Assembly: GCF_001039275.2 (NCBI RefSeq)
Contig: NZ_CP030117.1
Coordinates: 4,216,001-4,280,000 of the forward strand
Direction of reading: 5' to 3'
Origin: Brevibacillus brevis
GTDB lineage: Bacteria > Bacillota > Bacilli > Brevibacillales > Brevibacillaceae
Length of the DNA stretch: 64,000 bases
The translations under genes and the position numbers were made by a program. Below are positions 1 through 64,000 of this stretch, in pieces. The notes beneath the pieces are model-generated. The model had not been told where the DNA came from. It saw only the letters and a list, made by a program, of their open reading frames with translations, and made no database searches. Each line of letters opens with the position of its first letter. Position 1 is the first letter of the stretch.

Positions 1-11
1 CACAGCATACT

Positions 12-49
12 AAAAAGCGTGCAGATGAGCTGGTTCTGCACGCTTTTTT
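12..49. terminator. Bidirectional rho-independent terminator
   Basis: An 8-bp GC-rich stem (17-24 with 36-43) is flanked by A5 on the left and T6 on the right, so it can stop transcription from either side. It probably closes a gene lying left of the window. Confidence 0.8.
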
Positions 50-135
50 GTTCGTACACCCCTTCTTACTAGAAGGAAGTAGCTTATCTGACTCGAATCT
101 ATTTCCTAAGACTGCCACTCAAAAGGGGGAAATGT

Positions 136-600
136 ATGGAAAAGCGGCACAGGGTGCTATTCCAGCAGCTAGAGGATTATCGACAGGAGACGTTAAAAGC
201 AATCGCTGGTTTGACGGATGAAGATGCGAACATCATTCCCGATGGTTTTTCCAACAATATCTTGTGGAATCTAGGGCACATCTATCTCGATCAGTATTTA
301 TGGATCGCTCACCTTACAAAAGAAACGATCCCAATCCCCCCTGGCTTCAACGAATGGTTCAACTTCGGGACAAAACCTGCTGACTGGGATACACCACCAC
401 CGAATCTTGAAGTGCTCGTCACGTTATTACAAGAACAACCTCAGAAGATCCAAGCTGCTTACAAGGATCGATTAGAAGAAGAATTTCCCGCAACGGAATC
501 CGGCATGCATACGATTGCACAAGTGCTTGTCCGAACGATTTTTCACGAAGGGGTGCACCTCGCCTCCCTCAATACAATCAGGAGGTTTCTTGGCAAATGA
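136..600 (+). CDS. DinB-family protein
   Basis: A 154-residue protein with the look of the DinB/YfiT four-helix-bundle superfamily. These are usually metal-binding enzymes, including thiol-dependent transferases, or stress proteins of unknown substrate. Visible signs are the first-helix pattern LEDYRQETL, a helix-2 histidine in NLGHIYLDQ near residue 48 and a late helix with FHEGVHLASL. The last two would supply metal-ligand histidines. The start has an AGGGGGA ribosome binding site at 124-130. The stop overlaps the start of the next gene (ATGA at 597-600), so the two are probably translationally coupled. The substrate cannot be told from sequence. Confidence 0.8.
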   Translation: MEKRHRVLFQQLEDYRQETLKAIAGLTDEDANIIPDGFSNNILWNLGHIYLDQYLWIAHLTKETIPIPPGFNEWFNFGTKPADWDTPPPNLEVLVTLLQEQPQKIQAAYKDRLEEEFPATESGMHTIAQVLVRTIFHEGVHLASLNTIRRFLGK

Positions 601-965
601 ATCAGATCATAACACCTATTTTTCGCATGTTTGACGTTGAGAAGGCAAGAGAGTTTTATGTGGAGTTTCTAGGGTTTCAGATTGATTGGGAGCATCGTTA
701 CGAGGATCACTTTCCTTTATACATGCAAATTTCCTCACCATCATGCACGCTTCATCTGTCTGAGCATCACGGGGATGCTTGTCCTGGCTCAGCGATTCGG
801 GTACAGGTAGAGAACATTGAGCTTTTTCATCAGTCACTGTTGCGTCAAGGATACATGTACGCTCGTCCCGGTCTAGAAGAGACGCCGTGGGGAACGCTTG
901 AAGTGAGCGTGACCGATCCTTTTGGCAATCGCCTTCATTTTTATCAGCCTGTTGATCATACGTAG
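597..965 (+). CDS. Glyoxalase/bleomycin-resistance (VOC) family protein
   Basis: A 122-residue single-domain vicinal-oxygen-chelate protein. It begins with the typical strand IFRMFDVEKAREFYVEFLGF and ends with the paired motif VSVTDPFGNRLHFYQP seen in glyoxalase-superfamily members related to antibiotic-binding proteins. Such proteins are metal-dependent lyases or drug-sequestering dimers, and the substrate here is unknown. Its ATG overlaps the stop of the DinB-family gene, which suggests one transcript ending at the hairpin at 980-1019. Confidence 0.85.
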   Translation: MNQIITPIFRMFDVEKAREFYVEFLGFQIDWEHRYEDHFPLYMQISSPSCTLHLSEHHGDACPGSAIRVQVENIELFHQSLLRQGYMYARPGLEETPWGTLEVSVTDPFGNRLHFYQPVDHT

Positions 966-979
966 ACGGATACTAAGAA

Positions 980-1019
980 AGCCCAGCCGGAGTTCCTTTA
1001 CAGGAGCCACCGCTGGGCT
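980..1019. terminator. Terminator between VOC gene and tRNA cluster
   Basis: The arms AGCCCAGC (980-987) and GCTGGGCT (1012-1019) form a stem with a long loop. It is followed by a T-rich stretch on the plus strand and lies just past the 3' end of the minus-strand tRNA cluster, so it may serve both. Confidence 0.6.
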
Positions 1020-1044
1020 ATTTCATTTTACATTTAAACATATA

Positions 1045-1121
1045 TGGGGCGATCGATGGGACTTGAACCCACGAGTGCCGGAGCCACAATCCGGTGCGTT
1101 AACCCCTTCGCCACGACCGCC
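1045..1121 (-). tRNA. tRNA-His (GTG)
   Basis: A cloverleaf can be drawn. It has a 7-bp acceptor stem with one G-U pair, the extra 5' G at position -1 that is diagnostic of tRNA-His, anticodon loop TTGTGGC (anticodon GTG), a T-loop with GGTTCAAGTCC and an encoded CCA (1047-1045). It is the last gene of the five-tRNA cluster. Confidence 0.97.
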
Positions 1122-1137
1122 ATATATAGGGTTTGCT

Positions 1138-1224
1138 TGGTGCGGTCGAGAGGACTTGAACCTCCACGGTGTTGCCACCACTAGAACCTGAATCTAGCGC
1201 GTCTGCCAATTCCGCCACGACCGC
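1138..1224 (-). tRNA. tRNA-Leu (CAG)
   Basis: A class II tRNA with a long variable arm. It has acceptor GCGGTCG paired with CGACCGC, anticodon loop TTCAGGT (anticodon CAG), T-arm GGTTCAAGTCC and an encoded CCA. It is the fourth gene of the cluster. Confidence 0.97.
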
Positions 1225-1233
1225 ATATAAAAA

Positions 1234-1309
1234 TGGTGGAGGCTGACGGGATCGAACCGCCGACCCTCTGCTTGTAAGGCAGATGCTCTCCCAGCTGAGC
1301 TAAGCCTCC
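1234..1309 (-). tRNA. tRNA-Val (TAC)
   Basis: Acceptor GGAGGCT pairs with AGCCTCC. The anticodon loop is CTTACAA (anticodon TAC), the T-arm is GGTTCGATCCC, and CCA is encoded. It is the third gene of the cluster. Confidence 0.97.
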
Positions 1310-1369
1310 CTACCCCAAACAAGTTGTTGGGGCCCCGCAAAGCAATTGCTTGACTATGCGGGATATAAG

Positions 1370-1443
1370 TGACCCGTAGGGGATTCGAACCCCTGTATGA
1401 CAGCGTGAAAGGCTGCTGTGTTAAACCGCTTCACCAACGGGCC
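1370..1443 (-). tRNA. tRNA-Glu (TTC)
   Basis: Acceptor GGCCCGT pairs with ACGGGTC through one G-U pair. The anticodon loop is CTTTCAC (anticodon TTC) and the T-arm is GGTTCGAATCC. Unlike its neighbours it has no encoded CCA, because the genomic sequence after the discriminator A is CT. Confidence 0.95.
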
Positions 1444-1451
1444 AGGTATGA

Positions 1452-1544
1452 TGGCGGATGGAGTGGGATTTGAACCCACGAGACGGTTCGACACCGCCTA
1501 CACGATTTCCAATCGTGCTCCTTCGGCCGCTCGGACATCCATCC
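1452..1544 (-). tRNA. tRNA-Ser (GGA)
   Basis: A class II tRNA with a long variable arm. It has acceptor GGATGGA paired with TCCATCC, discriminator G, encoded CCA and anticodon loop TTGGAAA (anticodon GGA). It is the first gene of the cluster, nearest the promoter at 1579-1607. Confidence 0.97.
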
Positions 1545-1578
1545 ATCAAGCCTGTAAGCGTTCGCTTCGGCAAGAATT

Positions 1579-1607
1579 AATCTATCATATTCACAACATG
1601 ATTTCAA
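1579..1607 (-). promoter_or_regulatory. SigA-type promoter of the tRNA cluster
   Basis: On the minus strand there is TTGAAA (1607-1602), a 17-bp spacer and TAGATT (1584-1579). This lies about 35 bases upstream of tRNA-Ser and points towards the tRNAs. Confidence 0.7.
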
Positions 1608-1763
1608 GTGATATTTTGAAAGTTTTCCCCTTGGTTGACCTCCGTGCCATTCATATCAGGCGATTATCTATCGAAACGAAAAAAGGGAGATTGCCTAAAG
1701 CAACATCACTTCCTGTTCAATATGATACAAGTAGTATCCCTTTACAAAACGGAGTGATGCCAG

Positions 1764-2048
1764 TTGTCAAAAAGAAAACGCCGTTCAGTAGGCTTCCCCT
1801 GTTTGTACGGAAACTGGTGTGGGCCTGGATGCTCCGGGCCGGGTGCGCCAATTGATGACGTCGACAGATGTTGCAAGAGGCATGATGATTGCTATCAAAA
1901 GCATGGCTATTTTTCTTGTCATTGCGATCAGGAGCTCGTACGCTGCCTTCGAAATAAAGTAAATAACTCAACAGAAAAAGGGAGAATGGCCGGTCTCATC
2001 TCGAATTTTTTCTCTCGAACAGGATGCTTTCCCAGCAATCCCCGCTAG
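1764..2048 (+). CDS. Small phospholipase A2-like protein
   Basis: A 94-residue cysteine-rich protein. It contains the calcium-loop pattern [11 protein letters not shown] (about residues 15-25) and the catalytic helix [13 protein letters not shown] (about residues 32-44), whose His-Asp pair is the active site of secreted phospholipases A2. There is no signal peptide, so either it is not exported by Sec or it acts inside the cell or spore. It starts with TTG, preceded by GGAG at 1751-1754. It stands alone between the tRNA cluster and an unrelated small ORF. Enzyme activity is inferred from the motif only. Confidence 0.8.
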
Positions 2049-2183
2049 TTTTTTCTGAATCATTTTCCTTGTCAGTTTTCATCCCAAAAACGGTAACAAC
2101 TTGGACATGAATCAGACATAATTCCCTTGTTTTTCCTTGTATTTTTTTGGTACTCTATTGAATGTCCAAGGAGGGTACGCAGC

Positions 2184-2387
2184 GTGGAATTGCACATACG
2201 AACAGACGCCAGTGTGGCGCTGACGTTAAAGAGAGAAATTATTTGTCATGGTATTTCCCGTTTTTATGTCCGTCCATACGATGATGATCAAGTAGAATTT
2301 ATATTCCTAGCACTATCAGAGCACCAGAAGAAGCTGCTGTCCTATTCATTACGAAATTACAGCTACTCTCTAACATATCTAGCTTAA
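2184..2387 (+). CDS. Small conserved-looking protein, function unknown
   Basis: A 67-residue ORF that I do not recognise. The GTG start at 2184 is chosen because an ideal AAGGAGG (2168-2174) precedes it by 9 bases. An in-frame upstream extension to 2127 would run through this binding site. The product is mixed polar and hydrophobic without a membrane segment, and it is followed by a terminator-like hairpin. Confidence 0.6.
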   Translation: MELHIRTDASVALTLKREIICHGISRFYVRPYDDDQVEFIFLALSEHQKKLLSYSLRNYSYSLTYLA

Positions 2388-2407
2388 TCTTCTACGGCCA
2401 TTTTTCT

Positions 2408-2424
2408 CCCCTTTTTTAAAGGGG
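2408..2424. terminator. Terminator shared by the small ORF and thiM
   Basis: CCCCTTT (2408-2414) pairs with AAAGGGG (2418-2424), followed by a T run on the plus strand and T-rich sequence on the minus strand. It sits between two convergent genes. Confidence 0.6.
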
Positions 2425-2429
2425 AATTT

Positions 2430-3239
2430 TTATTGTTTTTTTTCGATGTACCCAAAAAGGCGAACATCCTCTGGGGTCAAGTTATGCAACGCATTCAAAA
2501 ATTCGACTTGGAAACTGCCTGGCCCTACTCCTGCTGCTTTCTCTGCTGCCAGCTGCGCAGCAACACCGTAGCATACCAATGCTGCAGCTCCGGCGATCAG
2601 CTTGTCATTTGCAATGGCTGCAAACGCTCCCATAACAGATGTTAACAAGCAGCCAGTTCCGGTCACCTTCGTTAAGATTGGATGACCATTATGGATCGAG
2701 TATGTTGTTTCTCCATCCGAAACCACATCGACCTTGCCCGTAATCGCAACGATTGTCCCAAGCTTTCTCGCTGCTTCTTTCGCTAGGTCCGCGACATCTC
2801 CTCCCGCTTTCTTCGCATCTACCCCTTTAATTTCCCAGCGCTCCCCGATGACATTGGCAATCTCGGCAGCATTTCCTCTTATGAGGGTTAGGTCGAGTTC
2901 CTGCGCAAGATGTTGACTTGTCTCGGTTCGGTACAATGTTGCTCCCGCTCCCACTGGATCAAACAAAACAGGCACGCCATGCTGATTCGCCGATTTTCCT
3001 GCGATCAGCATCGCTTCGATCTCATGCTCGTTCAATGTCCCTATATTCAATACAAGAGCTCCGGCGATCTTTGCCATGTCTGCCACCTCTTGTTTGGCGT
3101 ACGCCATGACAGGTGATGCACCAAGAGCTAACAAGCCGTTCGCTGTAAAGTTCGTGACAACTACGTTCGTCATGTTATGTACAAGAGGATTTTCCTCGCG
3201 CACTTTAATTAGCAATTGTCCGATTGTCTCCAGAATCAT
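2430..3239 (-). CDS. thiM: Hydroxyethylthiazole kinase
   Basis: A 269-residue kinase of the ribokinase-like ThiM family. It phosphorylates 4-methyl-5-(2-hydroxyethyl)thiazole to salvage the thiazole half of thiamine. Family marks are the N-terminal [20 protein letters not shown] (about residues 19-38), the FDPVGAGA motif near residue 93 and the catalytic anion-hole motif [15 protein letters not shown] near residue 192. Its length is typical. The start lies inside the end of the upstream hypothetical gene (35-base overlap). No thiD, thiE or TPP riboswitch was seen nearby, so this looks like an isolated salvage gene. Confidence 0.95.
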
Positions 3240-3837
3240 GATCGTTACCCCTTTCCTCTTGAACGGCGACTCGTGGAATCATCTTGTACACCTCGATGAC
3301 ATCCCCTAATATAGAATGCTCTTGCATGACGCCAATGATGATATACGAATGTTTTATGATGGGTAATTCGCGCATGTCAGCTACAATTTTCCACACTTTC
3401 CCATCATCATCCGTCACACTAGCACTGAAGGAGACTCTTCCCGCCCCTTCTTTCAAGATGTCCACGGCATCCACAACTCCACATATTTTCATCCGATCAT
3501 CTGGATGCATGATCCGGTTTTCCTCGACCCATTTTAGCTTCATTTCTTCTACTTTTAATGTTTTCCATCGATCAAGGAACTCCCAGTCTTTGGAATGCGG
3601 AAATATATGCTTCGTTTGCTCAAGGAAGGTGTTGTACTCTCCGTGCAGTTGATCTACATAATCATCTACATCCTCAGAAATCACGCGAATCGAATCTTCC
3701 CCGCATGTACGGATGTGGTGGGCCAGGTATTTGAAGGACTCGATCATGTCAAAGTTCCCCCAACCCCAGGCCTGTTCGCCGAAAACTCCCCCCCGGGTTC
3801 GGCATTTTAGGCAGGTGAAGTAATAGTATGTAGGCAT
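3205..3837 (-). CDS. Hypothetical protein overlapping thiM
   Basis: A 210-residue soluble protein that I do not recognise. The N-terminus carries a CLKC pair (residues 9-12) that could bind metal together with Cys46, and the middle is acidic and helical. It starts at an ATG preceded by AGGGGA. Its 3' end overlaps the 5' end of thiM by 35 bases, so the two are probably co-transcribed, but nothing in the sequence ties it to thiamine metabolism. Confidence 0.6.
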
Positions 3838-3992
3838 ATCTGTTCCCCTATCTCCCCTATTTTGTCTCTCTTTTGGTATCGGTTGAGGAAGCGAAGCAAT
3901 TTATGTTACATTCGAACCTATTTTTTGAAACTTCTCACGCAATTTGTTCACAATTTAACTTGTAGTATTTAGTGTAAGTTAAATCACAAAAG

Positions 3993-4023
3993 GTGGCTCC
4001 CCCCAAATTTATCGGGAAGCCAC
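3993..4023 (-). terminator. Terminator of the rtcB transcript
   Basis: GTGGCT (3993-3998) pairs with AGCCAC (4018-4023), with CCC/GGG extending the stem. On the minus strand it is followed by a T4 run, just past the rtcB stop at 4030. Confidence 0.7.
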
Positions 4024-4029
4024 TCTTCA

Positions 4030-5469
4030 TTATACTCCTTTTATGGCAATAAGAGGGTTACATTTTGCGACGACAGATGCAAGATTTGCACCTACAACCG
4101 AATCGATGATTTGATCCACATCTTTATAGGCTTGCGGGCATTCATCAAGGATGGAAGCGAGCGAACGATGATTCACCATGATCTCATCTTCCTGTCCCAC
4201 GCGCATCGCCTGCTCGAATTGATCGATGGTCACAAGCTCCTTCGTTGCTTTGCGGGAACGAACACGCCCTGCACCATGACAGATCGAATAAAAGTTTTTG
4301 GCACCTGCGTCCGATCCGACCATAATATAGGACGATGTTCCCATAGAACCTGGGATCAAGGCTGGGTGTCCCGTTTCACGGTAAGCTTTCGGATTTTGGA
4401 AATGGCCTGCTGGCAATGCCTTCGTCGCTCCTTTGCGGTGGACGAGCATCGGTGTGTTGCGATGGAATTCTTTCAAGGCGTAATTATGCATCAAATCATA
4501 CAGGACTGGCGTACGCATCTCGCTACCGAAAACGTCCCGGAACGCCTGCTCCACTGAAAATCCGATCATATGCCGATTTGTTACCGCAAAGTTCAGCGCG
4601 GAATACATCAAATTCAAATACTGTTGTCCTTCCTCGCTTTGGATCGGAGCATATACCAGGCTCGGCTCAGGATTATGAATCCCCCATTTGTACATAGCTT
4701 CCTTGAAGCTTTTCGTGTAATCCCGCCCTAGCATAGCCCCCCACGCTCGCGAACCGGAATGAATCATGATGACGACCTGACCGTCGAACAGTCCCCACGC
4801 TTTCGCAATCTCCCTGTTCTCCTCCGCGATGTCGATATGCTGGATTTCAATAAAGTGGTTACCGCCCCCCAATGTTCCCAACTGGCCCCACGCACGACTC
4901 CAGGATTTTTGCGGTATTTGCTCCAGGAAGGAATGGTCGAATTCAAATGTGTACTTTTCGACATGCGAGAAAGAACGACGTAAAGTGTCAGGCGCTTCTT
5001 CTGTATCCGGAATGTAGTTGCCAGGCAGTCCTTGTAAGCCATGCTTCACCACTTCCTCCAAGCGAATATCTGTAAAATGCGTATTTCCCCGTTCGTTTGT
5101 CGGGACGTACGCTTCGATCGCTTCGATCAATGCACGTTTTAGGCTCTTGTCTTTAAGGTCGTCTCGATGCAACGGAGTCAGATGCACACGCATGCCACAT
5201 CCAATGTCTGATCCAACGATGGAGGGCGAGACAAATCCATCGGCAAGATTCCAAACCGCTGTCGTCCCAATACAGGTCCCAACACCCACATGTGCATCAG
5301 GGGTGTACGAAAAATAAACATTTCGCGGAATACGCAAATTATTGTCTGCCATTTGATATACGCGTTCACCGAAGCTCGCAAATACTTCGTCATTTGCAAA
5401 AACGTGCACATCTCCATGCTCCAGTTTCACTTCACGATGGTTGTTTCCATGCAAAATTGTTTTCATCAT
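4030..5469 (-). CDS. rtcB: RtcB-family RNA ligase
   Basis: A 479-residue RtcB-family protein. The family joins 2',3'-cyclic phosphate or 3'-phosphate RNA ends to 5'-OH ends using GTP and Mn(II), in RNA repair. Metal and catalytic signatures are present in order: GSDIGCGM, GGGNHFIEIQ, VMIHSGSRAWG, the DLMHNYALKEFH histidine and the C-terminal SICHGAGR, whose histidine forms the GMP adduct in RtcB. I place the start at 5469, after AGGAGA. An in-frame start at 5544 would add 25 poorly structured residues. The gene is divergent from two WYL-domain genes, which may control it. No archease or rtcA is nearby. Confidence 0.9.
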   Translation of the reverse strand: MMKTILHGNNHREVKLEHGDVHVFANDEVFASFGERVYQMADNNLRIPRNVYFSYTPDAHVGVGTCIGTTAVWNLADGFVSPSIVGSDIGCGMRVHLTPLHRDDLKDKSLKRALIEAIEAYVPTNERGNTHFTDIRLEEVVKHGLQGLPGNYIPDTEEAPDTLRRSFSHVEKYTFEFDHSFLEQIPQKSWSRAWGQLGTLGGGNHFIEIQHIDIAEENREIAKAWGLFDGQVVIMIHSGSRAWGAMLGRDYTKSFKEAMYKWGIHNPEPSLVYAPIQSEEGQQYLNLMYSALNFAVTNRHMIGFSVEQAFRDVFGSEMRTPVLYDLMHNYALKEFHRNTPMLVHRKGATKALPAGHFQNPKAYRETGHPALIPGSMGTSSYIMVGSDAGAKNFYSICHGAGRVRSRKATKELVTIDQFEQAMRVGQEDEIMVNHRSLASILDECPQAYKDVDQIIDSVVGANLASVVAKCNPLIAIKGV

Positions 5470-5552
5470 CCATTTCTCCTGTCTCTCACAGCCTGCGCTG
5501 TTTTTCATACTCTTATTTTCCATCTGCGCATGTGGTTTGAACATGGTAAAAG

Positions 5553-5602
5553 TATTACGAACCTCTTTTTATCATTGACTTCTCTTCAGCCTCTTCGTAA
5601 TA
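5553..5602. promoter_or_regulatory. Divergent promoter region with a 9-bp inverted repeat
   Basis: TATTACGAA (5553-5561) and TTCGTAATA (5594-5602) are perfect inverted copies 32 bases apart. Rightwards, TTGACT (5575-5580), a 17-bp spacer and TAATAT (5598-5603) form a good SigA promoter for the WYL genes. Leftwards, TAATAC (5557-5552) can be the -10 for rtcB, but no matching -35 is seen, which suggests that rtcB needs an activator. Operator function is inferred. Confidence 0.5.
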
Positions 5603-5649
5603 TGAGGACTAATTTGGAAATAAATGACGAATGAATAAGGATGAATGTA

Positions 5650-6945
5650 ATGGCACGCGAAAGCTTTGACAAAGAGCTGCAATTGCTCCGTCTCCTGTTT
5701 TTGACCGCTGGTGCCTACAATCGGCAGCAGTTAGCCGAGCGGCTCGGAATCTCCGTTCATACCCTTGATAAAACGATAAAAAAGCTGAAGGACATCCAAT
5801 CGACCTTTTATCAGCATGTCGGCGATGAGGAGAAAAAAGAGTATTACGCACAGCTTCGTTACAACTATTTTGAGGTGACGGACAATTTCTTGATGTTTTT
5901 GTACCATGCAAAATCATTGAAGGATTCGGAGGTAGAGCGACTGTCTCACATCTTGGAAAAGCTCAGACACCAGCCTCTCTCCATTAAAGATTTGCTGGAT
6001 ACGTTTGTGGATACAGAACCCGATGAAAAAACGATTCGCCAGGATATGAAATACCTGGAGGAAGTTGGCGTGATAAAAAATGTGAGTGAGGTCAGACCGT
6101 ACGTTTATCAGTTCGACGGTGAGCTACTGGACTCGTTGACGGACGACGAGCTATTGGACCTGTATGATTTCACCGACTTCATGGCTAATACACAGCTACC
6201 GGCCGTCCCTGGTTATCTCTTGCAAGAAAAAGTGAAGCGTTATCTCAAATATCGCTTGAAGCTAACCGATGCATCTGCGTTTTTATACAAGTATCATTTC
6301 GTCTCACGTATTCTCGATGAATATCAAGCTTTGCTTCTCACAGAAGCCATTCGTCAGCGAAAAATCGTTGAATTTCACTACTACACGCCCAAACGCCGAA
6401 AGTTTTATGATTCCCAAAATACGAATCCGGCTTTCCAACGGGATACATCCGGGCGCCATCAAAAAGTGATTCCACTCCGGGTTATTTTTGATCATCAATA
6501 CGGCAGATGGTACTTGCTGGCACAAGGATGTGGCAATGGTCCGCTCCGCAAATACCGTGTGGAGGGTATGACCAAGCTCGTAACAGGCAAATCCGTTACG
6601 CCGGAAATCTTCTCTTCCTTGCAAGCGAGTGCGGATGAGCGCATTACCCATAGTTGGCTGATTGATACCGGAAAACTCGTAACCGTACGCCTTCGCTTTT
6701 TCCAGCCTCGGGACACGCCTCATTCCTTTATCAAAGAGCGAGTGGAGGCACAGGGGCAATGGGGGATTGTGACAGAAGAATCACGGGAAAGCTTTGTGTA
6801 CGAAATAAACGTGAACAGCACGATGGAAATTACACCGTGGATACGCAGCTTCGGTTCAAGCGTCGAAGTTCTTGAACCGCTGTTTCTTCGCAAACAATTC
6901 CAAAAAGAATGGGAGGAGCTGCTCGCCTACTATGAATCTGTTTGA
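5650..6945 (+). CDS. WYL-domain transcriptional regulator, probable rtcB regulator
   Basis: A 431-residue protein. It has an N-terminal helix-turn-helix (about residues 15-45, RQQLAERLGISVHTLDKTIK), a second winged-helix-like segment and a WYL domain around the motif QYGRWYLLAQ near residue 285. WYL proteins sense ligands, often nucleic-acid fragments or nucleotides, and regulate repair or defence genes. The start at 5650 has AAGG at the right distance, while the ATG at 5641 directly abuts it. The gene is divergent from rtcB and overlaps the next WYL-like gene by 14 bases. A role in RNA-damage sensing is inferred from position. Confidence 0.8.
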   Translation: MARESFDKELQLLRLLFLTAGAYNRQQLAERLGISVHTLDKTIKKLKDIQSTFYQHVGDEEKKEYYAQLRYNYFEVTDNFLMFLYHAKSLKDSEVERLSHILEKLRHQPLSIKDLLDTFVDTEPDEKTIRQDMKYLEEVGVIKNVSEVRPYVYQFDGELLDSLTDDELLDLYDFTDFMANTQLPAVPGYLLQEKVKRYLKYRLKLTDASAFLYKYHFVSRILDEYQALLLTEAIRQRKIVEFHYYTPKRRKFYDSQNTNPAFQRDTSGRHQKVIPLRVIFDHQYGRWYLLAQGCGNGPLRKYRVEGMTKLVTGKSVTPEIFSSLQASADERITHSWLIDTGKLVTVRLRFFQPRDTPHSFIKERVEAQGQWGIVTEESRESFVYEINVNSTMEITPWIRSFGSSVEVLEPLFLRKQFQKEWEELLAYYESV

Positions 6946-7741
6946 TAAGATACATAATTACCAGCTAGTGACACGTCTCGATGAAGCAGGTGTTTATCCG
7001 GTAACCTCACACGAAAAAGCTTGGCTGGCCCTGATGCTGGCAAATCCGTCTGCGGCAGAAATTTTCGAGCCCGCTACACTCGCTAAGCTCCACCGTTTGA
7101 CACAAATACCAGAAAGTGAATCGACCGAACAAGAACGATTCGTGGAAAAGGCGCAAACGCAGGCCAAGCAGCTCTGGAGTCCGCTCGTGCGCCCCCTGCG
7201 GCGAATTATTCTCGGCAAAAATCACATAAAAATAACCGCAGCCACGAACAAAGGCCCGGTTTTTCGCAATCAACGAGGAGTTCCCTACAAGCTGGAATAT
7301 TCACTTGCCAAGAAGGCCTGGTACCTGATCTGGCTGAACATGTCTTCCAATCGCCTGATCACGACTCCGCTACATCTCATTCGCTCCGTCGATGAGCTTT
7401 ACATAGAAGATGTATGGTATGAAAGTTTTTTACCGACTATTTCGGAGCAGATCCAACAGCGCAAGCAGATGGCAAAAATTATGATCATCCGTCGTTACAA
7501 CGCTGAGCTCCAGCGCATATTGTACGCCTTTTCCTGCTTTGACAAAGAGGTCGCTTTTGATTCAGAATCGCTGGTATATACGATCACCCTGCACTATCTA
7601 TCCGACGAGCAGGAGTTTATTTTATCCCGCATTCGTTTTCTCGGCCTTCGTGTAAAAGTAGTAGAAAACGATCAACTCAAACAGCGCATGGCAGAGTCGG
7701 CAACGAACGCCTTGGCAAGATATACCGAAACTCCACTTTGA
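6932..7741 (+). CDS. Second WYL-like protein, partner of the upstream regulator
   Basis: A 269-residue protein. Its C-terminal half carries a WYL-type core with KAWYLIWLN near residue 128 and the following basic segment. The N-terminal 100 residues are helical, and I see no clear helix-turn-helix. Its start lies 14 bases inside the end of the preceding WYL gene (binding site GGGAGGAG at 6911-6918), so the two are translationally coupled and may form a heteromeric regulator. The family assignment is weaker than for the first gene. Confidence 0.65.
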   Translation: MNLFDKIHNYQLVTRLDEAGVYPVTSHEKAWLALMLANPSAAEIFEPATLAKLHRLTQIPESESTEQERFVEKAQTQAKQLWSPLVRPLRRIILGKNHIKITAATNKGPVFRNQRGVPYKLEYSLAKKAWYLIWLNMSSNRLITTPLHLIRSVDELYIEDVWYESFLPTISEQIQQRKQMAKIMIIRRYNAELQRILYAFSCFDKEVAFDSESLVYTITLHYLSDEQEFILSRIRFLGLRVKVVENDQLKQRMAESATNALARYTETPL

Positions 7742-7840
7742 TTGTCCCAAAAAATCAGGAAATCATACCCTATTCGATTTCCTGCATTTCCCTTATCATA
7801 GTTCAGGTGAGCTAGTAGCTAATCCAAGTCAGAGGTAGAA

Positions 7841-8950
7841 ATGATGAAAACAACATGTAAAAAAGCGTCTCTCATATGTGGACTATGGTTTAGTCTGTCA
7901 TGGCCGTTTATTACGGAGCCGGCGCAAGCAGCAAGTGTCATCCAGGCAAAAGTGGTCGCAACCTCTCTGAACGTTCGCAGTGAACCAGCCCCCAATGCAT
8001 CTGTTGTCGCGACCGTGCCGTATGGAGTGGTCGTGACGATTACCGATGAAGCATACGGTTGGGCAAAAATTAGATACAATCAAAAGGTAGGCTGGGTTGC
8101 GGGGTATTACTTGCAAAAAGGAGCGGTATCGAGTACGGGTTCAGCAACTTCACCAGCCAATACAGCCACTGTCAAAAGCAAGCAAGGCACGGTTATGGCC
8201 GATTCGCTCCGAATGCGAAAAGGACCAAGCACGAGCCATGAGATTATCCTTTCGCTGCCCAGAGGAACCCGTGTAGATATTTTGAAAAAGCAAGGAGACT
8301 GGATCCAAGCGAGAACTTCCAATGGACAAACAGGCTGGGTGTCTGCGACGTATATTGGCGATGCCAAGGCCAACGCTCCGGTGTCCAAAAGCTCCAAAAC
8401 GCCAGGCTTAAAAGGAAAAGTCATCGTGATTGACCCGGGACATGGTGGTTCTGATATCGGGACACAAGGAACGAAGTGGAATAGCATGGAAAAAACGTTG
8501 AATTATAAAACGTCCATGCTGCTCGCCAGCAAACTGCGCCAACGGGGTGCGCAAGTCTTCATGACGAGGACAAGTGACACACAAAAGCCTTCGCTAGCGC
8601 AGCGTGTCGCTTTTAGCGAATCAAAGAGGGCGGATGCCTTCCTTAGCATCCATTACAATTCTTCTGTGAAGCCAAATAGCGGTACCCTCACGTTTTATTA
8701 TTCGCAAGACAAGGATGAGCCGTTAGCTCGAGCGATTGAGTCTCGCTTGGCAGGGGGCATCGGTTTAAGAAGCAACGGCATTTCTTTTGGCAATTATCAC
8801 GTCCTCCGCGAAAACGATGATCCGTCCGTCTTAATTGAGCTTGGCTTTCTATCGAATCCAAAGGATGAAGGCATCGTCCGTACATCGTCCTATCAGGACA
8901 AAGCTGCACAGGCGATTACGGAAGCTCTAGCAGATTACTTCGGTCGATAA
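7841..8950 (+). CDS. N-acetylmuramoyl-L-alanine amidase with two SH3b domains
   Basis: A 369-residue exported cell-wall hydrolase. A signal peptide ends near AQA (about residue 30). Two bacterial SH3 repeats follow, each with the SLNVRSEP/SLRMRKGP and GWV patterns (about residues 35-95 and 115-170). The C-terminal Amidase_3 domain begins at VIVIDPGHGGSDIG near residue 200. It has the zinc ligands in DPGHGG, the SIHYNS motif and the catalytic glutamate in VLIELGFLSN. It cleaves the amide bond between N-acetylmuramic acid and the stem peptide, and the SH3b repeats should bind the wall. Confidence 0.93.
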   Translation: MMKTTCKKASLICGLWFSLSWPFITEPAQAASVIQAKVVATSLNVRSEPAPNASVVATVPYGVVVTITDEAYGWAKIRYNQKVGWVAGYYLQKGAVSSTGSATSPANTATVKSKQGTVMADSLRMRKGPSTSHEIILSLPRGTRVDILKKQGDWIQARTSNGQTGWVSATYIGDAKANAPVSKSSKTPGLKGKVIVIDPGHGGSDIGTQGTKWNSMEKTLNYKTSMLLASKLRQRGAQVFMTRTSDTQKPSLAQRVAFSESKRADAFLSIHYNSSVKPNSGTLTFYYSQDKDEPLARAIESRLAGGIGLRSNGISFGNYHVLRENDDPSVLIELGFLSNPKDEGIVRTSSYQDKAAQAITEALADYFGR

Positions 8951-9411
8951 TCGTACGGCTGGACGTTGTAGGAGAACAGCTTCCGCTCGAATTTCCCTTT
9001 GGCACCAATGATCTGATACCAGGTCTCTCCGATCAACAAGTCGGTTGCGAAATCTTTCTCCAGCAGATTGGTGATTGTCTCCATGACTGCTTTTTCATTG
9101 TCTTTTTGGATTTTCAACGACAAGGCCAGGACGAAATACGCCTGGTCTTCTTCCATTTCCAGCAAATGCAGACGGGCTGTACCACGGCGTTTGGCGTTGA
9201 AACCATCAATCACATTCGACAGACCCTTTTTTGCCTGCACTTTATACTTTGTCGCTTCCCTCCAAGAGGAAATAACCGCATCGTACAACGAAAACGTCAG
9301 GATGAAATGGCTGGCGTAATCCTTCGGCTCAAAAGGCTCCGGTCCCATTTGCTTCTCATCCGCTGGTATGACAACGAATGCTTTGTAGTTGCTAAAAAAC
9401 GGATCGCTCAT
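8935..9411 (-). CDS. Hypothetical protein
   Basis: A 158-residue cytoplasmic-looking protein that I do not recognise. It has alternating strands and helices, with RRGTARLHLLEME and KAVMETITNLLEKDFATD as its most regular stretches. The start at 9411 is chosen because AAAGGA lies 8-9 bases upstream; a longer frame to 9456 lacks such a site. It is convergent with the amidase gene and overlaps its 3' end by 16 bases. Confidence 0.6.
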   Translation of the reverse strand: MSDPFFSNYKAFVVIPADEKQMGPEPFEPKDYASHFILTFSLYDAVISSWREATKYKVQAKKGLSNVIDGFNAKRRGTARLHLLEMEEDQAYFVLALSLKIQKDNEKAVMETITNLLEKDFATDLLIGETWYQIIGAKGKFERKLFSYNVQPYDYRPK

Positions 9412-9499
9412 GGCAGGTCCTTTCCATCGATAGTATCTGTGTTGGTTAGTATCCACTAGGAAAGCAGGATATTATGTACAAAAACGGTCATAAACGTTC

Positions 9500-9537
9500 A
9501 AAAGGCCAAGTCGACATGAAAACCGACTTGGCCTTTT
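9500..9537. terminator. Strong hairpin terminator
   Basis: A 14-bp perfect stem (9500-9513 with 9524-9537) carries an A4 run on its left arm and a T4 run on its right arm. It lies just past the yitT 3' end on the minus strand and upstream of the hypothetical gene that starts at 9411. Confidence 0.85.
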
Positions 9538-9581
9538 GCTTGCTTTTGTATAGGCATGTTTTTCAACTAAATATCTACACA

Positions 9582-10238
9582 TTACCGGTGGGTCATCGAG
9601 ACGCTTCCATGCCCGTGCTCCTCTTCCATGACATCCATTCCTGCACCATGATTAACGGTCCAGGTGATGACTTGGCTAGAAATGACAACGGCCAAAATGG
9701 TATACATCATCTCTTTCATCGGTACAAACCAGAACGACATGCAAAGCACAATGACGTCCAGTAAAAGAAAGACCGTACCAATGGACAATCCCGTGTACTT
9801 ACTGATCAACAGAGAGAAAATATCGTCTCCACCTGTCGCAGCTCCATAGCGCAGAACCAATCCGGTACCCAGCCCGGTCAATACACCGGACAGGACAGAC
9901 GCCAGCGGCATCATTCTGCTCATATCCATGACAATCGGTGAAAATCGTTCAAACAAATCGTAAAACATGGTAAAAGCAAGTGATGCAAAGATCGTGTCCC
10001 AAATGAACTGGCGGCCTCTTACTAACCAGGCAACCAAAAACAATGGAATATCCAGTAAAAGCATCACCATCGCTGGCGACAAGTCAAAGGCGTATTTCGC
10101 CAATAACCCCAAGCCAACAAACCCACCTTCAGACAAATGGTTCTGAAAGTTAATGTGATAATACGCAAAAGCAAGTAAACAAGCTCCAAACAAAATCATA
10201 CTGTAACGCTTAGATAACTGCAGCGCTCTCCTCATCAT
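9582..10238 (-). CDS. YitT-family integral membrane protein
   Basis: A 218-residue protein with five or six membrane-spanning segments. These lie at about residues 13-30, 40-48, 55-72, 80-95, 110-130 and 150-190. It has the glycine-rich GLGTGLVLRYGAATGGDDIFS motif typical of YitT/YczE-type (DUF161) proteins. The C-terminus ends in a short His/Met-rich tail (EEEHGHG) that could bind metal. The transport substrate is unknown for the family. It is a single-gene transcript with an unusually long structured upstream region. Confidence 0.85.
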   Translation of the reverse strand: MMRRALQLSKRYSMILFGACLLAFAYYHINFQNHLSEGGFVGLGLLAKYAFDLSPAMVMLLLDIPLFLVAWLVRGRQFIWDTIFASLAFTMFYDLFERFSPIVMDMSRMMPLASVLSGVLTGLGTGLVLRYGAATGGDDIFSLLISKYTGLSIGTVFLLLDVIVLCMSFWFVPMKEMMYTILAVVISSQVITWTVNHGAGMDVMEEEHGHGSVSMTHR

Positions 10239-10480
10239 GGTTTCCTCGCATTTTTGTCGGTTTAGGCACAGACGACCAACCGACTACCGAGGAACATCGA
10301 AAGTATAAGTCGCTACTCATACAAAGGGCCTCGCTTTCGTAGTAGATTAGTCGTCTTCAGTGACGATCGACTACTACGAAGCTAGATGTAGGAGAGGTCA
10401 AAACGTTTCCAGATCGTCCTATGGGGACGCATGGTATCCTGATCCCTTCCATGGCTTTTCTTGTATTATATCATAAAAAA
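10239..10480 (-). other. Intergenic region with a 10-bp inverted repeat upstream of yitT
   Basis: This stretch has no gene. It holds an inverted repeat, TTCGTAGTAG (10336-10345) with CTACTACGAA (10371-10380), whose interior can pair further. This makes a long hairpin in the probable 5' leader of yitT. It could be an operator or an RNA leader. I could not match it to a known riboswitch class. Confidence 0.4.
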
Positions 10481-10513
10481 GGTGAAAAGACGACTCGAAA
10501 CCGTCTTTTCACC
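10481..10513 (-). terminator. Terminator of the cobalamin operon
   Basis: A perfect 12-bp stem (10481-10492 with 10502-10513) is followed on the minus strand by T6. It lies 3 bases past the cobU stop codon. Confidence 0.9.
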
Positions 10514-10516
10514 GCG

Positions 10517-11083
10517 TTAAAATTGGAAAGCTTGTCCTTTTAGCTCTACAGGAATCCCTGCTGTGACAAGAAAAACTTGATCGGCAACCGCTGCCACGCG
10601 TTGATTCATCAAGCCCGCCAAATCACGGAACATACGTCCCAACGGATGTTGCGGGACGAGTCCGTCGCCTACTTCGTTTGTCACCAGCAAGACCGTACCT
10701 GGGTAGTCTTTTAACTTGTTTACCAGTACATCAACCTGCTGGAGCACTTGCTCAAACGTCTGCTCCTCTCCATCATGCAGCAACCAATTAGACACCCAAA
10801 GAATCAAGCAATCAATCAGAATCACTGTCTGTTGTTCTTGTATGTCCACTTGCGCTGCGAGCTTCTCGAGCCACTCTGTCAATGCGTACGGCTCCTCGAT
10901 CGTTTGCCAAGGAAAGTTGGACTGCAAGCGGCGGTCTCGGTGGTGCAAGATCCGCTCTTCCATTTCCTCATCAGTGCTTTGTGCAGTCGCGATGTAAACA
11001 CCCGAGGAGCCCAAATGTGCCGCGTATTTTTCGGCAAACGTGCTTTTTCCACTGCGTGCCCCACCTGTAATGAGTACGATCAT
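10517..11083 (-). CDS. cobU: Adenosylcobinamide kinase / adenosylcobinamide-phosphate guanylyltransferase
   Basis: A 188-residue bifunctional CobU enzyme of cobalamin salvage. It phosphorylates adenosylcobinamide and then forms adenosylcobinamide-GDP. The P-loop ITGGARSGKSTFAEK is at residues 5-19 and the family motif YIATAQSTDEEMEERI near residue 30 (Brevibacillus-type variant of IATA). VTNEVGDGLVPQHPLGRMFRDLAG (about residues 135-158) is highly characteristic. It is the last gene of the btuF-btuC-btuD-cobU operon, which suggests that incomplete corrinoids are imported and finished in the cell. Confidence 0.95.
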   Translation of the reverse strand: MIVLITGGARSGKSTFAEKYAAHLGSSGVYIATAQSTDEEMEERILHHRDRRLQSNFPWQTIEEPYALTEWLEKLAAQVDIQEQQTVILIDCLILWVSNWLLHDGEEQTFEQVLQQVDVLVNKLKDYPGTVLLVTNEVGDGLVPQHPLGRMFRDLAGLMNQRVAAVADQVFLVTAGIPVELKGQAFQF

Positions 11084-11107
11084 GCTTCTGTCTCCTTACA
11101 CAACCTC

Positions 11108-11884
11108 TTATACTTGCGATTGCAAAATAATTTGCGGCAAATGATGAACAGGATGTTCCATGACAATCGGTCTGGTTCCGTATACAGCCTCGATTCTGTC
11201 ACTTTGCAAGATGTCTTTGGGTGCGCCGACGCTTATCTGCTTTCCTTTATGCAGCATCAAAATACGATCGCAGTATAAGGAAGCCAGATTCAGATCGTGC
11301 AGCACAGCAACGACTGTCACCTGCGTGGTCTTTTGCCATTTTCGCACAATGTCCATGAGTTGAATCTGGTACCCGATATCGAGGTAAGTCGTGGGTTCAT
11401 CGAGCAACAGTACCTGGGGTCTTTGGATTAATGCCTTCCCCAAAGCTACGCGCTGCTTTTCCCCACCACTCAACTGATCCAGTGTGCGCTCTTCCAAATG
11501 TTCAAGACCGAGCATCTGCACGATTTCATTAATGAGCGATGCGACATCCTGCTTCTCTTCCCCCAGCCAATTTTGGTAAGGAAAGCGCCCCATCTCCAAC
11601 ACCTCTCGGACACGAAAGCCGACTGGCGGCAGACCCTCTTGCTCCAAAACAGCCAGTATTTTGGCAAGCTCTTTTCGTGGATAGGAATGAAGCTTTTTCT
11701 CTTGAAGCAAAATGTCTCCTGCATCTGGCTTGATGACACCTGAAATGATTTTTAGCAGAGTGGATTTACCGCTTCCATTGGGCCCGATGATGCCAAAAAA
11801 TTCTCCCTTGTCCACGCAAAAATCGATGCCGTGCAAAACTGGCGTATCCTGATACGATTTTTGCAAGTTGCGCACATTGATCAT
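11108..11884 (-). CDS. btuD: Cobalamin ABC transporter ATP-binding protein
   Basis: A 258-residue ABC ATPase of the siderophore/B12 importer type. It has Walker A GPNGSGKSTLL (about residues 35-45), signature LSGGEKQRVALGKAL (about 138-152), Walker B VLLLDEPTTYLDIG (about 159-172) and the switch histidine in VLHDLNLA. It follows btuC by 8 bases and powers the BtuC permease. The riboswitch upstream of the operon supports a corrinoid rather than an iron substrate. Confidence 0.92.
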   Translation of the reverse strand: MINVRNLQKSYQDTPVLHGIDFCVDKGEFFGIIGPNGSGKSTLLKIISGVIKPDAGDILLQEKKLHSYPRKELAKILAVLEQEGLPPVGFRVREVLEMGRFPYQNWLGEEKQDVASLINEIVQMLGLEHLEERTLDQLSGGEKQRVALGKALIQRPQVLLLDEPTTYLDIGYQIQLMDIVRKWQKTTQVTVVAVLHDLNLASLYCDRILMLHKGKQISVGAPKDILQSDRIEAVYGTRPIVMEHPVHHLPQIILQSQV

Positions 11885-11892
11885 CGCTTACG

Positions 11893-12930
11893 TTACCTCT
11901 TCCTAAAGCGTTTATTTTGCTTCAATAAATAGGCGAAAAACGGTGCTCCCAAAAATGCTGTCACGACGCCGAGCGGGATTTCCGTTGGACTTAACAGCAT
12001 TCTGGCAAGCGTGTCGGCCCACAATACGTAAATACCACCGAAGATCGCAGCCATGGGCAGTAAAATACGATGGTCAGGACCAACCAGCAATCGGACGAGA
12101 TGCGGTACCACCAGGCCAACGAATCCGATAATTCCCGCGATAGAAACTGCCGCTGCGGTCAGGAAAGTCGAGACGACCAGAACCACGAGCTTCGTTCGAT
12201 CCACATGGACGCCGAGATGCGCTGCCTGCCGCTCCCCTAACGCAAATAGGTTCAAGGAACGCGCATAGCTCACAAGCACCATTCCACCTATGACCAAGTA
12301 CGGAATCAAGACAGATGTAAAGGCCCAGCCGCGAAATGACAGGCTGCCCATAAGCCAGAACACGATCTCATTCACCGTCTGGTCAGATAGCGACACCATA
12401 AAGGAAACGAGCGAGCCGAGAAAAGCCTGCACCACGACACCAGACAAAATCAAGGTCTCGGTTTGCAGCTTTCCTTGCGTTTTCGCGAGTCCAAGTACGA
12501 TCCATAAACTGAGCAGTCCTGTAAGAAAAGCGACGACAGGCGTGCTCCATGCACCCAAAAAGCTGATTTGCAAACCAAAAAGGATCAAGAAGGCTGCTCC
12601 GACAGCAGAACCGGATGCCACGCCCATCGTAAACGGATCAGCGAGCGGATTGCGCAAAACGCCCTGAAAGCCCGCTCCTGCAAGTGACAAGCAGGCCCCA
12701 ATTAAGACAGCCAATACAACGCGTGGAAAACGAACCTTCATGACAATTTGCTCAGAAGACTCTGGCCACGTTACGCTGATCCACTCAGACAAGCCCGGGA
12801 TTTGATGAAGCAGGATGAGCCATACTTGCGAAATGGGGAGTTGGGCCGCCCCCATCGAGATGCTGATAACTATTGATGCCAGAAGAACGAAACAGCTTAC
12901 TCCTCCCCATATGAACAATCGTTTCTTCAT
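11893..12930 (-). CDS. btuC: Cobalamin ABC transporter permease (FecCD family)
   Basis: A 345-residue permease with about nine to ten membrane helices and the FecCD-family motifs GACLSLAGAGFQGVLRNPLA near residue 78 and SIAGIIGFVGLVVPHLVR near residue 262. The latter contains the coupling region that contacts the ATPase. It begins one base after the btuF stop, so translation is coupled. The B12 assignment rests on the riboswitch and on cobU, since the family also carries iron-siderophore permeases. Confidence 0.92.
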   Translation of the reverse strand: MKKRLFIWGGVSCFVLLASIVISISMGAAQLPISQVWLILLHQIPGLSEWISVTWPESSEQIVMKVRFPRVVLAVLIGACLSLAGAGFQGVLRNPLADPFTMGVASGSAVGAAFLILFGLQISFLGAWSTPVVAFLTGLLSLWIVLGLAKTQGKLQTETLILSGVVVQAFLGSLVSFMVSLSDQTVNEIVFWLMGSLSFRGWAFTSVLIPYLVIGGMVLVSYARSLNLFALGERQAAHLGVHVDRTKLVVLVVSTFLTAAAVSIAGIIGFVGLVVPHLVRLLVGPDHRILLPMAAIFGGIYVLWADTLARMLLSPTEIPLGVVTAFLGAPFFAYLLKQNKRFRKR

Positions 12931-12931
12931 T

Positions 12932-13927
12932 TTATTTCACCAGGTCAGGGTAAATCGTCTTGGCTACTTCGATCAACCCTTGTGTAATACGTGGACCAGG
13001 ACGGGACAAAATATTTTGGTCCATGCCAAAGATTTGTTTTTCACGGATCGCCTTCATTTTATCCCAGCCATTGCGATTCGCGATCAGATCCTCCAGCTTG
13101 ACGCCAGACTTTTCATCGGTAATTCCGCTTGCATACAAAATGACATCCGGGTCGTTTTGCAAAATCTTTTCTTCACTGATCGGATTCCATCCTTCGGTGT
13201 CGGAAGCAATGTTTGTCGCCCCAGCCAGCGTGATGAGTTCGTCCATGAATTCGCCTTTTCCGACTGTCCAGCCCGGGGAAAATTCCAGGTATACCTTTTT
13301 CTTCTCTTCCGGTTTTACATTTTTCACTGCTTCTTGAACGTACGCGATGTCTTTCTTCATTTGCGCGACGACTTTTTCGGCTTGTTCCTGTGTATTCGTG
13401 ATAACTCCCATCGCCAAAACATTGTTAAGGATATCATCCATCTTTGTCGGATGGCTAATATAGACTGGCATCCCGAGAGATTTGAGCTTGTCAGCCACTG
13501 GCTTCTCCATCGAAATTCCACCAACGATCATATCCGGCGTTTGAGCGAGAATAGCTTCTTCGTTTGGTTTGACGACCCCGCCAACTTTTGGCTTTGCCTT
13601 CGCCGCATCTGGATAATCATCATAGTCTGAGACAGCTACGATCCGATCTTCCAAGCCTAGTGCGAACAAAATCTCAGTCTCGGCAGGTGATGTTGAGACA
13701 ATTCGCTCAGGAGCTTTTGCAAAGGTTACTTCTTTTCCTGCCGCATCCGTGACTGTCAATGGATACGTTGTTTGTTTTGCAGACTGCTCGGCCGCATTCT
13801 CTTGCGGTGCTGGCTGCGGTGCGTTTGTTTGTCCTCCTGGTGCTGGCTGGCTGTTATCGTTACCCGCACAACCTGCAAGGCTCGCCGCAACTAGCAGGGG
13901 GATCATGAATCGCAATGAACGTTTCAT
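12932..13927 (-). CDS. btuF: Cobalamin-binding lipoprotein
   Basis: A 331-residue extracellular binding protein. Its signal peptide ends in the lipobox SLAGC (cysteine near residue 20). A proline/glutamine-rich linker follows, and then a BtuF/TroA-like fold with ERIVSTSPAETEILFALG and GGVVKPNEEAILAQTPDMIV. The start at 13927 is chosen for its AAAGGAAG site and signal peptide; the frame is open further upstream through the leader terminator, but that part is not protein-like. It is the first gene of the riboswitch-controlled operon. Confidence 0.92.
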   Translation of the reverse strand: MKRSLRFMIPLLVAASLAGCAGNDNSQPAPGGQTNAPQPAPQENAAEQSAKQTTYPLTVTDAAGKEVTFAKAPERIVSTSPAETEILFALGLEDRIVAVSDYDDYPDAAKAKPKVGGVVKPNEEAILAQTPDMIVGGISMEKPVADKLKSLGMPVYISHPTKMDDILNNVLAMGVITNTQEQAEKVVAQMKKDIAYVQEAVKNVKPEEKKKVYLEFSPGWTVGKGEFMDELITLAGATNIASDTEGWNPISEEKILQNDPDVILYASGITDEKSGVKLEDLIANRNGWDKMKAIREKQIFGMDQNILSRPGPRITQGLIEVAKTIYPDLVK

Positions 13928-13973
13928 ATGTAGAACTTCCTTTCTGCATGTCAAATCGACTGTTATTTCCAAT

Positions 13974-14015
13974 AAAAAAGCGACCCTTGCTTCCATTCGG
14001 AAATCAAAAGGGTCG
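13974..14015 (-). terminator. Leader terminator of the cobalamin operon
   Basis: CGACCCTT (13981-13988) pairs with AAGGGTCG (14008-14015), followed on the minus strand by a T6 run. It lies between the riboswitch and btuF, so ligand-dependent termination is likely. Confidence 0.85.
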
Positions 14016-14089
14016 GCACCTTTGGGCAAACAGACAGGATGGTCTGCTTCCTGAAATAGGCCGATCCTTTCCGCGAAGGCAACAGGCAC

Positions 14090-14225
14090 GAAAACAAACA
14101 GGCAGGTCTCCTGGCTTACGGCTGAGGAACGAGCCGATTTACAGTGGCGGGACCGCGTCGGATTTTCACCGACTTCCCTTTTCACCCGATCTTTTTGTTA
14201 GAAAGACGAGGCACCTATTTGCTGT
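14090..14225 (-). promoter_or_regulatory. Cobalamin riboswitch (AdoCbl class)
   Basis: The minus strand shows the conserved elements of a cobalamin riboswitch in order: AGGTGCC, the GGTGAAAAGGGAAG core, GAAAATCC, the B12-box GCCACTGTAA and the closing GCCAGGAGACCTGCC. A terminator follows before btuF. Binding of adenosylcobalamin should reduce expression of btuF-btuC-btuD-cobU. Confidence 0.95.
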
Positions 14226-14333
14226 TACGTTTGAAATTGTCACAGTTCATGACTCATCCTACATCATAGCATTCCTTGGATGAAAAAAGAATGACAAACA
14301 CATAAGGCAGTACTTTCTTGCCTGCTAAAAATG

Positions 14334-14361
14334 AAAAATGCCTGAACAAAAGGTTCAGGCA
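14334..14361 (-). terminator. Terminator of the MBL-fold gene
   Basis: TGCCTGAAC (14339-14347) pairs with GTTCAGGCA (14353-14361), followed by T5 on the minus strand. The MBL stop is at 14385. Confidence 0.8.
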
Positions 14362-14384
14362 AATGTAAAGCTTTTGGCAGGCTA

Positions 14385-15329
14385 TTACCCTCGTTTGTGC
14401 AAATAATCCAGAATGCCCATGGAGCATACTTGCAAATCGAGCTTGAGTACCTCGAAAACTTCGTGGTCCTCATTAATGCCTTGTGACTGTAGATGATCCG
14501 AGACTCGTTCAACTAACTTACGAGACAGCTCGTCATAAGTTTGACCAGCAGCAAGCGTTGATTCTCCTTCCGCCACAAATACTGGGAGCCACTCACGAAT
14601 TTGGCGGTACACGTCGTCTACCTGCTCTGACATCCCAAAATGACCAAAGTAAATCCGACTCAACTTGCTCGCTTCAAAACGGCTTAAAGACGCTAACATG
14701 GCATCCGGGTCAAACTGATTCGGCGAAGTAGATGGCAGCACGAGGTGAATACCATCCTTTTTAAGCTGTGGATAGAGTACACCTGCGGTATCACCTGTGA
14801 ACATGCCGCGGCTTACGGGATCGTAGATGCTGAAGTGATGATTGGCGTGACCTGGGGAATCCAGAAACTCCAATGTGCAATTCCCTCCGATCTTGAGTGT
14901 ATCTCCGTCCCCGCGAATCAAAATCCGCTCCTCGAAAACTGCCTCAATCGGATCAAACAATCGATCAAAATCATCATGATACACGGCTCTCGCGCCTGCG
15001 ATCAGTCGGCTCGGATCTATGAGATGACGTGCACCTTTCGGGTGGACAACGACCTTTGCATTCGGACAATCCTTCAGAAACAGTCCTACTCCTCCTGCAT
15101 GATCCAGGTGAATGTGCGTCACGATGATGTATTTTACTTGTTCCGGCGTATAACCGAGCTTGGCGAGACCAGCCTTGATGTATGGGACAGAGGGGCTTGG
15201 CCCTGTTTCTACCAATGTAAGCTCCTCTTCCGCAATCACATACGTCCCCGTACGTTCCGCCCAGCCCATATCGAAACCGTCTATTAAATGGATGCGTTCC
15301 CCTAAGTCGATTGGCTGTGATGATTGCAT
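14385..15329 (-). CDS. MBL-fold metallo-hydrolase
   Basis: A 314-residue metallo-beta-lactamase-fold hydrolase. The zinc motif THIHLDHAGG lies near residue 79, with further ligands in DSPGHANHH and FTGDTAG, and a C-terminal histidine in IYFGHFG. The all-alpha C-terminal 90 residues resemble those of glyoxalase-II-like or quorum-quenching relatives. The start at 15329 follows an ideal AAAGGAGG. The substrate is unknown. Confidence 0.85.
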   Translation of the reverse strand: MQSSQPIDLGERIHLIDGFDMGWAERTGTYVIAEEELTLVETGPSPSVPYIKAGLAKLGYTPEQVKYIIVTHIHLDHAGGVGLFLKDCPNAKVVVHPKGARHLIDPSRLIAGARAVYHDDFDRLFDPIEAVFEERILIRGDGDTLKIGGNCTLEFLDSPGHANHHFSIYDPVSRGMFTGDTAGVLYPQLKKDGIHLVLPSTSPNQFDPDAMLASLSRFEASKLSRIYFGHFGMSEQVDDVYRQIREWLPVFVAEGESTLAAGQTYDELSRKLVERVSDHLQSQGINEDHEVFEVLKLDLQVCSMGILDYLHKRG

Positions 15330-15497
15330 GTAAATACTCCTCCTTTTCAAAAAGTCTCGAGATGCCATTTTGTTGTAGGAATATTTACACTTTACCATCT
15401 ATTTTGGACGCATTGGAGATAAACAACACAAAATCTTCATATTTTTATCGTATGATGAGGGCAGCAAAAACAATTCCATTATCTGGAGGGGTGCAAA

Positions 15498-16076
15498 ATG
15501 GGTCAGCTTTTTTCTGAGTTACGACCTGAGCATGAGAAGTTTATCAAGAAGCAACGGATGTTCTTTGTTGCCTCTGCTCCTATGGACAAAGATGGTCACG
15601 TGAATCTTTCACCGAAAGGATACGATTCTTTTCGCATAATATCCCCTAATGAGGTCGCCTATTTGGACCTGACTGGAAGTGGAAACGAAACCAGTGCACA
15701 TCTACAGGAAAATGGCAGGATTACGATCATGTTCTGTGCATTTGAAGGCCCCCCTCTCATCATGCGCCTATTCGGCAAAGGAACGGTTATTCTTCCAGAT
15801 ACACCTCGGTGGGATGAGCTCGTAAATGATTTCCCGCTTCTGCCTGGTGCTCGTCAAATCATTACCGTAAACATACAGGAAGTAAAGACTTCTTGCGGCT
15901 GGGCTATCCCCTTCTATTCCTATTCAAAAGAACGCGAAACCCTTCAGAAATGGACTTTGGCTAAAGACGAGCAGGAGCTGCTTGATTATCAAAAGGAATA
16001 CAACGTAGTAAGCATGGATGGATTGCCAACACCCTTGGGACAAAAGCTTTTTCCCGCAGCAGGTGGGGATAACTAA
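15498..16076 (+). CDS. Pyridoxamine 5'-phosphate oxidase family protein
   Basis: A 192-residue split-barrel flavin-binding protein. The N-terminal KKQRMFFVASAPMDKDGHVNLSPKG pattern and the central LDLTGSGNETSAHLQENGRI are typical of the PNPOx-like family that binds FMN or F420. It is longer than minimal members, with a helical C-terminus. It starts at an ATG after GGAGGGG and is monocistronic, ending at the hairpin at 16091-16113. The substrate is unknown. Confidence 0.85.
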   Translation: MGQLFSELRPEHEKFIKKQRMFFVASAPMDKDGHVNLSPKGYDSFRIISPNEVAYLDLTGSGNETSAHLQENGRITIMFCAFEGPPLIMRLFGKGTVILPDTPRWDELVNDFPLLPGARQIITVNIQEVKTSCGWAIPFYSYSKERETLQKWTLAKDEQELLDYQKEYNVVSMDGLPTPLGQKLFPAAGGDN

Positions 16077-16088
16077 GCGTAAAACGCA

Positions 16089-16119
16089 AAGAAGCTGCCT
16101 TGCTCGCAGCTTCTTTTTT
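16089..16119. terminator. Terminator after the PNPOx-like gene
   Basis: GAAGCTGC (16091-16098) pairs with GCAGCTTC (16106-16113), followed by T7 on the plus strand. The convergent MerR gene ends just beyond. Confidence 0.85.
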
Positions 16120-16126
16120 TGAAACC

Positions 16127-16885
16127 TCACTTGCTGGTATAAATGGCCACTGCATCGCGGAGAAACTCGGCAACACCTGGCTGCTCCTTGTCATAGTAAG
16201 CGGTAAAGCGCGGGTCATCAACATACATCTGGGCCACCCCTGCGTGCGCTTCCTTACTGTAGCTGTCCCAATAAAAGCTCAGCCATTGACGGTGCAGATC
16301 AGCCGCTTTTTGCGACAATTCATGAGCAGGATCACCTGTCGAAAAAGCCTGCGCCAACGTTTCATGCAGCTCTGCGTTCAATTTCTCCAGCGCGGCATAC
16401 TGTTCTTCTGTCATGCCTTTGACCTTCTGATTCGATTTTTCGATTTGGTCATTTCCGTATTTTGCTCGAATTTCTGCCCCGTACTTATCTTCATTCTCAT
16501 CAATCATTTTTTGCTTGAAGCCTTCAAATTTTTGTTTGTCACTCATCGTTTTGGTCCCCTCTCTTTGTGCTAATGTCAAATCGACATTGGCGATTAACGC
16601 ATCCAATTGCGCTCGCCTTTCCAGGAGCTTCTCGCGGTGCTCCCGCAGTGCCCGTTCAGCATCAAAGGTTGGTGAATCCAGGATCTCCTTGATCTCCTCC
16701 AAGCTCACACCCAGCTCGCGGTAAAAAAGGATTTGCTGCAATCGATCAACCTCTTGCTGTCCGTAAATGCGATACCCTGACGAATTGATTCTCGCCGGCT
16801 TGAGAAGATCAATTTCATCGTAGTATCGGAGCGTCCGGGTGCTGACACCCGCCAGGAGTCCTAGCTTTTGCACTGTATATTCCAT
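16127..16885 (-). CDS. MerR-family regulator with TipAS-like effector domain
   Basis: A 252-residue regulator. The MerR winged helix-turn-helix occupies residues 1-70 (VQKLGLLAGVSTRTLRYYDE). A dimerisation coiled coil runs to about residue 110. A C-terminal helical TipAS-like domain (about residues 130-250) then follows, which in TipA and Mta binds antibiotics or other ligands. The start at 16885 follows AGGAGG at 7 bases; an ATG 6 bases earlier is too close to it. The gene is transcribed away from the small membrane protein at 17023, which could be its target. Confidence 0.9.
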   Translation of the reverse strand: MEYTVQKLGLLAGVSTRTLRYYDEIDLLKPARINSSGYRIYGQQEVDRLQQILFYRELGVSLEEIKEILDSPTFDAERALREHREKLLERRAQLDALIANVDLTLAQREGTKTMSDKQKFEGFKQKMIDENEDKYGAEIRAKYGNDQIEKSNQKVKGMTEEQYAALEKLNAELHETLAQAFSTGDPAHELSQKAADLHRQWLSFYWDSYSKEAHAGVAQMYVDDPRFTAYYDKEQPGVAEFLRDAVAIYTSK

Positions 16886-17022
16886 GTTCATTCCTCCTGA
16901 CAAAATGATCGTACACATTTACGGACCGTCAATGTCAAACACATTTTCACAAAAAAAATTGGCGTTACTTCATTTTCATAATTTGTTAAAATATAGAGAA
17001 AGCCATACAAGGAGGGACTGCG

Positions 17023-17193
17023 ATGCTCTATATCATCGGCTTCATTGTAGCCTTACTCGGTGCCGGGTGGGGGTTAACAGGGTTGCTTAGTCTCAAAGCG
17101 AGAGACAAACATGCCATCACCCATTACAGTGACGATGCTTATAACCAGCAAACCTTGTTCCAGATGCACAACAACCCTACCCAAGGAATGTAA
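17023..17193 (+). CDS. Small single-span membrane protein
   Basis: A 56-residue ORF. It has one N-terminal hydrophobic helix (YIIGFIVALLGAGWGLTGLL) and a polar tail ending in Gln-Gly-Met. The start is supported by AAGGAGG 7 bases upstream. A strong terminator follows the stop. I do not recognise the family. It is divergent from the MerR/TipAS regulator. Confidence 0.65.
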   Translation: MLYIIGFIVALLGAGWGLTGLLSLKARDKHAITHYSDDAYNQQTLFQMHNNPTQGM

Positions 17194-17201
17194 ACATTGA
17201 A

Positions 17202-17236
17202 AAAGGCTGCCCGCAACATGCGCATGGGCAGCCTTT
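17202..17236. terminator. Terminator between the small membrane protein gene and ppaC
   Basis: An 11-bp stem AAAGGCTGCCC/GGGCAGCCTTT is flanked by T-rich tracts on both strands. It can serve both convergent genes. Confidence 0.85.
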
Positions 17237-17244
17237 CATATTTT

Positions 17245-18180
17245 TTACAGGGCTTGGAATGTATCAGTCAATACTGGCACGATTTGCTTCTTACGGGAGA
17301 CAACGCCCTTCAGAACAGCTTTGTTGTCCACCAATGTTACTTGGTACGCTTTTTCTACTGCTTGCGTTGCGCTGCCGAGAGCGATGGCAACAGAATCGTT
17401 ATTCAAGATATCGGTTACAACGAACACGAACAAGTCCAAACCTTTTTCAGCGATGTTTGCATTCATAGCCGCTTCCAATTCGCCTTGGCGTGCAAGTACA
17501 TCATTTACATCCACTGCATTTACTTGTGCGATTTCTACCTTCGCATTGCCCATTTGGAACTCTTTTGCATCCAATGTGAGCAGTTGTGCGATTGTTTTGT
17601 CGCTCAGGTCTGCCCCCGCTTTGAGCATGTCCAGACCGTATGCTTCCAGATTGACACCTGCGATTTCAGCCAGCTCATGCGCAGCAGCTACATCTTGCTC
17701 CGTGCAAGTTGGAGATTTCAACAGCAGCGTATCCGAAATGATAGCAGAAAGCATTAAGCCCGCCATCTCTTTTGGAATGTCTACGCCGTTTTCTTTGTAC
17801 ATTTTCTTCAAAATAGTAGTCGTGCATCCAACCGGCTCGGCACGGAAGTAGAGCGGATTGCTCGTCTCAAAGTTCGCAACACGGTGATGGTCGATCACTT
17901 CTACCACTTGCACTTGTTCAATGTCATTCGCGCTTTGTTGGCGCTCGTTGTGGTCTACAAGGATGACTTCATTTACTTCATTCGCCACTGTTTCTACGAG
18001 GCGCGGCTCTTTTACTTGGAAGTAATTCAGCACAAATGCTGTTTCGCTGCTGATTACACCCAGGCGTACAGGCTCTACATTCGCGCCCAGTTTTGTTTTC
18101 AAGTCAGCGTACACAAGTGCTGAACAAATGGAATCTGTGTCTGGATTTTTATGACCGAAGATTAATTTTTTTTCCATCAT
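17245..18180 (-). CDS. ppaC: Manganese-dependent inorganic pyrophosphatase
   Basis: A 311-residue family II pyrophosphatase that hydrolyses PPi to drive biosynthesis. The DHH motifs are complete: [14 protein letters not shown] (about residues 8-21), VDHNERQQS (about 75-83), the DHH signature VIDHHRVA (about 94-101) and [10 protein letters not shown] (about 148-157). The C-terminal DHHA2 part ends with SRKKQIVP, whose Arg-Lys pair binds phosphate. The length is as expected. An AAGGAG precedes the double ATG. Confidence 0.97.
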
Positions 18181-18320
18181 CCATACTCCTTAATCGTAAT
18201 TTGGCGTCAAAATTATACCATAACTTAGAGGATATGCCCAAGATACATTATAGGTTCAAACTCGATCGTTGGAAATAAGGTTTTGAAGATCATTCGGAAA
18301 AAAATGGGAGGGGAAGTGAA

Positions 18321-18975
18321 ATGAGAGTGGCTGCTTTGTATGACATTCACGGGAATGTACCTGCCCTACATGCAACATTGGCAGAACTCGAAGTTGTGAA
18401 GCCTGATCTTATTGTCATCGGAGGAGATATCGTCTCAGGCCCGATGCCCGTCTAAACACTTGAAATGCTCTTCCAACTGGATACACCTGTGCAATTCATC
18501 CGTGGTAATGGCGATCGTGAAGTCTCACTTTTGACGGCGAGGCTCTGGCCTTAGAGATGTGCTATTCTGCCACGCCATTCCCACCAATGATGAAGATATT
18601 TTCACTCCCCTTACATCGGATGCAGTCGTTGCCACTTACTTTGAGGGGACACAGCAACGAACGGTCATCTGTGGCCATACACATGTCCAATTTGAACGTC
18701 ATCTTGGCGATCCGCGTATTCTCAATGCTGGGAGTGTGGGCATGCCGTTTGCAGACAAACCAGGGGCATACTGGTTACTTCTTGATGGTGACCGCTATGA
18801 GCATCGCTTTACACCCTATGACAACGTAGAGGCTGCTGCAAAACAAATCGCTTCCACGAACTATCCGCAAGCTCAGCAATTTGCCGAAGAGAATGTCCGA
18901 AAAATACCTACAGCTCAAGAAGCGATGGAATTTTTAGAAGCCATCGCACAAAAAAACCGACCCTCTAATTCGTAA
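18321..18975 (+). pseudogene. Metallophosphoesterase pseudogene
   Basis: The first 44 codons read as a normal metallophosphoesterase start (ALYDIHGNVPALHA, then IGGDIVSGP) and then hit TAA at 18453-18455. The same frame continues after the stop to RGNGDREV and is then lost. The rest reads in another frame from VLFCHAIPTNDEDIF through ICGHTHVQFER to the C-terminus. About 35-45 residues between the GNGDRE and CHA motifs are missing. It is therefore broken by a nonsense codon, a deletion and a frameshift. A good AGGGGAAG site still precedes the ATG at 18321. Confidence 0.85.
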
Positions 18976-18983
18976 AGGGTCGG
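18957..18983 (-). terminator. Terminator of the PepSY gene
   Basis: CCGACCCT (18957-18964) pairs with AGGGTCGG (18976-18983), with a T run following on the minus strand. It overlaps the last codons of the metallophosphoesterase pseudogene. Confidence 0.75.
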
Positions 18984-19005
18984 CTGAGAAAGATAGCGGA
19001 ATCGA

Positions 19006-19602
19006 TTAATCGTCCCAGTCTACATCCAGTACAGCGCCTGTCGTAGCGGAAATCTCCAGATCTACTTCCTGTCCTTTGGCCGTTTTCACTTCCACTTCAT
19101 ACACATAGTAGTTATCGTCTTCATCCAGCTTGATGGATTTGATGTTGCCGCTCACTTTAGCCAAAGCGATTTTTTTCGCTTGCTCTACACTAATTTTCAC
19201 TTGTTGTTTGTTCCACTGATCGTCGTTGTCGTCGTCATGATCATCGTCGTCATCGTGGTCAACTGTTTGCCACACATCCCCAGTCATTGCATCGAGGTAC
19301 ACGTCAATCTCTTGATGCTTGTTTTTGATCTCTGCTTTGTATACGAGGAAACCGTCCTCTTCATCCAGCTTCCATTCGGTAATGATACCAGACTGTGTAT
19401 CCCGAACTTTTTTCAGTGCTTTTTCAGGCGTGATGCGCACGAGCTTCGCCCAGTTGTGTTTCACATCATCGTCGATTTGCAGGTACACGGTAGAAGTGTT
19501 CTTTTGCGGTACGCTGTAATATTGGTTGCTATGTGCAAAGGCTGTTACGCTGAGACTCCCTACAATCAGTGCTCCTACCATGGTCATGACTACTTTTTTC
19601 AT
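19006..19602 (-). CDS. Secreted protein with two PepSY domains
   Basis: A 198-residue exported protein. A signal peptide ends near AFA (residue 23). Two PepSY-like repeats (about residues 55-115 and 135-198) share the patterns ITPEKALKKV/ISVEQAKKIAL, KLDEEDGFLVYKAEI/KLDEDDNYYVYEVEV and LDAMTGDV/ISATTGAV. An acidic linker of Asp and His residues joins them. PepSY proteins are thought to inhibit extracellular peptidases or tune envelope processes, and the acidic linker could bind calcium. It is monocistronic. Confidence 0.85.
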   Translation of the reverse strand: MKKVVMTMVGALIVGSLSVTAFAHSNQYYSVPQKNTSTVYLQIDDDVKHNWAKLVRITPEKALKKVRDTQSGIITEWKLDEEDGFLVYKAEIKNKHQEIDVYLDAMTGDVWQTVDHDDDDDHDDDNDDQWNKQQVKISVEQAKKIALAKVSGNIKSIKLDEDDNYYVYEVEVKTAKGQEVDLEISATTGAVLDVDWDD

Positions 19603-19967
19603 ATGATCTCGCTCCTTTTTTTCACTGGTTTTGTTTGATCTCCTTTATCATAAAAAGGACAGATGAAGGGAAAAAAAGAGAGAGATTAGAAATTGATGAG
19701 AAAATAGAGGAGACCTTTCACAGAATTCATGATTGCCGGTGAGCCTCAGCGATTAACGAAAAGAGCGAGTGCTTTCTACTGGCAAAAATGATCCATTCCG
19801 GCTGTAAATCGACGCAAATGCAACATCCGCGCTTTTGCGTGCTTCCCGCTTTTATCCGTATAATGAAAGCAATCGAGAGGACAACAGCCGACTCGATGAC
19901 ATACGAAAGAGAGCGTGAATGGCAGTGTAATACATATCGTTTCTAACTACTTTCTATTTTTTCTTAC

Positions 19968-20168
19968 ATGAGAAGGAGAAACGATTTTTCCGTGGAATCA
20001 CCACTTTTGAAAAACATCTTTTTTTGAATCTATTTTCTCGTCACCATGCAAACGGTCGTCATGTCCGTTATGACCTTGGAAGTGAAAAACCCAGCACGGA
20101 TCCAATTGGCAACACAAGCAACCCAAGCTATCTCTTATGTCTATACGGAATCCGGCAATCGAAAATAA
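19968..20168 (+). pseudogene. Small membrane ORF interrupted by an in-frame TGA
   Basis: A reading frame from ATG 19968 (or GTG 19992, with AAGGAG at 19973-19978) runs 19 codons to TGA at 20025-20027. It then stays open for 46 more codons to TAA at 20166. It contains a hydrophobic stretch with FLVTMQTVVMSVM and a polar tail. A terminator hairpin follows directly. I do not recognise the family. It may be a recently disrupted small gene, or translation may start at the internal ATG 20046, giving 40 residues. Confidence 0.4.
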
Positions 20169-20172
20169 ACAA

Positions 20173-20201
20173 AAGCACTCTACTAATCTTGTAGAGTGCT
20201 T
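20173..20201 (+). terminator. Terminator of the disrupted small ORF
   Basis: AAGCACTCTAC (20173-20183) pairs perfectly with GTAGAGTGCTT (20191-20201), followed by a T-rich tract. Its presence argues that the small ORF upstream is or was a real gene. Confidence 0.75.
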
Positions 20202-20259
20202 CTTATATGTTTACGATTAACCACTCTGGTGAAAAAGCAGGGACAGCAGGATACGAAAA

Positions 20260-20349
20260 ATGGAAGTACGTCCTTACGATGCACAATGGGAAACATTGTT
20301 TAAAGACGAGGCGCTGTTGTTATGTAAAAGGGAAAGAATCTCTGAATGA
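20260..20349 (+). pseudogene. GrpB/UPF0157-family N-terminal fragment
   Basis: The 29-codon frame MEVRPYDAQWETLFKDEA matches the start of GrpB-family (UPF0157, nucleotidyltransferase-like) proteins, which normally have about 170 residues. It stops at TGA 20347, and no continuation is seen in other frames before the convergent transporter gene. I read it as a remnant. Confidence 0.55.
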
Positions 20350-20363
20350 GCAGTCGTAAATTT

Positions 20364-21365
20364 CTATTTTCCGAGATTGTTCTTGATGGCTTCCAATCCC
20401 GCGATTTCTCCCAGAAAGAACGTATCACCCGCGAGTGTATCCATCGTGTAAACATGGTTGTTTTTCACTGCTTTGATGTTTTTCCAGACAGGATGATCCT
20501 TCCAGATATGAATCAACCCTTCCGGCTCCTCTGCTTTTGCCGAACGGCGGTTCTCAGCAATAAAGATATGATCGGGAGCAAGCTCACTCAACGCCTCGAT
20601 TCCGATACGTCCCCCGATCTTGCCATCCTCGGGCAATCCTGCTATCGGTGTTAGTCCCACTTCCTCATAGTAAATCGGGAAATTTTTGGGATGCATTACT
20701 GTAAAATCCTTACCATTGGAAACGAGGAATAGCACCGTTTCTCCTTTATGCTTGTCTGCTGCTACTTTTGCTTCGTTCTTCAGCTTATCAAAATCGGCCA
20801 AAACTTGCTTCGCCTTTTCTTCTTTCCCAATAACTTCAGCTATTTTCATGAGGCGGGTGGGTGCATCCACTGAGAAATCAATGACGATGGAATCAGCCAT
20901 TTTGTTGAATTCCTCAAATCTGGAGCCTTTTCCGGTGCTTGTCATGACAATAACCTCTGGGTCCATCTCCAACAAAGTCTCCAAATTCGTTTTTCCACCC
21001 AGATCCTTCACCGTTTTACCCTCGGCATACTTCGCAAAAATTCGTGACTTACTTTTCGTCGACTCAAAACCTTCCGATACAATCGGAGCAAAATCTAGCA
21101 CGAGGAAGTAATCTGTTCCCATGATATCGACAGAGGCGACACGCTCCGGCTTTTTCTCCAGTGTGACTTCTCCCATCGCATGCTTGATGGTTCGAGGAAA
21201 GACAGGCTCCCCTGTCCCTTTTGTATCGGGTTGTGATGCTCCTGCCTCAACCGTTTGCGTTTTATTGGTAGCGTTTGTATCTGTAGTCGCCTGTCCTGCT
21301 CCGCACCCCGCCACGACAGCTGTGGCTAAGATTACGGACAGAATGCCTGATAATTTCTTTTTCAT
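20364..21365 (-). CDS. Iron-siderophore ABC transporter substrate-binding lipoprotein
   Basis: A 333-residue lipoprotein. Its signal peptide ends in VVAGC (cysteine near residue 21). After a Thr/Asn-rich linker comes a periplasmic-binding fold of the FhuD/FecB class, with FPRTIKHAMGEVTLEKKPERVASVD, KTVKDLGGKTNLETLLEMDPEVIV and IGGRIGIEALSELAPDHIFI. It captures a ferric siderophore or similar chelate outside the cell. It is the last gene of the nitroreductase-permease-permease-binding-protein transcript. The start at 21365 has AAAGGAG. Confidence 0.92.
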   Translation of the reverse strand: MKKKLSGILSVILATAVVAGCGAGQATTDTNATNKTQTVEAGASQPDTKGTGEPVFPRTIKHAMGEVTLEKKPERVASVDIMGTDYFLVLDFAPIVSEGFESTKSKSRIFAKYAEGKTVKDLGGKTNLETLLEMDPEVIVMTSTGKGSRFEEFNKMADSIVIDFSVDAPTRLMKIAEVIGKEEKAKQVLADFDKLKNEAKVAADKHKGETVLFLVSNGKDFTVMHPKNFPIYYEEVGLTPIAGLPEDGKIGGRIGIEALSELAPDHIFIAENRRSAKAEEPEGLIHIWKDHPVWKNIKAVKNNHVYTMDTLAGDTFFLGEIAGLEAIKNNLGK

Positions 21366-21408
21366 ATCGATTGAACTCCTTTTTCCTTCTCCTGATTTCA
21401 AACGTGTC

Positions 21409-22440
21409 TTACCCTTTTGTCCGGATTAACAAATACAGAAAATAAGGCCCCCCAATGAGGGAAATAACAATACCCGCTGGTACTTCTGTAGCCGGCATGA
21501 TGCTTCGCCCTAACGTATCCCCGGCCAATACGAGCAATGAACCGACGAGCGCTGTAATGGGCAGCATGTATTGATGCTGGGGTCCGACCAATCTGCGCGC
21601 GATATGCGGGCCAAGCAAGCCAATGAAGCCTATGCCTCCGCCTGTCGCTACACTCGACGCAGCCAATCCAACCGCACCCGCCATCAAGGCCAGTCGCTCC
21701 CGTTGAAGAGATACGCCCAGACTTGCTGCAATCTGTTCGTTCATACTGAGCAGGTTCAGTACATTTGCCTTCCGATACACGTACGGCAGCAGGACCACCA
21801 TCCACGGCAAAAGTGCCAGTACGAACTTCCAATTGGAACCCCACAACGATCCCATTTGCCAAGTGACGACAAACTCGAGGTTTCGCGGATTCAACTGAAG
21901 TGTCAAAATAATGCTGATGGCGCTAAGTCCCGCCCCTACTGCAATCCCTGTAAGCAAGAGACGGGTAGGAGATATGCCGTGCCCCTTCTTGTATGCAAGC
22001 ATATAGATGATGGTTGCTGTGGCAGTGGCACCGATGAGTGCGAGGAACGGCATCAAAAAAGGCGGAGCCATGTTCGTCGCTGGATAAAGAGAGACGAACA
22101 ACAATACGGCCAGTCCAGCACCTGAACTGATTCCAAGAATGCCGGGGTCAGACAGACCATTGCGAGAGATTCCTTGCAGAATCGCTCCCGATACAGCAAG
22201 CCCAGCCCCAACCATGACCGCAATTACCATCCGAGGAAGCCGTAGCTCAAACAGCACGAGATTCTGCTTTTTCGAGCCCTCTCCTAGTAACGTCTGCAAT
22301 ACCTCGAAAGGTCCAATACTGTACGGTCCCGTGTTCAAGCTCAGGACAAAACCGACAAGCAAAAGTACCGCGAAAAGAAGAATCAGTCGGACACTACGGC
22401 TTTTTCTTTTTTCGGAAAATAGATCGATGTCCACTACCAC
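21409..22440 (-). CDS. Siderophore ABC transporter permease (FecCD family)
   Basis: A 343-residue permease with about nine helices and the FecCD motifs GAGLAVSGAILQGISRNGLSDPG near residue 79 and SSVATGGGIGFIGLLGPHIAR near residue 261. It overlaps the other permease gene by 7 bases and should form a heterodimer with it. No ATPase gene lies in the operon, so an ATPase encoded elsewhere must energise it, as for many Bacillus siderophore systems. Confidence 0.92.
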   Translation of the reverse strand: MVVDIDLFSEKRKSRSVRLILLFAVLLLVGFVLSLNTGPYSIGPFEVLQTLLGEGSKKQNLVLFELRLPRMVIAVMVGAGLAVSGAILQGISRNGLSDPGILGISSGAGLAVLLFVSLYPATNMAPPFLMPFLALIGATATATIIYMLAYKKGHGISPTRLLLTGIAVGAGLSAISIILTLQLNPRNLEFVVTWQMGSLWGSNWKFVLALLPWMVVLLPYVYRKANVLNLLSMNEQIAASLGVSLQRERLALMAGAVGLAASSVATGGGIGFIGLLGPHIARRLVGPQHQYMLPITALVGSLLVLAGDTLGRSIMPATEVPAGIVISLIGGPYFLYLLIRTKG

Positions 22441-23471
22441 TCCCTCCTTTCCTTACGTGCCAGGTACAGGAAGAAAGGAACGCCGATAACGGCGATAATG
22501 GCGCCAAGCGGTGTCTCGTAGGGCATCGCTATCATTTTGGCTCCAATGTCCGCAAAAACAACCAAAACGCCTCCCATGACTGCCGAGCAAGGAATAATCC
22601 AGCGGTAATCAACCCCGACCAGAAAACGGACGATATGTGGGACGACGAGACCGACAAACCCAACACCACCAACCGTGGAGACTGAAGCACCTGCCAGCAC
22701 CATGACGACAACCGCCGCCACCCCCTTCACCAGCCTGGTCTTTTGTCCGAGTCCCGCTGCGATCTCTTCTCCCAGACTCAAAATGGTAATGGAGCGAGAA
22801 AGGATCATGGCCACAATGATTCCTCCCACAATCCAGGGCATCATGACCGACACTTGGAACCACTCCGCTGTAGAGATTCCCCCTGCTGACCAAAATGCCA
22901 GATCGTAGTTGATCTGAAAGAGGAGGGAGATCGCCTGACTAATCCCTGATAGGATTGAGCTGACGATCGCCCCCGCCAACGCGAGCCGTAAAGGTGTCAA
23001 ACCGTTTTTGGAAAAATAGGCCAGTCCATAAACAAGCCCTACCCCCAGACCCGCTCCCATAAAAGAAAAGAGAATGATAGACTCAAAAGGGAGTCCTGGT
23101 GCAAAAGCAAAAACGAGTACGAGCACGAATCCAGCTCCTGCATTAATGCCCATCAAGCCCGTATCGGCAATCGGATTTTTCGTAACCCCTTGCATGATGG
23201 CTCCCGCTACGGCAAAAGCAGCTCCTACCAGCGCTCCTGCCAAGGCACGTGGCATTCGCAGTGTTTGAATAATGACATGATGCTCGTTGCTAGAATCATA
23301 GTGAAAAATCGAGTTCCAAACAGTGGCAAACGAGATATTAGCCACTCCCGTGATAATGGATGAACCTAGCCCGAAAAGGATGGCGCAAATCCCGGCAACA
23401 ATCAACACCGTCGCCATCCACGGTCTTGTTCGAAGCGAAGCATTTTTAGTGATCGGCTGCGACTGTGACAT
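22434..23471 (-). CDS. Siderophore ABC transporter permease (FecCD family)
   Basis: A 345-residue FecCD permease with motifs GAAFAVAGAIMQGVTKNPIADTG near residue 85 and GASVSTVGGVGFVGLVVPHIVR near residue 263. The start at 23471 lies 26 bases inside the end of the nitroreductase gene and follows GAAGGGAA, so translation is coupled. It pairs with the downstream permease. Confidence 0.92.
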   Translation of the reverse strand: MSQSQPITKNASLRTRPWMATVLIVAGICAILFGLGSSIITGVANISFATVWNSIFHYDSSNEHHVIIQTLRMPRALAGALVGAAFAVAGAIMQGVTKNPIADTGLMGINAGAGFVLVLVFAFAPGLPFESIILFSFMGAGLGVGLVYGLAYFSKNGLTPLRLALAGAIVSSILSGISQAISLLFQINYDLAFWSAGGISTAEWFQVSVMMPWIVGGIIVAMILSRSITILSLGEEIAAGLGQKTRLVKGVAAVVVMVLAGASVSTVGGVGFVGLVVPHIVRFLVGVDYRWIIPCSAVMGGVLVVFADIGAKMIAMPYETPLGAIIAVIGVPFFLYLARKERREW

Positions 23472-24039
23472 TTCCCTTCTTATCCTCCAGAGCAACGTTC
23501 GAATGAATCACGGTCAGCTTGTCGTTTGCAGCCGTTCTCGCTCGAGCTTCCGGGATCATCTCCGGAAAGCCAAGCTGAAGCATTCCTACGAGTTTTTCCT
23601 CCGCACGTACCCCTACCGCTTGTAAAAATCCTGCTTGATACGTGAACGGTTCCGTTTTCCAAACGACGCCCAATCCCCGCTCCCACGCCGCTAGTTGAAA
23701 GTTTTGAATCAACGTGCAGGCTGCCGCATAGTCCTCTTCCCGTTCTCTTTGCCGAGAGTCTTCGTTGACGATAACCAAAAGATATGCCGGGACGCGTAAA
23801 AGCAATTCTGGATCTCTTTTTTTCATGGCGTTTTGAAGAATGGCATCGACGACAACCCGCTTCCCTTCTTCCATATAAAGGACGAATCGCCAAGGCTCGC
23901 GCAGTCCGTGGTTAGGTGCCCAGACAGCTACATCCAGCAACTCACGAATCAATTCCAGTGGAATCGGGTCCGGCTTGAATTTCTTAATGGTTCTGCGGTC
24001 ACGGATCGCTTGTGCAATCGGATACAATGATGACTCCAT
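23446..24039 (-). CDS. Nitroreductase-family flavoprotein
   Basis: A 197-residue FMN-dependent oxidoreductase of the nitroreductase superfamily. It opens with AIRDRRTIKKFKPDPIP and has WAPNHGLREPWRFVLY (about residues 41-56), the FMN-contacting pattern, and GMLQLGFPEMIPEARART near the end. Standing first in a Fur-regulated siderophore uptake operon, it may reduce the imported ferric chelate, but that is inference. The start at 24039 follows GGAGGGAA. Confidence 0.85.
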   Translation of the reverse strand: MESSLYPIAQAIRDRRTIKKFKPDPIPLELIRELLDVAVWAPNHGLREPWRFVLYMEEGKRVVVDAILQNAMKKRDPELLLRVPAYLLVIVNEDSRQREREEDYAAACTLIQNFQLAAWERGLGVVWKTEPFTYQAGFLQAVGVRAEEKLVGMLQLGFPEMIPEARARTAANDKLTVIHSNVALEDKKGNVTVAADH

Positions 24040-24059
24040 CTCGTTCCCTCCAACAATAG

Positions 24060-24074
24060 TGATACTCATTCTCA
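24060..24074 (-). promoter_or_regulatory. Fur box upstream of the siderophore operon
   Basis: TGATACT-C-ATTCTCA fits the 7-1-7 Fur consensus at 12 of 14 positions. A second degenerate box overlaps it to the right (TGATAATAATT on the minus strand). It lies about 20 bases upstream of the nitroreductase start, so iron repression is expected. Confidence 0.75.
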
Positions 24075-25691
24075 ATTATTATCACAAACTTGTGGCCGCA
24101 AGAAAATTGAAGAACCTGATTCCTTTTTTGTACATTCCTGTGACTCTGCAAAATGTGTGAGCGCCTCTGATATGGCCTGCTCATGGCCGAGGGCGGAATA
24201 ATGCAGCCATGGATATACCCCAGCTCGATGTACATTCCCTTTCAAACGATGCTTGCGTACATCCGTCCGAATTTTCCTTTCGTCGAAAAGCAGAATATGA
24301 TCAGCCTGAAATTCATGAAGCTCATCCAGGCTCGCGATATCCAGAAAGGCAAAATGATCGGTTCCCACTGGCGGTCTCACCTGTAGGTCACCGTATAAAA
24401 TATCAGAAATTTTCCGCCTTCTCGCACCAAATATACGGGCTCCACCATCCCAAGCCCTCACTGCCATAACGGTTTCATTCCCAATTTTTTCTCGAATACG
24501 CTCGCGGGCTGCAACTGCTTTCAAATCATAATAATAGAGCCAACTCGTCGCCACTTCTGCAATTCCCAGCATGGTAGCTACTTGCTGCAAATGATCCCGC
24601 CAGGTCGTTGTTTTAAAGGGAATGAGCTGTGTCGGTGCAATGGCTGCCAATTGTTCAAGCCAAGGTGCAACCTGATCTGTACCCACGATCAAATCCGGCT
24701 CCATCTGGCGCAGACGGTACAAGTCAAATTCCAGCGTGGCTGCGTCCATCTGGGAGTACGGCCTCTTTTGCCGATGCTTTTCCCAAACGGGGATCAGATG
24801 TTGGATCGAGATCCCCAATGCGAGCAGATCACCGATAATTGCTGGATGGAGAACGGCTATTTTCTTATGCAACGATTTCTTGTAGCGATAAGGGGGAACG
24901 CCAACGATCTTTTTAAACATGCGACTGAAATAGTACACATCCCGATAGCCAACTTCATTAGCTACCTCAGGAATTATCACGTCCTCCGCCACCAGAAGCT
25001 GACAGGCCTTCTCCATTCGTTTCCGATTGATGAATTGCAAGGGAGTAAGCGAGGTGTACTCCTTAAACTGCTGATAGAAAAGGGTCGGCGTCATCCCTGA
25101 GTAGCGAGCCATCTCCTCGATCTGAAAAGTCTCCTCACAATGCTGCTCCATATGTTCAGCGATCCCTTGAAGAAGTTGCTGACGATCTGTTTTTTTCTCT
25201 TGCTGCGTGATTCCAGCCATAATAGCTTGCCATAGCTTCCAAAAAAGAATTTGCATAGTTGCCTGATCGAAGTGATCTTTTCGCCATGCCAGATGCAATT
25301 GTTCGATGTGATGGTGAATCAAGGAGATGGTTTCGACATGGTGCTTCCCCTGGATCGGTAGCATCACTTCGTTTATGAGCCAGCCATCCCTTTCTTTTCT
25401 GGCATGAGCAGCAAAAAGCGCCACGTAACAAACATAGATGTTCTCCGTAATGGGCAAAAGGGCGAGCCCTTCCTGCATATCTTCTAGAGATATGACCATG
25501 AAATCTCCCTGATTAAGCATCCCTCCTGTCTTATCCGACCGAAACGACGCCCTGCCCTCTATTACCAAAATGATTATTTGTTCACTTCTATCTCTCGCTT
25601 CTGCAAGCTTCCATTCTTTTGAAATGGACAAAACTTGCACATCATTTACAGTGATGACATTCGGATCACTATATGTGTCTGTTTTTCCCAT
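24072..25691 (-). CDS. AraC-family regulator with siderophore-binding domain (Btr-like)
   Basis: A 539-residue activator of the Btr type. Residues 1-170 form an AraC-like cupin part. A double helix-turn-helix spans about residues 172-270, including IEEMARYSGMTPTLFYQQFKEYT and IPEVANEVGYRDVYYFSRMFKK. The C-terminal 260 residues resemble a periplasmic siderophore-binding protein (IAVLHPAIIGDLLALGI, MEPDLIVG, DFDERKI-like end). In B. subtilis Btr this domain binds ferric bacillibactin and activates uptake genes. Its 3' end overlaps the Fur box of the downstream operon. Confidence 0.9.
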   Translation of the reverse strand: MGKTDTYSDPNVITVNDVQVLSISKEWKLAEARDRSEQIIILVIEGRASFRSDKTGGMLNQGDFMVISLEDMQEGLALLPITENIYVCYVALFAAHARKERDGWLINEVMLPIQGKHHVETISLIHHHIEQLHLAWRKDHFDQATMQILFWKLWQAIMAGITQQEKKTDRQQLLQGIAEHMEQHCEETFQIEEMARYSGMTPTLFYQQFKEYTSLTPLQFINRKRMEKACQLLVAEDVIIPEVANEVGYRDVYYFSRMFKKIVGVPPYRYKKSLHKKIAVLHPAIIGDLLALGISIQHLIPVWEKHRQKRPYSQMDAATLEFDLYRLRQMEPDLIVGTDQVAPWLEQLAAIAPTQLIPFKTTTWRDHLQQVATMLGIAEVATSWLYYYDLKAVAARERIREKIGNETVMAVRAWDGGARIFGARRRKISDILYGDLQVRPPVGTDHFAFLDIASLDELHEFQADHILLFDERKIRTDVRKHRLKGNVHRAGVYPWLHYSALGHEQAISEALTHFAESQECTKKESGSSIFLRPQVCDNN

Positions 25692-25727
25692 AACGAACTC
25701 CTCTTACATCATGATGTAGCAATCTAT

Positions 25728-25742
25728 TGATAACAATTCTCA
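25728..25742 (-). promoter_or_regulatory. Fur box upstream of the Btr-like regulator
   Basis: TGATAAC-A-ATTCTCA matches the 7-1-7 Fur consensus at 12 of 14 positions and lies 37 bases upstream of the regulator start. With the box at 24060 it puts both transcripts under iron control. Confidence 0.75.
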
Positions 25743-25795
25743 TCAATTGTACGAAAGACTTGACAAAACTGCAATTCACTTGATTGTGAACAAGC

Positions 25796-25838
25796 AAAAA
25801 ACGCCTAACGATCATCCAGATGACCGCTCGACGTTTTT
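25796..25838 (-). terminator. Probable terminator after the fmdB-like gene
   Basis: The outer arms A6CG and CGT5 enclose an inner GATCATC/GATGACC pairing. On the minus strand the hairpin is followed by T6 and lies about 65 bases past the fmdB-like stop. Confidence 0.5.
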
Positions 25839-25900
25839 CTCTTTCCACGTAAGCTATTCACATGACTCAACTGAATGAACGCCCTTTTCATCCACTCTGT

Positions 25901-26212
25901 TTAGTGTCCAACCATCCAAGGGCGTTTGCCCCCACGGCTGTGAGTATGCCCACGCTGTGCCTGACTACCGTGGTTATGGCTGCACCCTGCTCCTTCATGG
26001 GAATGCGAATGCTTCCGTACCACTTTTGGTTCCACGCCACGCTCGATACGTTGTCGCAGCGCTTGCGGTGTCATGATCAATCCTGGTGCAGAAAACATAC
26101 GCTTTGATAGCTGCTGGCAATCGGGGCAAGCAACGCTATCTGTCAGCTCGCTTATCTTCAGCCACTGTACAAATGGACCACATTCCTCGCACATGTAATC
26201 GTATCTCGGCAT
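25901..26212 (-). CDS. FmdB-like zinc-ribbon protein
   Basis: A 103-residue protein. Its first 40 residues are the FmdB zinc ribbon, with cysteine pairs in MCEECGPF (residues 8-11) and CPDCQQLSKRMFS (residues 29-32). The C-terminal half is rich in His and Gly (HSHSHEGAGCSHNHG), a likely metal-binding tail. FmdB-type proteins accompany formamidases and are thought to be regulators or metal carriers. It lies 36 bases downstream of fmdA in the same orientation. Confidence 0.85.
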   Translation of the reverse strand: MPRYDYMCEECGPFVQWLKISELTDSVACPDCQQLSKRMFSAPGLIMTPQALRQRIERGVEPKVVRKHSHSHEGAGCSHNHGSQAQRGHTHSRGGKRPWMVGH

Positions 26213-26248
26213 CGTATTTGGCTCCCTCTTTCGCGGTCTTTTTCTTGG

Positions 26249-27430
26249 CTACTTCGGTAAAATATCTCGGTCAAAAATGCTTGTCGGGATTGATAAGGTG
26301 CAGCATGCGTTCGGAATATCGACGATCCCCGCAATTCTTCCCTCCACCGGTGCCGTTCCCAGCAGCATGTACGCCTGCTCCCCTGTGAAGCCCATCGCTG
26401 TTTTCAAATACTCGATGGCATTCAGGCATGCATTGCGGTAAGCGACATGCGCATCCATGTACAACTGCTGCCCTGTCGTCTCATGGACAGAAATTCCTTC
26501 GAAAACGAGGTATTCCGTATAGCGGGGCTCTACTGGACCCGGCTTGAATACTGGGTTGTTCACGATGTTATACTTCGCCATCCCGCCCTTGATGACGTCG
26601 ACCTGAAGATCCAGCCAACCAGCCATTTCAATTCCGCCGCAGAAGGTCACTTCTCCGTCTCCTTGTGAAAAATGCAAATCGCCCATGGACAGTTTCGCTC
26701 CCTTTACATAAACCGGGAAGTAAATGCGAGTGCCTTTGGACAAGTTTTTAATATCGCAGTTTCCGCCATGTTCGCGAGGGGGGACCGTTCGAGCCGCTTC
26801 TCTGGCAATCCGGTCAAACTCGGCTCCTGTTAGACTGCCCAACACGGCACTGTGCGGGGTCGGCAAATTCGCGAGTGGAGGCATTCGCTCAGGATTTGTC
26901 GCTACGAGGTCGCTTTCTCTTCGATTCCAGCGATCCAATAGTTGGTGGGAAGGTGCGGTACCTATCAAGCCCGGATGAAGAATGCCAGCAAATTTGACAC
27001 CTGGCAAATGGCGAGAGGTCGTGTAAATGCCGTGGAAGTCCCAGATCGACTTGGCCGCTTGTGAATAATGATCGACGAGGAAGCTCCCTCCGTTTTCCTT
27101 GGCGAAAATCCCGTTAAAGCCCCATTCCGATTGGGGGAGTGCCCCGATATCGAGAATATCGACAACCAAGAGGTCGCCTGGTTCTGCTCCATTCACCCAG
27201 ACAGGTCCACTGAGCACATGGACGCGATTGAGATTGACATCGCGAATGTCGGAAGGGTCATCGTTGTTAGCGATCTGCCCGTCCGTCCAGTCCTTACATT
27301 CCATGCGGAAAACAGCTCCTGGATTCACGGAAACGGTTGCAGGAATGTCTGGGTGCCATCTGTTGTGACCAGGTGTATCCTGCTCCTCCATCGGTTTGTT
27401 CAAGTCAACTCGAAATAAAACTTCTGGCAT
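26249..27430 (-). CDS. fmdA: Formamidase
   Basis: A 393-residue acetamidase/formamidase family enzyme. It hydrolyses formamide to formate and ammonia, releasing nitrogen. Diagnostic segments are GHNRWHPDIPA, RMECKDWTDGQI (about residues 43-54), PGDLLVVDILDIGALP, GGSFLVDHYSQAAKSIWDFHG, the REHGGNCDIKNLSKGTRIYFPV region near residue 220 and GDLHFSQGDGEVTFCGGIEMAG. The length is as expected. The gene follows a -24/-12 promoter and is divergent from a sigma-54 activator gene. Confidence 0.96.
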   Translation of the reverse strand: MPEVLFRVDLNKPMEEQDTPGHNRWHPDIPATVSVNPGAVFRMECKDWTDGQIANNDDPSDIRDVNLNRVHVLSGPVWVNGAEPGDLLVVDILDIGALPQSEWGFNGIFAKENGGSFLVDHYSQAAKSIWDFHGIYTTSRHLPGVKFAGILHPGLIGTAPSHQLLDRWNRRESDLVATNPERMPPLANLPTPHSAVLGSLTGAEFDRIAREAARTVPPREHGGNCDIKNLSKGTRIYFPVYVKGAKLSMGDLHFSQGDGEVTFCGGIEMAGWLDLQVDVIKGGMAKYNIVNNPVFKPGPVEPRYTEYLVFEGISVHETTGQQLYMDAHVAYRNACLNAIEYLKTAMGFTGEQAYMLLGTAPVEGRIAGIVDIPNACCTLSIPTSIFDRDILPK

Positions 27431-27485
27431 GCTGCTTCCCCCTCACTTGTTCAAAATGGCGTATGCCGTACATTCACAAAAAGAA

Positions 27486-27500
27486 GCAATTGACATGCCA
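27486..27500 (-). promoter_or_regulatory. Sigma-54 (-24/-12) promoter of fmdA
   Basis: On the minus strand, TGGCAT-GTCAA-TTGCT has the GG and GC doublets separated by exactly 10 bases. This agrees with the TGGCAC-N5-TTGC consensus at all but one position. It lies 56 bases upstream of fmdA and faces it, beside a sigma-54 activator gene. Confidence 0.85.
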
Positions 27501-27681
27501 ATGCTTGCTGGTCCCGATAAAAATTTGATGATATCGATTCTTTTGGCTATTTTCTCCTGTATACTTATTAGAAAGAGCTTGTCGCAAAACAGGTCATGCA
27601 GTTAATCTGCCCTTGACCGGAAAAGCCCCTCATCTCTTGTATCGCTTTCGTCATTGTGTGTCGTTTGTTTCACGCTTCCTT

Positions 27682-27699
27682 GTCGGACACCTGTCCCAC
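27682..27699. promoter_or_regulatory. Candidate upstream activating sequence for the sigma-54 activator
   Basis: GTCGGACA-CC-TGTCCCAC is an 18-bp dyad with 7 of 8 arm positions matched. It lies about 200 bases upstream of the fmdA -24/-12 promoter, a typical distance for an enhancer-binding protein. Its function is inferred from position. Confidence 0.4.
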
Positions 27700-27741
27700 G
27701 ATCGAACAAACAAACTATAACCAAGAAAGGGTGCGAGAACG

Positions 27742-29235
27742 ATTTTTGAAGCCGGCACGCTGCTCTCGTCTTTCGATTCTTCCTCCGTTATCGAGCGTTC
27801 CCATCATCGCGCGATCTCTCATGCTGTCTTTCATTCTCTCTATCAGCATTTACAGGCCTCTGCGAATCTTTCACCCTACGAATTTTCTCTGATCAGGGAT
27901 GCGCTAATCCATTTGCTACAAAATGGCTCTTTGCCACTTTTCCCGCTATCCTTTTCCACTACGCGACGTTCTTCTGCACTCCAAACTGATCATGTGATTC
28001 CAACTCTCGTGCATGCATCCCATTCTGTTCCCAATTGGAAGAGTCTTCTTTTCGCATGGGCGGAAAACAGCCAAGAATGCCTAATCGCCGTAAGCGACGA
28101 TCGTGTTGTGCTGTTTGCTAACAAACGGGCAAAAGAACGATTTTCGTTAGTTGAAGGCCTTGTCCTGGAGGCGGATTGGGAACAAGAACGCTTAACCAAT
28201 TGGTACCTCGAGGATCTCGATCTGGGGGAAAAGACGTGGTATCGCCTCTTTTTTATTCGCCCATGTACGTCAACTTTGTCAAAGAATACTAGCAGCTATT
28301 CGTTTCCAGAGATTCATACGAGTAGTCCCCTCTATCAAGCCCAACTACATACAGCGCGTATCGCTGCACAATCTCTATCGAATACGTTATTGCTCGGAGA
28401 AACAGGCTGTGGTAAAGAAGTCCTGGCACGTGCCATCCACTCCTCCAGTTCACGAAAAGACGGTCCATTTCTTGCAGTCAATATCGCAGCACTTCCGCGT
28501 GAACTGATCGCCAGTGAGCTATTTGGATATACAGAAGGAGCTTTTACGGGAGCAAAAAAAGGAGGACAACCGGGAAAATTTGAAGCAGCAAATGGAGGAA
28601 CGCTCTTTCTCGATGAAATCGGGGAAATGAGTATGGAGCTACAAGTACTTTTGCTTCGCGTCCTCGAAGAACGCAAAGTAACGAGATTGGGCTCTCACGA
28701 AGAAAAGTCATTGGACATTCGGATTATCGCTGCCACCAATCGTTCCATTGAGGAAGAAGTACGAAATGGGCAGTTTCGTGCAGACCTTTACTACAGACTC
28801 AATGTCCTGCAAATACGCATCCCTCCCCTGCGCGAACGCAAGGAAGATATTGCAACCTTGGCTGACGAATTCCTCCAGCAGCTTCATACCCAATACGCTG
28901 GTGGTCCGACAGGCATTTGTGAATCTGCCCTGGCAATCTTGCAGCAGCATTCATGGCCCGGAAATATTCGTGAGCTGCGCAATATCGTGGAGCGAGCTTT
29001 TTTACATGCGTTCGGTGATTCGTGGGTTACCTCTCACCATCTTCCGAGCGAATGGCAGCAGCAGTATGGACTGCAAGAAGCATCCGGTGAACCTTTGCCA
29101 TTATTGCGCGAATTAGAGAGACAGACGATCCAGCAAGCCATCACTCAAGCTCCGTCCATCAGCGCTGCTGCCAAAAAGCTAGGAATTGCGCGAAGCACCC
29201 TGTACCGAAAAATGGAAGAGTTAGGAATCGGATAA
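27742..29235 (+). CDS. Sigma-54-dependent transcriptional activator
   Basis: A regulator of about 497 residues, probably switching on fmdA. The AAA+ domain spans about residues 195-430, with Walker [11 protein letters not shown], the sigma-54 contact loop [11 protein letters not shown], Walker [13 protein letters not shown] and R-fingers in [12 protein letters not shown] Fis-type helix-turn-helix ([20 protein letters not shown]) closes it. The N-terminal sensor contains a short PAS-like part. The frame is open and protein-like from 27721, but there is no ATG, GTG or TTG before 27913. An ATT at 27742 behind AAAGGG is my best start; a TTG at 27913 would cut into coding-looking sequence. Confidence 0.88.
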
Positions 29236-29241
29236 GCAAAT

Positions 29242-29272
29242 CGGGGGATGAGCGTAAGCAGCTTGTCCCCCG
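29242..29272. terminator. Hairpin between convergent genes
   Basis: CGGGGGA and TCCCCCG (outer ends 29242 and 29272) form a stable stem that extends inwards with GAGC/GCTT. No T tract follows on either strand, so termination is possible but not certain. Confidence 0.45.
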
Positions 29273-29290
29273 AAGCAGTTTACCGATTCC

Positions 29291-30208
29291 CTATTCGTCA
29301 GCGAGTGCTCGCCTTATCGTCATTCTTGCTTCCTCAGCCAATTCCTCGTCATTATGATCAATAGCTTGCATCCAAAGTAGCATCGGAATGTACACCGCCA
29401 TCATCCTGGCCAATATTTTTGTCTCTTCATCCACTTCTCCATACGCTTGAAAAAATGACTGGCGGGCTTGTGGCGGTAAAAAACTGTAGGCCACATTTAA
29501 ATCCGCTCCCGGGTGACCCACATTGAGATCTCCCCAGTCAATGATGCCTGATATATGCCCAGCTTCATCTACCAGCATATTTTTCACATGCAAGTCTCCA
29601 TGCAGAAGCACTTCACACGGATTTATTCGGTCGATCACGACTTGCCCTAAGTAATTCGCAATCGCATCCCGATCCTCTTTAGAAATATGTACAGTTAAGC
29701 TAGACAAGAATGTCCGCATCTTTTCTTTTCTCTGTGCAATGTCCAGCAGGTTCCTGTGATCATGTTCGATCCCGTTCTCGCGGGCACGCTCGGGCGGAAA
29801 CGCGTGCAAACTTTTTAAAAACGTCGCAAGTGCCACTGCCGATGAAATACGCTGCTCGTCGGTCAAGCCTTTCGGAAACGTTCCCGGAACATACGTGTAC
29901 CCCAAAAAAGGGAATGGATAGTCTTCGTTTGGTTCCCCATAAAAAATTGGCTTCGGATACGGTATCGTCAGGAATGCCGCGAGCATCGGCAGCAGCACTC
30001 CTTCCTTTTTGATCAATTCAACAGCGACATTCCGCCTGGGAAAACGAAAAACATATTCGTCCCCCACTCGAAAAACCACGTTATCCCAACCACAGCCGAT
30101 CAGCTTGATGGGCATAGAAGATAGCTGCGGAAACTGACGGAAAATGAGTGCGCGTGCCAATGGCTCAGATACTTCCCAGTCAGCATCCCATGGATTCGAG
30201 TTGGTCAT
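29291..30208 (-). CDS. Aminoglycoside phosphotransferase family protein
   Basis: A 305-residue kinase-like protein of the APH/choline-kinase fold. The N-lobe has GCGWDNVVFRVGDEYVFRFPR (about residues 38-58). The catalytic loop LLHGDLHVKNMLVD holds Asp205 and Asn210, and the metal site GIIDWGDLNVGHPGADL holds Asp224. Close relatives phosphorylate aminoglycosides, macrolides or small metabolites, and the substrate cannot be assigned. It starts at ATG 30208 after GGGAGGG and is probably monocistronic. Confidence 0.85.
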   Translation of the reverse strand: MTNSNPWDADWEVSEPLARALIFRQFPQLSSMPIKLIGCGWDNVVFRVGDEYVFRFPRRNVAVELIKKEGVLLPMLAAFLTIPYPKPIFYGEPNEDYPFPFLGYTYVPGTFPKGLTDEQRISSAVALATFLKSLHAFPPERARENGIEHDHRNLLDIAQRKEKMRTFLSSLTVHISKEDRDAIANYLGQVVIDRINPCEVLLHGDLHVKNMLVDEAGHISGIIDWGDLNVGHPGADLNVAYSFLPPQARQSFFQAYGEVDEETKILARMMAVYIPMLLWMQAIDHNDEELAEEARMTIRRALADE

Positions 30209-30260
30209 TATTTTCGTTCCCTCCCATTTGTCGTTTCATCTGCCATGATGATGCTTGCAG

Positions 30261-30896
30261 CTACGATTGCGTAGCACGGATCTGATAGACACATTTCTTT
30301 CCGCCGATTGCTACACATTCCGTCCGTTCTACGCTCGTCTGGAGTAACGCTCGGTAACAATCAAGCTCTCTTGCACAGATCATCTGATACCGATCCGCTA
30401 CTTTAAAATAGGGGCAATTGTACTGCGTGATCACATATTCCTCATCACTGACCTGTTCCCATCTCGCCATAAATCCGTTGTCATCTTGGATGCGTGCCAT
30501 CTCTGCCACCTTTGCAGATAGCGCTTTTCCTTCCATTTGTCCCTCGTATTTCTGGATAATCTTCTCTTGCTGTCTTGCGAAAAATTGATCCACTCGGTCT
30601 ACCCCGTCTGCCAGCACGATATGCTCTATCAAGTCCACGGCCAGTTGCCCGTAATCATTCGGAAATTGTTCGTTACCTTGCTGTGTCAACGAGTAGTAGT
30701 GCATCGGTCTTCCTGCTTTTTGACGGCCTACTCTACACACAACAAAACCGTCTTTTTCCAAGTAGATCATTTGCCTGCTGACAGCTACCTTTGTGAGCTC
30801 CAGCCTGTTTTGCAAATCCTTTGTGCTGAGCTCCCCTTCCCTTTTCAGCAACAATAGAATGTATTCACGTGTTGATAGATGTCTATATCTCTCCAT
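30261..30896 (-). CDS. SufR-like iron-sulfur transcriptional regulator
   Basis: A 211-residue regulator with an N-terminal winged helix-turn-helix (about residues 5-70, STKDLQNRLELTKVAVSRQM) and a C-terminal cysteine cluster. Cys161, Cys174 and Cys202 keep the relative spacing of the first, second and last cysteines of the cyanobacterial SufR motif. Two more cysteines (180 and 194) lie between. SufR proteins bind an Fe-S cluster and repress Fe-S assembly genes. An IscA-type gene lies 1.1 kb away. The start follows AAAGGGG. Confidence 0.75.
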   Translation of the reverse strand: MERYRHLSTREYILLLLKREGELSTKDLQNRLELTKVAVSRQMIYLEKDGFVVCRVGRQKAGRPMHYYSLTQQGNEQFPNDYGQLAVDLIEHIVLADGVDRVDQFFARQQEKIIQKYEGQMEGKALSAKVAEMARIQDDNGFMARWEQVSDEEYVITQYNCPYFKVADRYQMICARELDCYRALLQTSVERTECVAIGGKKCVYQIRATQS

Positions 30897-31039
30897 TTTC
30901 TCTTCGCCCCTTTATTGGAAAAGAACGATACGCTCACAGTATATGTCCTTTGTATAACTAATTCAACAAACATGTTTATAAAGTGACATTCTTTGTCCAT
31001 CGTGAGACCTTCGTAACTGTAATTTATTAAACATTTTAG

Positions 31040-31068
31040 TTGAGTATATATAAAATAGTGCCTATACT
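31040..31068 (+). promoter_or_regulatory. SigA-type promoter upstream of murB
   Basis: TTGAGT (31040-31045), a 17-bp spacer and TATACT (31063-31068), about 50 bases upstream of the murB start. Confidence 0.65.
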
Positions 31069-31116
31069 GTGATTGTAGTGCAAGGTGCTTTTTTCCAAGA
31101 AGGATAGGTGAAACGA

Positions 31117-32019
31117 ATGAAACCTGTATTCTCCCTTCTCCGTGAACGACAAGTTGAAGTGACTTATCAGGAGTCTTTGGCGGCACATACTACCTGGAAA
31201 ATTGGCGGACCTGCGGATTTACTGATTACGCCGAGCAGTAAATCCCAGCTGATCATGGTCCTACAAATACTGAATGAACATCACGTCCCATGGATGGTGC
31301 TGGGAAAGGGCTCCAACCTTTTAGTCACAGACAAGGGTTATCGTGGCGCAGTCATTACATTAAACAAGGCTTTGGACTATGCCCGAATCGTAGGCAATCA
31401 GATTTACGCAGGGGCCGCCTACTCCTTGATCAAGCTTGCAGCATTAGCAAACAAGCACAGGCTCAGTGGCTTGGAGTTCGCAGGCGGAATACCCGGGTCT
31501 GTCGGCGGTGCTGTGTATATGAATGCAGGCGCGAACGGATCAGATATATCGGACATTTTCCATTCAGCAGAAGTGATCACGCAAACGGGAGCCATTCGCT
31601 CCTTGCGTGCTGTAGATTTGGATTTTTCTTATCGCTACTCTTCCTTGCAAGAGACTGATGTCATTATCACGGAAGCCGTTTTGGAGCTGACTCCGTGCGA
31701 CAGCGAAAGCATCAAGCTTCAGTGGAACATGTATAAAGAAAAACGTTTAAAAACACAGCCACTGCCGTTTGACTGTGCGGGCAGTGTATTCAAAAATCCC
31801 CCAGGCCATTTTGCCGCAAAGCTCATTGAAGATGCAGGCCTAAAGGGCATGCGGTACGGAGGCGCGGAAGTATCGAGCAAACATGCCAATTTTATTATGA
31901 ATACCGGTACTGCCACCGCACTTGATGTATCGACACTCATGAAACAGATTCAGGAAAAGGTTCACAGCCAATCAGGGATTCTCCTTGTACCTGAGGTTGT
32001 GATCGTTGGTGAACAGTAA
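31117..32019 (+). CDS. murB: UDP-N-acetylenolpyruvoylglucosamine reductase
   Basis: A 300-residue FAD-dependent MurB that reduces UDP-GlcNAc-enolpyruvate to UDP-MurNAc in peptidoglycan synthesis. Motifs are TTWKIGGPADLL (about residues 26-37), VLGKGSNLLV (about 63-72), GLEFAGGIPGSVGGAVYMNAGA, the type II active-site serine in CAGSVFKNP and a C-terminal GxxxPEV-like end. It stands away from the usual mur operon and is followed by an IscA-type gene 22 bases on. ATG 31117 has a better spaced binding site than GTG 31108. Confidence 0.95.
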   Translation: MKPVFSLLRERQVEVTYQESLAAHTTWKIGGPADLLITPSSKSQLIMVLQILNEHHVPWMVLGKGSNLLVTDKGYRGAVITLNKALDYARIVGNQIYAGAAYSLIKLAALANKHRLSGLEFAGGIPGSVGGAVYMNAGANGSDISDIFHSAEVITQTGAIRSLRAVDLDFSYRYSSLQETDVIITEAVLELTPCDSESIKLQWNMYKEKRLKTQPLPFDCAGSVFKNPPGHFAAKLIEDAGLKGMRYGGAEVSSKHANFIMNTGTATALDVSTLMKQIQEKVHSQSGILLVPEVVIVGEQ

Positions 32020-32041
32020 GCATAAAAAGGGAGGTCTTACG

Positions 32042-32395
32042 ATGATTCAAATTAGCGAAGCTGCCGTCACTCGCATTCAACATATGCTCGAACAAGAAAG
32101 CTCTTCTCTCTTCATTCGTTTTGGGGTGAAGGACGGAGGGTGCTCCGGAATGACCTACGGACTCGGTTTTGATGATACATATCAAGAAGGCGACACCACA
32201 ATTGAGATGGATGGTGTGAAGCTGGTCGTCAATCCGGAAAGCTATCCGTATGTCGATGGCGTCGAAATCGATTACAAAGAGACTGGAATGATGGGTGGAT
32301 TTACGATCCAAAACCCGAATGCAATCGCAACCTGCGGCTGTGGAAGTAGCTTCCGTACAGCCCTACATCGAGGGAAAAGAGAAAAGTGTGAGTAA
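32042..32395 (+). CDS. IscA/SufA/ErpA-type iron-sulfur carrier protein
   Basis: A 117-residue A-type carrier that passes Fe-S clusters to target proteins. The three conserved cysteines are present in GGCSGMTYGL and in the C-terminal TCGCGSSF. It begins after a strong AAAGGGAGG. It is co-directional with murB, with only 22 bases between them. The SufR-like gene 1.1 kb upstream on the other strand may be functionally linked. Confidence 0.93.
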   Translation: MIQISEAAVTRIQHMLEQESSSLFIRFGVKDGGCSGMTYGLGFDDTYQEGDTTIEMDGVKLVVNPESYPYVDGVEIDYKETGMMGGFTIQNPNAIATCGCGSSFRTALHRGKREKCE

Positions 32396-32416
32396 ATCAT
32401 GATTCCAATCAACACC

Positions 32417-32453
32417 AAAAAGCCGATTCTCTCTTAGAGAAAATCGGCTTTTT
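32417..32453. terminator. Terminator between the IscA-type gene and mutS2
   Basis: AAAAAGCCGATT and AATCGGCTTTTT form a perfect stem flanked by A and T runs on both strands, between two convergent genes. Confidence 0.9.
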
Positions 32454-32464
32454 GCCTATACTCA

Positions 32465-34486
32465 TCACTCCTCCCGCTTCGTCTCGATCGATAATCCTTC
32501 GACATGCTTGCGACTCATCATTTTACGCTTCTTCCGGTTCTCTTTTGTCTCGAAAACGATGTCCATGTCATAATCGGCCGGATACAGTTCTTTGCCCTCA
32601 ATATGCAAGGCGAGGCGCTTTCTGTTGATTTTATATTTCTGATTTTGAATCATGACGCCAACGATACCTTTGGAGTCCTCCGCAGCAAACACAATGCCGG
32701 TTCTCCCCAGATAGGAAATGAATACACAATCACCAACAGCAAATGGTTTGTCTCGCTCAGGCGTGGCTGGTGTATCTGCTGCTTTTTCGGAGATCCCCTG
32801 TGAAGGTTGCTCACGCCTCTCCGCTTCTCCTTCTACTGCCACTTCCACTTCTTCCGACTTTTCTATTACCCGTGTCTCCACGTATTGAGGAGCCTCATTC
32901 TCTTCCTGCTCGACGGCTTGGTATTGTTCCAGCCTTTCTGCAGTGGAAGTCGTAGTTGTGAATCCATTCCGAGTAATTTCCCGTGAACGCTGAATCATCT
33001 CAGACGGGATACCCAGCTTCAGTGCGATCAGAAATGCGTAGCTCTGGCCAGCTTCTCCGATTCGCAAACGATACAGTGGCTGCAAGGTCTCCTCGTCGAA
33101 TTCCATTCGTGCATTTTGGAACCCGGCAGTTGCGGAGGCAAAATTTTTGATTTCGTTGAAATGTGTATTCACAATCACCGTCGCGCCTCTTCGGTGCAGC
33201 TCCTCCAAAATTGCAATCGACAGGGCGACACCTTCTCCTGGATCTGTACCGGTAGCCATCTCATCAATCAGAACAAGGGTCGAGGCATCAGTGATTTGTA
33301 AGATTTCCAGGACATTATGAATATGCGCGGAAAACGTGCTTAACGCTTGCTCGATGCTTTGACCATCCCCAATATCTACCGCGATGCTGCGGAAAATAGC
33401 AAAGCGACTGCCTTCCTGTACAGGTACGAGCAAACCCGACTGCACCATCATGGTTAAAAGCCCGATGGTTTTCAACGTCAATGTTTTCCCGCCTGTATTG
33501 GGCCCTGTAATAATAAGCGATTTGTATTCTCGACCAATCTTCATATGCAGCGGCACCATTTTCGGACCGAGTAGCGGATGCCGTGCTTCTTTGACATCGA
33601 TGATCCCTTTTTCGTTTAGTTCGACATTCGCACCTCCGATTGCCAATGCGTACTTCGCTTTCGCGAAAAGGAAGTCATACATCCCAACAGTCTCGACATT
33701 CACGGTGAGTTCATGCGTATATTCTTCTGCGAACGCGGATAATTGCATCAGTACTTTGGTTACTTCGCGTTCTTCCTCTGCCTTGAGTGCTGTGAGTTCA
33801 TACTGTACGGTGCTGATCTCCGTCGGTTCCATATAGACGGTTTGACCGCTCGCCGATTCATCTAAAACACTACCAGCCACTTGCTTGCGATGCTCTTTTT
33901 TGATAGGGATGACATAACGTCCATTGCGTGTACTAATGACATTTTCTTGCATGATCGAACGATATTTGTTCATGATGGAATCCAGTTGTCTTTTCAGGCG
34001 CTCTTCAAATACGATAATCCGTTTACGCACCTTCAACAGGTCTTTGCTGGCGGAATCGACAACTTGCCCATGACGAATGCATTGTTCAATTTCGTTCTTC
34101 AATTTTGTGGCGTCGTACATCGATGCTGCATAGCTGCTTACGCGTGGCGCCAATTGTGCTTTTGTCGCCATGTACTTCATGAGCTGTGCGCAACTCGTAA
34201 GGAACAGGTACAGATTTGTAAAATCGTTTACCCCAAATACATATCCCGTCCCCAAGAGAGAAAGGATCTTCTCCATCCCTTCCAGCGCAGGAATCGGTAC
34301 ACTAGCTCCATTTTGCAGGATGTTCTTGGCTTCTGCTGTTTCGTCCAACTTGCTTCGCACTACTTTGACAGAGTCCAGCGGCATCATTTGTTCTACATGC
34401 TTTTTCCCTGCGTACGATAAAGCGTATTCCATTACCTTTTCTTTGATTTTGTCGTATTCGAGACGCTGTAATGCTTTTTCATTCAT
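32465..34486 (-). CDS. MutS2-family ATPase lacking the Smr domain
   Basis: A 673-residue MutS2 paralogue. It has the lever and clamp helices of MutS proteins, Walker A IITGPNTGGKTLTLKTIG (about residues 330-347), an ABC-type signature QSIEQALSTFSAHIHN and Walker B TLVLIDEMATGTDPGEG. Canonical MutS2 (about 780 residues) ends in a Smr nuclease domain; here the C-terminus is an acidic linker and a small beta domain without Smr motifs. It may act in recombination control or ribosome rescue without cutting nucleic acid. The start at 34486 follows AAAAGGAG. Confidence 0.9.
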   Translation of the reverse strand: MNEKALQRLEYDKIKEKVMEYALSYAGKKHVEQMMPLDSVKVVRSKLDETAEAKNILQNGASVPIPALEGMEKILSLLGTGYVFGVNDFTNLYLFLTSCAQLMKYMATKAQLAPRVSSYAASMYDATKLKNEIEQCIRHGQVVDSASKDLLKVRKRIIVFEERLKRQLDSIMNKYRSIMQENVISTRNGRYVIPIKKEHRKQVAGSVLDESASGQTVYMEPTEISTVQYELTALKAEEEREVTKVLMQLSAFAEEYTHELTVNVETVGMYDFLFAKAKYALAIGGANVELNEKGIIDVKEARHPLLGPKMVPLHMKIGREYKSLIITGPNTGGKTLTLKTIGLLTMMVQSGLLVPVQEGSRFAIFRSIAVDIGDGQSIEQALSTFSAHIHNVLEILQITDASTLVLIDEMATGTDPGEGVALSIAILEELHRRGATVIVNTHFNEIKNFASATAGFQNARMEFDEETLQPLYRLRIGEAGQSYAFLIALKLGIPSEMIQRSREITRNGFTTTTSTAERLEQYQAVEQEENEAPQYVETRVIEKSEEVEVAVEGEAERREQPSQGISEKAADTPATPERDKPFAVGDCVFISYLGRTGIVFAAEDSKGIVGVMIQNQKYKINRKRLALHIEGKELYPADYDMDIVFETKENRKKRKMMSRKHVEGLSIETKREE

Positions 34487-34514
34487 GACTGATTTCTCCT
34501 TTTTTATGAAAAAT

Positions 34515-34560
34515 AAAAAAGGGCGAAGAATGAACAAATGTCATTCTCCGCCCTTTTTTT
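34515..34560 (-). terminator. Leader hairpin/terminator just upstream of mutS2
   Basis: A GGGCG-AGAATGA stem pairs with TCATTCT-CGCCC, flanked by A6 and T7. It lies 29-75 bases upstream of the mutS2 start in the same orientation. It could either attenuate mutS2 or end an upstream transcript. Confidence 0.7.
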
Positions 34561-34588
34561 GGGATACCTAAACAAAACGCAACCAAAT

Positions 34589-34614
34589 AAAAAACCGCGC
34601 TGAACACAGCACGG
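34589..34614 (-). terminator. Second terminator upstream of mutS2
   Basis: CCGCGCTG (34595-34602) pairs with CAGCACGG (34607-34614), followed by T6 on the minus strand. It probably ends the macrodomain transcript or a leader RNA. Confidence 0.7.
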
Positions 34615-34666
34615 ATTTTGGGCGCAATGATAGGGTTTTCACCTAAGGCATTGTATGATATCCGTT

Positions 34667-34781
34667 GTTCTTAACTAATTCCAAGGCCGATTATCACCCA
34701 GCACAAAAAAACTTTGCTTCATGGCAAAATTTTCGAATGATGAATCAAGACCTTTCATATGGAATTGCTTTAGTTAAGAAC
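34667..34781. repeat. 12-bp inverted repeat around a signal-peptidase-like remnant
   Basis: GTTCTTAACTAA (34667-34678) and TTAGTTAAGAAC (34770-34781) are perfect inverted copies 91 bases apart. Between them the minus strand encodes a 27-residue ORF (34758-34675) ending SFFVLGDNRPWN, which contains the FVLGDNR motif of type I signal peptidases. It may be a mobile mini-element or a decayed gene end. Confidence 0.4.
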
Positions 34782-34849
34782 GACCGCCGACATCAACATC
34801 TCTCCCTAGATATGGTTCTCTCCACTATAGCGCATGTGATCCTCTGCCG

Positions 34850-35320
34850 TCAATCCGCTTCGAATTTGTACACCTTCACGCCATACCCATCAAAAATATC
34901 GTCAAGCTGTTTTCTTACCACATCCCAGTCCCCGCCTGCTAAACCGCAGCCAATCCCGTATGGAATGGCAATGGTCAGATTTTCTTTTTTCGCGAGGGAG
35001 AGAACTTCTTCCAACCCTTTTTGCAGCATGTCATATTTCGTGTACACTCCTTTTTTTCCATAACCGAGCTGTGCGAAAAGGTTGGCCATGTACTTCCCTT
35101 CCCCAACCTGGCAAAGCTGTACTTGTCCAAGGAGGTCTCCCCGTGCATCCGCATACTGCTCGCAATGCCGTTTGTATTCTGTATAAACGCTTGGGTATTT
35201 GGCTCTTATTTGCTTGGCAAGCCCTGCTCCCATCACACCCATGCAGTTGACCTGCTGCACGATGATATTTTCCGTAGCTTCCAAAATGTTGCCTGACACG
35301 ACTTGTACCCATTCACTCAT
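34850..35320 (-). CDS. Macrodomain protein
   Basis: A 156-residue single macrodomain of the Poa1p/TARG1-like group, which binds or removes ADP-ribose and related nucleotides. Motifs are VSGNILEATENIIVQQVNCMGVMGAGLAKQ (split between residues 6-36), with the ADP-ribose loop GVMGAGLA, and IPYGIGCGLAGGDWD near residue 118 for phosphate binding. The start at 35320 is chosen for its 8-base spacing from AGGAAGGGAG. It is followed by the double terminator at 34515-34614. Confidence 0.9.
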   Translation of the reverse strand: MSEWVQVVSGNILEATENIIVQQVNCMGVMGAGLAKQIRAKYPSVYTEYKRHCEQYADARGDLLGQVQLCQVGEGKYMANLFAQLGYGKKGVYTKYDMLQKGLEEVLSLAKKENLTIAIPYGIGCGLAGGDWDVVRKQLDDIFDGYGVKVYKFEAD

Positions 35321-35337
35321 GGCATTCACTCCCTTCC

Positions 35338-35724
35338 TTATACTACATGCAGGGCTTTCTTTTTACGCCTTAAGAAACGCAGACAAACAAAATAAAGCAA
35401 AGATGCAGCTACACCCAGGACATAAAACTTGAGAAGCAGCTTAAAGGTATGCGTAACGATTAAGAAAAGCATCATGGTTGCAATGATTCCAGCCACGATG
35501 TACAGTAGCGTTTCTAGTAGGAAAAGGAGACTTCCCTTGTTCCATGGTAATCGCTTCATGACCCAATCAATGGCGAGAGATTGCGGAATCCCTAACAAAA
35601 ACACCGTCGGGAACGTAAACATCGCAACGAGAAGAACTGAGGATCGATCCTGAAAATACAGAAGTGCAATCCCAAATGTAAATAAAAAACTGGCCAGTAT
35701 CCCCGCAATAAACCTTTCAGCCAT
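35338..35724 (-). CDS. Small membrane protein, four predicted helices
   Basis: A 128-residue protein with hydrophobic segments at about residues 5-22, 28-48, 62-85 and 93-112, then a basic tail (RFLRRKKKA). I do not recognise the family. It lies between the macrodomain and glycolipid-binding-domain genes, all in one direction and with gaps under 30 bases, so it is probably in one operon. Confidence 0.65.
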   Translation of the reverse strand: MAERFIAGILASFLFTFGIALLYFQDRSSVLLVAMFTFPTVFLLGIPQSLAIDWVMKRLPWNKGSLLFLLETLLYIVAGIIATMMLFLIVTHTFKLLLKFYVLGVAASLLYFVCLRFLRRKKKALHVV

Positions 35725-35747
35725 GCTCGACAATCACTCCTTGCTCC

Positions 35748-36311
35748 CTACACCTGCTCACGAATAAACAGGTCTGGATAGTTCAGAACCAACCCACTTG
35801 TATCGACCGTGATATTCTCCACGAATGTTCCTGCCCGGTATTGATAGACAGAAGAGCCCCCATTGCTTTCGAGCAATGTATATTGCTGTTGCACTTGTCT
35901 GTACGTCAGCTCATGGGCTGAGAAATAGGCTACTTGGATAGACTGTGGCTCCCCTGGAGAATACGACAAACGGCGGATCGGCAGTGTATTCGTGAAAGGC
36001 GTACAAGAAATATCGATATCGATACAGCCAAAGAGCTCGGGAATGGGCTCACCCACCTCGTTCGTCCAATTTCCCTTGCCATCCGATGAGAGATGCAAAG
36101 CTCCTTCTTCACCCATGATTGCTAGTGAAACCTCTCGCGTGACCCAATTTGAATCAAGGACAATTTCATATTGTATTCTTGTTAGGGTGGCGTCATCCAG
36201 CCTCCTGATCACCATGCTATTTACGTGAATTCGGTTCGAGCCCTCCCGTATTCTCAAGTGCTCATATCCGACACCTGTCGTTGGTTTCCAGATAACATTC
36301 GCTGGTAACAT
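35748..36311 (-). CDS. Putative glycolipid-binding domain protein
   Basis: A 187-residue protein resembling the putative glycolipid-binding (DUF1089) family. It shows VIWKPTTGVGYEHLRI, IQYEIVLDSNWVTREVSL, DGKGNWTNEVGEPIPELFGCIDIDIS and PFTNTLPIRRL, a pattern of long beta strands. The start at 36311 follows GGAGGGG; a longer in-frame start at 36401 has no such site. The natural ligand is unknown. Confidence 0.8.
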   Translation of the reverse strand: MLPANVIWKPTTGVGYEHLRIREGSNRIHVNSMVIRRLDDATLTRIQYEIVLDSNWVTREVSLAIMGEEGALHLSSDGKGNWTNEVGEPIPELFGCIDIDISCTPFTNTLPIRRLSYSPGEPQSIQVAYFSAHELTYRQVQQQYTLLESNGGSSVYQYRAGTFVENITVDTSGLVLNYPDLFIREQV

Positions 36312-36466
36312 GCAAACCCCTCCGATCATTTGTTCCCCTTTTCTCCATCCTATCATTTCTTGGATGAAAATGGTAGGGTCCTGTATGATCGGCTTACTCA
36401 ACGCATACCTGGGTCATCCACGGAATAGGATTATAGTACCGGAAAATAATGGAAAGGGGACGTTTG

Positions 36467-37927
36467 ATGGATAATCCCTCCTTCTCCTTAACACAACCTG
36501 ACATGCTGTCCATTATTCGCAATGGTCTCCCACGAACGCACTCTCCCCTCAATATCATCATCATCGGGGCGGGGATTGCTGGTCTTGTTTCTGCCTCCTT
36601 GCTAAAAGCAGCGGGACACAACGTAACGATTTTGGAAGCTGCGGACAGGATAGGCGGCAGAGTTTACACATTGCGCTCTCCTTTTACCCACGGCCATTAT
36701 CTAGAAGCTGGCGCCATGCGTATTCCTCACACGCACGAACTTACCCTGGCATACGTGAAGAAATTCTCCCTTCCCCTTCATCCATTTATCAACAACTCTC
36801 CGAACGACATCATCTCAATAAATGGCATCAAAACAAGGCGTTGGATCTATCAACGCGATCCCGGCATCCTCCGCTTCCCTGTAGCGCCACATGAAAAAGG
36901 CCGTACTTTCCATGAATTAGCCGGGCAAGCCATTCGTCCTGTCATTGACTTCATCAAACTCAATCCTGCGACGAACTGGCCCATCATTGTTCAAAAATAT
37001 GATCGTTTTTCCATGGATCAATTTTTGCGCTTCAATCCTGTTGGCCCTTCCTTATCCGCCCCCGCTATCGATATGATCAAGGTCATGACTGGCTTCGAGG
37101 GATTCCCTGAGCTCGCCTTTCCCGAAATTTTACGAGACTTCATCCTGTTCGATCCTTCTACACGTTTTTACGAAATAGCAGGGGGATTTGACCAGCTACC
37201 ACAGGCATTTCTCCCCATATTACAGGACAATATATACTTCCGGCATAAAATGACGCGAATCGTCCAGACGGGAAATCAAATTACCATTTCTGGCGTACGT
37301 ACCGACACAGACGAACTGTTCCAGATGACCGGTGACATTGCGATTATTACCATCCCTTTTACCGTTTTGCAGTTTGTTCAGGTTGAACCGTACGATCTGT
37401 TTTCCTATCAAAAATGGAAAGCCATTCGTCAACTCCACTATGTTTCCTCATCCAAAATAGGCATCCAGTTTTCTCAGCGCTTCTGGGAAGCACAGGGAAT
37501 AAGGCACGGACAAACCGTAACGGATACGCCTATTCGCCTCTCCTACTTTCCCAACCACGGGTTTGATCAGCCTGGGGGTGTCGTATTGGTCAGTTACACA
37601 TGGGAGGATGATGACCTTCCGTGGCTCAGCATGTCGAAAGAAGAACAAGTGATGCAAGCCGTAAAGCATCTGGCTAGCATTCATGGGGAGCAGGTGTACA
37701 CTACCTTCGTTACGGGGATCACACATAATTGGGCATTGCAGCCTCATGCTGCTGGTGCCTTTGCCTTGTTCAAGCCGTTGCAGGAGACGGAATTAACTCC
37801 CTACATTGGTGCGCCGGAAGGAAGAATTTATTTTGCGGGGGAGCACACCTCGAATGAACATCACGGCTGGATTCAAGGGGCGATTGAATCTGCTTTGCGA
37901 GTGGCTGTAGAGGTGGGGAGAAAATGA
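36467..37927 (+). CDS. Flavin monoamine oxidase / L-amino-acid-oxidase-like enzyme
   Basis: A 486-residue FAD enzyme. The dinucleotide-binding motif IIIIGAGIAGLVSASLLKAAG is near residue 30, followed by LEAADRIGGRVYT and AGAMRIPHTH. The C-terminal FAD motif GRIYFAGEHTSNEHHGWIQGAIESALR is near residue 450. The family oxidises amines or L-amino acids with release of H2O2 and ammonia. The start at 36467 follows AAAGGGGA at 7 bases, which ATG 36449 lacks. It is monocistronic with a hairpin right after the stop. Confidence 0.9.
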   Translation: MDNPSFSLTQPDMLSIIRNGLPRTHSPLNIIIIGAGIAGLVSASLLKAAGHNVTILEAADRIGGRVYTLRSPFTHGHYLEAGAMRIPHTHELTLAYVKKFSLPLHPFINNSPNDIISINGIKTRRWIYQRDPGILRFPVAPHEKGRTFHELAGQAIRPVIDFIKLNPATNWPIIVQKYDRFSMDQFLRFNPVGPSLSAPAIDMIKVMTGFEGFPELAFPEILRDFILFDPSTRFYEIAGGFDQLPQAFLPILQDNIYFRHKMTRIVQTGNQITISGVRTDTDELFQMTGDIAIITIPFTVLQFVQVEPYDLFSYQKWKAIRQLHYVSSSKIGIQFSQRFWEAQGIRHGQTVTDTPIRLSYFPNHGFDQPGGVVLVSYTWEDDDLPWLSMSKEEQVMQAVKHLASIHGEQVYTTFVTGITHNWALQPHAAGAFALFKPLQETELTPYIGAPEGRIYFAGEHTSNEHHGWIQGAIESALRVAVEVGRK

Positions 37928-37968
37928 GCGGGGGTCTGTACGATGAAAGATTCCGTACAATCCCCCGC
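37928..37968 (+). terminator. Terminator after the amine oxidase gene
   Basis: GCGGGGG (37928-37934) pairs with CCCCCGC (37962-37968), with further GTAC pairing inside. Its first arm begins within the stop codon region. Confidence 0.65.
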
Positions 37969-37989
37969 CTCTTATCGACTACGATTCTT

Positions 37990-38559
37990 TTACGAATTCA
38001 ACTCATATTCTTTTCGAAGCAGCGCCAGCTTCACAAGATCAATGTACATCCCATTTTCAAATTCCGTTTCTCGATGGATTCCTTCCACTTGAAAGCCAAA
38101 TTTTTGGAGCAAATGGATGGAGGCCGTATTTCGGGTATCTGCGTCTGCTTCTATTCTGTTTAGATGCATATCCGTAAACCCGTACGCGATAATGGGCCGC
38201 AATGCTTCCGACATGATCCCCTTATTCCACCACAAAAAATTCAGATCATATCCAATCTCCGCTTTGTTATGTACAGCATGATAATTTTTGTAGCCGCAGC
38301 TACCAAGAAATTTTCCAGTGGAACGATCCGTGACCGCCCATCTGAGTCCCTGTTTTTGTTCAAACAAGTCTCGATACCATCGAAGTTCATTTTCAGCATC
38401 TGCTATCGATTGAAACCTCGCGATCCCTACATATCTCGCCACATCTTCATGTGACAACACTTCAAAAATATCTTCTATGTCTTGTTGATCAGGCCGTCGA
38501 AGAATCAATCTGTCTGTTTCGATGAGTGGGAATTGATTGAACATAGTCGGATTCCTCAC
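37990..38559 (-). CDS. GNAT acetyltransferase, RimJ/RimL type
   Basis: A 189-residue N-acetyltransferase. It opens with PLIETDRLILRRPDQQDIEDIF, has KFLGSCGYKN, and carries the acetyl-CoA site NKGIMSEALRPIIAYGF with LNRIEADADTRNTASIHLLQKFGFQVEG. Relatives acetylate ribosomal proteins or small amines. The GTG start at 38559 is preferred over ATG 38544 because an ideal GAGGAGG precedes it by 8 bases. Confidence 0.9.
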   Translation of the reverse strand: MRNPTMFNQFPLIETDRLILRRPDQQDIEDIFEVLSHEDVARYVGIARFQSIADAENELRWYRDLFEQKQGLRWAVTDRSTGKFLGSCGYKNYHAVHNKAEIGYDLNFLWWNKGIMSEALRPIIAYGFTDMHLNRIEADADTRNTASIHLLQKFGFQVEGIHRETEFENGMYIDLVKLALLRKEYELNS

Positions 38560-38730
38560 GATAAGAACCTCCTCGCAAACGTAGGATGGGAGATGTTTGA
38601 TGCCTGCTCCCTTTCATCATCTTGTGAATGATATGGTTTATGATCAAAAGAAGCAATATCTCGAATTGCTGAACTTGCTTGTGCGTTGCTCCTCCTCTTT
38701 CCGAGGACCAGAACGATCGCAGCAGTCTGT

Positions 38731-39318
38731 CTACAGTATCTTACGAAAGTGATATTCCATCTCTCCAGCCAGTGCTGCCAGAGTATCACCTGTTTCGCGG
38801 AAATCATGAGTATAAATCGTTTCAAACGGCCCAAAATCTGCTTGCTTATAAAATTCAAAGCAAGGGAAGCCATCATGCGCTCCTTCGATCTGTACAAAAC
38901 CATCCCTTTTCGCCGTTACCGATAATAAGTAGTCAACTGGAGGCGCATGGTCATTCAGGGGATTGCTCGCACTTGCGCTCATTTCAAAGCTCACTTCTTC
39001 ATCCGATTTCCATACCATGTTCCTGCACAGAATACCCTCAGTACTCGCTTTTCCATTTCGCAAATGAATCGAGCCATCTGGATTCGTGATCTTCTCTGTT
39101 GTGATTCCCGTGTTCTGATAAGTAAACATTTCTTTTTTCATAAAGTCTACGACAACCTCTTGCTCGACTCTGGACCGCATGGCGTTAACAGCATACGGGG
39201 TAAATTCACGTGAATCGCCTTCGAATTGAATGATTTTTCCTGTTTGCGGATCAGTCCTCGGTTCCGTCCATGACAAGGGGATAAATACACTCGCTCTGAT
39301 TTTGATCAAGTTCACCAT
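38731..39318 (-). CDS. DUF3238-like protein
   Basis: A 195-residue protein of unknown function. It starts LIKIRASVFIPLSWTEP and contains FEGDSREFTPY, which recall DUF3238 proteins of Bacillales. The rest is beta-rich, with VEQEVVVDF and PLNDHAPPVDYLLSVTA. It has no signal peptide or membrane segment. The family name is given from memory of the pattern and is only moderately sure. Confidence 0.65.
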   Translation of the reverse strand: MVNLIKIRASVFIPLSWTEPRTDPQTGKIIQFEGDSREFTPYAVNAMRSRVEQEVVVDFMKKEMFTYQNTGITTEKITNPDGSIHLRNGKASTEGILCRNMVWKSDEEVSFEMSASASNPLNDHAPPVDYLLSVTAKRDGFVQIEGAHDGFPCFEFYKQADFGPFETIYTHDFRETGDTLAALAGEMEYHFRKIL

Positions 39319-39348
39319 ACCTTGGCACCTCCATGTGTGATTGTTCTT

Positions 39349-39822
39349 CTAAGACAAATATGTCATGTTTTGCTGAGGAACGAACTCCATGCAGATAGCT
39401 TCAAATTCTTTGCAATCAGCCAAATTGGACAGATTCATGGGGGCTTGTATCCTTTCTACGCCCATCTTCGGATTCACCAATAAATAATAAGCCATGAGTA
39501 ACGCTTTTCTACAATGATCCTGATTTGGTTCACGCACGAGTAGCTCACAGATGATAGCTGTTCTCTTATCCTCGTCATATTGTAAGGCGAGATGGTAGTC
39601 CCAAAATGGTATGGAGCTTTTACTCCCAGCAGAACAAACAATAGGGAAACGCGCATGTACAAATTGATTGATGATCTCATGTACATCATCCGTGCTTACC
39701 TTCTTCATTTCGTTGTCAACGCAGCTTATTCCTTGATGAATGACCTGATGATATGACACATTCAATAGATGCTCCCGAAATTTCTCTATTAATTCCCCAC
39801 GCAAAAAAATAGGACCTATCAT
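39349..39822 (-). CDS. Hypothetical protein
   Basis: A 157-residue soluble protein that I do not recognise. The sequence is mixed alpha/beta with a central FWDYHLALQYDEDKRTAIICELLVRE block. The start at 39822 (MIGPIFLRG) is preferred to 39840 because GAGGGG lies at a more usual distance. It lies 30 bases upstream of the DUF3238-like gene in the same direction, so co-transcription is likely. Confidence 0.55.
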   Translation of the reverse strand: MIGPIFLRGELIEKFREHLLNVSYHQVIHQGISCVDNEMKKVSTDDVHEIINQFVHARFPIVCSAGSKSSIPFWDYHLALQYDEDKRTAIICELLVREPNQDHCRKALLMAYYLLVNPKMGVERIQAPMNLSNLADCKEFEAICMEFVPQQNMTYLS

Positions 39823-39946
39823 GATAAAGTATCCCCTCATTTTCTTAATCGCGTTACAATGACCGCCATGTTATGATTTTAAAATACGAGAATTATCCAA
39901 GGATTACCACATAAGAATTCACATAAAATCGCATGAGTAAGGTGGG

Positions 39947-40528
39947 ATGATGATGTTGCAAGAGAATGCCAATCTTTACGCTCCAGACAGATCTATTTTT
40001 CTCGTTACGGGGATTATGGCTTCTGGAAAATCAACAGTAGCCCAGTTACTTGCTGAAAAGCTGACTCGGGGCGTTCATCTGCGTGGTGATTCGTTCCGAC
40101 GAATGATTGTAAATGGCAGAGAAGAATATATGCCTGAACCGTCAGAAGAAGCCATTCGTCAATTACGGTTGCGCTACAAAATAGCAGCCTCTACGGCAGA
40201 CACTTTTTTTGAAGAAGGATTTAATGTCGTTGTACAGGATGTTGTGATCGGCCCCTTTTTGGGTGAATTTGTTGAAATGATTCGGAATCGTCCGTTTTAT
40301 GTTGTCGTACTCACGCCTAATGAAAAAACGATTGAAGAGAGAGAAGCTTCCCGTTCCAAAACAGGGTATGGGGCTTGGACGATTCCCCACCTCAATAAAA
40401 TCTTGCAGACCGAAACGCCAAAGCTCGGCATGTGGATCGATTCTTCCGAGCAGACACCTCAGGAAACTGTCGAGGAAATCTTGCGGCTTGCTTATCGAAA
40501 GCCCCCTCGTGTCACTCCGTTGCCTTGA
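39947..40528 (+). CDS. P-loop kinase-like ATPase
   Basis: A 193-residue P-loop protein with Walker A LVTGIMASGKSTVAQ (about residues 20-34) and GVHLRGDSFRRMI, whose Asp and Arg resemble the phospho-acceptor site of chloramphenicol-phosphotransferase- or adenylylsulfate-kinase-like enzymes. VVQDVVIGPFL serves as Walker B. The lid carries the basic ERE-ASRSKTG segment. The substrate is unknown; antibiotic or nucleoside phosphorylation is possible. Three consecutive ATGs follow AAGGTGGG, and the exact start may be 39950 or 39953. Confidence 0.75.
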   Translation: MMMLQENANLYAPDRSIFLVTGIMASGKSTVAQLLAEKLTRGVHLRGDSFRRMIVNGREEYMPEPSEEAIRQLRLRYKIAASTADTFFEEGFNVVVQDVVIGPFLGEFVEMIRNRPFYVVVLTPNEKTIEEREASRSKTGYGAWTIPHLNKILQTETPKLGMWIDSSEQTPQETVEEILRLAYRKPPRVTPLP

Positions 40529-40561
40529 AGTTGGTTGATCTTTCTCTCATCATAAAAAAAA

Positions 40562-40588
40562 CTGAGTTCGGTGAAATCCCGAACTCAG
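40562..40588 (-). terminator. Terminator of the FAD oxidoreductase gene
   Basis: A 10-bp perfect stem CTGAGTTCGG/CCGAACTCAG is followed by T8 on the minus strand, 22 bases past the oxidoreductase stop. Confidence 0.9.
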
Positions 40589-40609
40589 GCAACCAGATCG
40601 TCTAACTTC

Positions 40610-42184
40610 TTACACTGCGTACATGGTTGGCCAGAAGTACTCTACGCCTTCCGCGTACAAGAACGCTTGGAACTTTTTCAGCTCATCAGGAGTATTTCGG
40701 ACAGCGCGTGGAGTCAGGCCATATTGTAAGCAATACGCTGTCAAATAACCAACTACTTCACCGACGTTCCACTCTACTGGGTGGAGACGGAAGCATCCAT
40801 TTGTAATATGGGTAACCCCAAGATTTTTGCCCGCTGGCAGCAGGTTATTTACACGCACAGGGATTAAGCTGCCCAACGGAATTTGGAACGGATAGGTAGA
40901 CACATCGACGTAATTGCGGTTTGCAGTGCTTGGATGCAGGTCGATTCGGTAGCTGCCGACCCCAACGGAATCATGGAAGGCTTCTGCTTTGCCTGTATTG
41001 CGGACAAATGCACTCACATGTTGCTCCAATACGGTGAATTCGGCTTTGATCCGGCGGGATTCGCGAATATACGGATACATCGCCAGTCCATCCTCTGTTC
41101 CCACTACATCCTTGCGCAGGCGCAGTCCTGGATACCCTTGTCCACCATCTGGGCGAGGAGCCTCTGTTTGCATCCAATACAGAAGGGAGAGACTCAGTTG
41201 TTTACCACCGTAGAGGTGACGCTGACGCTCTTCCTCTGGCACATCAATGATCGAGCCCAGCCAGTAATCATTTTGCGGCCAGTTTACGAGCGATACGCCA
41301 CTCTTGTACAAACCGGTTTGGAAGTTTTTCGGGTCAGCAACCTGACGATACGTGAAGAGCGGGAAATATTTAGTACCTGGGAATAGCTCATATCGTACTG
41401 ATTCAGCAGTATTTCGTGGATTGGAGCCTGTCCAGCTGAGCAGCTTGTCCGGCCAGAAATCTGCTTTGTAGTTTCGCCAGAAGTCATACGTTTCCGGCTT
41501 GGCAATCGTATGATCTTCTCCCTCCAAATAGTCCATGGCAAAGACATACGTAAACGCCTGAATATCATTTGGCTGCGGCGGCCCGACAACAGCATTTGGC
41601 TCTCCTGTTTGATCGACTGATTCAGCGCCAAGTACGTATTCTACGCCGGCTTGCGGGAGTACATCTCCACATTCTGTCGCATCCAAGAAATAAGGTGCTA
41701 CCAGTTCATGAAAATCATGATGCTTCCGATCTTCAACTGTGATCGACAGTACGTTATCGCCAGCCATGCGAACGGCATGCAGCTTGTGATTCGTCAGAAT
41801 AGTAAGTCTACCACTATTAATATAAGGAGCAAGCATCTGATAAAAAACAGCGAGCGCTACTTTTGGTTCGTGGCATAGGCGACTTACGGAACCGTTACCA
41901 GGGTCAAGATTTGGGATGACACGTGCTTCTGCCGTCATTGGATAATGGTTACGGTAATAGTCACGCACGCTGTCACGGAATGTGCGATAGCTTCGCGTGC
42001 AACCAAACTGTTCAATCCATGGATGCTCATCTGGCGGTACCGCTTGGCTCGTAAATTGACCGCCAATCCAGTCGGTTTCTTCCGTCATAATGACTGATTT
42101 TCCTGATTTTGCTGCTGCCAGTGCTGCTGCGCAGCCACCAGTACCTCCCCCAATGATTACCACATCAGCATGAAGTTCTCTCAT
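40610..42184 (-). CDS. FAD-dependent oxidoreductase
   Basis: A 524-residue flavoprotein. The FAD-binding motif VVIIGGGTGGCAAALAAAKSG is at about residues 9-29. TDWIGGQFTSQAVPPDEHPWI follows, then FLDATECGDVLPQAGVEYVLGAES and a C-terminal VNNLLPAGKNLGVTHITNGCFRLHPVEWNVG. This matches the large FAD_oxidored family, whose substrates are mostly unknown. The start at 42184 follows GGAGGGAAG. It is monocistronic, with about 460 bases of non-coding sequence upstream. Confidence 0.88.
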   Translation of the reverse strand: MRELHADVVIIGGGTGGCAAALAAAKSGKSVIMTEETDWIGGQFTSQAVPPDEHPWIEQFGCTRSYRTFRDSVRDYYRNHYPMTAEARVIPNLDPGNGSVSRLCHEPKVALAVFYQMLAPYINSGRLTILTNHKLHAVRMAGDNVLSITVEDRKHHDFHELVAPYFLDATECGDVLPQAGVEYVLGAESVDQTGEPNAVVGPPQPNDIQAFTYVFAMDYLEGEDHTIAKPETYDFWRNYKADFWPDKLLSWTGSNPRNTAESVRYELFPGTKYFPLFTYRQVADPKNFQTGLYKSGVSLVNWPQNDYWLGSIIDVPEEERQRHLYGGKQLSLSLLYWMQTEAPRPDGGQGYPGLRLRKDVVGTEDGLAMYPYIRESRRIKAEFTVLEQHVSAFVRNTGKAEAFHDSVGVGSYRIDLHPSTANRNYVDVSTYPFQIPLGSLIPVRVNNLLPAGKNLGVTHITNGCFRLHPVEWNVGEVVGYLTAYCLQYGLTPRAVRNTPDELKKFQAFLYAEGVEYFWPTMYAV

Positions 42185-42591
42185 TCTTCTTCCCTCCACA
42201 TTTTCCGCTTTTTGTTTGTTTCTGCCAATTAATACGCAAGAAATGACAATACGTTACAATTTTCGCAAAAAAAACTAAATTTTTTATCCATTAGCATCTA
42301 CTTGTGCAAACCTTGACTCTCTGCATCAGTGCCTCAAATTTACTTAAGAGTTGCTGCCCCTTTTCATCCCCTTCCTGCTGTCTCTAGCCAAGCCAGCATT
42401 CCACATCTCCCCCCTGAAATACATATTTTTGGGTGAGATTATCTTTGCAAAGCTCCTTAAAAACAAGAACACACGTTCTTGTTTAAATATATACGAACAC
42501 AACACGAACAGTCAAGAAATCATTTCCTTTTCTTTCTATTATTTGTAAAACACTAAGCCATAGAGAGCATTCAGAAGTGAATGTAAGCACA
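42185..42591 (-). other. Long non-coding leader region upstream of the FAD oxidoreductase
   Basis: No gene is evident in this stretch of about 400 bases. It holds a palindrome (42461-42484) and purine-rich minus-strand sequence. I tried to match it to SAM, lysine, glycine and T-box leaders and found no convincing core motif. Confidence 0.4.
42461..42484. repeat. 10-bp palindrome, candidate operator
   Basis: AAACAAGAAC-ACAC-GTTCTTGTTT is perfectly symmetric. It lies about 280 bases upstream of the FAD oxidoreductase and 120 bases past gltS. It could be a repressor site. Confidence 0.4.
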
Positions 42592-42635
42592 AAAAATCCC
42601 TCCAGCTAGACTATCTCCAGCATGAAGGGATTTTT
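42592..42635 (-). terminator. Terminator of the hutG-gltS transcript
   Basis: AAAAATCCCT (42592-42601) pairs with AGGGATTTTT (42626-42635), followed by Ts on the minus strand, 10 bases past the gltS stop. Confidence 0.8.
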
Positions 42636-42644
42636 GAATCGTCT

Positions 42645-43832
42645 TTATTTAAACAAATTAATCGTGGTAATAATGATCGGCATCGCGAACACATCAATCA
42701 GGAAGGCACCTACGATTGGAACGACCAGGTATGCTTTTCGCGAAGGACCAAATCTTCCCGTTACTGCCGCCATATTCGCCATTGCGTTTGGAGTAGCCCC
42801 CAGACCATGTCCTGTAAAGCCTGCCACCATGACTGCGGCGTCGTAGTTTTTGCCAAGCAAACGGAACAGGACGAAAATGCCAAACAAAACGATGAATACT
42901 ACTTGAACAAAGACGATCACGAGCATTGGAAGCGCAAGATCGGCAACTTCCCACAGCTTGATGCTCATCAGTGCCATGGACAGGAAAATTCCTAGCGTAA
43001 CGTCACTGATCAGGTTAATACTCTTCATGTCGATTGCCTTTGGACTGAGCTTATCTACGATGTTACGAACAATCACCGCTACAAACATCGCTCCCACATA
43101 ACCTGGCAAAACAAATCCGGTTGCAGTCGAGAACAACTCTCCCAAATACGTTCCCAATGCCATACAGAATGTAATCAACAGGACTTGGATGAAGAAGGTA
43201 TTCGAGTGAATCGGTTGTCCTTTTTCTTCTACTGTCTCTACTACTTCTTCGGTTTCCGTCGGCTTCAGATCGTATTTGGCAACTAAATATTTCACAGTCG
43301 GTCCGCCAACCAAGCCCCCTGCTACAAGGCCAAAAGTAGCTGCTGCGATCCCAATCGCCAACGCAGATTGAATGCCCATATCCTCAAGCGTTTGTCCAAA
43401 AGCGCCAGCAGCTCCATGTCCACCTTCCATGGAAACAGCCCCTGCCATCATTCCGATCAATGGATGAATGCCGAACACGGAAGCCAAAGACACACCGATT
43501 ACGTTTTGTGCCAAAGCCAGAAATCCACAGGCGATCCAGTAAATAACGAGCAGCTTACCACCAAGCTTGATCAGCTTAAAGCTCGCTCCCAATCCAACAG
43601 TAGTAAAGAACGTGAGCATGAACAAGCTTTGCAAGGAAGTATCCAATGTAATTTGTAAAATTCCGGTCGCTTTCAAAGCCGTTGCAATGATAGCGAACAA
43701 CAAGCCCCCAACAACTGGTGCCGGGATACAAAACTTTTGCAAGAAACTAGCCTTTTTTACGAGGAATGTACCTAATACGAGAAGTGCTACTGCGAGAAAA
43801 ATCGTCGTTACTTGATTAAGTGCTAACGTCAT
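42645..43832 (-). CDS. gltS: Sodium/glutamate symporter
   Basis: A 395-residue GltS-family transporter with about ten helices. Family motifs are KASFLQKFCIPAPVVGGLLFA (about residues 26-46), AGAVSMEGGHGAAGAFG (about 130-146), the conserved glycine-rich signature, and a matching second half with AGFTGHGLGATPNAMANMAAV (about 338-358). It imports glutamate with sodium. It lies 12 bases downstream of hutG, and pairing a glutamate-producing enzyme with a glutamate carrier suggests use or exchange of histidine-derived glutamate. Confidence 0.95.
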   Translation of the reverse strand: MTLALNQVTTIFLAVALLVLGTFLVKKASFLQKFCIPAPVVGGLLFAIIATALKATGILQITLDTSLQSLFMLTFFTTVGLGASFKLIKLGGKLLVIYWIACGFLALAQNVIGVSLASVFGIHPLIGMMAGAVSMEGGHGAAGAFGQTLEDMGIQSALAIGIAAATFGLVAGGLVGGPTVKYLVAKYDLKPTETEEVVETVEEKGQPIHSNTFFIQVLLITFCMALGTYLGELFSTATGFVLPGYVGAMFVAVIVRNIVDKLSPKAIDMKSINLISDVTLGIFLSMALMSIKLWEVADLALPMLVIVFVQVVFIVLFGIFVLFRLLGKNYDAAVMVAGFTGHGLGATPNAMANMAAVTGRFGPSRKAYLVVPIVGAFLIDVFAMPIIITTINLFK

Positions 43833-43844
43833 AGTTGTCTCCCC

Positions 43845-44813
43845 TTAGTTGTTCTCTAGTAATCCCATGATGGCTTCATTCGTCAAGTAAGCACCTAACT
43901 TTACTGTTCTGCCGTTTTCATCTAAGATCGGGTTCACTTCACAAATATCAAAAGAAAGCGTTTTCTTATGAGCGGCAACGATACGTATCAAAGTGCGGAC
44001 AACCATTGGTGTTAAGCCAAAAGGAGATGGAGCACTTACTCCCGGTGCAAAAGCTGCGTTTAAAACGTCCGTACATAGCGTTAGCATGACATGATCGTGT
44101 TTTTCGATGAATTCGCTTACAGATAAAGTAATTTCATCCATTCGTGCGTCTGTCATCTCTTCTTCATACACATAACGGACACCGAGCTCATCTGCTTTAT
44201 CAAATAGCTCCTGCGTATTTCCGAAACGCTGAATCCCTAACACAAAATAGCTACTGTTTTTGTCATGTTCTAGTATTTGCCGAAACATCGTCCCCGATGA
44301 AGGCTGAACTTCATAGGATCGCAAATCGAAATGAGCGTCAATATTGATAATGCCCAGAGAAGCCTCTTTTCCAATATGCTTTCGGACACCGACGTAATGT
44401 CCATACAATGTCTCATGGCCTCCACCTAAAATAATGGGCGTCATGGCTTTGGAAAAGATGGCAGAGACGGCATTACCCAACTCTTCCTGGGCAGCTTCTA
44501 GCTCTTCGTTTGGACAAGCAACATTCCCCACATCAACAATCCGTTTTCCTTCCTCCACCTTCCAAGGAAGGCTTGCAAGCGCTTGCCGAATTGTGTTTGG
44601 AGCTTTGCCTGCACCTAATCGTCCTTGATTACGCCTCACTCCCTCTTCACATTCAAACCCAATGATAGCGACTGTGCGATCCTTGGCAACTTGCAATGTA
44701 TCCAAGTCCGTTATTTCTACAATCTGATGATAGCGAAAACTGCTTCGTCTCTCCGTATGGTCAGTCCGGCCGGTCCACAAATCTGCTGATATACTCTTTG
44801 GCAAGCTATTCAT
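43845..44813 (-). CDS. hutG: Formimidoylglutamase
   Basis: A 322-residue arginase/ureohydrolase-family enzyme. The manganese motifs are ILGGGHETLYG (about 128-138), IINIDAHFDLRS (about 156-167) and TLCTDVLNAAFAPGVSAPSPFGL (about 246-268). The last has Cys-Thr-Asp in place of the usual Ser-Leu-Asp. It hydrolyses N-formimino-glutamate to glutamate and formamide in histidine degradation. The rest of the hut pathway is not in the window. Formamide made here could feed the formamidase at 26249, but that is speculation. It is divergent from a LysR gene. Confidence 0.9.
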   Translation of the reverse strand: MNSLPKSISADLWTGRTDHTERRSSFRYHQIVEITDLDTLQVAKDRTVAIIGFECEEGVRRNQGRLGAGKAPNTIRQALASLPWKVEEGKRIVDVGNVACPNEELEAAQEELGNAVSAIFSKAMTPIILGGGHETLYGHYVGVRKHIGKEASLGIINIDAHFDLRSYEVQPSSGTMFRQILEHDKNSSYFVLGIQRFGNTQELFDKADELGVRYVYEEEMTDARMDEITLSVSEFIEKHDHVMLTLCTDVLNAAFAPGVSAPSPFGLTPMVVRTLIRIVAAHKKTLSFDICEVNPILDENGRTVKLGAYLTNEAIMGLLENN

Positions 44814-44923
44814 CCTTTCTGAACCTTTTGTTTATTGATTATATAATGACAAACTTATTATTTCTAATATATAATTTAAATAAATTGATAGCTTCAAGCT
44901 ATAAATAGAGGCAGGCGATCCAG

Positions 44924-45814
44924 TTGGACATCAAACATTTGCACTATTTTGTGACAGTTTGCGATCAGTTGAGCTACTCCAAAGCCGCACAAAAACTGCA
45001 TATTTCACAGCCTTCCTTAAGTAACGCGATCAAAAATCTGGAGCAAGAAGTCGGCTCTCCACTGCTCGAGAGAAACACAAGAAAAATGGAATTAACGGAT
45101 GCTGGTAAAATTTTGTATCAGAAATCGTTGCTGCTTCTTTTCCAAATGAACATGTTGAAAAAAGAGATGGAAGAAGTAAAGCTGACTGGCAGCGGAGATC
45201 TCATCATTGGCATCATTGAGTCCGTGAAGCACTGGATTCCAAAAGTCATTCGCGGATATCAGGGGCGTTTTCCCTCTATTAACATCAAGCTAATCGAGGT
45301 GCTGAGCGGGAAAGCTGTCAAAGAATCACTGCGGAAGTATCATACGCATTTACTCATAACCAACCAATTTATCGATGAAGAAGATATCGAATCATTTCCC
45401 CTGTATGATGAGCGGTTAATGCTGGTGCTACACAAAGATCATCCATTGGCGGAAAAGGATTCGGTTCGGTTGAAAGATTTGACTAGTGAGCCATTCATCA
45501 TTAGTACAGAGGGATTTCAGACGAGGGAGGATATTTTAACCGCCTTTTCGTTTGAACAAGTCCACCCCCAAATCAAATTTGAGATTGAGCGATTTGAAAC
45601 TGCGTTAACGCTAGTGAGGGAGAATCTGGGGGTAACGATTATTCCGGAGAACTATTTGTCTGGATCAACAGATGCTTCGCTTGTTCGGAAAACGATTGAT
45701 TCGCCTGCGTTGGAACGGACGGTTTATTTGGCGTATATGAAAAGTCGTTATTTGGCCCCGGCGGTGCAGGCTTTTTTAGAGGAGGTTCGGGGGAAGTTTC
45801 CTTCCAAAACATAG
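44924..45814 (+). CDS. LysR-family transcriptional regulator
   Basis: A 296-residue regulator. The N-terminal helix-turn-helix (residues 1-60, DQLSYSKAAQKLHISQPSLSNA) is typical, followed by a periplasmic-binding-like effector domain with IGIIESVKHWIPKVIRGY and VRENLGVTIIPENY. It starts with TTG at 44924 after a weak GAGGCAGG. It is divergent from hutG-gltS, which it probably controls, through the AT-rich 110-base intergenic region. Confidence 0.9.
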   Translation: MDIKHLHYFVTVCDQLSYSKAAQKLHISQPSLSNAIKNLEQEVGSPLLERNTRKMELTDAGKILYQKSLLLLFQMNMLKKEMEEVKLTGSGDLIIGIIESVKHWIPKVIRGYQGRFPSINIKLIEVLSGKAVKESLRKYHTHLLITNQFIDEEDIESFPLYDERLMLVLHKDHPLAEKDSVRLKDLTSEPFIISTEGFQTREDILTAFSFEQVHPQIKFEIERFETALTLVRENLGVTIIPENYLSGSTDASLVRKTIDSPALERTVYLAYMKSRYLAPAVQAFLEEVRGKFPSKT

Positions 45815-45847
45815 CCAAAACCCTCTACATCACATAGAGGGTTTTGG
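45815..45847. terminator. Bidirectional terminator
   Basis: A 13-bp perfect stem (45815-45827 with 45835-45847) lies between the convergent LysR and lipoprotein genes. Confidence 0.85.
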
Positions 45848-45851
45848 GTTC

Positions 45852-46964
45852 CTACTTCTGAGGAATCGTCACCGTTAACTCTTCTTCCGTATTCTTCTGA
45901 TAATCTTTTTTCTGGTATAGGAGTTCGGTTTCACTCTTCCATTCGAGTGGGAAGTAGTCCGTGTGATCATCGGCTTGAAGCAGCTTTTTCTGCTTCATGG
46001 TAGCCAAATCATACAGCCACATGTCTTCTGTCTCTTCGTCTTCCATCCCGTATTTTTCTTTAGCAACTCTCCCACTTAATAAAGAAAAAGCTGCCCATTT
46101 CGAATCTGGTGAGAAACGGAATTGGTAAATATACGAGAAAGGCTCACTCATTTTATCGGTTGCTACCTGATAGATTTGTCCGCCGCGATGTCTGCTCGTT
46201 CCTGTATCCAATAAGAGATACGCAGAATCGGGAGACCATGTAAAGAAATAGCGGTCGATGACAGCCTCTTTTATTGGGGAGGGAGAATCGTTGCCAACCT
46301 TCCAAATGTATGCCTGACCATCTTCAGTAGTTCCCTTATAATAGGCGACTGCTTGAAAGTTCGGCGACCATTTGGCGTGAAATGTATCTTCGCTTGTATA
46401 CAGCTTCTGCTCGATCTTGTCCATTTGCTGCCATGTTTCCGGACTCACCTGTATACTTTCAGCCTCCAAGGTTGGCTGTGGATAAGTAGCGGGATCAAAA
46501 AGATGATAGAAATACTTCAAGCCATCTTCTCCAAGTACTTTTACATGGTGAGTCGAAGGTTCATAGTAGCGGGCATTTCCGCGATCCCCGTCCTTGTCGG
46601 GTAGGTAAAATGTGTATTCATCCTCTTTCCACGCCCCCTGATAGGTTCCCCCTTTCACTTTTTCTATTTCACGGATTTTATTGAGTACTTGATAAGGAGA
46701 CAGAGGTTCTTTTTGTTGTTCTTCCACTGGTTGGTTGGTAGGTGCTGTTGTGTTTGGACTAGAGGCTGGAATCGGTTCAGGTGTTGGTTCTTTCCCTGTT
46801 TCTTGATTTGGTGTAACGGATGGAGTAGGGCTTGGTTTTGCTATGGTCTCTGTTGTTTTTCCGGTGTTCTCCGATGTGATCGGTTTGGTCGTTTCCTGTT
46901 GACATCCAGCTATCAAAGCGACCATGCAGAGCATCGACATATTTTGTTCGAAGCTTTTCTCAAT
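45852..46964 (-). CDS. Lipoprotein with a WD40-like propeller
   Basis: About 370 residues. A hydrophobic segment ends in the lipobox LIAGC, followed by a Thr/Pro-rich linker and a C-terminal beta-propeller of TolB/PD40 type with repeated AKWSPNFQAVAYYKG, FTWSPDSAYLLLDTG and FRFSPDSKWAAFSL blades. The start is uncertain. GGAGG is followed at 9 bases by ATT (46964), and the next ATG (46940) has no binding site. An ATG at 47012 overlaps a TGGTATAAT promoter -10 and is unlikely. The function is unknown, perhaps sensing or binding at the cell surface. Confidence 0.75.
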   Translation of the reverse strand: MEKSFEQNMSMLCMVALIAGCQQETTKPITSENTGKTTETIAKPSPTPSVTPNQETGKEPTPEPIPASSPNTTAPTNQPVEEQQKEPLSPYQVLNKIREIEKVKGGTYQGAWKEDEYTFYLPDKDGDRGNARYYEPSTHHVKVLGEDGLKYFYHLFDPATYPQPTLEAESIQVSPETWQQMDKIEQKLYTSEDTFHAKWSPNFQAVAYYKGTTEDGQAYIWKVGNDSPSPIKEAVIDRYFFTWSPDSAYLLLDTGTSRHRGGQIYQVATDKMSEPFSYIYQFRFSPDSKWAAFSLLSGRVAKEKYGMEDEETEDMWLYDLATMKQKKLLQADDHTDYFPLEWKSETELLYQKKDYQKNTEEELTVTIPQK

Positions 46965-47114
46965 GGTTAAGCGCCTCCAAGGATGGTAAGAAGTTGAAAT
47001 AATACATTCCAATTATACCAATTTTTATAGGCATAGAATAAATCCATTACACAATTCTCTCATCTTTATATATAATTGGGAAAGTCTTGAAAACATTCAA
47101 AAGCAGGTGATCCT

Positions 47115-47339
47115 TTGGTTCAAGTAGGCGATGCTCCCTCTACCTTTTTTGTGTTCCTCCCGCTCCTTCTCATCTTATTTTTAAACGTGATTAATATTGT
47201 CATCAGTATTTGGGCATACCGTGATGCGAGGAGACGTGGGAATAGCAAGGAGTTCTCCATCATTGTGCTTATTGCGTTATTGTTTTTTCCGATTATTGGG
47301 TTGATTGTTTATTTAGTGATTCGGAAAGATAAGTATTGA
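47115..47339 (+). CDS. Small two-helix membrane protein (PLDc_N type)
   Basis: A 74-residue protein with two membrane helices (about residues 10-32 and 48-67) around the polar loop AYRDARRRGNSKEF. This matches the PLDc_N/YjcB-like domain found at the N-terminus of cardiolipin synthases and as stand-alone proteins. The TTG start at 47115 follows AGCAGGTGA. A terminator follows at once. Confidence 0.75.
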   Translation: MVQVGDAPSTFFVFLPLLLILFLNVINIVISIWAYRDARRRGNSKEFSIIVLIALLFFPIIGLIVYLVIRKDKY

Positions 47340-47340
47340 A

Positions 47341-47367
47341 AAGTAAGGAATTCTATTTTCCTTACTT
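47341..47367 (+). terminator. Terminator after the PLDc_N-type gene
   Basis: AAGTAAGGAA pairs with TTCCTTACTT, followed by T6. It starts right after the stop codon. Confidence 0.8.
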
Positions 47368-47415
47368 TTTTGTTTTCTAGGAAAGCCAAACCTGTCGCAA
47401 CCATTCGGTTAGGAG

Positions 47416-47646
47416 CTATGCTTTTCGATAAAAAAAGCAGTCAAATCCACCGATTGAGATGTCAGAATAGCACCTGATCATTTCTGTTAGTATCACCTTT
47501 GCCTCCAGTCTGGATAATGGTGCGCCCATGTATAGGTGGCAGCCCTTTCCAAATGATAACTGCTTATTGCTATTAGGTCGCTGGATATCGAATTGATCTT
47601 CCTGTGCAAAGGTATTTTCATCACGATTGGCATAACCGAGCCATAC
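47416..47646 (-). pseudogene. Cytochrome P450 C-terminal fragment (PksS-like)
   Basis: A 77-codon frame without a start reads VWLGYANRDENTF, then FDIQRPNSNKQLSFGKGCH and MGAPLSRLEAKVILTEMI. This is the C-terminal third of a bacterial P450. The heme-ligand cysteine of FGxGxHxCxG is replaced by Tyr (FGKGCHLYMG), so even this part is dead. It overlaps the AT/PfaD fragment in another frame. P450s of this kind tailor bacillaene-type polyketides. It is degraded biosynthetic debris. Confidence 0.8.
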
Positions 47647-47839
47647 AAGCTAATGGCAAATAATCCGCCCCAAGCATGAAAGCGACCGCAGCAACTTCAG
47701 GAGTTCCAATGGAATGTACCTTTTCATCTAACCTAAGCATCCATTTGCGAAATACCGGATTCTGATCAAAAAGGTCTTTCCCCCTCTGATCGTACTGAGA
47801 CCCCTGTCCAGAAAACAGAAACACAACAGGCTTTTCCAT
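47621..47839 (-). pseudogene. Fused remnant of a trans-AT acyltransferase-enoylreductase
   Basis: The ATG at 47839 follows AAAGGGGGG. The first 42 residues are an acyltransferase N-terminus (VVFLFSGQGSQYDQRGKDLF, NPVFRKWMLRLDE). The text then jumps directly to IGTPEVAAVAFMLGADYL, a motif of PfaD-type enoylreductases, and soon hits a stop. A normal AT-PfaD protein of trans-AT polyketide clusters has about 750-1000 residues, so a large internal deletion joined both ends. Confidence 0.75.
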
Positions 47840-47886
47840 GTATGGTGCCCCCCTTTTATATATGAAAGGTTTTTATAAAGAAAACT

Positions 47887-47919
47887 CCCCACAGCCTGGT
47901 CATTTGACCGCTTGTGGGG
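47887..47919 (-). terminator. Terminator after the PPTase gene
   Basis: CCCCACA (47887-47893) pairs with TGTGGGG (47913-47919), with GGTCA/TGACC inside and a T4 run following on the minus strand. Confidence 0.7.
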
Positions 47920-47922
47920 AAT

Positions 47923-48768
47923 TCATAAGCGATTTGTCATGGGTGGTTCTATCTCCTGAAGTTCATCCTTTACTACAGCAACATTCCACTCAGTCTTTTT
48001 CGGGTAGGTGATCGAACACACATAGTCGCCAAGGATAAAAGATGCAGTACGGTATTGGGGAAAGTTATCAAAAAGACTATAAACAACCCCATCCTTTGCC
48101 ACCACTTGGCTTATTTCATAGATATGAAAAGAAGTTGTTAGGGCTGTCTTCAAAATTTTGGATAACGCTTCCTTGACTGTCCAGAAAAGAGTGAGAGTCG
48201 TTTCATAGGAATAAGGCAAGCATGAAAATAAATTGCCCTCTTTCACTGTCATTTGCGTCTCCAGAACTTTATTTCTATCAACGCTAATTCTCTCAACATC
48301 AATTCCCATCGGTAGCTCTTCCGAAAAAGCAATGGCTGCGGCAAGATCGTCACAGTGGGTGATACTCACTTGGACATTGGTTGTATTCGGTAGGTTCACG
48401 ACAGGGTGATGAAAAATGCCCTGTTCAATACATATTCGCTCTAAGCTGTCTTCTCCAGTCAAAACCGAAACGGCTCTTTTGGCGACATATCTCCCTGTCA
48501 GGTAGCTTTTTACTCTCCGCTCAAACTCCAGATGAAAATAGTACTCGAATTCTTTTGGATGCAGGAATTTTACCATTTTAAAAAAATCAGCGGGAGCAGA
48601 AAAGCAGCCCAAGCACAAACTTGCACGAAACTCTCTATCCGTGCCTTTTACAACGAATTCTTTCGTAGAGATCTGTGGAAATACATGCAATCCAATCTCC
48701 GCCTTCCGTTCTCCTACTATGCCAATGGGCAGAGCTTCCCCAGTTCGTGGGTCAATAAAAATACACAC
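47923..48768 (-). CDS. Sfp-type 4'-phosphopantetheinyl transferase, possible fused N-terminal debris
   Basis: A 281-residue frame. From about residue 51 it is a Sfp/Gsp-type PPTase, which loads phosphopantetheine onto carrier proteins of polyketide and peptide synthetases. Motifs are LGCFSAPADFFKMVKFLHPKE, FERRVKSYLTGRYVAKRAV, the ITHCDDLAAAIAFSEELPMGIDVERI block with the Mg-binding Asp, and LFWTVKEALSKILKT. The first 20 residues (VCIFIDPRTGEALPIGIVGE) look like a piece of an acyl-adenylate ligase read in frame. The true start may be TTG 48618. The enzyme part seems intact although the surrounding cluster is decayed. Confidence 0.75.
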   Translation of the reverse strand: MCIFIDPRTGEALPIGIVGERKAEIGLHVFPQISTKEFVVKGTDREFRASLCLGCFSAPADFFKMVKFLHPKEFEYYFHLEFERRVKSYLTGRYVAKRAVSVLTGEDSLERICIEQGIFHHPVVNLPNTTNVQVSITHCDDLAAAIAFSEELPMGIDVERISVDRNKVLETQMTVKEGNLFSCLPYSYETTLTLFWTVKEALSKILKTALTTSFHIYEISQVVAKDGVVYSLFDNFPQYRTASFILGDYVCSITYPKKTEWNVAVVKDELQEIEPPMTNRL

Positions 48769-49020
48769 TACTGTTTCTCCGTATGTCCTCCCTACATTCC
48801 TTTAACGTGCCGAAATATCGATTAAAATTCCCTAAGGGATTTTCCTTTCGATAAAAAGCTTATATAGCTAGCTCTTTAAATTTATGCAGAATGTTACGAC
48901 TACTGCATTTATTGCATAATACAAGAAAATTGGATATATTTAGTATAATAACACGTTTTTTGGAAATCATAAAGCACTCCAGACTTTCGAATCCACTTCA
49001 TAATGAAAGGATTGCTCACC

Positions 49021-49554
49021 TTGAAATGGTATGCCATCTTTGTAGATTCTGGTAAAGAAGAAGTCGTTCAAAAGTACCTCAAACTCTATTTTAATGAAGA
49101 GTCTTTAAAATCCCTTGTGCCGAAGAGATTGGTTCCTGAGAAAAAATCAGGCATTGTGTATAATGTCCTGAAGAATATTTTTCCTGGATATGTACTTATT
49201 AAAACTGAAATGACTAACGATACGTTCCATAAAATTAAAAAAATTCCTATAAGTTTTCGTTTGGTCAATAACCGTAGTTACTATTCGCAAGATGAGGGCG
49301 TTTATTATTCGAGCATTGACGAAAAAGAAATCATCCCGATACTCCAACTCATGGGCAACGGTGAGGTTGTCGATTATTCAAAAGTATATCTGGAAAATTC
49401 AAAGGTGATCGTAGAATCTGGTCCCCTAAAAGGACTGGAAGGCATTATCAAAAAAGTGGACAAGCACAAAAAGAGGGCTAAAATATTTCTATCCTTTATG
49501 GGAGTAGAGAAGACAATTGATGTGGGAATTGAAATCCTCTCAAAACCTTCGTAA
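49021..49554 (+). CDS. loaP: LoaP-type NusG paralogue (antitermination factor)
   Basis: A 177-residue NusG-like protein. The NGN domain opens with LKWYAIFVDSGKEEVVQKYL and has FPGYVLIKTEMTNDTFHKIKKIP. The KOW domain contains VIVESGPLKGLEGIIKKVDKHKKRAKI. LoaP proteins promote read-through of terminators in long polyketide operons such as difficidin and macrolactin. The TTG start at 49021 follows AAAGGA and gives the usual N-terminus; ATG 49003 would add six residues. A TATAAT -10 lies at 48944-48949. No long target operon follows. Confidence 0.88.
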   Translation: MKWYAIFVDSGKEEVVQKYLKLYFNEESLKSLVPKRLVPEKKSGIVYNVLKNIFPGYVLIKTEMTNDTFHKIKKIPISFRLVNNRSYYSQDEGVYYSSIDEKEIIPILQLMGNGEVVDYSKVYLENSKVIVESGPLKGLEGIIKKVDKHKKRAKIFLSFMGVEKTIDVGIEILSKPS

Positions 49555-49669
49555 ATGGGGAGCGTCGTGTACGCGCCCCCTTTTTATTTTCTTCATACAA
49601 GCACGCATTCCATCGTAAAATCATAGGCTCATGGTAAGTAACATTCGAATAGGAAAGGAATTTGTCTAC

Positions 49670-50500
49670 ATGGTTTTCTCGGACGAAGACAACATGTTTA
49701 CTAGTCAGGCTGCCATTTTCCTTGCGGCCATGAGCTATCAGACTTATCTATTATATTTTAATGAGGAGCTTATCTTACCCAAAGGCTTTCAACTCCGATA
49801 CACGATTCGAGCTTCAGCTGACGTAGAGAATCCAACTGAACATATCTATGGTTTTGTGGCAGAATCAAAAGATGAAATCATCATTGCCTTCAGAGGGTAC
49901 GCAGCCTATCCGGCAGACCTTTTGGCAGCCTATGACATCTTACAAATTCCCTATCCTTTTGTTACAGAGGCAGGGAAAACCTCACGTGGATTTACATGCC
50001 TGTATCAGTCAACACGAGATCGATTATTCAGAAAAATAAATCAGTTTTCCGCATCAAAAAAGCTGTTTATTACTGGCCACAACTACGGTGGCGCACTGGC
50101 TGTACTGGCAGCTTTAGATATTGCGGTAAACACGCAGTTTAGACACCCAATCGTTTATACCTATGGCAGTCCGCGTATTGGTGACCCCCACTTCGCTTCT
50201 CGCTTCAATAAAGTCGTTCCAAATAGCCTGCGCATTGTCAATGTTCACGACTCTTTCCCTACCTTCCCCGATCAAAAGTATCCGCCTCCTTTTACCCAGG
50301 AAGGCATCTACTATCAACATGTAAAAAACAAGTTTCCTCTCTCGTTTCAACTGAATAATACGCCTCGCAACGATAGTATCGCCTGCTATTTCCAAAGCCT
50401 CACTCAGTTTGACCCTGATTACGCCCAAACGCTCTGTGTGGAAAATCCGGGGTTTTGTCCCGATACCGATACGTGTATTCCGTTTCAAGGCAAATGCTAG
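49670..50500 (+). CDS. Lipase-family (class 3) protein with Ser-to-Asn active-site change
   Basis: A 276-residue alpha/beta-hydrolase of the fungal-type lipase (class 3) family, paralogous to the next gene over its whole length. The oxyanion segment IIAFRGY is present, but the nucleophile elbow is GHNYGG (Asn138) instead of GHSLGG. It should therefore lack normal serine-hydrolase activity. Later landmarks YTYGSPRIGDP, VNVHDSFPTFP and the cysteine-rich tail FCPDTDTCIPF are kept. ATG 49670 aligns with the paralogue start; the frame is open to 49631. It may be a binding or regulatory pseudoenzyme. Confidence 0.85.
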   Translation: MVFSDEDNMFTSQAAIFLAAMSYQTYLLYFNEELILPKGFQLRYTIRASADVENPTEHIYGFVAESKDEIIIAFRGYAAYPADLLAAYDILQIPYPFVTEAGKTSRGFTCLYQSTRDRLFRKINQFSASKKLFITGHNYGGALAVLAALDIAVNTQFRHPIVYTYGSPRIGDPHFASRFNKVVPNSLRIVNVHDSFPTFPDQKYPPPFTQEGIYYQHVKNKFPLSFQLNNTPRNDSIACYFQSLTQFDPDYAQTLCVENPGFCPDTDTCIPFQGKC

Positions 50501-50538
50501 CTTTTACAGCCTTGAAACCGAGAAAGGGAGACACATGA

Positions 50539-51357
50539 ATGATCGATCGTATTTATAACAGTGAAGATGCGATTTTACTTGCGGCCATGGTCCATCAGGC
50601 CTATCAGCTTTTTGAAACAGATTCACTTGTCTTGCCACAAGGGTATCGTCAACGCTCGGCGATTCGAGCATTGGCTGGTGTTGAGACGCCGGAGCCCGAG
50701 GTATTTGGTTTTGTAGCCGAGTCACCCGACAGTATCGTTGTTGCTTTTCGGGGAACACGCACGTTTAACGACAATGAGTCAGATCAAGATTTGTATCAAG
50801 TCCCCTATCGATTTGTCAGAAAGGCAGGAAAAACCCACCGTGGGTTTACTTGCATTTACCAATCCGCGCGAGATGAATTGATTCGGGAGCTGAGCAAGCT
50901 CCCTAGATCGAAAAGACTATTTGTTGCGGGGCACAGTTTAGGGGGAGGCTTGGCCGCACTTGCCGGTTTGGATATTGCCGTGAATACGAAGTTTCCGCGA
51001 CCTTTTGTGTATACGTATGGGAGCCCACGTGTCGGAGATCCTGTCTTTGCTTCGCGGTTTAATGAGACTGTAAAGAACAGTGTTCGGATCGTGAATGTTC
51101 ATGATATTATTCCGACGTTGCCGTCCAAAGCGTATCCCCCTCCGTTTACGAAGAAAGGATTGTACTACCAGCATGTCGATCGGAAGCATTTGTTGGATTT
51201 TCAGTTGAATAGCTTAGCTGTAAGGAATCATGAAATTGTTTGTTATTTTACGTTTCTGGCGCAGGAGGAGCCTGGGTTTACGGAGAGGTTGTGTACGGAG
51301 AATGAGGGGTTTTGTCCGGATACAGGGATGTGTGTGCCGTTTTTAGGGGGATGTTGA
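50539..51357 (+). CDS. Lipase-family (class 3) protein
   Basis: A 272-residue lipase-like alpha/beta-hydrolase. It has the intact elbow VAGHSLGGGLA (Ser133), the oxyanion segment VVAFRGT, YTYGSPRVGDP, and VNVHDIIPTLP with the likely catalytic Asp. It has the same short cysteine-rich C-terminus (GFCPDTGMCVPF) as its upstream copy 38 bases away. No signal peptide is seen. The two genes are a tandem duplication in one transcript. The start follows GGGAGA. Confidence 0.9.
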   Translation: MIDRIYNSEDAILLAAMVHQAYQLFETDSLVLPQGYRQRSAIRALAGVETPEPEVFGFVAESPDSIVVAFRGTRTFNDNESDQDLYQVPYRFVRKAGKTHRGFTCIYQSARDELIRELSKLPRSKRLFVAGHSLGGGLAALAGLDIAVNTKFPRPFVYTYGSPRVGDPVFASRFNETVKNSVRIVNVHDIIPTLPSKAYPPPFTKKGLYYQHVDRKHLLDFQLNSLAVRNHEIVCYFTFLAQEEPGFTERLCTENEGFCPDTGMCVPFLGGC

Positions 51358-51517
51358 TTCCATTGAATCACTCTCTTTTTTTATGCCCTCTTTATCACGG
51401 CGTGAGAGGTAATCTACAAAAAACTTATTGATAATAGTTATCAACAGGATTATAATGGTTATAATTTCCAAATATTTACTTTCGCTCGTGATTGAGAAAA
51501 AAGGAGGCATTACCATA

Positions 51518-51931
51518 ATGAAAAAAGCCATTTTAGCAGCGACGTTAGGAATTGCACTACTTTCGGGTGGATCTTTACCAGGATTGGAAGTCTCAAAAGC
51601 TAGCGCAGCAGCTACAGCTTTAGACATGCAAGAGGTTACGAAATACTATTCTCTGAGTTCATACGAAGTGACGCAAAAAGAATCTTTTTCGCTTAAAAAG
51701 GGAGAAGAACTGACGATATTTGTAAACAATTCAGGATTCCCGATCTCTTATACAGTCTTTGATGCAGATAATCAAGTGATTGGTACATACCAAGCTAATT
51801 CACCTTACGGACGGGTCTTTCAAGCAGATAAAGATGGCAATATTTCTGTACAATTTCAAGCTGGAGCGAATTCTTCCTATATGAAAAAAATGAATTTTAC
51901 AGCTAAATTCGCTATTTCCAAGTTTTATTAA
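51518..51931 (+). CDS. Secreted protein of unknown function
   Basis: A 137-residue exported protein. A signal peptide (KKAILAATLGIALLSGGS) is followed by a cleavage site near KASAAAT (about residue 30). The mature part is a small beta-rich domain with EELTIFVNNSGFPISYTVFD and NISVQFQAGANSS, resembling a carbohydrate-binding-like or pre-peptidase C-terminal sandwich, though I cannot name the family. The start follows AAAGGAGG. Confidence 0.75.
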   Translation: MKKAILAATLGIALLSGGSLPGLEVSKASAAATALDMQEVTKYYSLSSYEVTQKESFSLKKGEELTIFVNNSGFPISYTVFDADNQVIGTYQANSPYGRVFQADKDGNISVQFQAGANSSYMKKMNFTAKFAISKFY

Positions 51932-51941
51932 GCGTTAAGAG

Positions 51942-51991
51942 AAAGGGGCTGTTTCAAAAGTCGATTTTCCGACTAAACGACAGTCCCCTTT
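51942..51991 (+). terminator. Terminator after the secreted protein gene
   Basis: AAAGGGG-CTGT pairs with ACAG-TCCCCTTT around a loop that itself contains GTCG/CGAC. It lies right after the secreted protein stop. Confidence 0.6.
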
Positions 51992-52058
51992 GATTCATTA
52001 ACGATTCAATAAACAGTGTTGTGGACGCCAATGAACCAGGCGCAATAAAAAAAGAAAG

Positions 52059-52077
52059 CCCCTTGTCTACCAAGGGG
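52059..52077 (-). terminator. Terminator of the agr-like operon
   Basis: CCCCTTG pairs with CAAGGGG, followed by a long T-rich run on the minus strand, downstream of agrD. Confidence 0.75.
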
Positions 52078-52204
52078 AATAAAGTTATTGGTAACGATCT
52101 GAAAGAAGCAGTCTATAAGTACAAAACAATCATACGCGGATGTTCATAAAATTAAGATTTACAGAATCGCAATGGGGCAACCAATTTTCCCCTTTCCTTG
52201 CTCC

Positions 52205-52339
52205 TTATTTCTTTAATTCTTCTGGAATTTCAGGTTTCCCCACGAAACCAAAGGATGCGGTAGATACCGCCAGTACCGCAACAAATGAAGCAATTGCTGA
52301 AACATGCTTCGCTACGAACATCATCGCTTTATTTTTCAT
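52205..52339 (-). CDS. agrD: AgrD-like cyclic lactone autoinducer precursor, cysteine-free
   Basis: A 44-residue AgrD-type propeptide. An amphipathic, positively charged N-terminus (MKNKAMMFVAKHV) precedes a small hydrophobic part and then STASFGFVG followed by the acidic recognition tail KPEIPEELKK. Staphylococcal AgrD uses a cysteine to form a thiolactone ring; there is no cysteine here. The serine in SFGFV is the obvious ring former, which would give a five-residue lactone like that of S. intermedius. The start follows AAAGGAGG and overlaps the agrB stop by 11 bases. Confidence 0.85.
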   Translation of the reverse strand: MKNKAMMFVAKHVSAIASFVAVLAVSTASFGFVGKPEIPEELKK

Positions 52340-52865
52340 CTTTTCCACCTCCTTTCAGTGGAATGAGCGTCAGTGCTTGCACAAAAAAGGTCTTAACCAG
52401 TGTCTCGCTTTCTATGAAAAATAATAAACTGACGATGATAATGGAGATGATCTTGAGGAGCAAAGTCTGATTCTGTTTGAATAGTCGTGATTGCATTTCC
52501 ATTTCTTGCGGTGCAAAAAGTGCTACTAGGACTAATGTGATGATAATAATCGGGGTGACAAAATCATTAGGAAGGGTAATGAGAGGGATGAATACAGCTC
52601 CCGCTATACTTGTCATGGTGCAGTAGACGGACGATGAGTAGTGAAATCCTCCTGAAAATTGGCGTAGTACTAAAAATCCGGCCAATGTGAGTAATGTTCC
52701 TTGAAACGTCCCTATCATAAGTGAAATGGTAAGGCTAATTGTAATGATGAGCAGCATGTTGATGATAAGGATCAACCCAAACTTCATGGTGGGGACTGAC
52801 TTCGTTTCATGTGGATTGATCGACTTTAGTTGTATGGCTATTCTTTCAGCAAGAGTTTCAATCAT
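52329..52865 (-). CDS. agrB: AgrB-like autoinducer-processing membrane protease
   Basis: A 178-residue membrane protein with about five or six helices. The AgrB signature RQFSGGFHYSSSVYC holds the catalytic His75 and Cys82. AgrB cleaves the AgrD tail and catalyses ring closure and export. The start at 52865 is used because ATG 52874 abuts the AAGGG site. It overlaps the upstream membrane gene by 8 bases and agrD by 11, so the three are translationally coupled. Confidence 0.92.
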   Translation of the reverse strand: MIETLAERIAIQLKSINPHETKSVPTMKFGLILIINMLLIITISLTISLMIGTFQGTLLTLAGFLVLRQFSGGFHYSSSVYCTMTSIAGAVFIPLITLPNDFVTPIIIITLVLVALFAPQEMEMQSRLFKQNQTLLLKIISIIIVSLLFFIESETLVKTFFVQALTLIPLKGGGKDEK

Positions 52866-53514
52866 ATTCCCCATCCCTTTTTATAGCCAGCCATGCCAGT
52901 ATCGTGATTCCGATTGCCATCCCAAAGAAGATCCAGACTAAGGAAGCAATTCCATATGTGCTTGCTAATTTAAACAAGACCGTTATCAATACTCCTGTTA
53001 CAATGATCAGTGACAAAATCACCATGTTGATTCTATGGTAAATAAAGAAAGGCGCTCCATCTCTGACAAATGTAAATTGCAGTCTACATTTCCGAAGTCC
53101 ATAGCATAATGCAAAGGTAAGGAATGCGGAGATTGTCTGGAATATGAACCCTGTGTTGATGGTTCGATCCTCTAACGATTCAATCGTCTCTAAGGTTCCT
53201 ATGACGGTCAGGAAGAACACTTCCACCATCTGAATCCCCAAGTATATTCCAGCTGTTATAATAGTCATTAAGGCAGCATGTCCCCAATTAACGTTCCATA
53301 CCAGGATTAATGCCCCAAAGATGATGACGACTTGAGCTATGGTTGCATAGTCTCCATATGGCGTAAATTGTCGCAGCCCAAACGAGAAAAGCATTAATAC
53401 CAGACTCACAAAGAGAATCCGGTTGATATGCACCAAAAAGCCAAACCTAAATAGTGTAGTCATAAGAGCAAATATTGCGAGGTATTCCAACGTTGAAAAT
53501 AGGACAAACAGCAT
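52858..53514 (-). CDS. Seven-helix AgrC-sensor-like membrane protein without kinase
   Basis: A 218-residue integral membrane protein with about seven hydrophobic segments (near residues 4-25, 30-47, 57-76, 83-110, 124-143, 162-182 and 188-208). It has the size and layout of the N-terminal peptide-sensing part of AgrC kinases. The protein stops with KRDGEYD, where AgrC would continue into the helical linker and histidine-kinase domains. No kinase or response regulator is encoded nearby. It is the first gene of the operon ahead of agrB and agrD. It might be a stand-alone receptor, an immunity/antiporter-like factor or a truncated sensor. Confidence 0.7.
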   Translation of the reverse strand: MLFVLFSTLEYLAIFALMTTLFRFGFLVHINRILFVSLVLMLFSFGLRQFTPYGDYATIAQVVIIFGALILVWNVNWGHAALMTIITAGIYLGIQMVEVFFLTVIGTLETIESLEDRTINTGFIFQTISAFLTFALCYGLRKCRLQFTFVRDGAPFFIYHRINMVILSLIIVTGVLITVLFKLASTYGIASLVWIFFGMAIGITILAWLAIKRDGEYD

Positions 53515-53603
53515 GTAACTTTTTCACCTCAATTACTTATTGGGGGTTATATTCTACTAGAAACGACAGATCCCTTCTTTTATTTACCAGATTTGACAAT
53601 TTA

Positions 53604-53760
53604 GATACCATAGACATTCCGAAAATACGTTTCCAAGACCCACAACATTATCATGCAGCCCTTCTTCTTATTCAAGGTGTCAATCCTTAAGTAGTAAGTG
53701 AAAGATTAGGACATCCAACCATCCGATTGGCTCAATACTCTTACTCCTTCCAAATTCGTG
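53604..53760 (+). pseudogene. Tyrosine recombinase (integrase) C-terminal fragment
   Basis: The plus strand reads IRFQDPQHYHAALLLIQGVNP, a TAA, then VVSERLGHPTIRLAQYSYSF. This is the C-terminal catalytic part of a phage-type integrase (RHTHAS-like, then LGH). It has no start, an internal stop and a mutated HxxR box. Confidence 0.75.
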
Positions 53761-53775
53761 TACCTAAAACAAAAA

Positions 53776-53799
53776 CCGCCCGGTTATTTACCTGGGCGG
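53776..53799. terminator. GC-rich hairpin downstream of the immunity-like gene
   Basis: CCGCCCGG (53776-53783) pairs with CCTGGGCGG (53791-53799) with one bulge. On the minus strand a T5 run follows. It may end the toxin-immunity transcript. Confidence 0.6.
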
Positions 53800-53941
53800 C
53801 TTATTCATCGTGCGTACACTTAGGATAGAGCGGTTTTTGATTTATTTGCAAAAACCGTCAAAAGTGTCAGATTTGTAAACCCTTCGCGTTGAAAAGGTTA
53901 ATTTGGCATTGGGTAACCCCCACCAAAGCACAAGGACTCTA

Positions 53942-54193
53942 CTAAGACTCGAACGCTGTTCTTTCCGGAAAATTTCCGCCTTCTCTAATTAGACAAACTG
54001 CCAACCGCTGCGCCGCTCTGTCAAAATAAAACTTAGATGGAATACTTAGGTCGGGTATTCCTTCTAGCTCGGAAAATTTTCTGGTTAATTTGTTTAATTC
54101 AATTTTACCCATTATATTTTCATTTGGTCCAAATTTGTATACAACAGTTTCATCATTTTCAAATTCTTTTAGTAACAAAACATATGAAGCCAA
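53942..54193 (-). CDS. Probable immunity protein of the DUF4280 toxin
   Basis: An 83-residue small soluble protein that I do not recognise. It has a strand-helix pattern (SYVLLLKEFENDETVVYKFGPNE, then LNKLTRKFSELEG). The TTG start at 54193 follows GGAGGAG and lies 2 bases after the toxin stop. This tight coupling directly behind a polymorphic toxin gene is the usual place for its immunity partner, and the call rests on position alone. Confidence 0.6.
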   Translation of the reverse strand: MASYVLLLKEFENDETVVYKFGPNENIMGKIELNKLTRKFSELEGIPDLSIPSKFYFDRAAQRLAVCLIREGGNFPERTAFES

Positions 54194-54195
54194 TA

Positions 54196-55464
54196 TTACT
54201 CCTCCTCTGGTGGATACCATGGACGCCCAGAATCTACCGTTCTGTCGTGAGCAGTTCTGTAATCCGTCTTAAATATTCCTTCAAATTTAGATTCAAAAAT
54301 TTCATGATTCAATAAGTCGATGTCATTCGGTTTGTATGTCCCTTTTTGAAGCCTATCCCAAGCTTGAGCAATTTCATAATCAGCTTCAAAACGTCCTACA
54401 CCATGCTCCTTGATGTGTTCTTTGAAGAATACATGCTCTTTTATCCTTTGTACCCTATGTTCTACCATCCCAGTATTTTTTGCAATAGCCTGAACATCAA
54501 CATTTGACGTTCTAAAGGATTCGTACATTTCATCTGCTTTGTCTAAACGTCTTAGATATTCATCGACAGAGAGTTCTCTACCACCTGTCTGAACTTTCGC
54601 CGGCACCTTCTTTCCTTTTCTTGCAGCATCCACTATTTGTTTTATGTTTTTACTTCTTCCGAGCGTAAGTGCACTCAAGGCAAGTCCACCGATTGCAATT
54701 CCATCCGCGAGATTGATTTTATCATCCCGCAACGTATCCAAGTCTTCTTGCATTGGCTCTATATAGCCTTCCCTCACAAACACTCCAACACCCTTAGGTA
54801 AATCCTCTGCCGCCTTCTGTAAACCTTTTGGCAAATCATTTGCAGCTTTCTCCAAAGCCCCTGGCAGCTCACTTGCCGCTTTTTGCATCGCAGCAGGAAC
54901 GTCTCCCAGCATCGAGATTCCTTTGACGAAATTATCCCACATGCTTGGCTTTTCCTGCGGCTTTTCGCAAGCTGGTCCTTGTCCAACCCCAGCAGCAGAC
55001 GGCCCGCTGTCTGTTGACGACTGATTTCCTATCGTCACACCACCCAAATCCTGCCCGTCATCTTCAATCTTGATCTGCCCACAATAGAAACACATATTCG
55101 TTGATTTATTTAGCAATGCCGGATGGCCGCCGACCATTTTGTCCGCTTTCCCATCTATCCATGGCATTGTGGTCAAAGGGGTGCACGGCATTGGTCTAAG
55201 TACACCATTGTTGGCTGCCGTGGCAGAAGCGACTGTGGGATTTTGTAAGCTGTTGCACTTTCCAAAGGGCATGATATTTACGTTGGGAACAAAATCCATG
55301 ATGTTCATTTGCGGCTTTCCTTTTACAAAAACACCATGGCTGAACGGCATTTTCAACCGACTCTGTTTACTTCCGCTGCTGCAAGATAAAATGGCTCCCA
55401 CAACCACGTAGCTGTTGCGTTCAGCGCTTGACTGCTGGATATTGATACCTTCAATATTGGGCAT
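54196..55464 (-). CDS. Polymorphic toxin with N-terminal DUF4280 (PAAR-like) domain
   Basis: A 422-residue protein. Residues 15-125 are a DUF4280-type PAAR-like domain (VVVGAILSCSSGS, MPFSHGVFVKGKPQMNIMD, CNSLQNP, then MPCTPL and a C-rich end), which in Gram-positives tops secreted or injected effectors. A Ser/Pro linker and a helical repeat follow. The repeat carries several copies of ELPGALEKAANDLPKGLQKA-like units. The C-terminus (about residues 320-422) holds EHGVGRFEADYEIAQAWDRLQKG and LLNHEIFESK, resembling a phage- and toxin-associated domain with a His-Glu pair. The start follows AGGAGGAG. The toxic activity is unknown. Confidence 0.8.
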   Translation of the reverse strand: MPNIEGINIQQSSAERNSYVVVGAILSCSSGSKQSRLKMPFSHGVFVKGKPQMNIMDFVPNVNIMPFGKCNSLQNPTVASATAANNGVLRPMPCTPLTTMPWIDGKADKMVGGHPALLNKSTNMCFYCGQIKIEDDGQDLGGVTIGNQSSTDSGPSAAGVGQGPACEKPQEKPSMWDNFVKGISMLGDVPAAMQKAASELPGALEKAANDLPKGLQKAAEDLPKGVGVFVREGYIEPMQEDLDTLRDDKINLADGIAIGGLALSALTLGRSKNIKQIVDAARKGKKVPAKVQTGGRELSVDEYLRRLDKADEMYESFRTSNVDVQAIAKNTGMVEHRVQRIKEHVFFKEHIKEHGVGRFEADYEIAQAWDRLQKGTYKPNDIDLLNHEIFESKFEGIFKTDYRTAHDRTVDSGRPWYPPEEE

Positions 55465-55775
55465 ACAGTCTCCTCCTCTCTGTAAAGGTTTCCATACAGA
55501 TGGAAGATGCTCTTGTTGATCGATACGCCTGATATCCAATCTATATATAAAAAGGAAAAAATGCCCACGTTTTGATGTATCGGATATAGAAAGGTCACGA
55601 GCAATAGGTATAAAGTTACAAATACACCTCTGTGTTCGAAAAACCGCCTTATTCAGTGCGGGATCTGCCCCGCTCGACATACCTGCAACATGAATTACAA
55701 TAAACGAATATTGCCATGCGAGGACGGACCTCCATCTAGAGGAGATGGTACTAATACAAACTAGCAAGTAAACTC
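55465..55775. other. Intergenic region upstream of the toxin gene
   Basis: About 310 bases without a convincing gene. The minus-strand frame continuing upstream from the toxin is open to 55767 but has no binding site and no protein-like pattern, and the toxin has a good start of its own. Confidence 0.4.
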
Positions 55776-55815
55776 AAAAAGTCGATGAGGCATTATGAAC
55801 GCCCATCGACTTTTT
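55776..55815. terminator. Bidirectional hairpin between toxin region and orphan gene
   Basis: A 12-bp perfect stem (55776-55787 with 55804-55815) carries A5 and T7 at its ends. Confidence 0.8.
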
Positions 55816-55867
55816 TTGAATAAGATATTAAACTAAGAAAAATCAAGCGGTGATAATAGGGGGAAAT

Positions 55868-56110
55868 ATGGACTATACATATGAATCTTTACTGACCGAT
55901 TTAAAAATTGGACGTGAAATAGAGTTTGAATATAAAGCATCAAGATACTCCATTACTCGAACGAATGGATGTTGGAACTTTACCACATTCAATCAAGAAG
56001 ATTATCTACAGATAAAGAACCTTAATGATATCGGTTTAGTAAAAGTTGAGGATTGTTTACTAAAAGATCTATTTGATTTAGGAAAATATCAAGACTTAAC
56101 TATTTTTTAA
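55868..56110 (+). CDS. Small acidic protein, possibly an orphan immunity protein
   Basis: An 80-residue soluble protein rich in Tyr, Asp and Leu (YTYESLLTDLKIGREIEFEY, then KVEDCLLKDLFDLGKYQDL). I do not recognise it. It follows GGGGGGAAA and ends in its own terminator. Its size and place beside a toxin locus between integrase fragments recall orphan immunity genes, but there is no motif evidence. Confidence 0.55.
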   Translation: MDYTYESLLTDLKIGREIEFEYKASRYSITRTNGCWNFTTFNQEDYLQIKNLNDIGLVKVEDCLLKDLFDLGKYQDLTIF

Positions 56111-56135
56111 TGTAATTTATTGAATTTGTCTGCTC

Positions 56136-56159
56136 AACACCCGATTAATGGGTGTTTTT
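56136..56159 (+). terminator. Terminator after the orphan small gene
   Basis: AACACCC (56136-56142) pairs with GGGTGTT (56150-56156), followed by a T run. Confidence 0.8.
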
Positions 56160-56449
56160 TATTGAAGTTTATGCACATTCTTCTCATATCTAACAAGTAA
56201 CCCAGTAGACGCAACTATGCATACACATAAAGAAGTCCCTCTTTATTCATTGTCTACTATGTACGTCAAGCTATCTTGAACTATTTTATCTTAGGTGAAA
56301 AATATAAATAGTACTTGAACGATCCTTTTAATGCACATTGCACAGAGGATTGAGACTAAAAAAGCCCTCCCCCGTTGTAGTGCAGATCACTTTAAAGAAA
56401 GGCTATCATTTTACTGTGTTGTTTTTTACACATTTTGTTCCTTTTACGA

Positions 56450-56695
56450 ACTTCCTCATCTTATCACCAATGGGGACGATTTCTAACAAGACACAACATC
56501 TGTTTCCACTACCTGCTCCAAACCTTGGCTACGTTGTTTAATAAAGACGTTCATGCGAAGATCATTTCAGAACGGCTTGGACATGCAAATATCTTAACGA
56601 CAATGAACGTATATGGTCATGCACTACGCTCTGCTGATCAAGAAGCAACGAAGCATTTTGATTCTCTTTTTGATTCCCGAGTGAAACAAGGCTGA
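56450..56695 (+). pseudogene. Second tyrosine recombinase C-terminal fragment
   Basis: The frame ends in KDVHAKIISERLGHANILTT, MNVYGHALRSADQEATKHFD and a stop at 56693, the C-terminal end of a phage-type integrase including the LGH motif and the active-site Tyr in NVYGH. The sequence upstream is degraded (LATLFN in place of the usual SATLL). It is therefore a remnant, unrelated in detail to the fragment at 53604. Confidence 0.75.
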
Positions 56696-56699
56696 TTGA

Positions 56700-57355
56700 T
56701 TCCAATAATCCGTCAACAACTATGTTTTTGGACTAGTTGACCAGAATGAATCAGGCGAAAGAAATTAAAAAAAACCCTTGATTTGAAAGGTTTTTCCTCG
56801 TTCGCATCCGAGTGAATTATTGAGAATACAAGTCAGTTATATCCCCAAATCGTCCCCTGCCGACCGCTCTTATTAGCGTGGCAGGTAGTCGAGGGTCACT
56901 CGTCTCCATTGATTCCACTTGGGTCAGATCATGTTTAAGTCCTCCAACTGCCTGATGTCAAAGAAGCCAGTTCAACAGTTATCCTTCCAAAGAAACAGCT
57001 TCAATCAACTGTATGATAAGCTGCGAAAGTCCCCTTTTTTCGGAAGGGGACTTTTCGCTTGATTTTAGAGGGTACAAATATGTCTTCCCCCTCATAAAAC
57101 GCGTTAGGAGCGATTCTAGAAGGTCAAATTTTTTCTGCCCAATCCGTGAAATTCAGAATGGGGGTTTCTACACTGCGATCGGCCTATTTTCTCTTCACCA
57201 GCCGAAATCTGTCGGTTAAAGCTTTTGATGGAAATTCCCTGCTTATTTGACAGTTATTTTGATAGTTTTGAACAATACTCCATTCTAGTGATATTGATAC
57301 AGATAGTCCTTTCCCCTAGACAATCCTGCCACCAATTTATACTGAAAGGAGTTTT
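56700..57355. other. Gene-poor stretch with two hairpins
   Basis: I see no gene supported by a binding site and protein-like sequence. There are terminator-like hairpins at about 56766-56795 (ACCCTT with AAGGT and T5) and 57023-57058 (GCGAAAGTCCCC with GGGGACTTTTCGC). It reads as decayed sequence beyond the integrase remnant. Confidence 0.45.
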
Positions 57356-57357
57356 TA

Positions 57358-57588
57358 TCATAATCGAGGTATGCTAGCCTCCTTTAATGCAAACCAATGG
57401 TCCGGAGGTGTTTCCAAGTACCTCTCTTGGCCCAAGCCGATTTCGATGAGCCCGATCTCCTGCTGTTCTACCATAGCTTCACCAAACTTTTCCTGTGATA
57501 AGCTGACTCCCTGCAAACTGAATAGTACAGAGGTTAAACCGATATTTGGGCTGCTGATTACTCTAGTCGATTGCGTAACCTCATAGGT
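57358..57588 (-). pseudogene. Unidentified gene remnant
   Basis: A 75-codon minus-strand frame without a start codon reads protein-like text, including RVISSPNIGLTSVLFSLQGV, EKFGEAMVEQQEIGLIEIGL and LETPPDHWFALKEASI, and ends at TGA 57358. I cannot assign a family. The lack of any start and the degraded surroundings suggest the C-terminal remnant of a lost gene. Confidence 0.45.
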
Positions 57589-57679
57589 ATAAAATCAATG
57601 TCCCAAGTCCTTCCTAAACTTGACAATATAGAAGGTTAGGGGTTCTTAACCTTTCGGTTCTCTATCTAATTTGGCTAAT

Positions 57680-58276
57680 TTATTTAGGAGGAATGTACTC
57701 TTTTTTTTCAAGTATGTTCTCTAATTCTGTTAGTTCAATTCCAGACGCGGTGTCTGCTTCAACCCCTACAAGGTTGTGATTATTATTCTTAGCTTTTGAT
57801 CTCTTCTCCATGTTGACTGATACGGGGTATACTTTTCCATCACTGTTAAGTGTAAAATGACCTTGTTTTAAGCCGACAAGACGATAGGCATTTTCAACTA
57901 TCGGACCTTGATACTTTTTTAAAAATAGTATTTGATCTTTCCCTTCTTCTACTAGTGGATCCTCAAGAATATCTGATTGTAATAACGTAATCGAGTCACC
58001 TTCGGATACTCCATCAATGCCTCTATACAATTTGTTTATTTCTATCTTGGTTGTGTAAAATTTTAGATCATCATAAACAATTTCTTCTGTATCAGCAGCT
58101 ACTGAACCAGAAATTACTAACGGTGAAGAAGCGGATAGCTGTTCCAAATCTTCGTAGTATTCTACTAATTGCGCAGAAGAGACACGGTTATCATTAAAAT
58201 AATTATACCCTACATACCCAGATCCAATTAATGCCAAAAAACTAACAAATAGGATCGTTTTTTTCACATTCTCCAC
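57680..58276 (-). CDS. Membrane-anchored or secreted protein of unknown function
   Basis: A 198-residue protein. Its N-terminal hydrophobic segment (ILFVSFLALIGSGYVGYNYF) acts as a signal or anchor. The exported part has an OB-like or beta-sandwich look, with PLVISGSVAADTEEIVYD, GVSEGDSITLLQSDI and GKDQILFLKKYQGPI. It lies 6 bases downstream of the matrixin-type protease gene, so the two are co-transcribed. It may be a partner or inhibitor of that protease, which is inference. Confidence 0.7.
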   Translation of the reverse strand: MENVKKTILFVSFLALIGSGYVGYNYFNDNRVSSAQLVEYYEDLEQLSASSPLVISGSVAADTEEIVYDDLKFYTTKIEINKLYRGIDGVSEGDSITLLQSDILEDPLVEEGKDQILFLKKYQGPIVENAYRLVGLKQGHFTLNSDGKVYPVSVNMEKRSKAKNNNHNLVGVEADTASGIELTELENILEKKEYIPPK

Positions 58277-58282
58277 CCCTTA

Positions 58283-58849
58283 TTAATAAATATTGTGTAT
58301 ACCTTGAACATCACCATCATTTGGAGTTAATACATGATTATGAGTAGTATGCATAACTTCATCTGGACAATCATAATGATCTAATCCATGTGTATGCCCT
58401 AATTCGTGTAGCACAGTATTTTCATAGCAGGAATACCTATAGCTATGTCCATTTACAGGGCTATTGTCGTGATACCACTCATTCAACCTTATTTCTTTAG
58501 GGTCTCTATTATAATATGCTCTCCCTACCCAACCTGTATCACCGTAATCATCACTTTTAATGATTAAATTTGCTTTTGATTCATTCGATGTTTTAGAGAT
58601 TACAAATGGGGAAGATTCAATGTTTTCCCACGAATCAGATGCATCTTTGATTTCATCCCTATAATCGTAAAAACCATTTTTTGAATAGTAGTAATCGATG
58701 TAAATTGTTCCACTGTTTGACCTTGGCCACTCATCATAATTAAAATAGGTATCGTAATGAAGTCGGTGTGATGCTGCTAATCCAGTTGAGGAAAATATCG
58801 AAATCGCTGCAAGAAATGTCATTAAAGATATCTTAGCTGCTTTTTTCAA
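58283..58849 (-). CDS. Secreted matrixin-type zinc metalloprotease
   Basis: A 188-residue exported protein. A signal peptide (residues 1-26, ending GLAAS) is followed by a compact catalytic domain. The zinc motif VLHELGHTHGLDHYD (HExxHxxGxxH) is near residue 151, and the Met-turn EVMHTT about 12 residues later marks a metzincin of the matrixin group. There is no clear propeptide with a cysteine switch. The substrate is unknown. It forms a two-gene operon with the following exported protein. Confidence 0.88.
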   Translation of the reverse strand: MKKAAKISLMTFLAAISIFSSTGLAASHRLHYDTYFNYDEWPRSNSGTIYIDYYYSKNGFYDYRDEIKDASDSWENIESSPFVISKTSNESKANLIIKSDDYGDTGWVGRAYYNRDPKEIRLNEWYHDNSPVNGHSYRYSCYENTVLHELGHTHGLDHYDCPDEVMHTTHNHVLTPNDGDVQGIHNIY

Positions 58850-59125
58850 AACGAAAATCCTCCTTTTTTGTAAAATAATGCATTATTTTTATATATACCA
58901 TAAAAAGGTAATTCATTGAATATAATAAAGATAAAATATTGATATTTATTTAGATACTGACATAATTTTGTGATATTAATAACTCTAGTTGAATAAAGAT
59001 TGTCAAAAATGTTAACAAGCAACAACCTAGGGAGATTTTTTTGTCAGAGTGGATGGACGAGGACATAAGAAAAACCCTTGATTTTGGTCATCCCCCTGTC
59101 AAGTAGACTGCCTAAAAACCCATAA

Positions 59126-59990
59126 TTACGCGGCGATCGCTTTCCGATACTCAATCGGGGAACGGTCGCCTAGTTTTTTTGAAAACGACTCTGATTATAA
59201 AAGGCAATGTATTTTTCAACAGCTTCATTTAATTCCTCAAGTGATTTTGCCGAGCATCGATACATCAATTCTATTTTTAGATGAGAAAAGAATGACTCGA
59301 TACAGGCATTGTCTAAGCAATTTCCCCGTCTCGAATGACTTCCTAGTACTCCGTACTCATCCAGACGTTTATTATAGTGTCTGGAAGTGTATTGAAAACC
59401 TTGGTCCGAATGTAGGACGGAACCGTTCATTTCTCTCCCCTTACAAAGACTATCTACGGTGCTCATCACGAGTGACAAATCGTTTTGGGAAGAGACATGC
59501 CAAGCAACGATTTCGTTATTAAACAGATCCTGCACAGCAGATAGATAAAAAAATCGTTCTCCGACTCGTAGATAGGTGATGTCGGTTACCAGCTTCTTTA
59601 GAGGTGCTTCTGCTTTAAACTGTCTTTCCAGACGATCCGGGTTTACAACTGATGCCCGTCTGCCGAAGAATCGCCTTTTTTTACGAATTACTGAGCGGAT
59701 GCCTAATTCCTTCATCAATCGATAGACACGTTTGTGATTGATTTGTAATCCTTCTTTGGGAAGAGCAACTGTCATTCGTAGTAACCATAATAAGGATGCA
59801 AGCGGTGGATACTTAGGATATGTTCTTTTAGGTTGACTTCCTTTTCGCTACGTCGAACAGATGCCTCTCTGGACTTTCTCCATTTGTAATATCCCGCACG
59901 GGATACTTTTGCAAAACTGAGCAGCCATGATAATCGATATTTGGTTTGCATTTGTTCAATAATTGAGAACCTTACTTTCTTCGAAGTCAC
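59126..59990 (-). pseudogene. IS3-family transposase OrfB, two frameshifts
   Basis: The DDE integrase domain is recognisable. It has an HTH_21-like YRLSWLLSFAKVSRAGYYKW part, then VTDITYLRVGERFFYLSAV (first Asp), VLHSDQGFQY (second Asp) and NACIESFFSHLK (Glu). Near 59773 the frame breaks after HPYYGYYE (one base lost before MTVAL), and near 59177 a 7-A run breaks QKKLGDRSPIEYRKAIAA. The product cannot be made in one piece. Confidence 0.85.
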
Positions 59991-60295
59991 TCCCCGTTTA
60001 GATTTGGATATCGCTTTTTTAGATATTCATTCTCCGCTTTTATGTAGGCTAACTCTTCCTCAACGCTTGTGAATTTGGCTTTTGGACGCCCTTTTCGCCA
60101 TGCCTGATTTGATCGAGAAGCTGTTAGTGCCACCCCATTACGAACCTTATTAACCCAGTCCAACACCTGTCTTTTTTCTGGAATGCCTAATCTTCTGGCG
60201 ACTTCTCTAGAAGATACTCCGGACTCGTAAAGACGTACGGCTTCCATTTTTTCCTCTTCCGTATAAACTCTAAATGTTTGTCCTTTTTTAGCCAT
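59987..60295 (-). CDS. IS3-family transposase OrfA
   Basis: A 102-residue OrfA with an N-terminal helix-turn-helix (YTEEEKMEAVRLYESGVSSREVARRLGIP) and a C-terminal leucine-rich coiled coil (EEELAYIKAENEYLKKRY). An A6G slippery heptamer (60020-60014) in the YLKKR codons should drive -1 frameshifting into OrfB. The start follows GAGGGG. Confidence 0.88.
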   Translation of the reverse strand: MAKKGQTFRVYTEEEKMEAVRLYESGVSSREVARRLGIPEKRQVLDWVNKVRNGVALTASRSNQAWRKGRPKAKFTSVEEELAYIKAENEYLKKRYPNLNGE

Positions 60296-60408
60296 AAAAA
60301 AATCCCCTCTGGTCAATTGTGTCTTACCCAATTGTAACAGTGGGGTTTTAAACACAGTCAACCATGAGGGGATATTACCATTTCTCAAGGGTTTGAACGT
60401 TCATATTA

Positions 60409-60484
60409 TGGTGATCCGGACTGGGTTCGAACCAGCGACCCCCACCCTGTCAAGATGGTGCTCTCCCAACTGAGCTACCGGATC
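60409..60484 (-). tRNA. tRNA-Val (GAC)
   Basis: Acceptor GATCCGG pairs with CCGGATC, the anticodon loop is TTGACAG (anticodon GAC), the T-arm is GGTTCGAACCC, and CCA is encoded. It is the second gene of a two-tRNA transcript. The IS3 element ends 16 bases away. Confidence 0.95.
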
Positions 60485-60509
60485 ATGTGATATGTGTGTG
60501 ATCGTTTAA

Positions 60510-60586
60510 TGGTGGGCCCTGTAGGACTCGAACCTACGACCAATCGGTTATGAGCCGACCGCTCTGACCAACTGAGCTAAGGGCCC
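60510..60586 (-). tRNA. tRNA with CAT anticodon (Met or lysidine-type Ile2)
   Basis: Acceptor GGGCCCT pairs with AGGGCCC, the anticodon loop is CTCATAA (anticodon CAT), the T-arm is GGTTCGAGTCC, and CCA is encoded. It has a closed acceptor stem, so it is not the initiator. The body is closer to E. coli Ile2 than to elongator Met, so identity is left open. Confidence 0.95.
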
Positions 60587-60616
60587 GAATCGTATCGGAC
60601 GTCGATCACATTTATT

Positions 60617-60645
60617 ACTATACAGCATTGTAAAATGGATTTCAA
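60617..60645 (-). promoter_or_regulatory. SigA-type promoter of the second tRNA cluster
   Basis: On the minus strand there is TTGAAA (60645-60640), a 17-bp spacer and TATAGT (60622-60617), 31 bases upstream of the CAT tRNA. Confidence 0.8.
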
Positions 60646-60951
60646 GAGGAAATGAATAATTTCTTGTAAAAATTTTCACTCGTACCAAAAGAACACTAAG
60701 AAACCCAGTGAAATCAGGCTTGTTTTACCCTTGCAAAAAGCCATTCCCCACCGCTGCTGCCCACATCCCCCCTACAAAACATGGGGATTACCTACATGAT
60801 GGCATCACATCATGCATGACTGCATCAAGCATATGAGCAACACCGGCGAAGAATTGGCTCCTGCTAAGCTGAAAGCGATCCAATAAAGTTACAACAACAA
60901 ACAAGATAATTAGGTAACGATCGAAACAAACTCCCTCATCCCAAACCTAAC
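60646..60951. other. Gene-poor region with a possible small remnant
   Basis: No full gene is seen. The plus strand encodes a short frame, MHDCIKHMSNTGEELAPAKL, ending at TAA 60887, that reads like a C-terminal fragment, but I cannot name it. Confidence 0.35.
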
Positions 60952-61545
60952 CTACCCCGCCTGCTCCGTCCCTTTCCCTTTCTCCTCGACAAGCAGCTCC
61001 GTTTCCTGTTGCTTCAACGCCTCACTTCGTGCCAACTCCGCCTCCTGCTCATCTCTCATCCGATGCGCCATGCGGCTAGACGCATTGGCTGCCACACTCG
61101 CCACGAGGTCGTCCAAAAACGTGTGAACACGTCCCTCTGCCGACTTGGTATCCAGCCTTTTAATCACCCCAACCTTGTGCTTATCCAAATGACCAAAGGT
61201 GGTCACCGCGATACTTCCATATCCAAATACGGAGCCTAGCGCCAATGTTTCGTCGCATCCGAAAAGTCCTTCATCTGACGCGATGATGGATTGGAGCGGC
61301 TCGGACAAGAGACCCTTCTCTGCTAACGTATCCAACTCAACGCCAACCAGGATGGCGTGCTGCATTTCCCTTTTTTCCAAGACTGCTTTCACGCTCTCGA
61401 TGCACTGCGCCATTGTGAGATCTGGATGGTAGGGCGACTGCATGAGATAGACGATCTCTGCGATATCTTCCACCGTCACTCCGCGTTCTGCCAAACGTGC
61501 GAGAGCAGCGTTTCTGACTTCGATGCTGTGTACTTGCTTCTTCAT
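60952..61545 (-). CDS. Phosphatidylglycerophosphatase A-like (YutG-type) protein
   Basis: A 197-residue protein of the PgpA/YutG family. It shows RLAERGVTVEDIAEIVYLMQ (about residues 17-36), LTMAQCIESVKAVLEKRE, ASDEGLFGCDETLALGSVFGYGSIAVTTFGHLDK and HTFLDDLVASVAANASSRMAHR near the end. Members dephosphorylate PGP or act on related lipids. It ends in an acidic, basic-tipped helix. I place the start at 61545; longer frames to 62148 overlap the divergent esterase gene and are not protein-like. Confidence 0.85.
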   Translation of the reverse strand: MKKQVHSIEVRNAALARLAERGVTVEDIAEIVYLMQSPYHPDLTMAQCIESVKAVLEKREMQHAILVGVELDTLAEKGLLSEPLQSIIASDEGLFGCDETLALGSVFGYGSIAVTTFGHLDKHKVGVIKRLDTKSAEGRVHTFLDDLVASVAANASSRMAHRMRDEQEAELARSEALKQQETELLVEEKGKGTEQAG

Positions 61546-61722
61546 ATAAGAGACAACCCCTTCCACAAATCGAGTGAAGTCGTTTCCTACCATAGTATCA
61601 CACGCTGACCAAATTGCGACAATCTTTCGCCCACAGCCTGACCCTGCACCCAAACTCTTGGGCATGCCCGCTCGCTCCTGTATAATAATGAACAGGAATA
61701 TCCCAATAAGGAGGACACCGCA

Positions 61723-62427
61723 GTGGCCCTTGAGGAAATCATCTTGGAAAGCCGGCATTTGGGGACGCCGGAAAAGCTGATTGTCTACACACCCCAACGC
61801 TACTCGCCACTCTACTCGTATCCAGTCCTCTACGTACAAGATGGAGAAGATTACCTGGCAATGGGTAGAATGGCTTCTTTGCTGGATCAATTGAATGGGG
61901 ACAAAGAATTGCCTGATATCATCGCTGTCTTTCTCCCAGTTGAGAAAAGCAAACGGAACGAACGTTATCATCCGGATGGCAAGGAGCATATGGCCTACCG
62001 TCGCTTCCTCGCCGAAGAAGTTGTAAGCTATGTCGATACGCATTACTCCACTCATCCTTTGGGAAACGCTCGAACACTTCTTGGCGAATCTTTGGGCGGC
62101 GTTGTCTCTCTGTTCACTGCTCTTCACTATCCACATACGTTTGGACAAGTTGCCTGCCAGTCGATTGCCATGGACGCAAAGTTAAATCGTCTGGTTGCTG
62201 ACGCTGACTTTTCCGTACCGCAAACCATTTATTTGGAGATCGGAACGGAGGAAACGGCAGTAAGCACGGGCCGAGGCACATTGAATCTTCTAGCGGCCAA
62301 TGACGAACTACGCGAGATTTTGGGCACGAAAAAAGCCACCCTCGTTTATGAAACGTTTGAGGGTGACCATACGTGGGGCCACTGGCAGCGTAATCTACCG
62401 CGTATGCTAAAGACGCTTTACGGGTAA
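61723..62427 (+). CDS. yjcH: YjcH-like esterase
   Basis: A 234-residue alpha/beta-hydrolase of the esterase D/enterochelin-esterase type. Motifs are VYTPQRYSPLYSYPVLYVQDGED (about residues 21-43), KEHMAYRRFLAEEVVSYVD, the nucleophile elbow LLGESLGGVVSL (about 118-129) and the C-terminal histidine in FEGDHTWGHW. The GTG start follows AAGGAGG. It is followed by yjcG and yjcF homologues, as in B. subtilis, in the order H-G-F here. Confidence 0.85.
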   Translation: MALEEIILESRHLGTPEKLIVYTPQRYSPLYSYPVLYVQDGEDYLAMGRMASLLDQLNGDKELPDIIAVFLPVEKSKRNERYHPDGKEHMAYRRFLAEEVVSYVDTHYSTHPLGNARTLLGESLGGVVSLFTALHYPHTFGQVACQSIAMDAKLNRLVADADFSVPQTIYLEIGTEETAVSTGRGTLNLLAANDELREILGTKKATLVYETFEGDHTWGHWQRNLPRMLKTLYG

Positions 62428-62429
62428 AC

Positions 62430-62588
62430 TTACCGTGGCTGTTCTTCTTGTGGACCTTCATCCTTGATAGTCGATACGAGTGCCTCTTCGAATTCTCCTT
62501 TTCGTATCGCAGTCAAGATCGTGAAGGTCAGCACAGACAGTAGAAGCAGGACGAGAAAAATGAATGTGATCATCATAGCCGTATGCAT
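62430..62588 (-). CDS. Small single-span membrane protein
   Basis: A 52-residue ORF on the opposite strand between the yjcH and yjcG homologues. An N-terminal membrane helix (MITFIFLVLLLLSVLTFTIL) is followed by an acidic tail ending EEQPR. AAGGAGG lies 11 bases before the ATG. I do not recognise it. It lies in a conserved gene neighbourhood, which favours a real gene. Confidence 0.6.
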   Translation of the reverse strand: MHTAMMITFIFLVLLLLSVLTFTILTAIRKGEFEEALVSTIKDEGPQEEQPR

Positions 62589-62733
62589 GCAGTGCGGCAC
62601 CTCCTTGCACTACACAGTCTTTCCTTTCGCACAAGGAATATACGGACCCACGCTTAACATTACACAAATGAAGAATTTTCTGTTAAAATAAGATCTTGTA
62701 GAGCATGATAGATAGTAAGGAGGAGTGGTTCTG

Positions 62734-63243
62734 ATGATGTACAGTATCGTAATTTTCCCATCTAGCAAGGTGCAAGAAGTAGCCAACTCTTACCGGAAAC
62801 GTTATGACCCGGGCTATGCTTTGGTTCCTCCGTATATCCGTTTGAAGGAAGCCTTTGAGCTGGACGAAGCCAAGCTGCCTGAGCTGGTGAGCCATCTGGA
62901 GCAGGTTGCCTCCTCTACCGACAGCTTTTCGGCCCATTTCCATCGGGTATCTTCTTTCCACCCTACCAACAACGTGATCTATTTGGCTGTGCAAAACAAA
63001 GAACCATTCAACGAGCTACATCAAAAGATCGCCAATCAGTGTGTGAATGAAAAAGAAACCTACGCATACGTACCGCATCTGACCATCGGGCGTGACCTGT
63101 CCGACGATGAGCTGCGGGATGTAACCGGCCAACTGAGCATGGCAAAAATTGACTTGAACAGCGAGATTGATCGCTTCCACTTGATTTATCAGCTCGAGGA
63201 TGGCATCTGGAGCGTTTACCAGACTTTCCTTCTCAAAAAATAA
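62734..63243 (+). CDS. yjcG: YjcG-type 2'-5' RNA ligase family protein
   Basis: A 169-residue 2H phosphoesterase superfamily protein. The two H-x-T/S-like motifs appear as FHRVSSF (about residue 71) and VPHLTIGRDL (about residue 116). It starts YSIVIFPSSKVQEVANSYRKRY, as B. subtilis YjcG does. Family members cleave or ligate 2',5'-linked or cyclic phosphates in RNA or nucleotides. The start at 62734 follows AAGGAGGAG at 8 bases; GTG 62725 overlaps it. Confidence 0.9.
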   Translation: MMYSIVIFPSSKVQEVANSYRKRYDPGYALVPPYIRLKEAFELDEAKLPELVSHLEQVASSTDSFSAHFHRVSSFHPTNNVIYLAVQNKEPFNELHQKIANQCVNEKETYAYVPHLTIGRDLSDDELRDVTGQLSMAKIDLNSEIDRFHLIYQLEDGIWSVYQTFLLKK

Positions 63244-63265
63244 ACAGCTTTTCCTCAATCACCAA

Positions 63266-63294
63266 CCCTCCCTGCGTATCCAACGTAGGGAGGG
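63266..63294 (+). terminator. Terminator between yjcG and yjcF
   Basis: CCCTCCCTGCG pairs with CGTAGGGAGGG, followed by ATATTTTC on the plus strand. It may only partly stop read-through to yjcF. Confidence 0.65.
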
Positions 63295-63321
63295 ATATTT
63301 TCTAACAAAGGACGAATAGCG

Positions 63322-63777
63322 ATGAACCTGCAAACCTACCAGATCCAAAGAGCCACCACTGAACAAGAATTGGCGGATGCCCTGTCGGTGCGCCGAGTCG
63401 TTTTCATCGAGGAACAGGAAGTACCGGAAGAGTTGGAAATCGATGAGCATGACACCTTGGATGGTGGAACGATTCATTTTGTGGCCTACTGCGATGGAAA
63501 GCCAGTGGGCGCAAGCCGTATCCGTACGTACTCACCTGGCGTGGGAAAAATTGAGCGGGTCGCAGTTGCCAAAACAGAACGCGGTACTGGACTGGGCCGC
63601 CAAATCATGCTTGCGATGGAAGAACTGGCCAAACAGCACGGATATGACAGCCTGAAGCTGAACGCACAGACGCACGCCCAACGTTTTTATGAAAAGCTCG
63701 GCTATGAACCTTTTGGCGACTTATTCGACGATGCGGGTATCGAGCATATTGCGATGGTCAAATCCATTCACGAATAA
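63322..63777 (+). CDS. yjcF: YjcF-type GNAT acetyltransferase
   Basis: A 151-residue acetyltransferase like B. subtilis YjcF. It shows LADALSVRRVVFIEEQEVP (about residues 18-36), then ELEIDEHDTLDGGTIHFVA, the acetyl-CoA-binding ERVAVAKTERGTGLGRQIML (about 76-95) and the C-terminal NAQTHAQRFYEKLGYEPFGDLFDDAGIEHIAM. The substrate is unknown. It sits directly after the yjcG homologue. Confidence 0.9.
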   Translation: MNLQTYQIQRATTEQELADALSVRRVVFIEEQEVPEELEIDEHDTLDGGTIHFVAYCDGKPVGASRIRTYSPGVGKIERVAVAKTERGTGLGRQIMLAMEELAKQHGYDSLKLNAQTHAQRFYEKLGYEPFGDLFDDAGIEHIAMVKSIHE

Positions 63778-63814
63778 CAGAAGCCGCGTGCAATTCCATT
63801 CCCTCAGACGGAAT

Positions 63815-63859
63815 AACAACCTCGTTTTCGCGTTGATCATTATGCGAAGCGAGGTTGTT
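63815..63859. terminator. Bidirectional terminator
   Basis: AACAACCTCG (63815-63824) pairs with CGAGGTTGTT (63850-63859), with TTCGC/GCGAA inside and a T4 run on the plus strand. It lies between convergent genes. Confidence 0.8.
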
Positions 63860-63883
63860 TTCCATTGGCACCAGAGAAAAGAA

Positions 63884-64000
63884 TTATTTCACCAGCGGTT
63901 TCCGGATGGACTCAATTACGCGATCTAAAGAGTCAGCACCGTAGCCCTCTGCTACTTTCTGTGTGGCCAATGCTAGCAACGGCTTCAACCAATCAACGGG
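63884..64000 (-). CDS. Partial NAD(P)-dependent oxidoreductase (C-terminus)
   Basis: The last 38 residues of a gene running off the window edge: WLKPLLALATQKVAEGYGAD and VIESIRKPLVK before TAA. This ending resembles 6-phosphogluconate-dehydrogenase-like enzymes, such as 3-hydroxyisobutyrate dehydrogenase or imine reductases. The family call is tentative because only the tail is seen. Confidence 0.5.
   Translation of the reverse strand, partial: PVDWLKPLLALATQKVAEGYGADSLDRVIESIRKPLVK

Follow-up and report, generated by a model that had tools for sequence, protein, structure and literature searches.

An AgrB-AgrD unit with a kinase-less AgrC-type sensor in Brevibacillus brevis, and the LytTR gene that accompanies it in relatives

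The three-gene unit and its predicted autoinducer

The window, that is, the whole stretch of 64,000 nucleotides of Brevibacillus brevis DNA that was analysed, belongs to a genome assembled as one 6.44-Mb contig with a single AgrB. It contains an Agr unit of three overlapping genes, all on the minus strand, coding for a membrane sensor, AgrB and AgrD. An earlier reading made from the letters of the window (the sequence-only reading) had described these genes, and the coordinates, strand, lengths and overlaps were confirmed. The features of the unit are the following, in window coordinates:

52858..53514, minus strand: kinase-less AgrC-type sensor, 218 aa, with 6-7 membrane segments and a short C-terminal tail (open reading frame, and profile match to canonical AgrC sensors and to phrog_15604)
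52329..52874, minus strand: AgrB, a membrane endopeptidase that processes the peptide; 181 aa, with an intact His/Cys pair (PF04647)
52205..52339, minus strand: AgrD signal-peptide precursor, 44 aa from an ATG, or 47 aa from a GTG at 52348 (TIGR04223; conserved in relatives)
52241..52255, minus strand: predicted autoinducer ring Ser-Phe-Gly-Phe-Val, followed by the tail GKPEIPEEL (alignment of AgrD C-termini; putative cyclisation)
52059..52077, minus strand: hairpin resembling a terminator, some 130 nt beyond AgrD and likely the end of the operon
53515..53640, minus strand: upstream region with the presumed promoter and ribosome-binding site (conserved blocks in a nine-genome alignment)

AgrB matched PF04647 (E 8.9e-18; 64.7 bits, cut-off 23) and AgrD matched TIGR04223 (E 2.9e-11; 43.2 bits, cut-off 19), the latter being, as previously read, a 44-residue protein without cysteine. 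The catalytic pair of AgrB, H78 and C85 in the 181-residue reading, is the His75/Cys82 pair formerly reported as intact if translation starts at Met4, and both residues were invariant in the nine aligned AgrB proteins. The first gene had been described as coding for a seven-helix protein: six hydrophobic segments were clear, and the seventh appeared at a lower threshold only. Four canonical Brevibacillus AgrC sensors gave 6-7 segments by the same method. The sensor showed no match to any Pfam or NCBIfam family, its 31 aligned relatives gave scattered weak matches to those families only (best E 0.00098; DUF2244 in 3 of 32), and its profile found no relative in PDB at E up to 5. Sigma-70-like sites between 51900 and 53900 were not above shuffles (6 versus 5.4), and no Rfam match was obtained at the gathering threshold in 45-60 kb of the window. 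The hairpin stretch after AgrD was largely kept in B. formosus, B. porteri and B. fortis.

Several other features were observed in the surroundings. Positions 47621-49554 contain a LoaP antiterminator (NF033641), a phosphopantetheinyl-transferase-like open reading frame (by eye) and an acyltransferase-like fragment of 72 aa; since the open frame at this place is longer in B. formosus and B. porteri, a polyketide cluster may be broken in the window strain. Two tandem lipase-like genes with Cys-rich C-termini (49631-51357), the second being a Lipase_3, lie beside the Agr unit across the window clade. A DUF4280 protein with a C-terminal extension is followed by a 92-aa open reading frame (53942-55767), possibly as an effector and immunity pair, and IS3-like transposase frames (by eye) adjoin two tRNA genes at 59170-60388.

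The serine of SFGFV had been proposed to close the peptide ring. In an alignment of AgrD sequences on their P-x-x-P tail (64 rows, including repeats of the same species), ring position 1 was Ser in 34 rows, or 38 once four rows misread by one residue had been set right by eye; 10 rows had Cys and 16 had neither residue. In seven of the eight Cohnella loci, the position of the Brevibacillus Ser is taken by Cys, and this argues for Ser as the ring-forming residue in the window peptide. The window peptide is most likely a five-residue serine lactone with SFGFV as its ring. A natural and functional Ser-lactone autoinducing peptide (AIP) of a staphylococcal agr system is described for S. intermedius in a passage of PMC10482373, and cyclic lactone autoinducer clusters are mentioned for most Brevibacillus isolates of one study (PMC9867215). 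AgrD peptides with neither Ser nor Cys at position 1 are encoded at L058-L063, L072-L076, L090, L147, L151, L157 and L161, and at the phage loci L212, L214 and L215. Lys occupied position 2 in all 16 rows without Ser or Cys and in one Cys row, and the AgrD of phages Abouo, Davies and Emery resemble these Lys-type rows. A lysine-closed or a linear peptide is possible for Lys-type AgrD.

Homology of the sensor to AgrC and conservation of the unit

Likeness of the first protein to AgrC sensors, which the sequence-only reading had suggested checking by structure prediction, was found by comparison of sequence profiles. An alignment of 67 sensor relatives matched ten canonical Brevibacillaceae AgrC sensors with a probability of 93.8% (E 1.8e-7, over 185 columns), and other sensor alignments gave 87.3% and 86.7%. 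Nine decoys (two reversed alignments, five column-shuffled ones, and AgrB forward and reversed) gave 0.1-0.8%. The sensor as a relative of AgrB was rejected (0.2% profile probability).

A nine-row sensor profile found matches in 44 of 398 genomes of the class, mostly in stand-alone frames of about 220 residues, weak partial matches with E 0.002-0.009 being set aside. Forty loci were chosen among the profile hits. Six of them code for proteins of 406-421 aa whose N-terminus matches the sensor profile; their C-terminal part matched the canonical AgrC kinase with a profile probability of 97.1%, and the whole proteins reached 99.2%. These proteins gave no Pfam kinase match, and the conserved His, N-box and G-box residues were missing by eye, as in a decayed kinase. 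At the level of the phylum, a 32-row profile found matches in 30 of 398 genomes. Twenty-six loci outside the near relatives were examined: 16 with a split AgrC (a sensor frame and a separate GHKL frame), six with fused kinases of about 450 aa and four without kinase match in the flank. The split loci (in the range L167-L189, L196 and L197) have a sensor frame of about 160 aa and a GHKL frame of about 285 aa, mostly beside AgrB; AgrB was present in the flank of 19 of the 26 loci, and AgrD-like and AgrA-like genes were found in the two split loci read further. In the tree, all 38 stand-alone sensors formed one group (96/98), with the decayed-kinase proteins adjacent under a midpoint root; L141, whose sensor is broken over two frames, was left out of the tree and of alignment A6. 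Because of the profile match, of the relatives in class and phylum and of the tree, the 218-residue protein is assigned by homology as an AgrC sensing domain without kinase. In the sequence-only reading, the kinship of the first protein to AgrC sensors and its lack of a kinase were upheld.

The sensor was present in 14 of 60 genomes of relatives, its own included, and the set sensor-AgrB-AgrD was kept in all 16 loci of those 14 genomes; at one of them (L015), a single-sequence search missed AgrD (E 0.96), which was identified by eye and with a later profile built with this AgrD among its rows. The closest named relatives found were Brevibacillus formosus and B. porteri (sensor 96% identical). 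Nine near genomes carry all three genes in intact form. Over their 36 pairs, AgrD, the most conserved gene, had a ratio of mean dN to mean dS of 0.070, AgrB one of 0.154 and the sensor one of 0.168. Of 26 genomes in the genus, 18 gave canonical AgrC sensors. Those without them are the window genome and seven others, and all eight carry the window-type unit; a ninth carrier (G004) had one weaker canonical AgrC match (E 2.1e-22, 454-aa frame). Neither of the two findings named in the sequence-only reading as refuting it was obtained: close relatives carry the same three genes and no full AgrC-AgrA pair at this place, and the first protein is similar to AgrC sensors by sequence profile. Local truncation of a full AgrC was rejected, and since the loci are conserved, dN/dS is low and the hairpin stretch is kept, the window unit is maintained, under purifying selection.

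A LytTR gene beside the unit in relatives and in phages

The absence of an AgrC-type kinase or LytTR regulator within several kilobases of the unit, already remarked from the sequence, was borne out: no AgrC-type kinase, response-regulator or stand-alone LytTR profile matched in the 19-kb stretch round the unit, and no AgrA (receiver plus LytTR) was found there. HATPase_c_5 had 27 matches in the window genome, the nearest one starting at a distance of about 94 kb. That a canonical AgrC is encoded at another place in this genome was considered and rejected, since no canonical AgrC sensor was found in it; the canonical AgrC match of the best GHKL candidate (L018, 456 aa) was confined to the kinase half. 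The four LytTR matches of the genome all lie outside the window, three of the genes being beside LytS-type kinases and one coding for a one-component-like regulator (by eye). No stand-alone LytTR of the family described below was found in this genome, the best match (E 8.4e-7) being part of a 245-aa one-component-like protein.

Among the 40 chosen loci, AgrB was matched in 39 (the exception being L089). Of the 34 with a stand-alone sensor, 26 by sequence clustering, or 24 by profile, code for a protein of 110-136 aa directly after AgrB/AgrD, which none of the six loci with a decayed kinase does. The protein consists of a receiver-less LytTR domain: of six members tested, five passed the PF04397 cut-off, and one scored 19.4 versus 22.6 bits. 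Searching with AgrB then yielded 30 loci from named records (Brevibacillus, Paenibacillus, Cohnella and Caldalkalibacillus), with several loci for some species. The sensor was found in all 30 (broken over two frames in L141), AgrD in 29 and the stand-alone LytTR in 23. Two loci departed from the order sensor-AgrB-AgrD: in L160 AgrB came first, and in L162 no AgrD could be found. In 19 of the 23 loci with LytTR, this gene overlapped AgrD or began within 21 nt after it. For comparison, AgrB loci of canonical type from the same family, 25 in number, were examined with 1.5-kb flanks; 24 contained an AgrC-type kinase, and none contained the kinase-less sensor or a stand-alone LytTR. Distances between sensors and between LytTR proteins were correlated (Mantel r 0.917, n 22, 0 of 2000 permutations; L141 and the second copies of L142 and L151 excluded), as expected for a cassette moving as a unit.

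The seven named loci without LytTR were three of the window clade and four of Paenibacillus. Two LytTR carriers, B. reuszeri and B. gelatini, share a group with the window clade in the tree (92/88, a moderate support), and because of this grouping the LytTR gene was probably lost in the window lineage rather than primarily absent. A relic of this gene was sought after AgrD in the window clade, and none was found. In three loci (L077, L198 and L200) a full response regulator replaces the stand-alone LytTR, and in L076 and in the B. gelatini locus (L081, L143 and L199 being the same locus) one is present besides it. An AgrC-type kinase match within the stretch of about 10 kb was obtained in 4 of the 30 named loci, namely L138 and L148 (Paenibacillus flagellatus), L143 (B. 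gelatini) and L156 (Cohnella endophytica, three matches), and in none of the other 26. Among the 40 chosen loci, L051, L053, L070 and L081 (the B. gelatini locus) had a kinase match, besides the decayed kinase of L057 itself. In B. gelatini, a response regulator and a 277-aa GHKL protein follow the LytTR gene, all in a row (L143:6163-7904), and the phosphoacceptor His of the GHKL protein is apparently missing (by eye). B. reuszeri has a 207-aa counterpart of this protein, seemingly decayed (by eye).

Direct repeats of the type of LytTR Regulatory Systems were sought in 27 upstream regions of LytTR-bearing loci, where the mean best score was 6.48 versus 6.38 in shuffles and one region of 27 reached the 0.05 level. 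No excess over shuffles was seen in 15 other upstream regions either; some gene starts are uncertain.

The same genes occur in phages. Of 14 viral contigs found by AgrB, 11 carry the kinase-less sensor, accompanied by a stand-alone LytTR in eight, a response regulator in two and a longer LytTR protein in one; this set overlaps with the others and is not independent, L199 being, by length and content, the contig of B. gelatini and L206 that of phage Abouo. Isolated phages with sensor and AgrB were Abouo, Davies, Emery, Harrison and Paisley (8 records). The set of sensor, AgrB, AgrD and LytTR was established gene by gene in Abouo, Davies, Emery and Harrison. The AgrD profile matched in the first three of these, and the AgrD of Harrison was recognised by eye only. 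By Pfam, the LytTR of Abouo and Harrison passed and those of Davies and Emery stayed below the cut-off (16.9 and 19.1 versus 22.6 bits), these two matching the cassette's own LytTR profile (4e-33 and 2.8e-35), which includes relatives of the B. laterosporus group. The cassette of Abouo and Davies has integrase genes on one side and regulator/repressor genes on the other (PHROGs for the Abouo neighbours), and that of Emery and Harrison has a recombinase or integrase as well as regulator genes nearby. A tandem pair of kinase-less sensor genes precedes AgrB in Davies and Emery (L214 and L215), and also in L072 and L142.

Residues 2-217 of the window sensor matched the phage family phrog_15604 with E 6.6e-9. 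PHROGs labels the LytTR family as 'peptidase'. With the window sensor, tblastn retrieved no phage or plasmid record, and the same was true for one Paenibacillus sensor, the AgrB of whose locus had no viral contig match either; the kinship of the window sensor to phages rests on profiles and intermediate sequences. Among the tested neighbours of the window unit no phage structural gene was found, two of them being without any PHROGs match.

A possible signalling route and its relation to known systems

We consider it moderately probable that the unit represents a compact variant of Agr quorum sensing, formed by AgrB, the AgrD peptide and the AgrC sensing domain alone, with direct LytTR control in most relatives and a lost LytTR in the window lineage. 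AgrB would cut and cyclise AgrD to give a short peptide, most likely a serine lactone, which would bind to the kinase-less membrane sensor. In LytTR-bearing relatives, the sensor would hold, release or otherwise switch the LytTR protein upon peptide binding, without phosphotransfer, a switching that can be likened to that by the membrane proteins of LytTR Regulatory Systems (as outlined in a section of PMC6193735). Such a direct route from sensor to LytTR is likely because the operon of most relatives also holds the receiver-less LytTR, and this pairing suggests signalling without phosphorylation in them. In the window lineage, after the probable loss of LytTR, the sensor may act through an unlinked partner.

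Phosphorylation could still have a part, since some relatives have response regulators and 4 of the 30 named loci an AgrC-type kinase match. The sensor and a histidine kinase encoded elsewhere, to which the sequence-only reading had suggested that it might lend its signal, would then form a split AgrC, an arrangement seen in 16 of the 26 phylum loci. The row of sensor, AgrB, AgrD, LytTR, response regulator and 277-aa GHKL protein in B. gelatini, the kinase matches near the unit in Paenibacillus flagellatus (L138 and L148) and Cohnella endophytica (L156), and the 27 HATPase_c_5 matches of the window genome are in line with such a pairing. However, the kinase match is missing at 26 of the 30 named loci and round the window unit, L018 is AgrC-like in its kinase half only, the B. 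gelatini GHKL protein apparently has no phosphoacceptor His (by eye), and the usual partner of the sensor is a LytTR protein without receiver; we regard a split AgrC as unlikely here.

That no output gene was found in the operon of the window clade, apparently closed by a terminator behind AgrD, also agrees with a sensor that is no signalling receptor and serves as an immunity, export or peptide-sink partner, the peptide acting on other cells, for example as antagonist or toxin. The filing of the phage sensor as a moron membrane protein in PHROGs, a label only, goes in the same direction. An immunity or export role had been among the earlier suggestions and gained no positive support; with its homology to AgrC sensors, and with a DNA-binding protein encoded alongside in 23 of the 30 named loci, the sensor looks more like a regulatory receptor, and a non-signalling role is distinctly improbable. 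The lack of the LytTR gene could further mean that the window unit is a decaying remnant of a four-gene cassette without present function. With three genes intact in nine genomes, dN/dS of 0.07-0.17 and AgrD as the most conserved gene, this is very improbable.

Extending the compact Agr variant beyond this locus, one may envisage, as a reading that is less likely than not, a class of phosphorylation-free peptide quorum sensing in which an AgrC-derived sensor directly controls a stand-alone LytTR. A phage cassette of this class could set lysogeny by peptide level, one branch would apparently use Lys in place of Ser or Cys, and the Brevibacillus unit would be a chromosomal three-gene descendant keeping signal and receptor after loss of the regulator. 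If true, an Agr receptor can work without its kinase, and canonical AgrC, split AgrC, decayed-kinase AgrC, sensor with LytTR and sensor alone would make a graded series from a two-component system to a one-step switch. It would also provide an AgrBD counterpart to the peptide communication of temperate phages, testable in Abouo, Davies, Emery and Harrison. No description of the sensor-AgrB-AgrD-LytTR cassette was found in the open-licence literature of PubMed Central.

The Agr system of Staphylococcus consists of AgrBDCA. The window unit resembles it, as presented in a passage of PMC10482373, in the His/Cys pair of AgrB, in the hydrophobic leader, ring and P-x-x-P tail of AgrD and in the AgrC-type membrane sensor, and differs in that the locus has no kinase domain and no AgrA, the regulator of most relatives being a LytTR without receiver. 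The AIP of S. intermedius likewise carries a ring Ser instead of Cys; it is reported there as a functional lactone (PMC10482373), whereas the lactone of the window is predicted and its receptor has no kinase. LytTR Regulatory Systems (HdrRM and BrsRM, as treated in a section of PMC6193735) are similar to the cassettes of the relatives in combining a receiver-less LytTR with a kinase-less membrane protein, and of these two the window unit has the membrane protein only. According to that section, however, their membrane proteins are inhibitors without an AgrBD partner, their regulator gene comes first, with LRS-like exceptions in Bacteroides, whereas LytTR comes last in the cassettes described here, and 9-bp direct repeats about 12 bp apart lie upstream of their operon promoters (PMC6193735). 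Such repeats were not found here.

Kinase-less AgrC-like proteins of phages Davies, Emery and Abouo were noted in 2014 (PMC3901668). These phages share with the window the sensor family, AgrB, AgrD and the gene order, Davies and Emery having two tandem sensors; the relevant passage of PMC3901668 makes no mention of the following LytTR gene, and the window copy differs in being chromosomal and without LytTR. The agr1 locus of C. difficile, as described in the same paper, also comes without the agrC kinase and agrA. It consists of agrB and agrD alone (PMC3901668), to which the operon of the window adds a kinase-less sensor.
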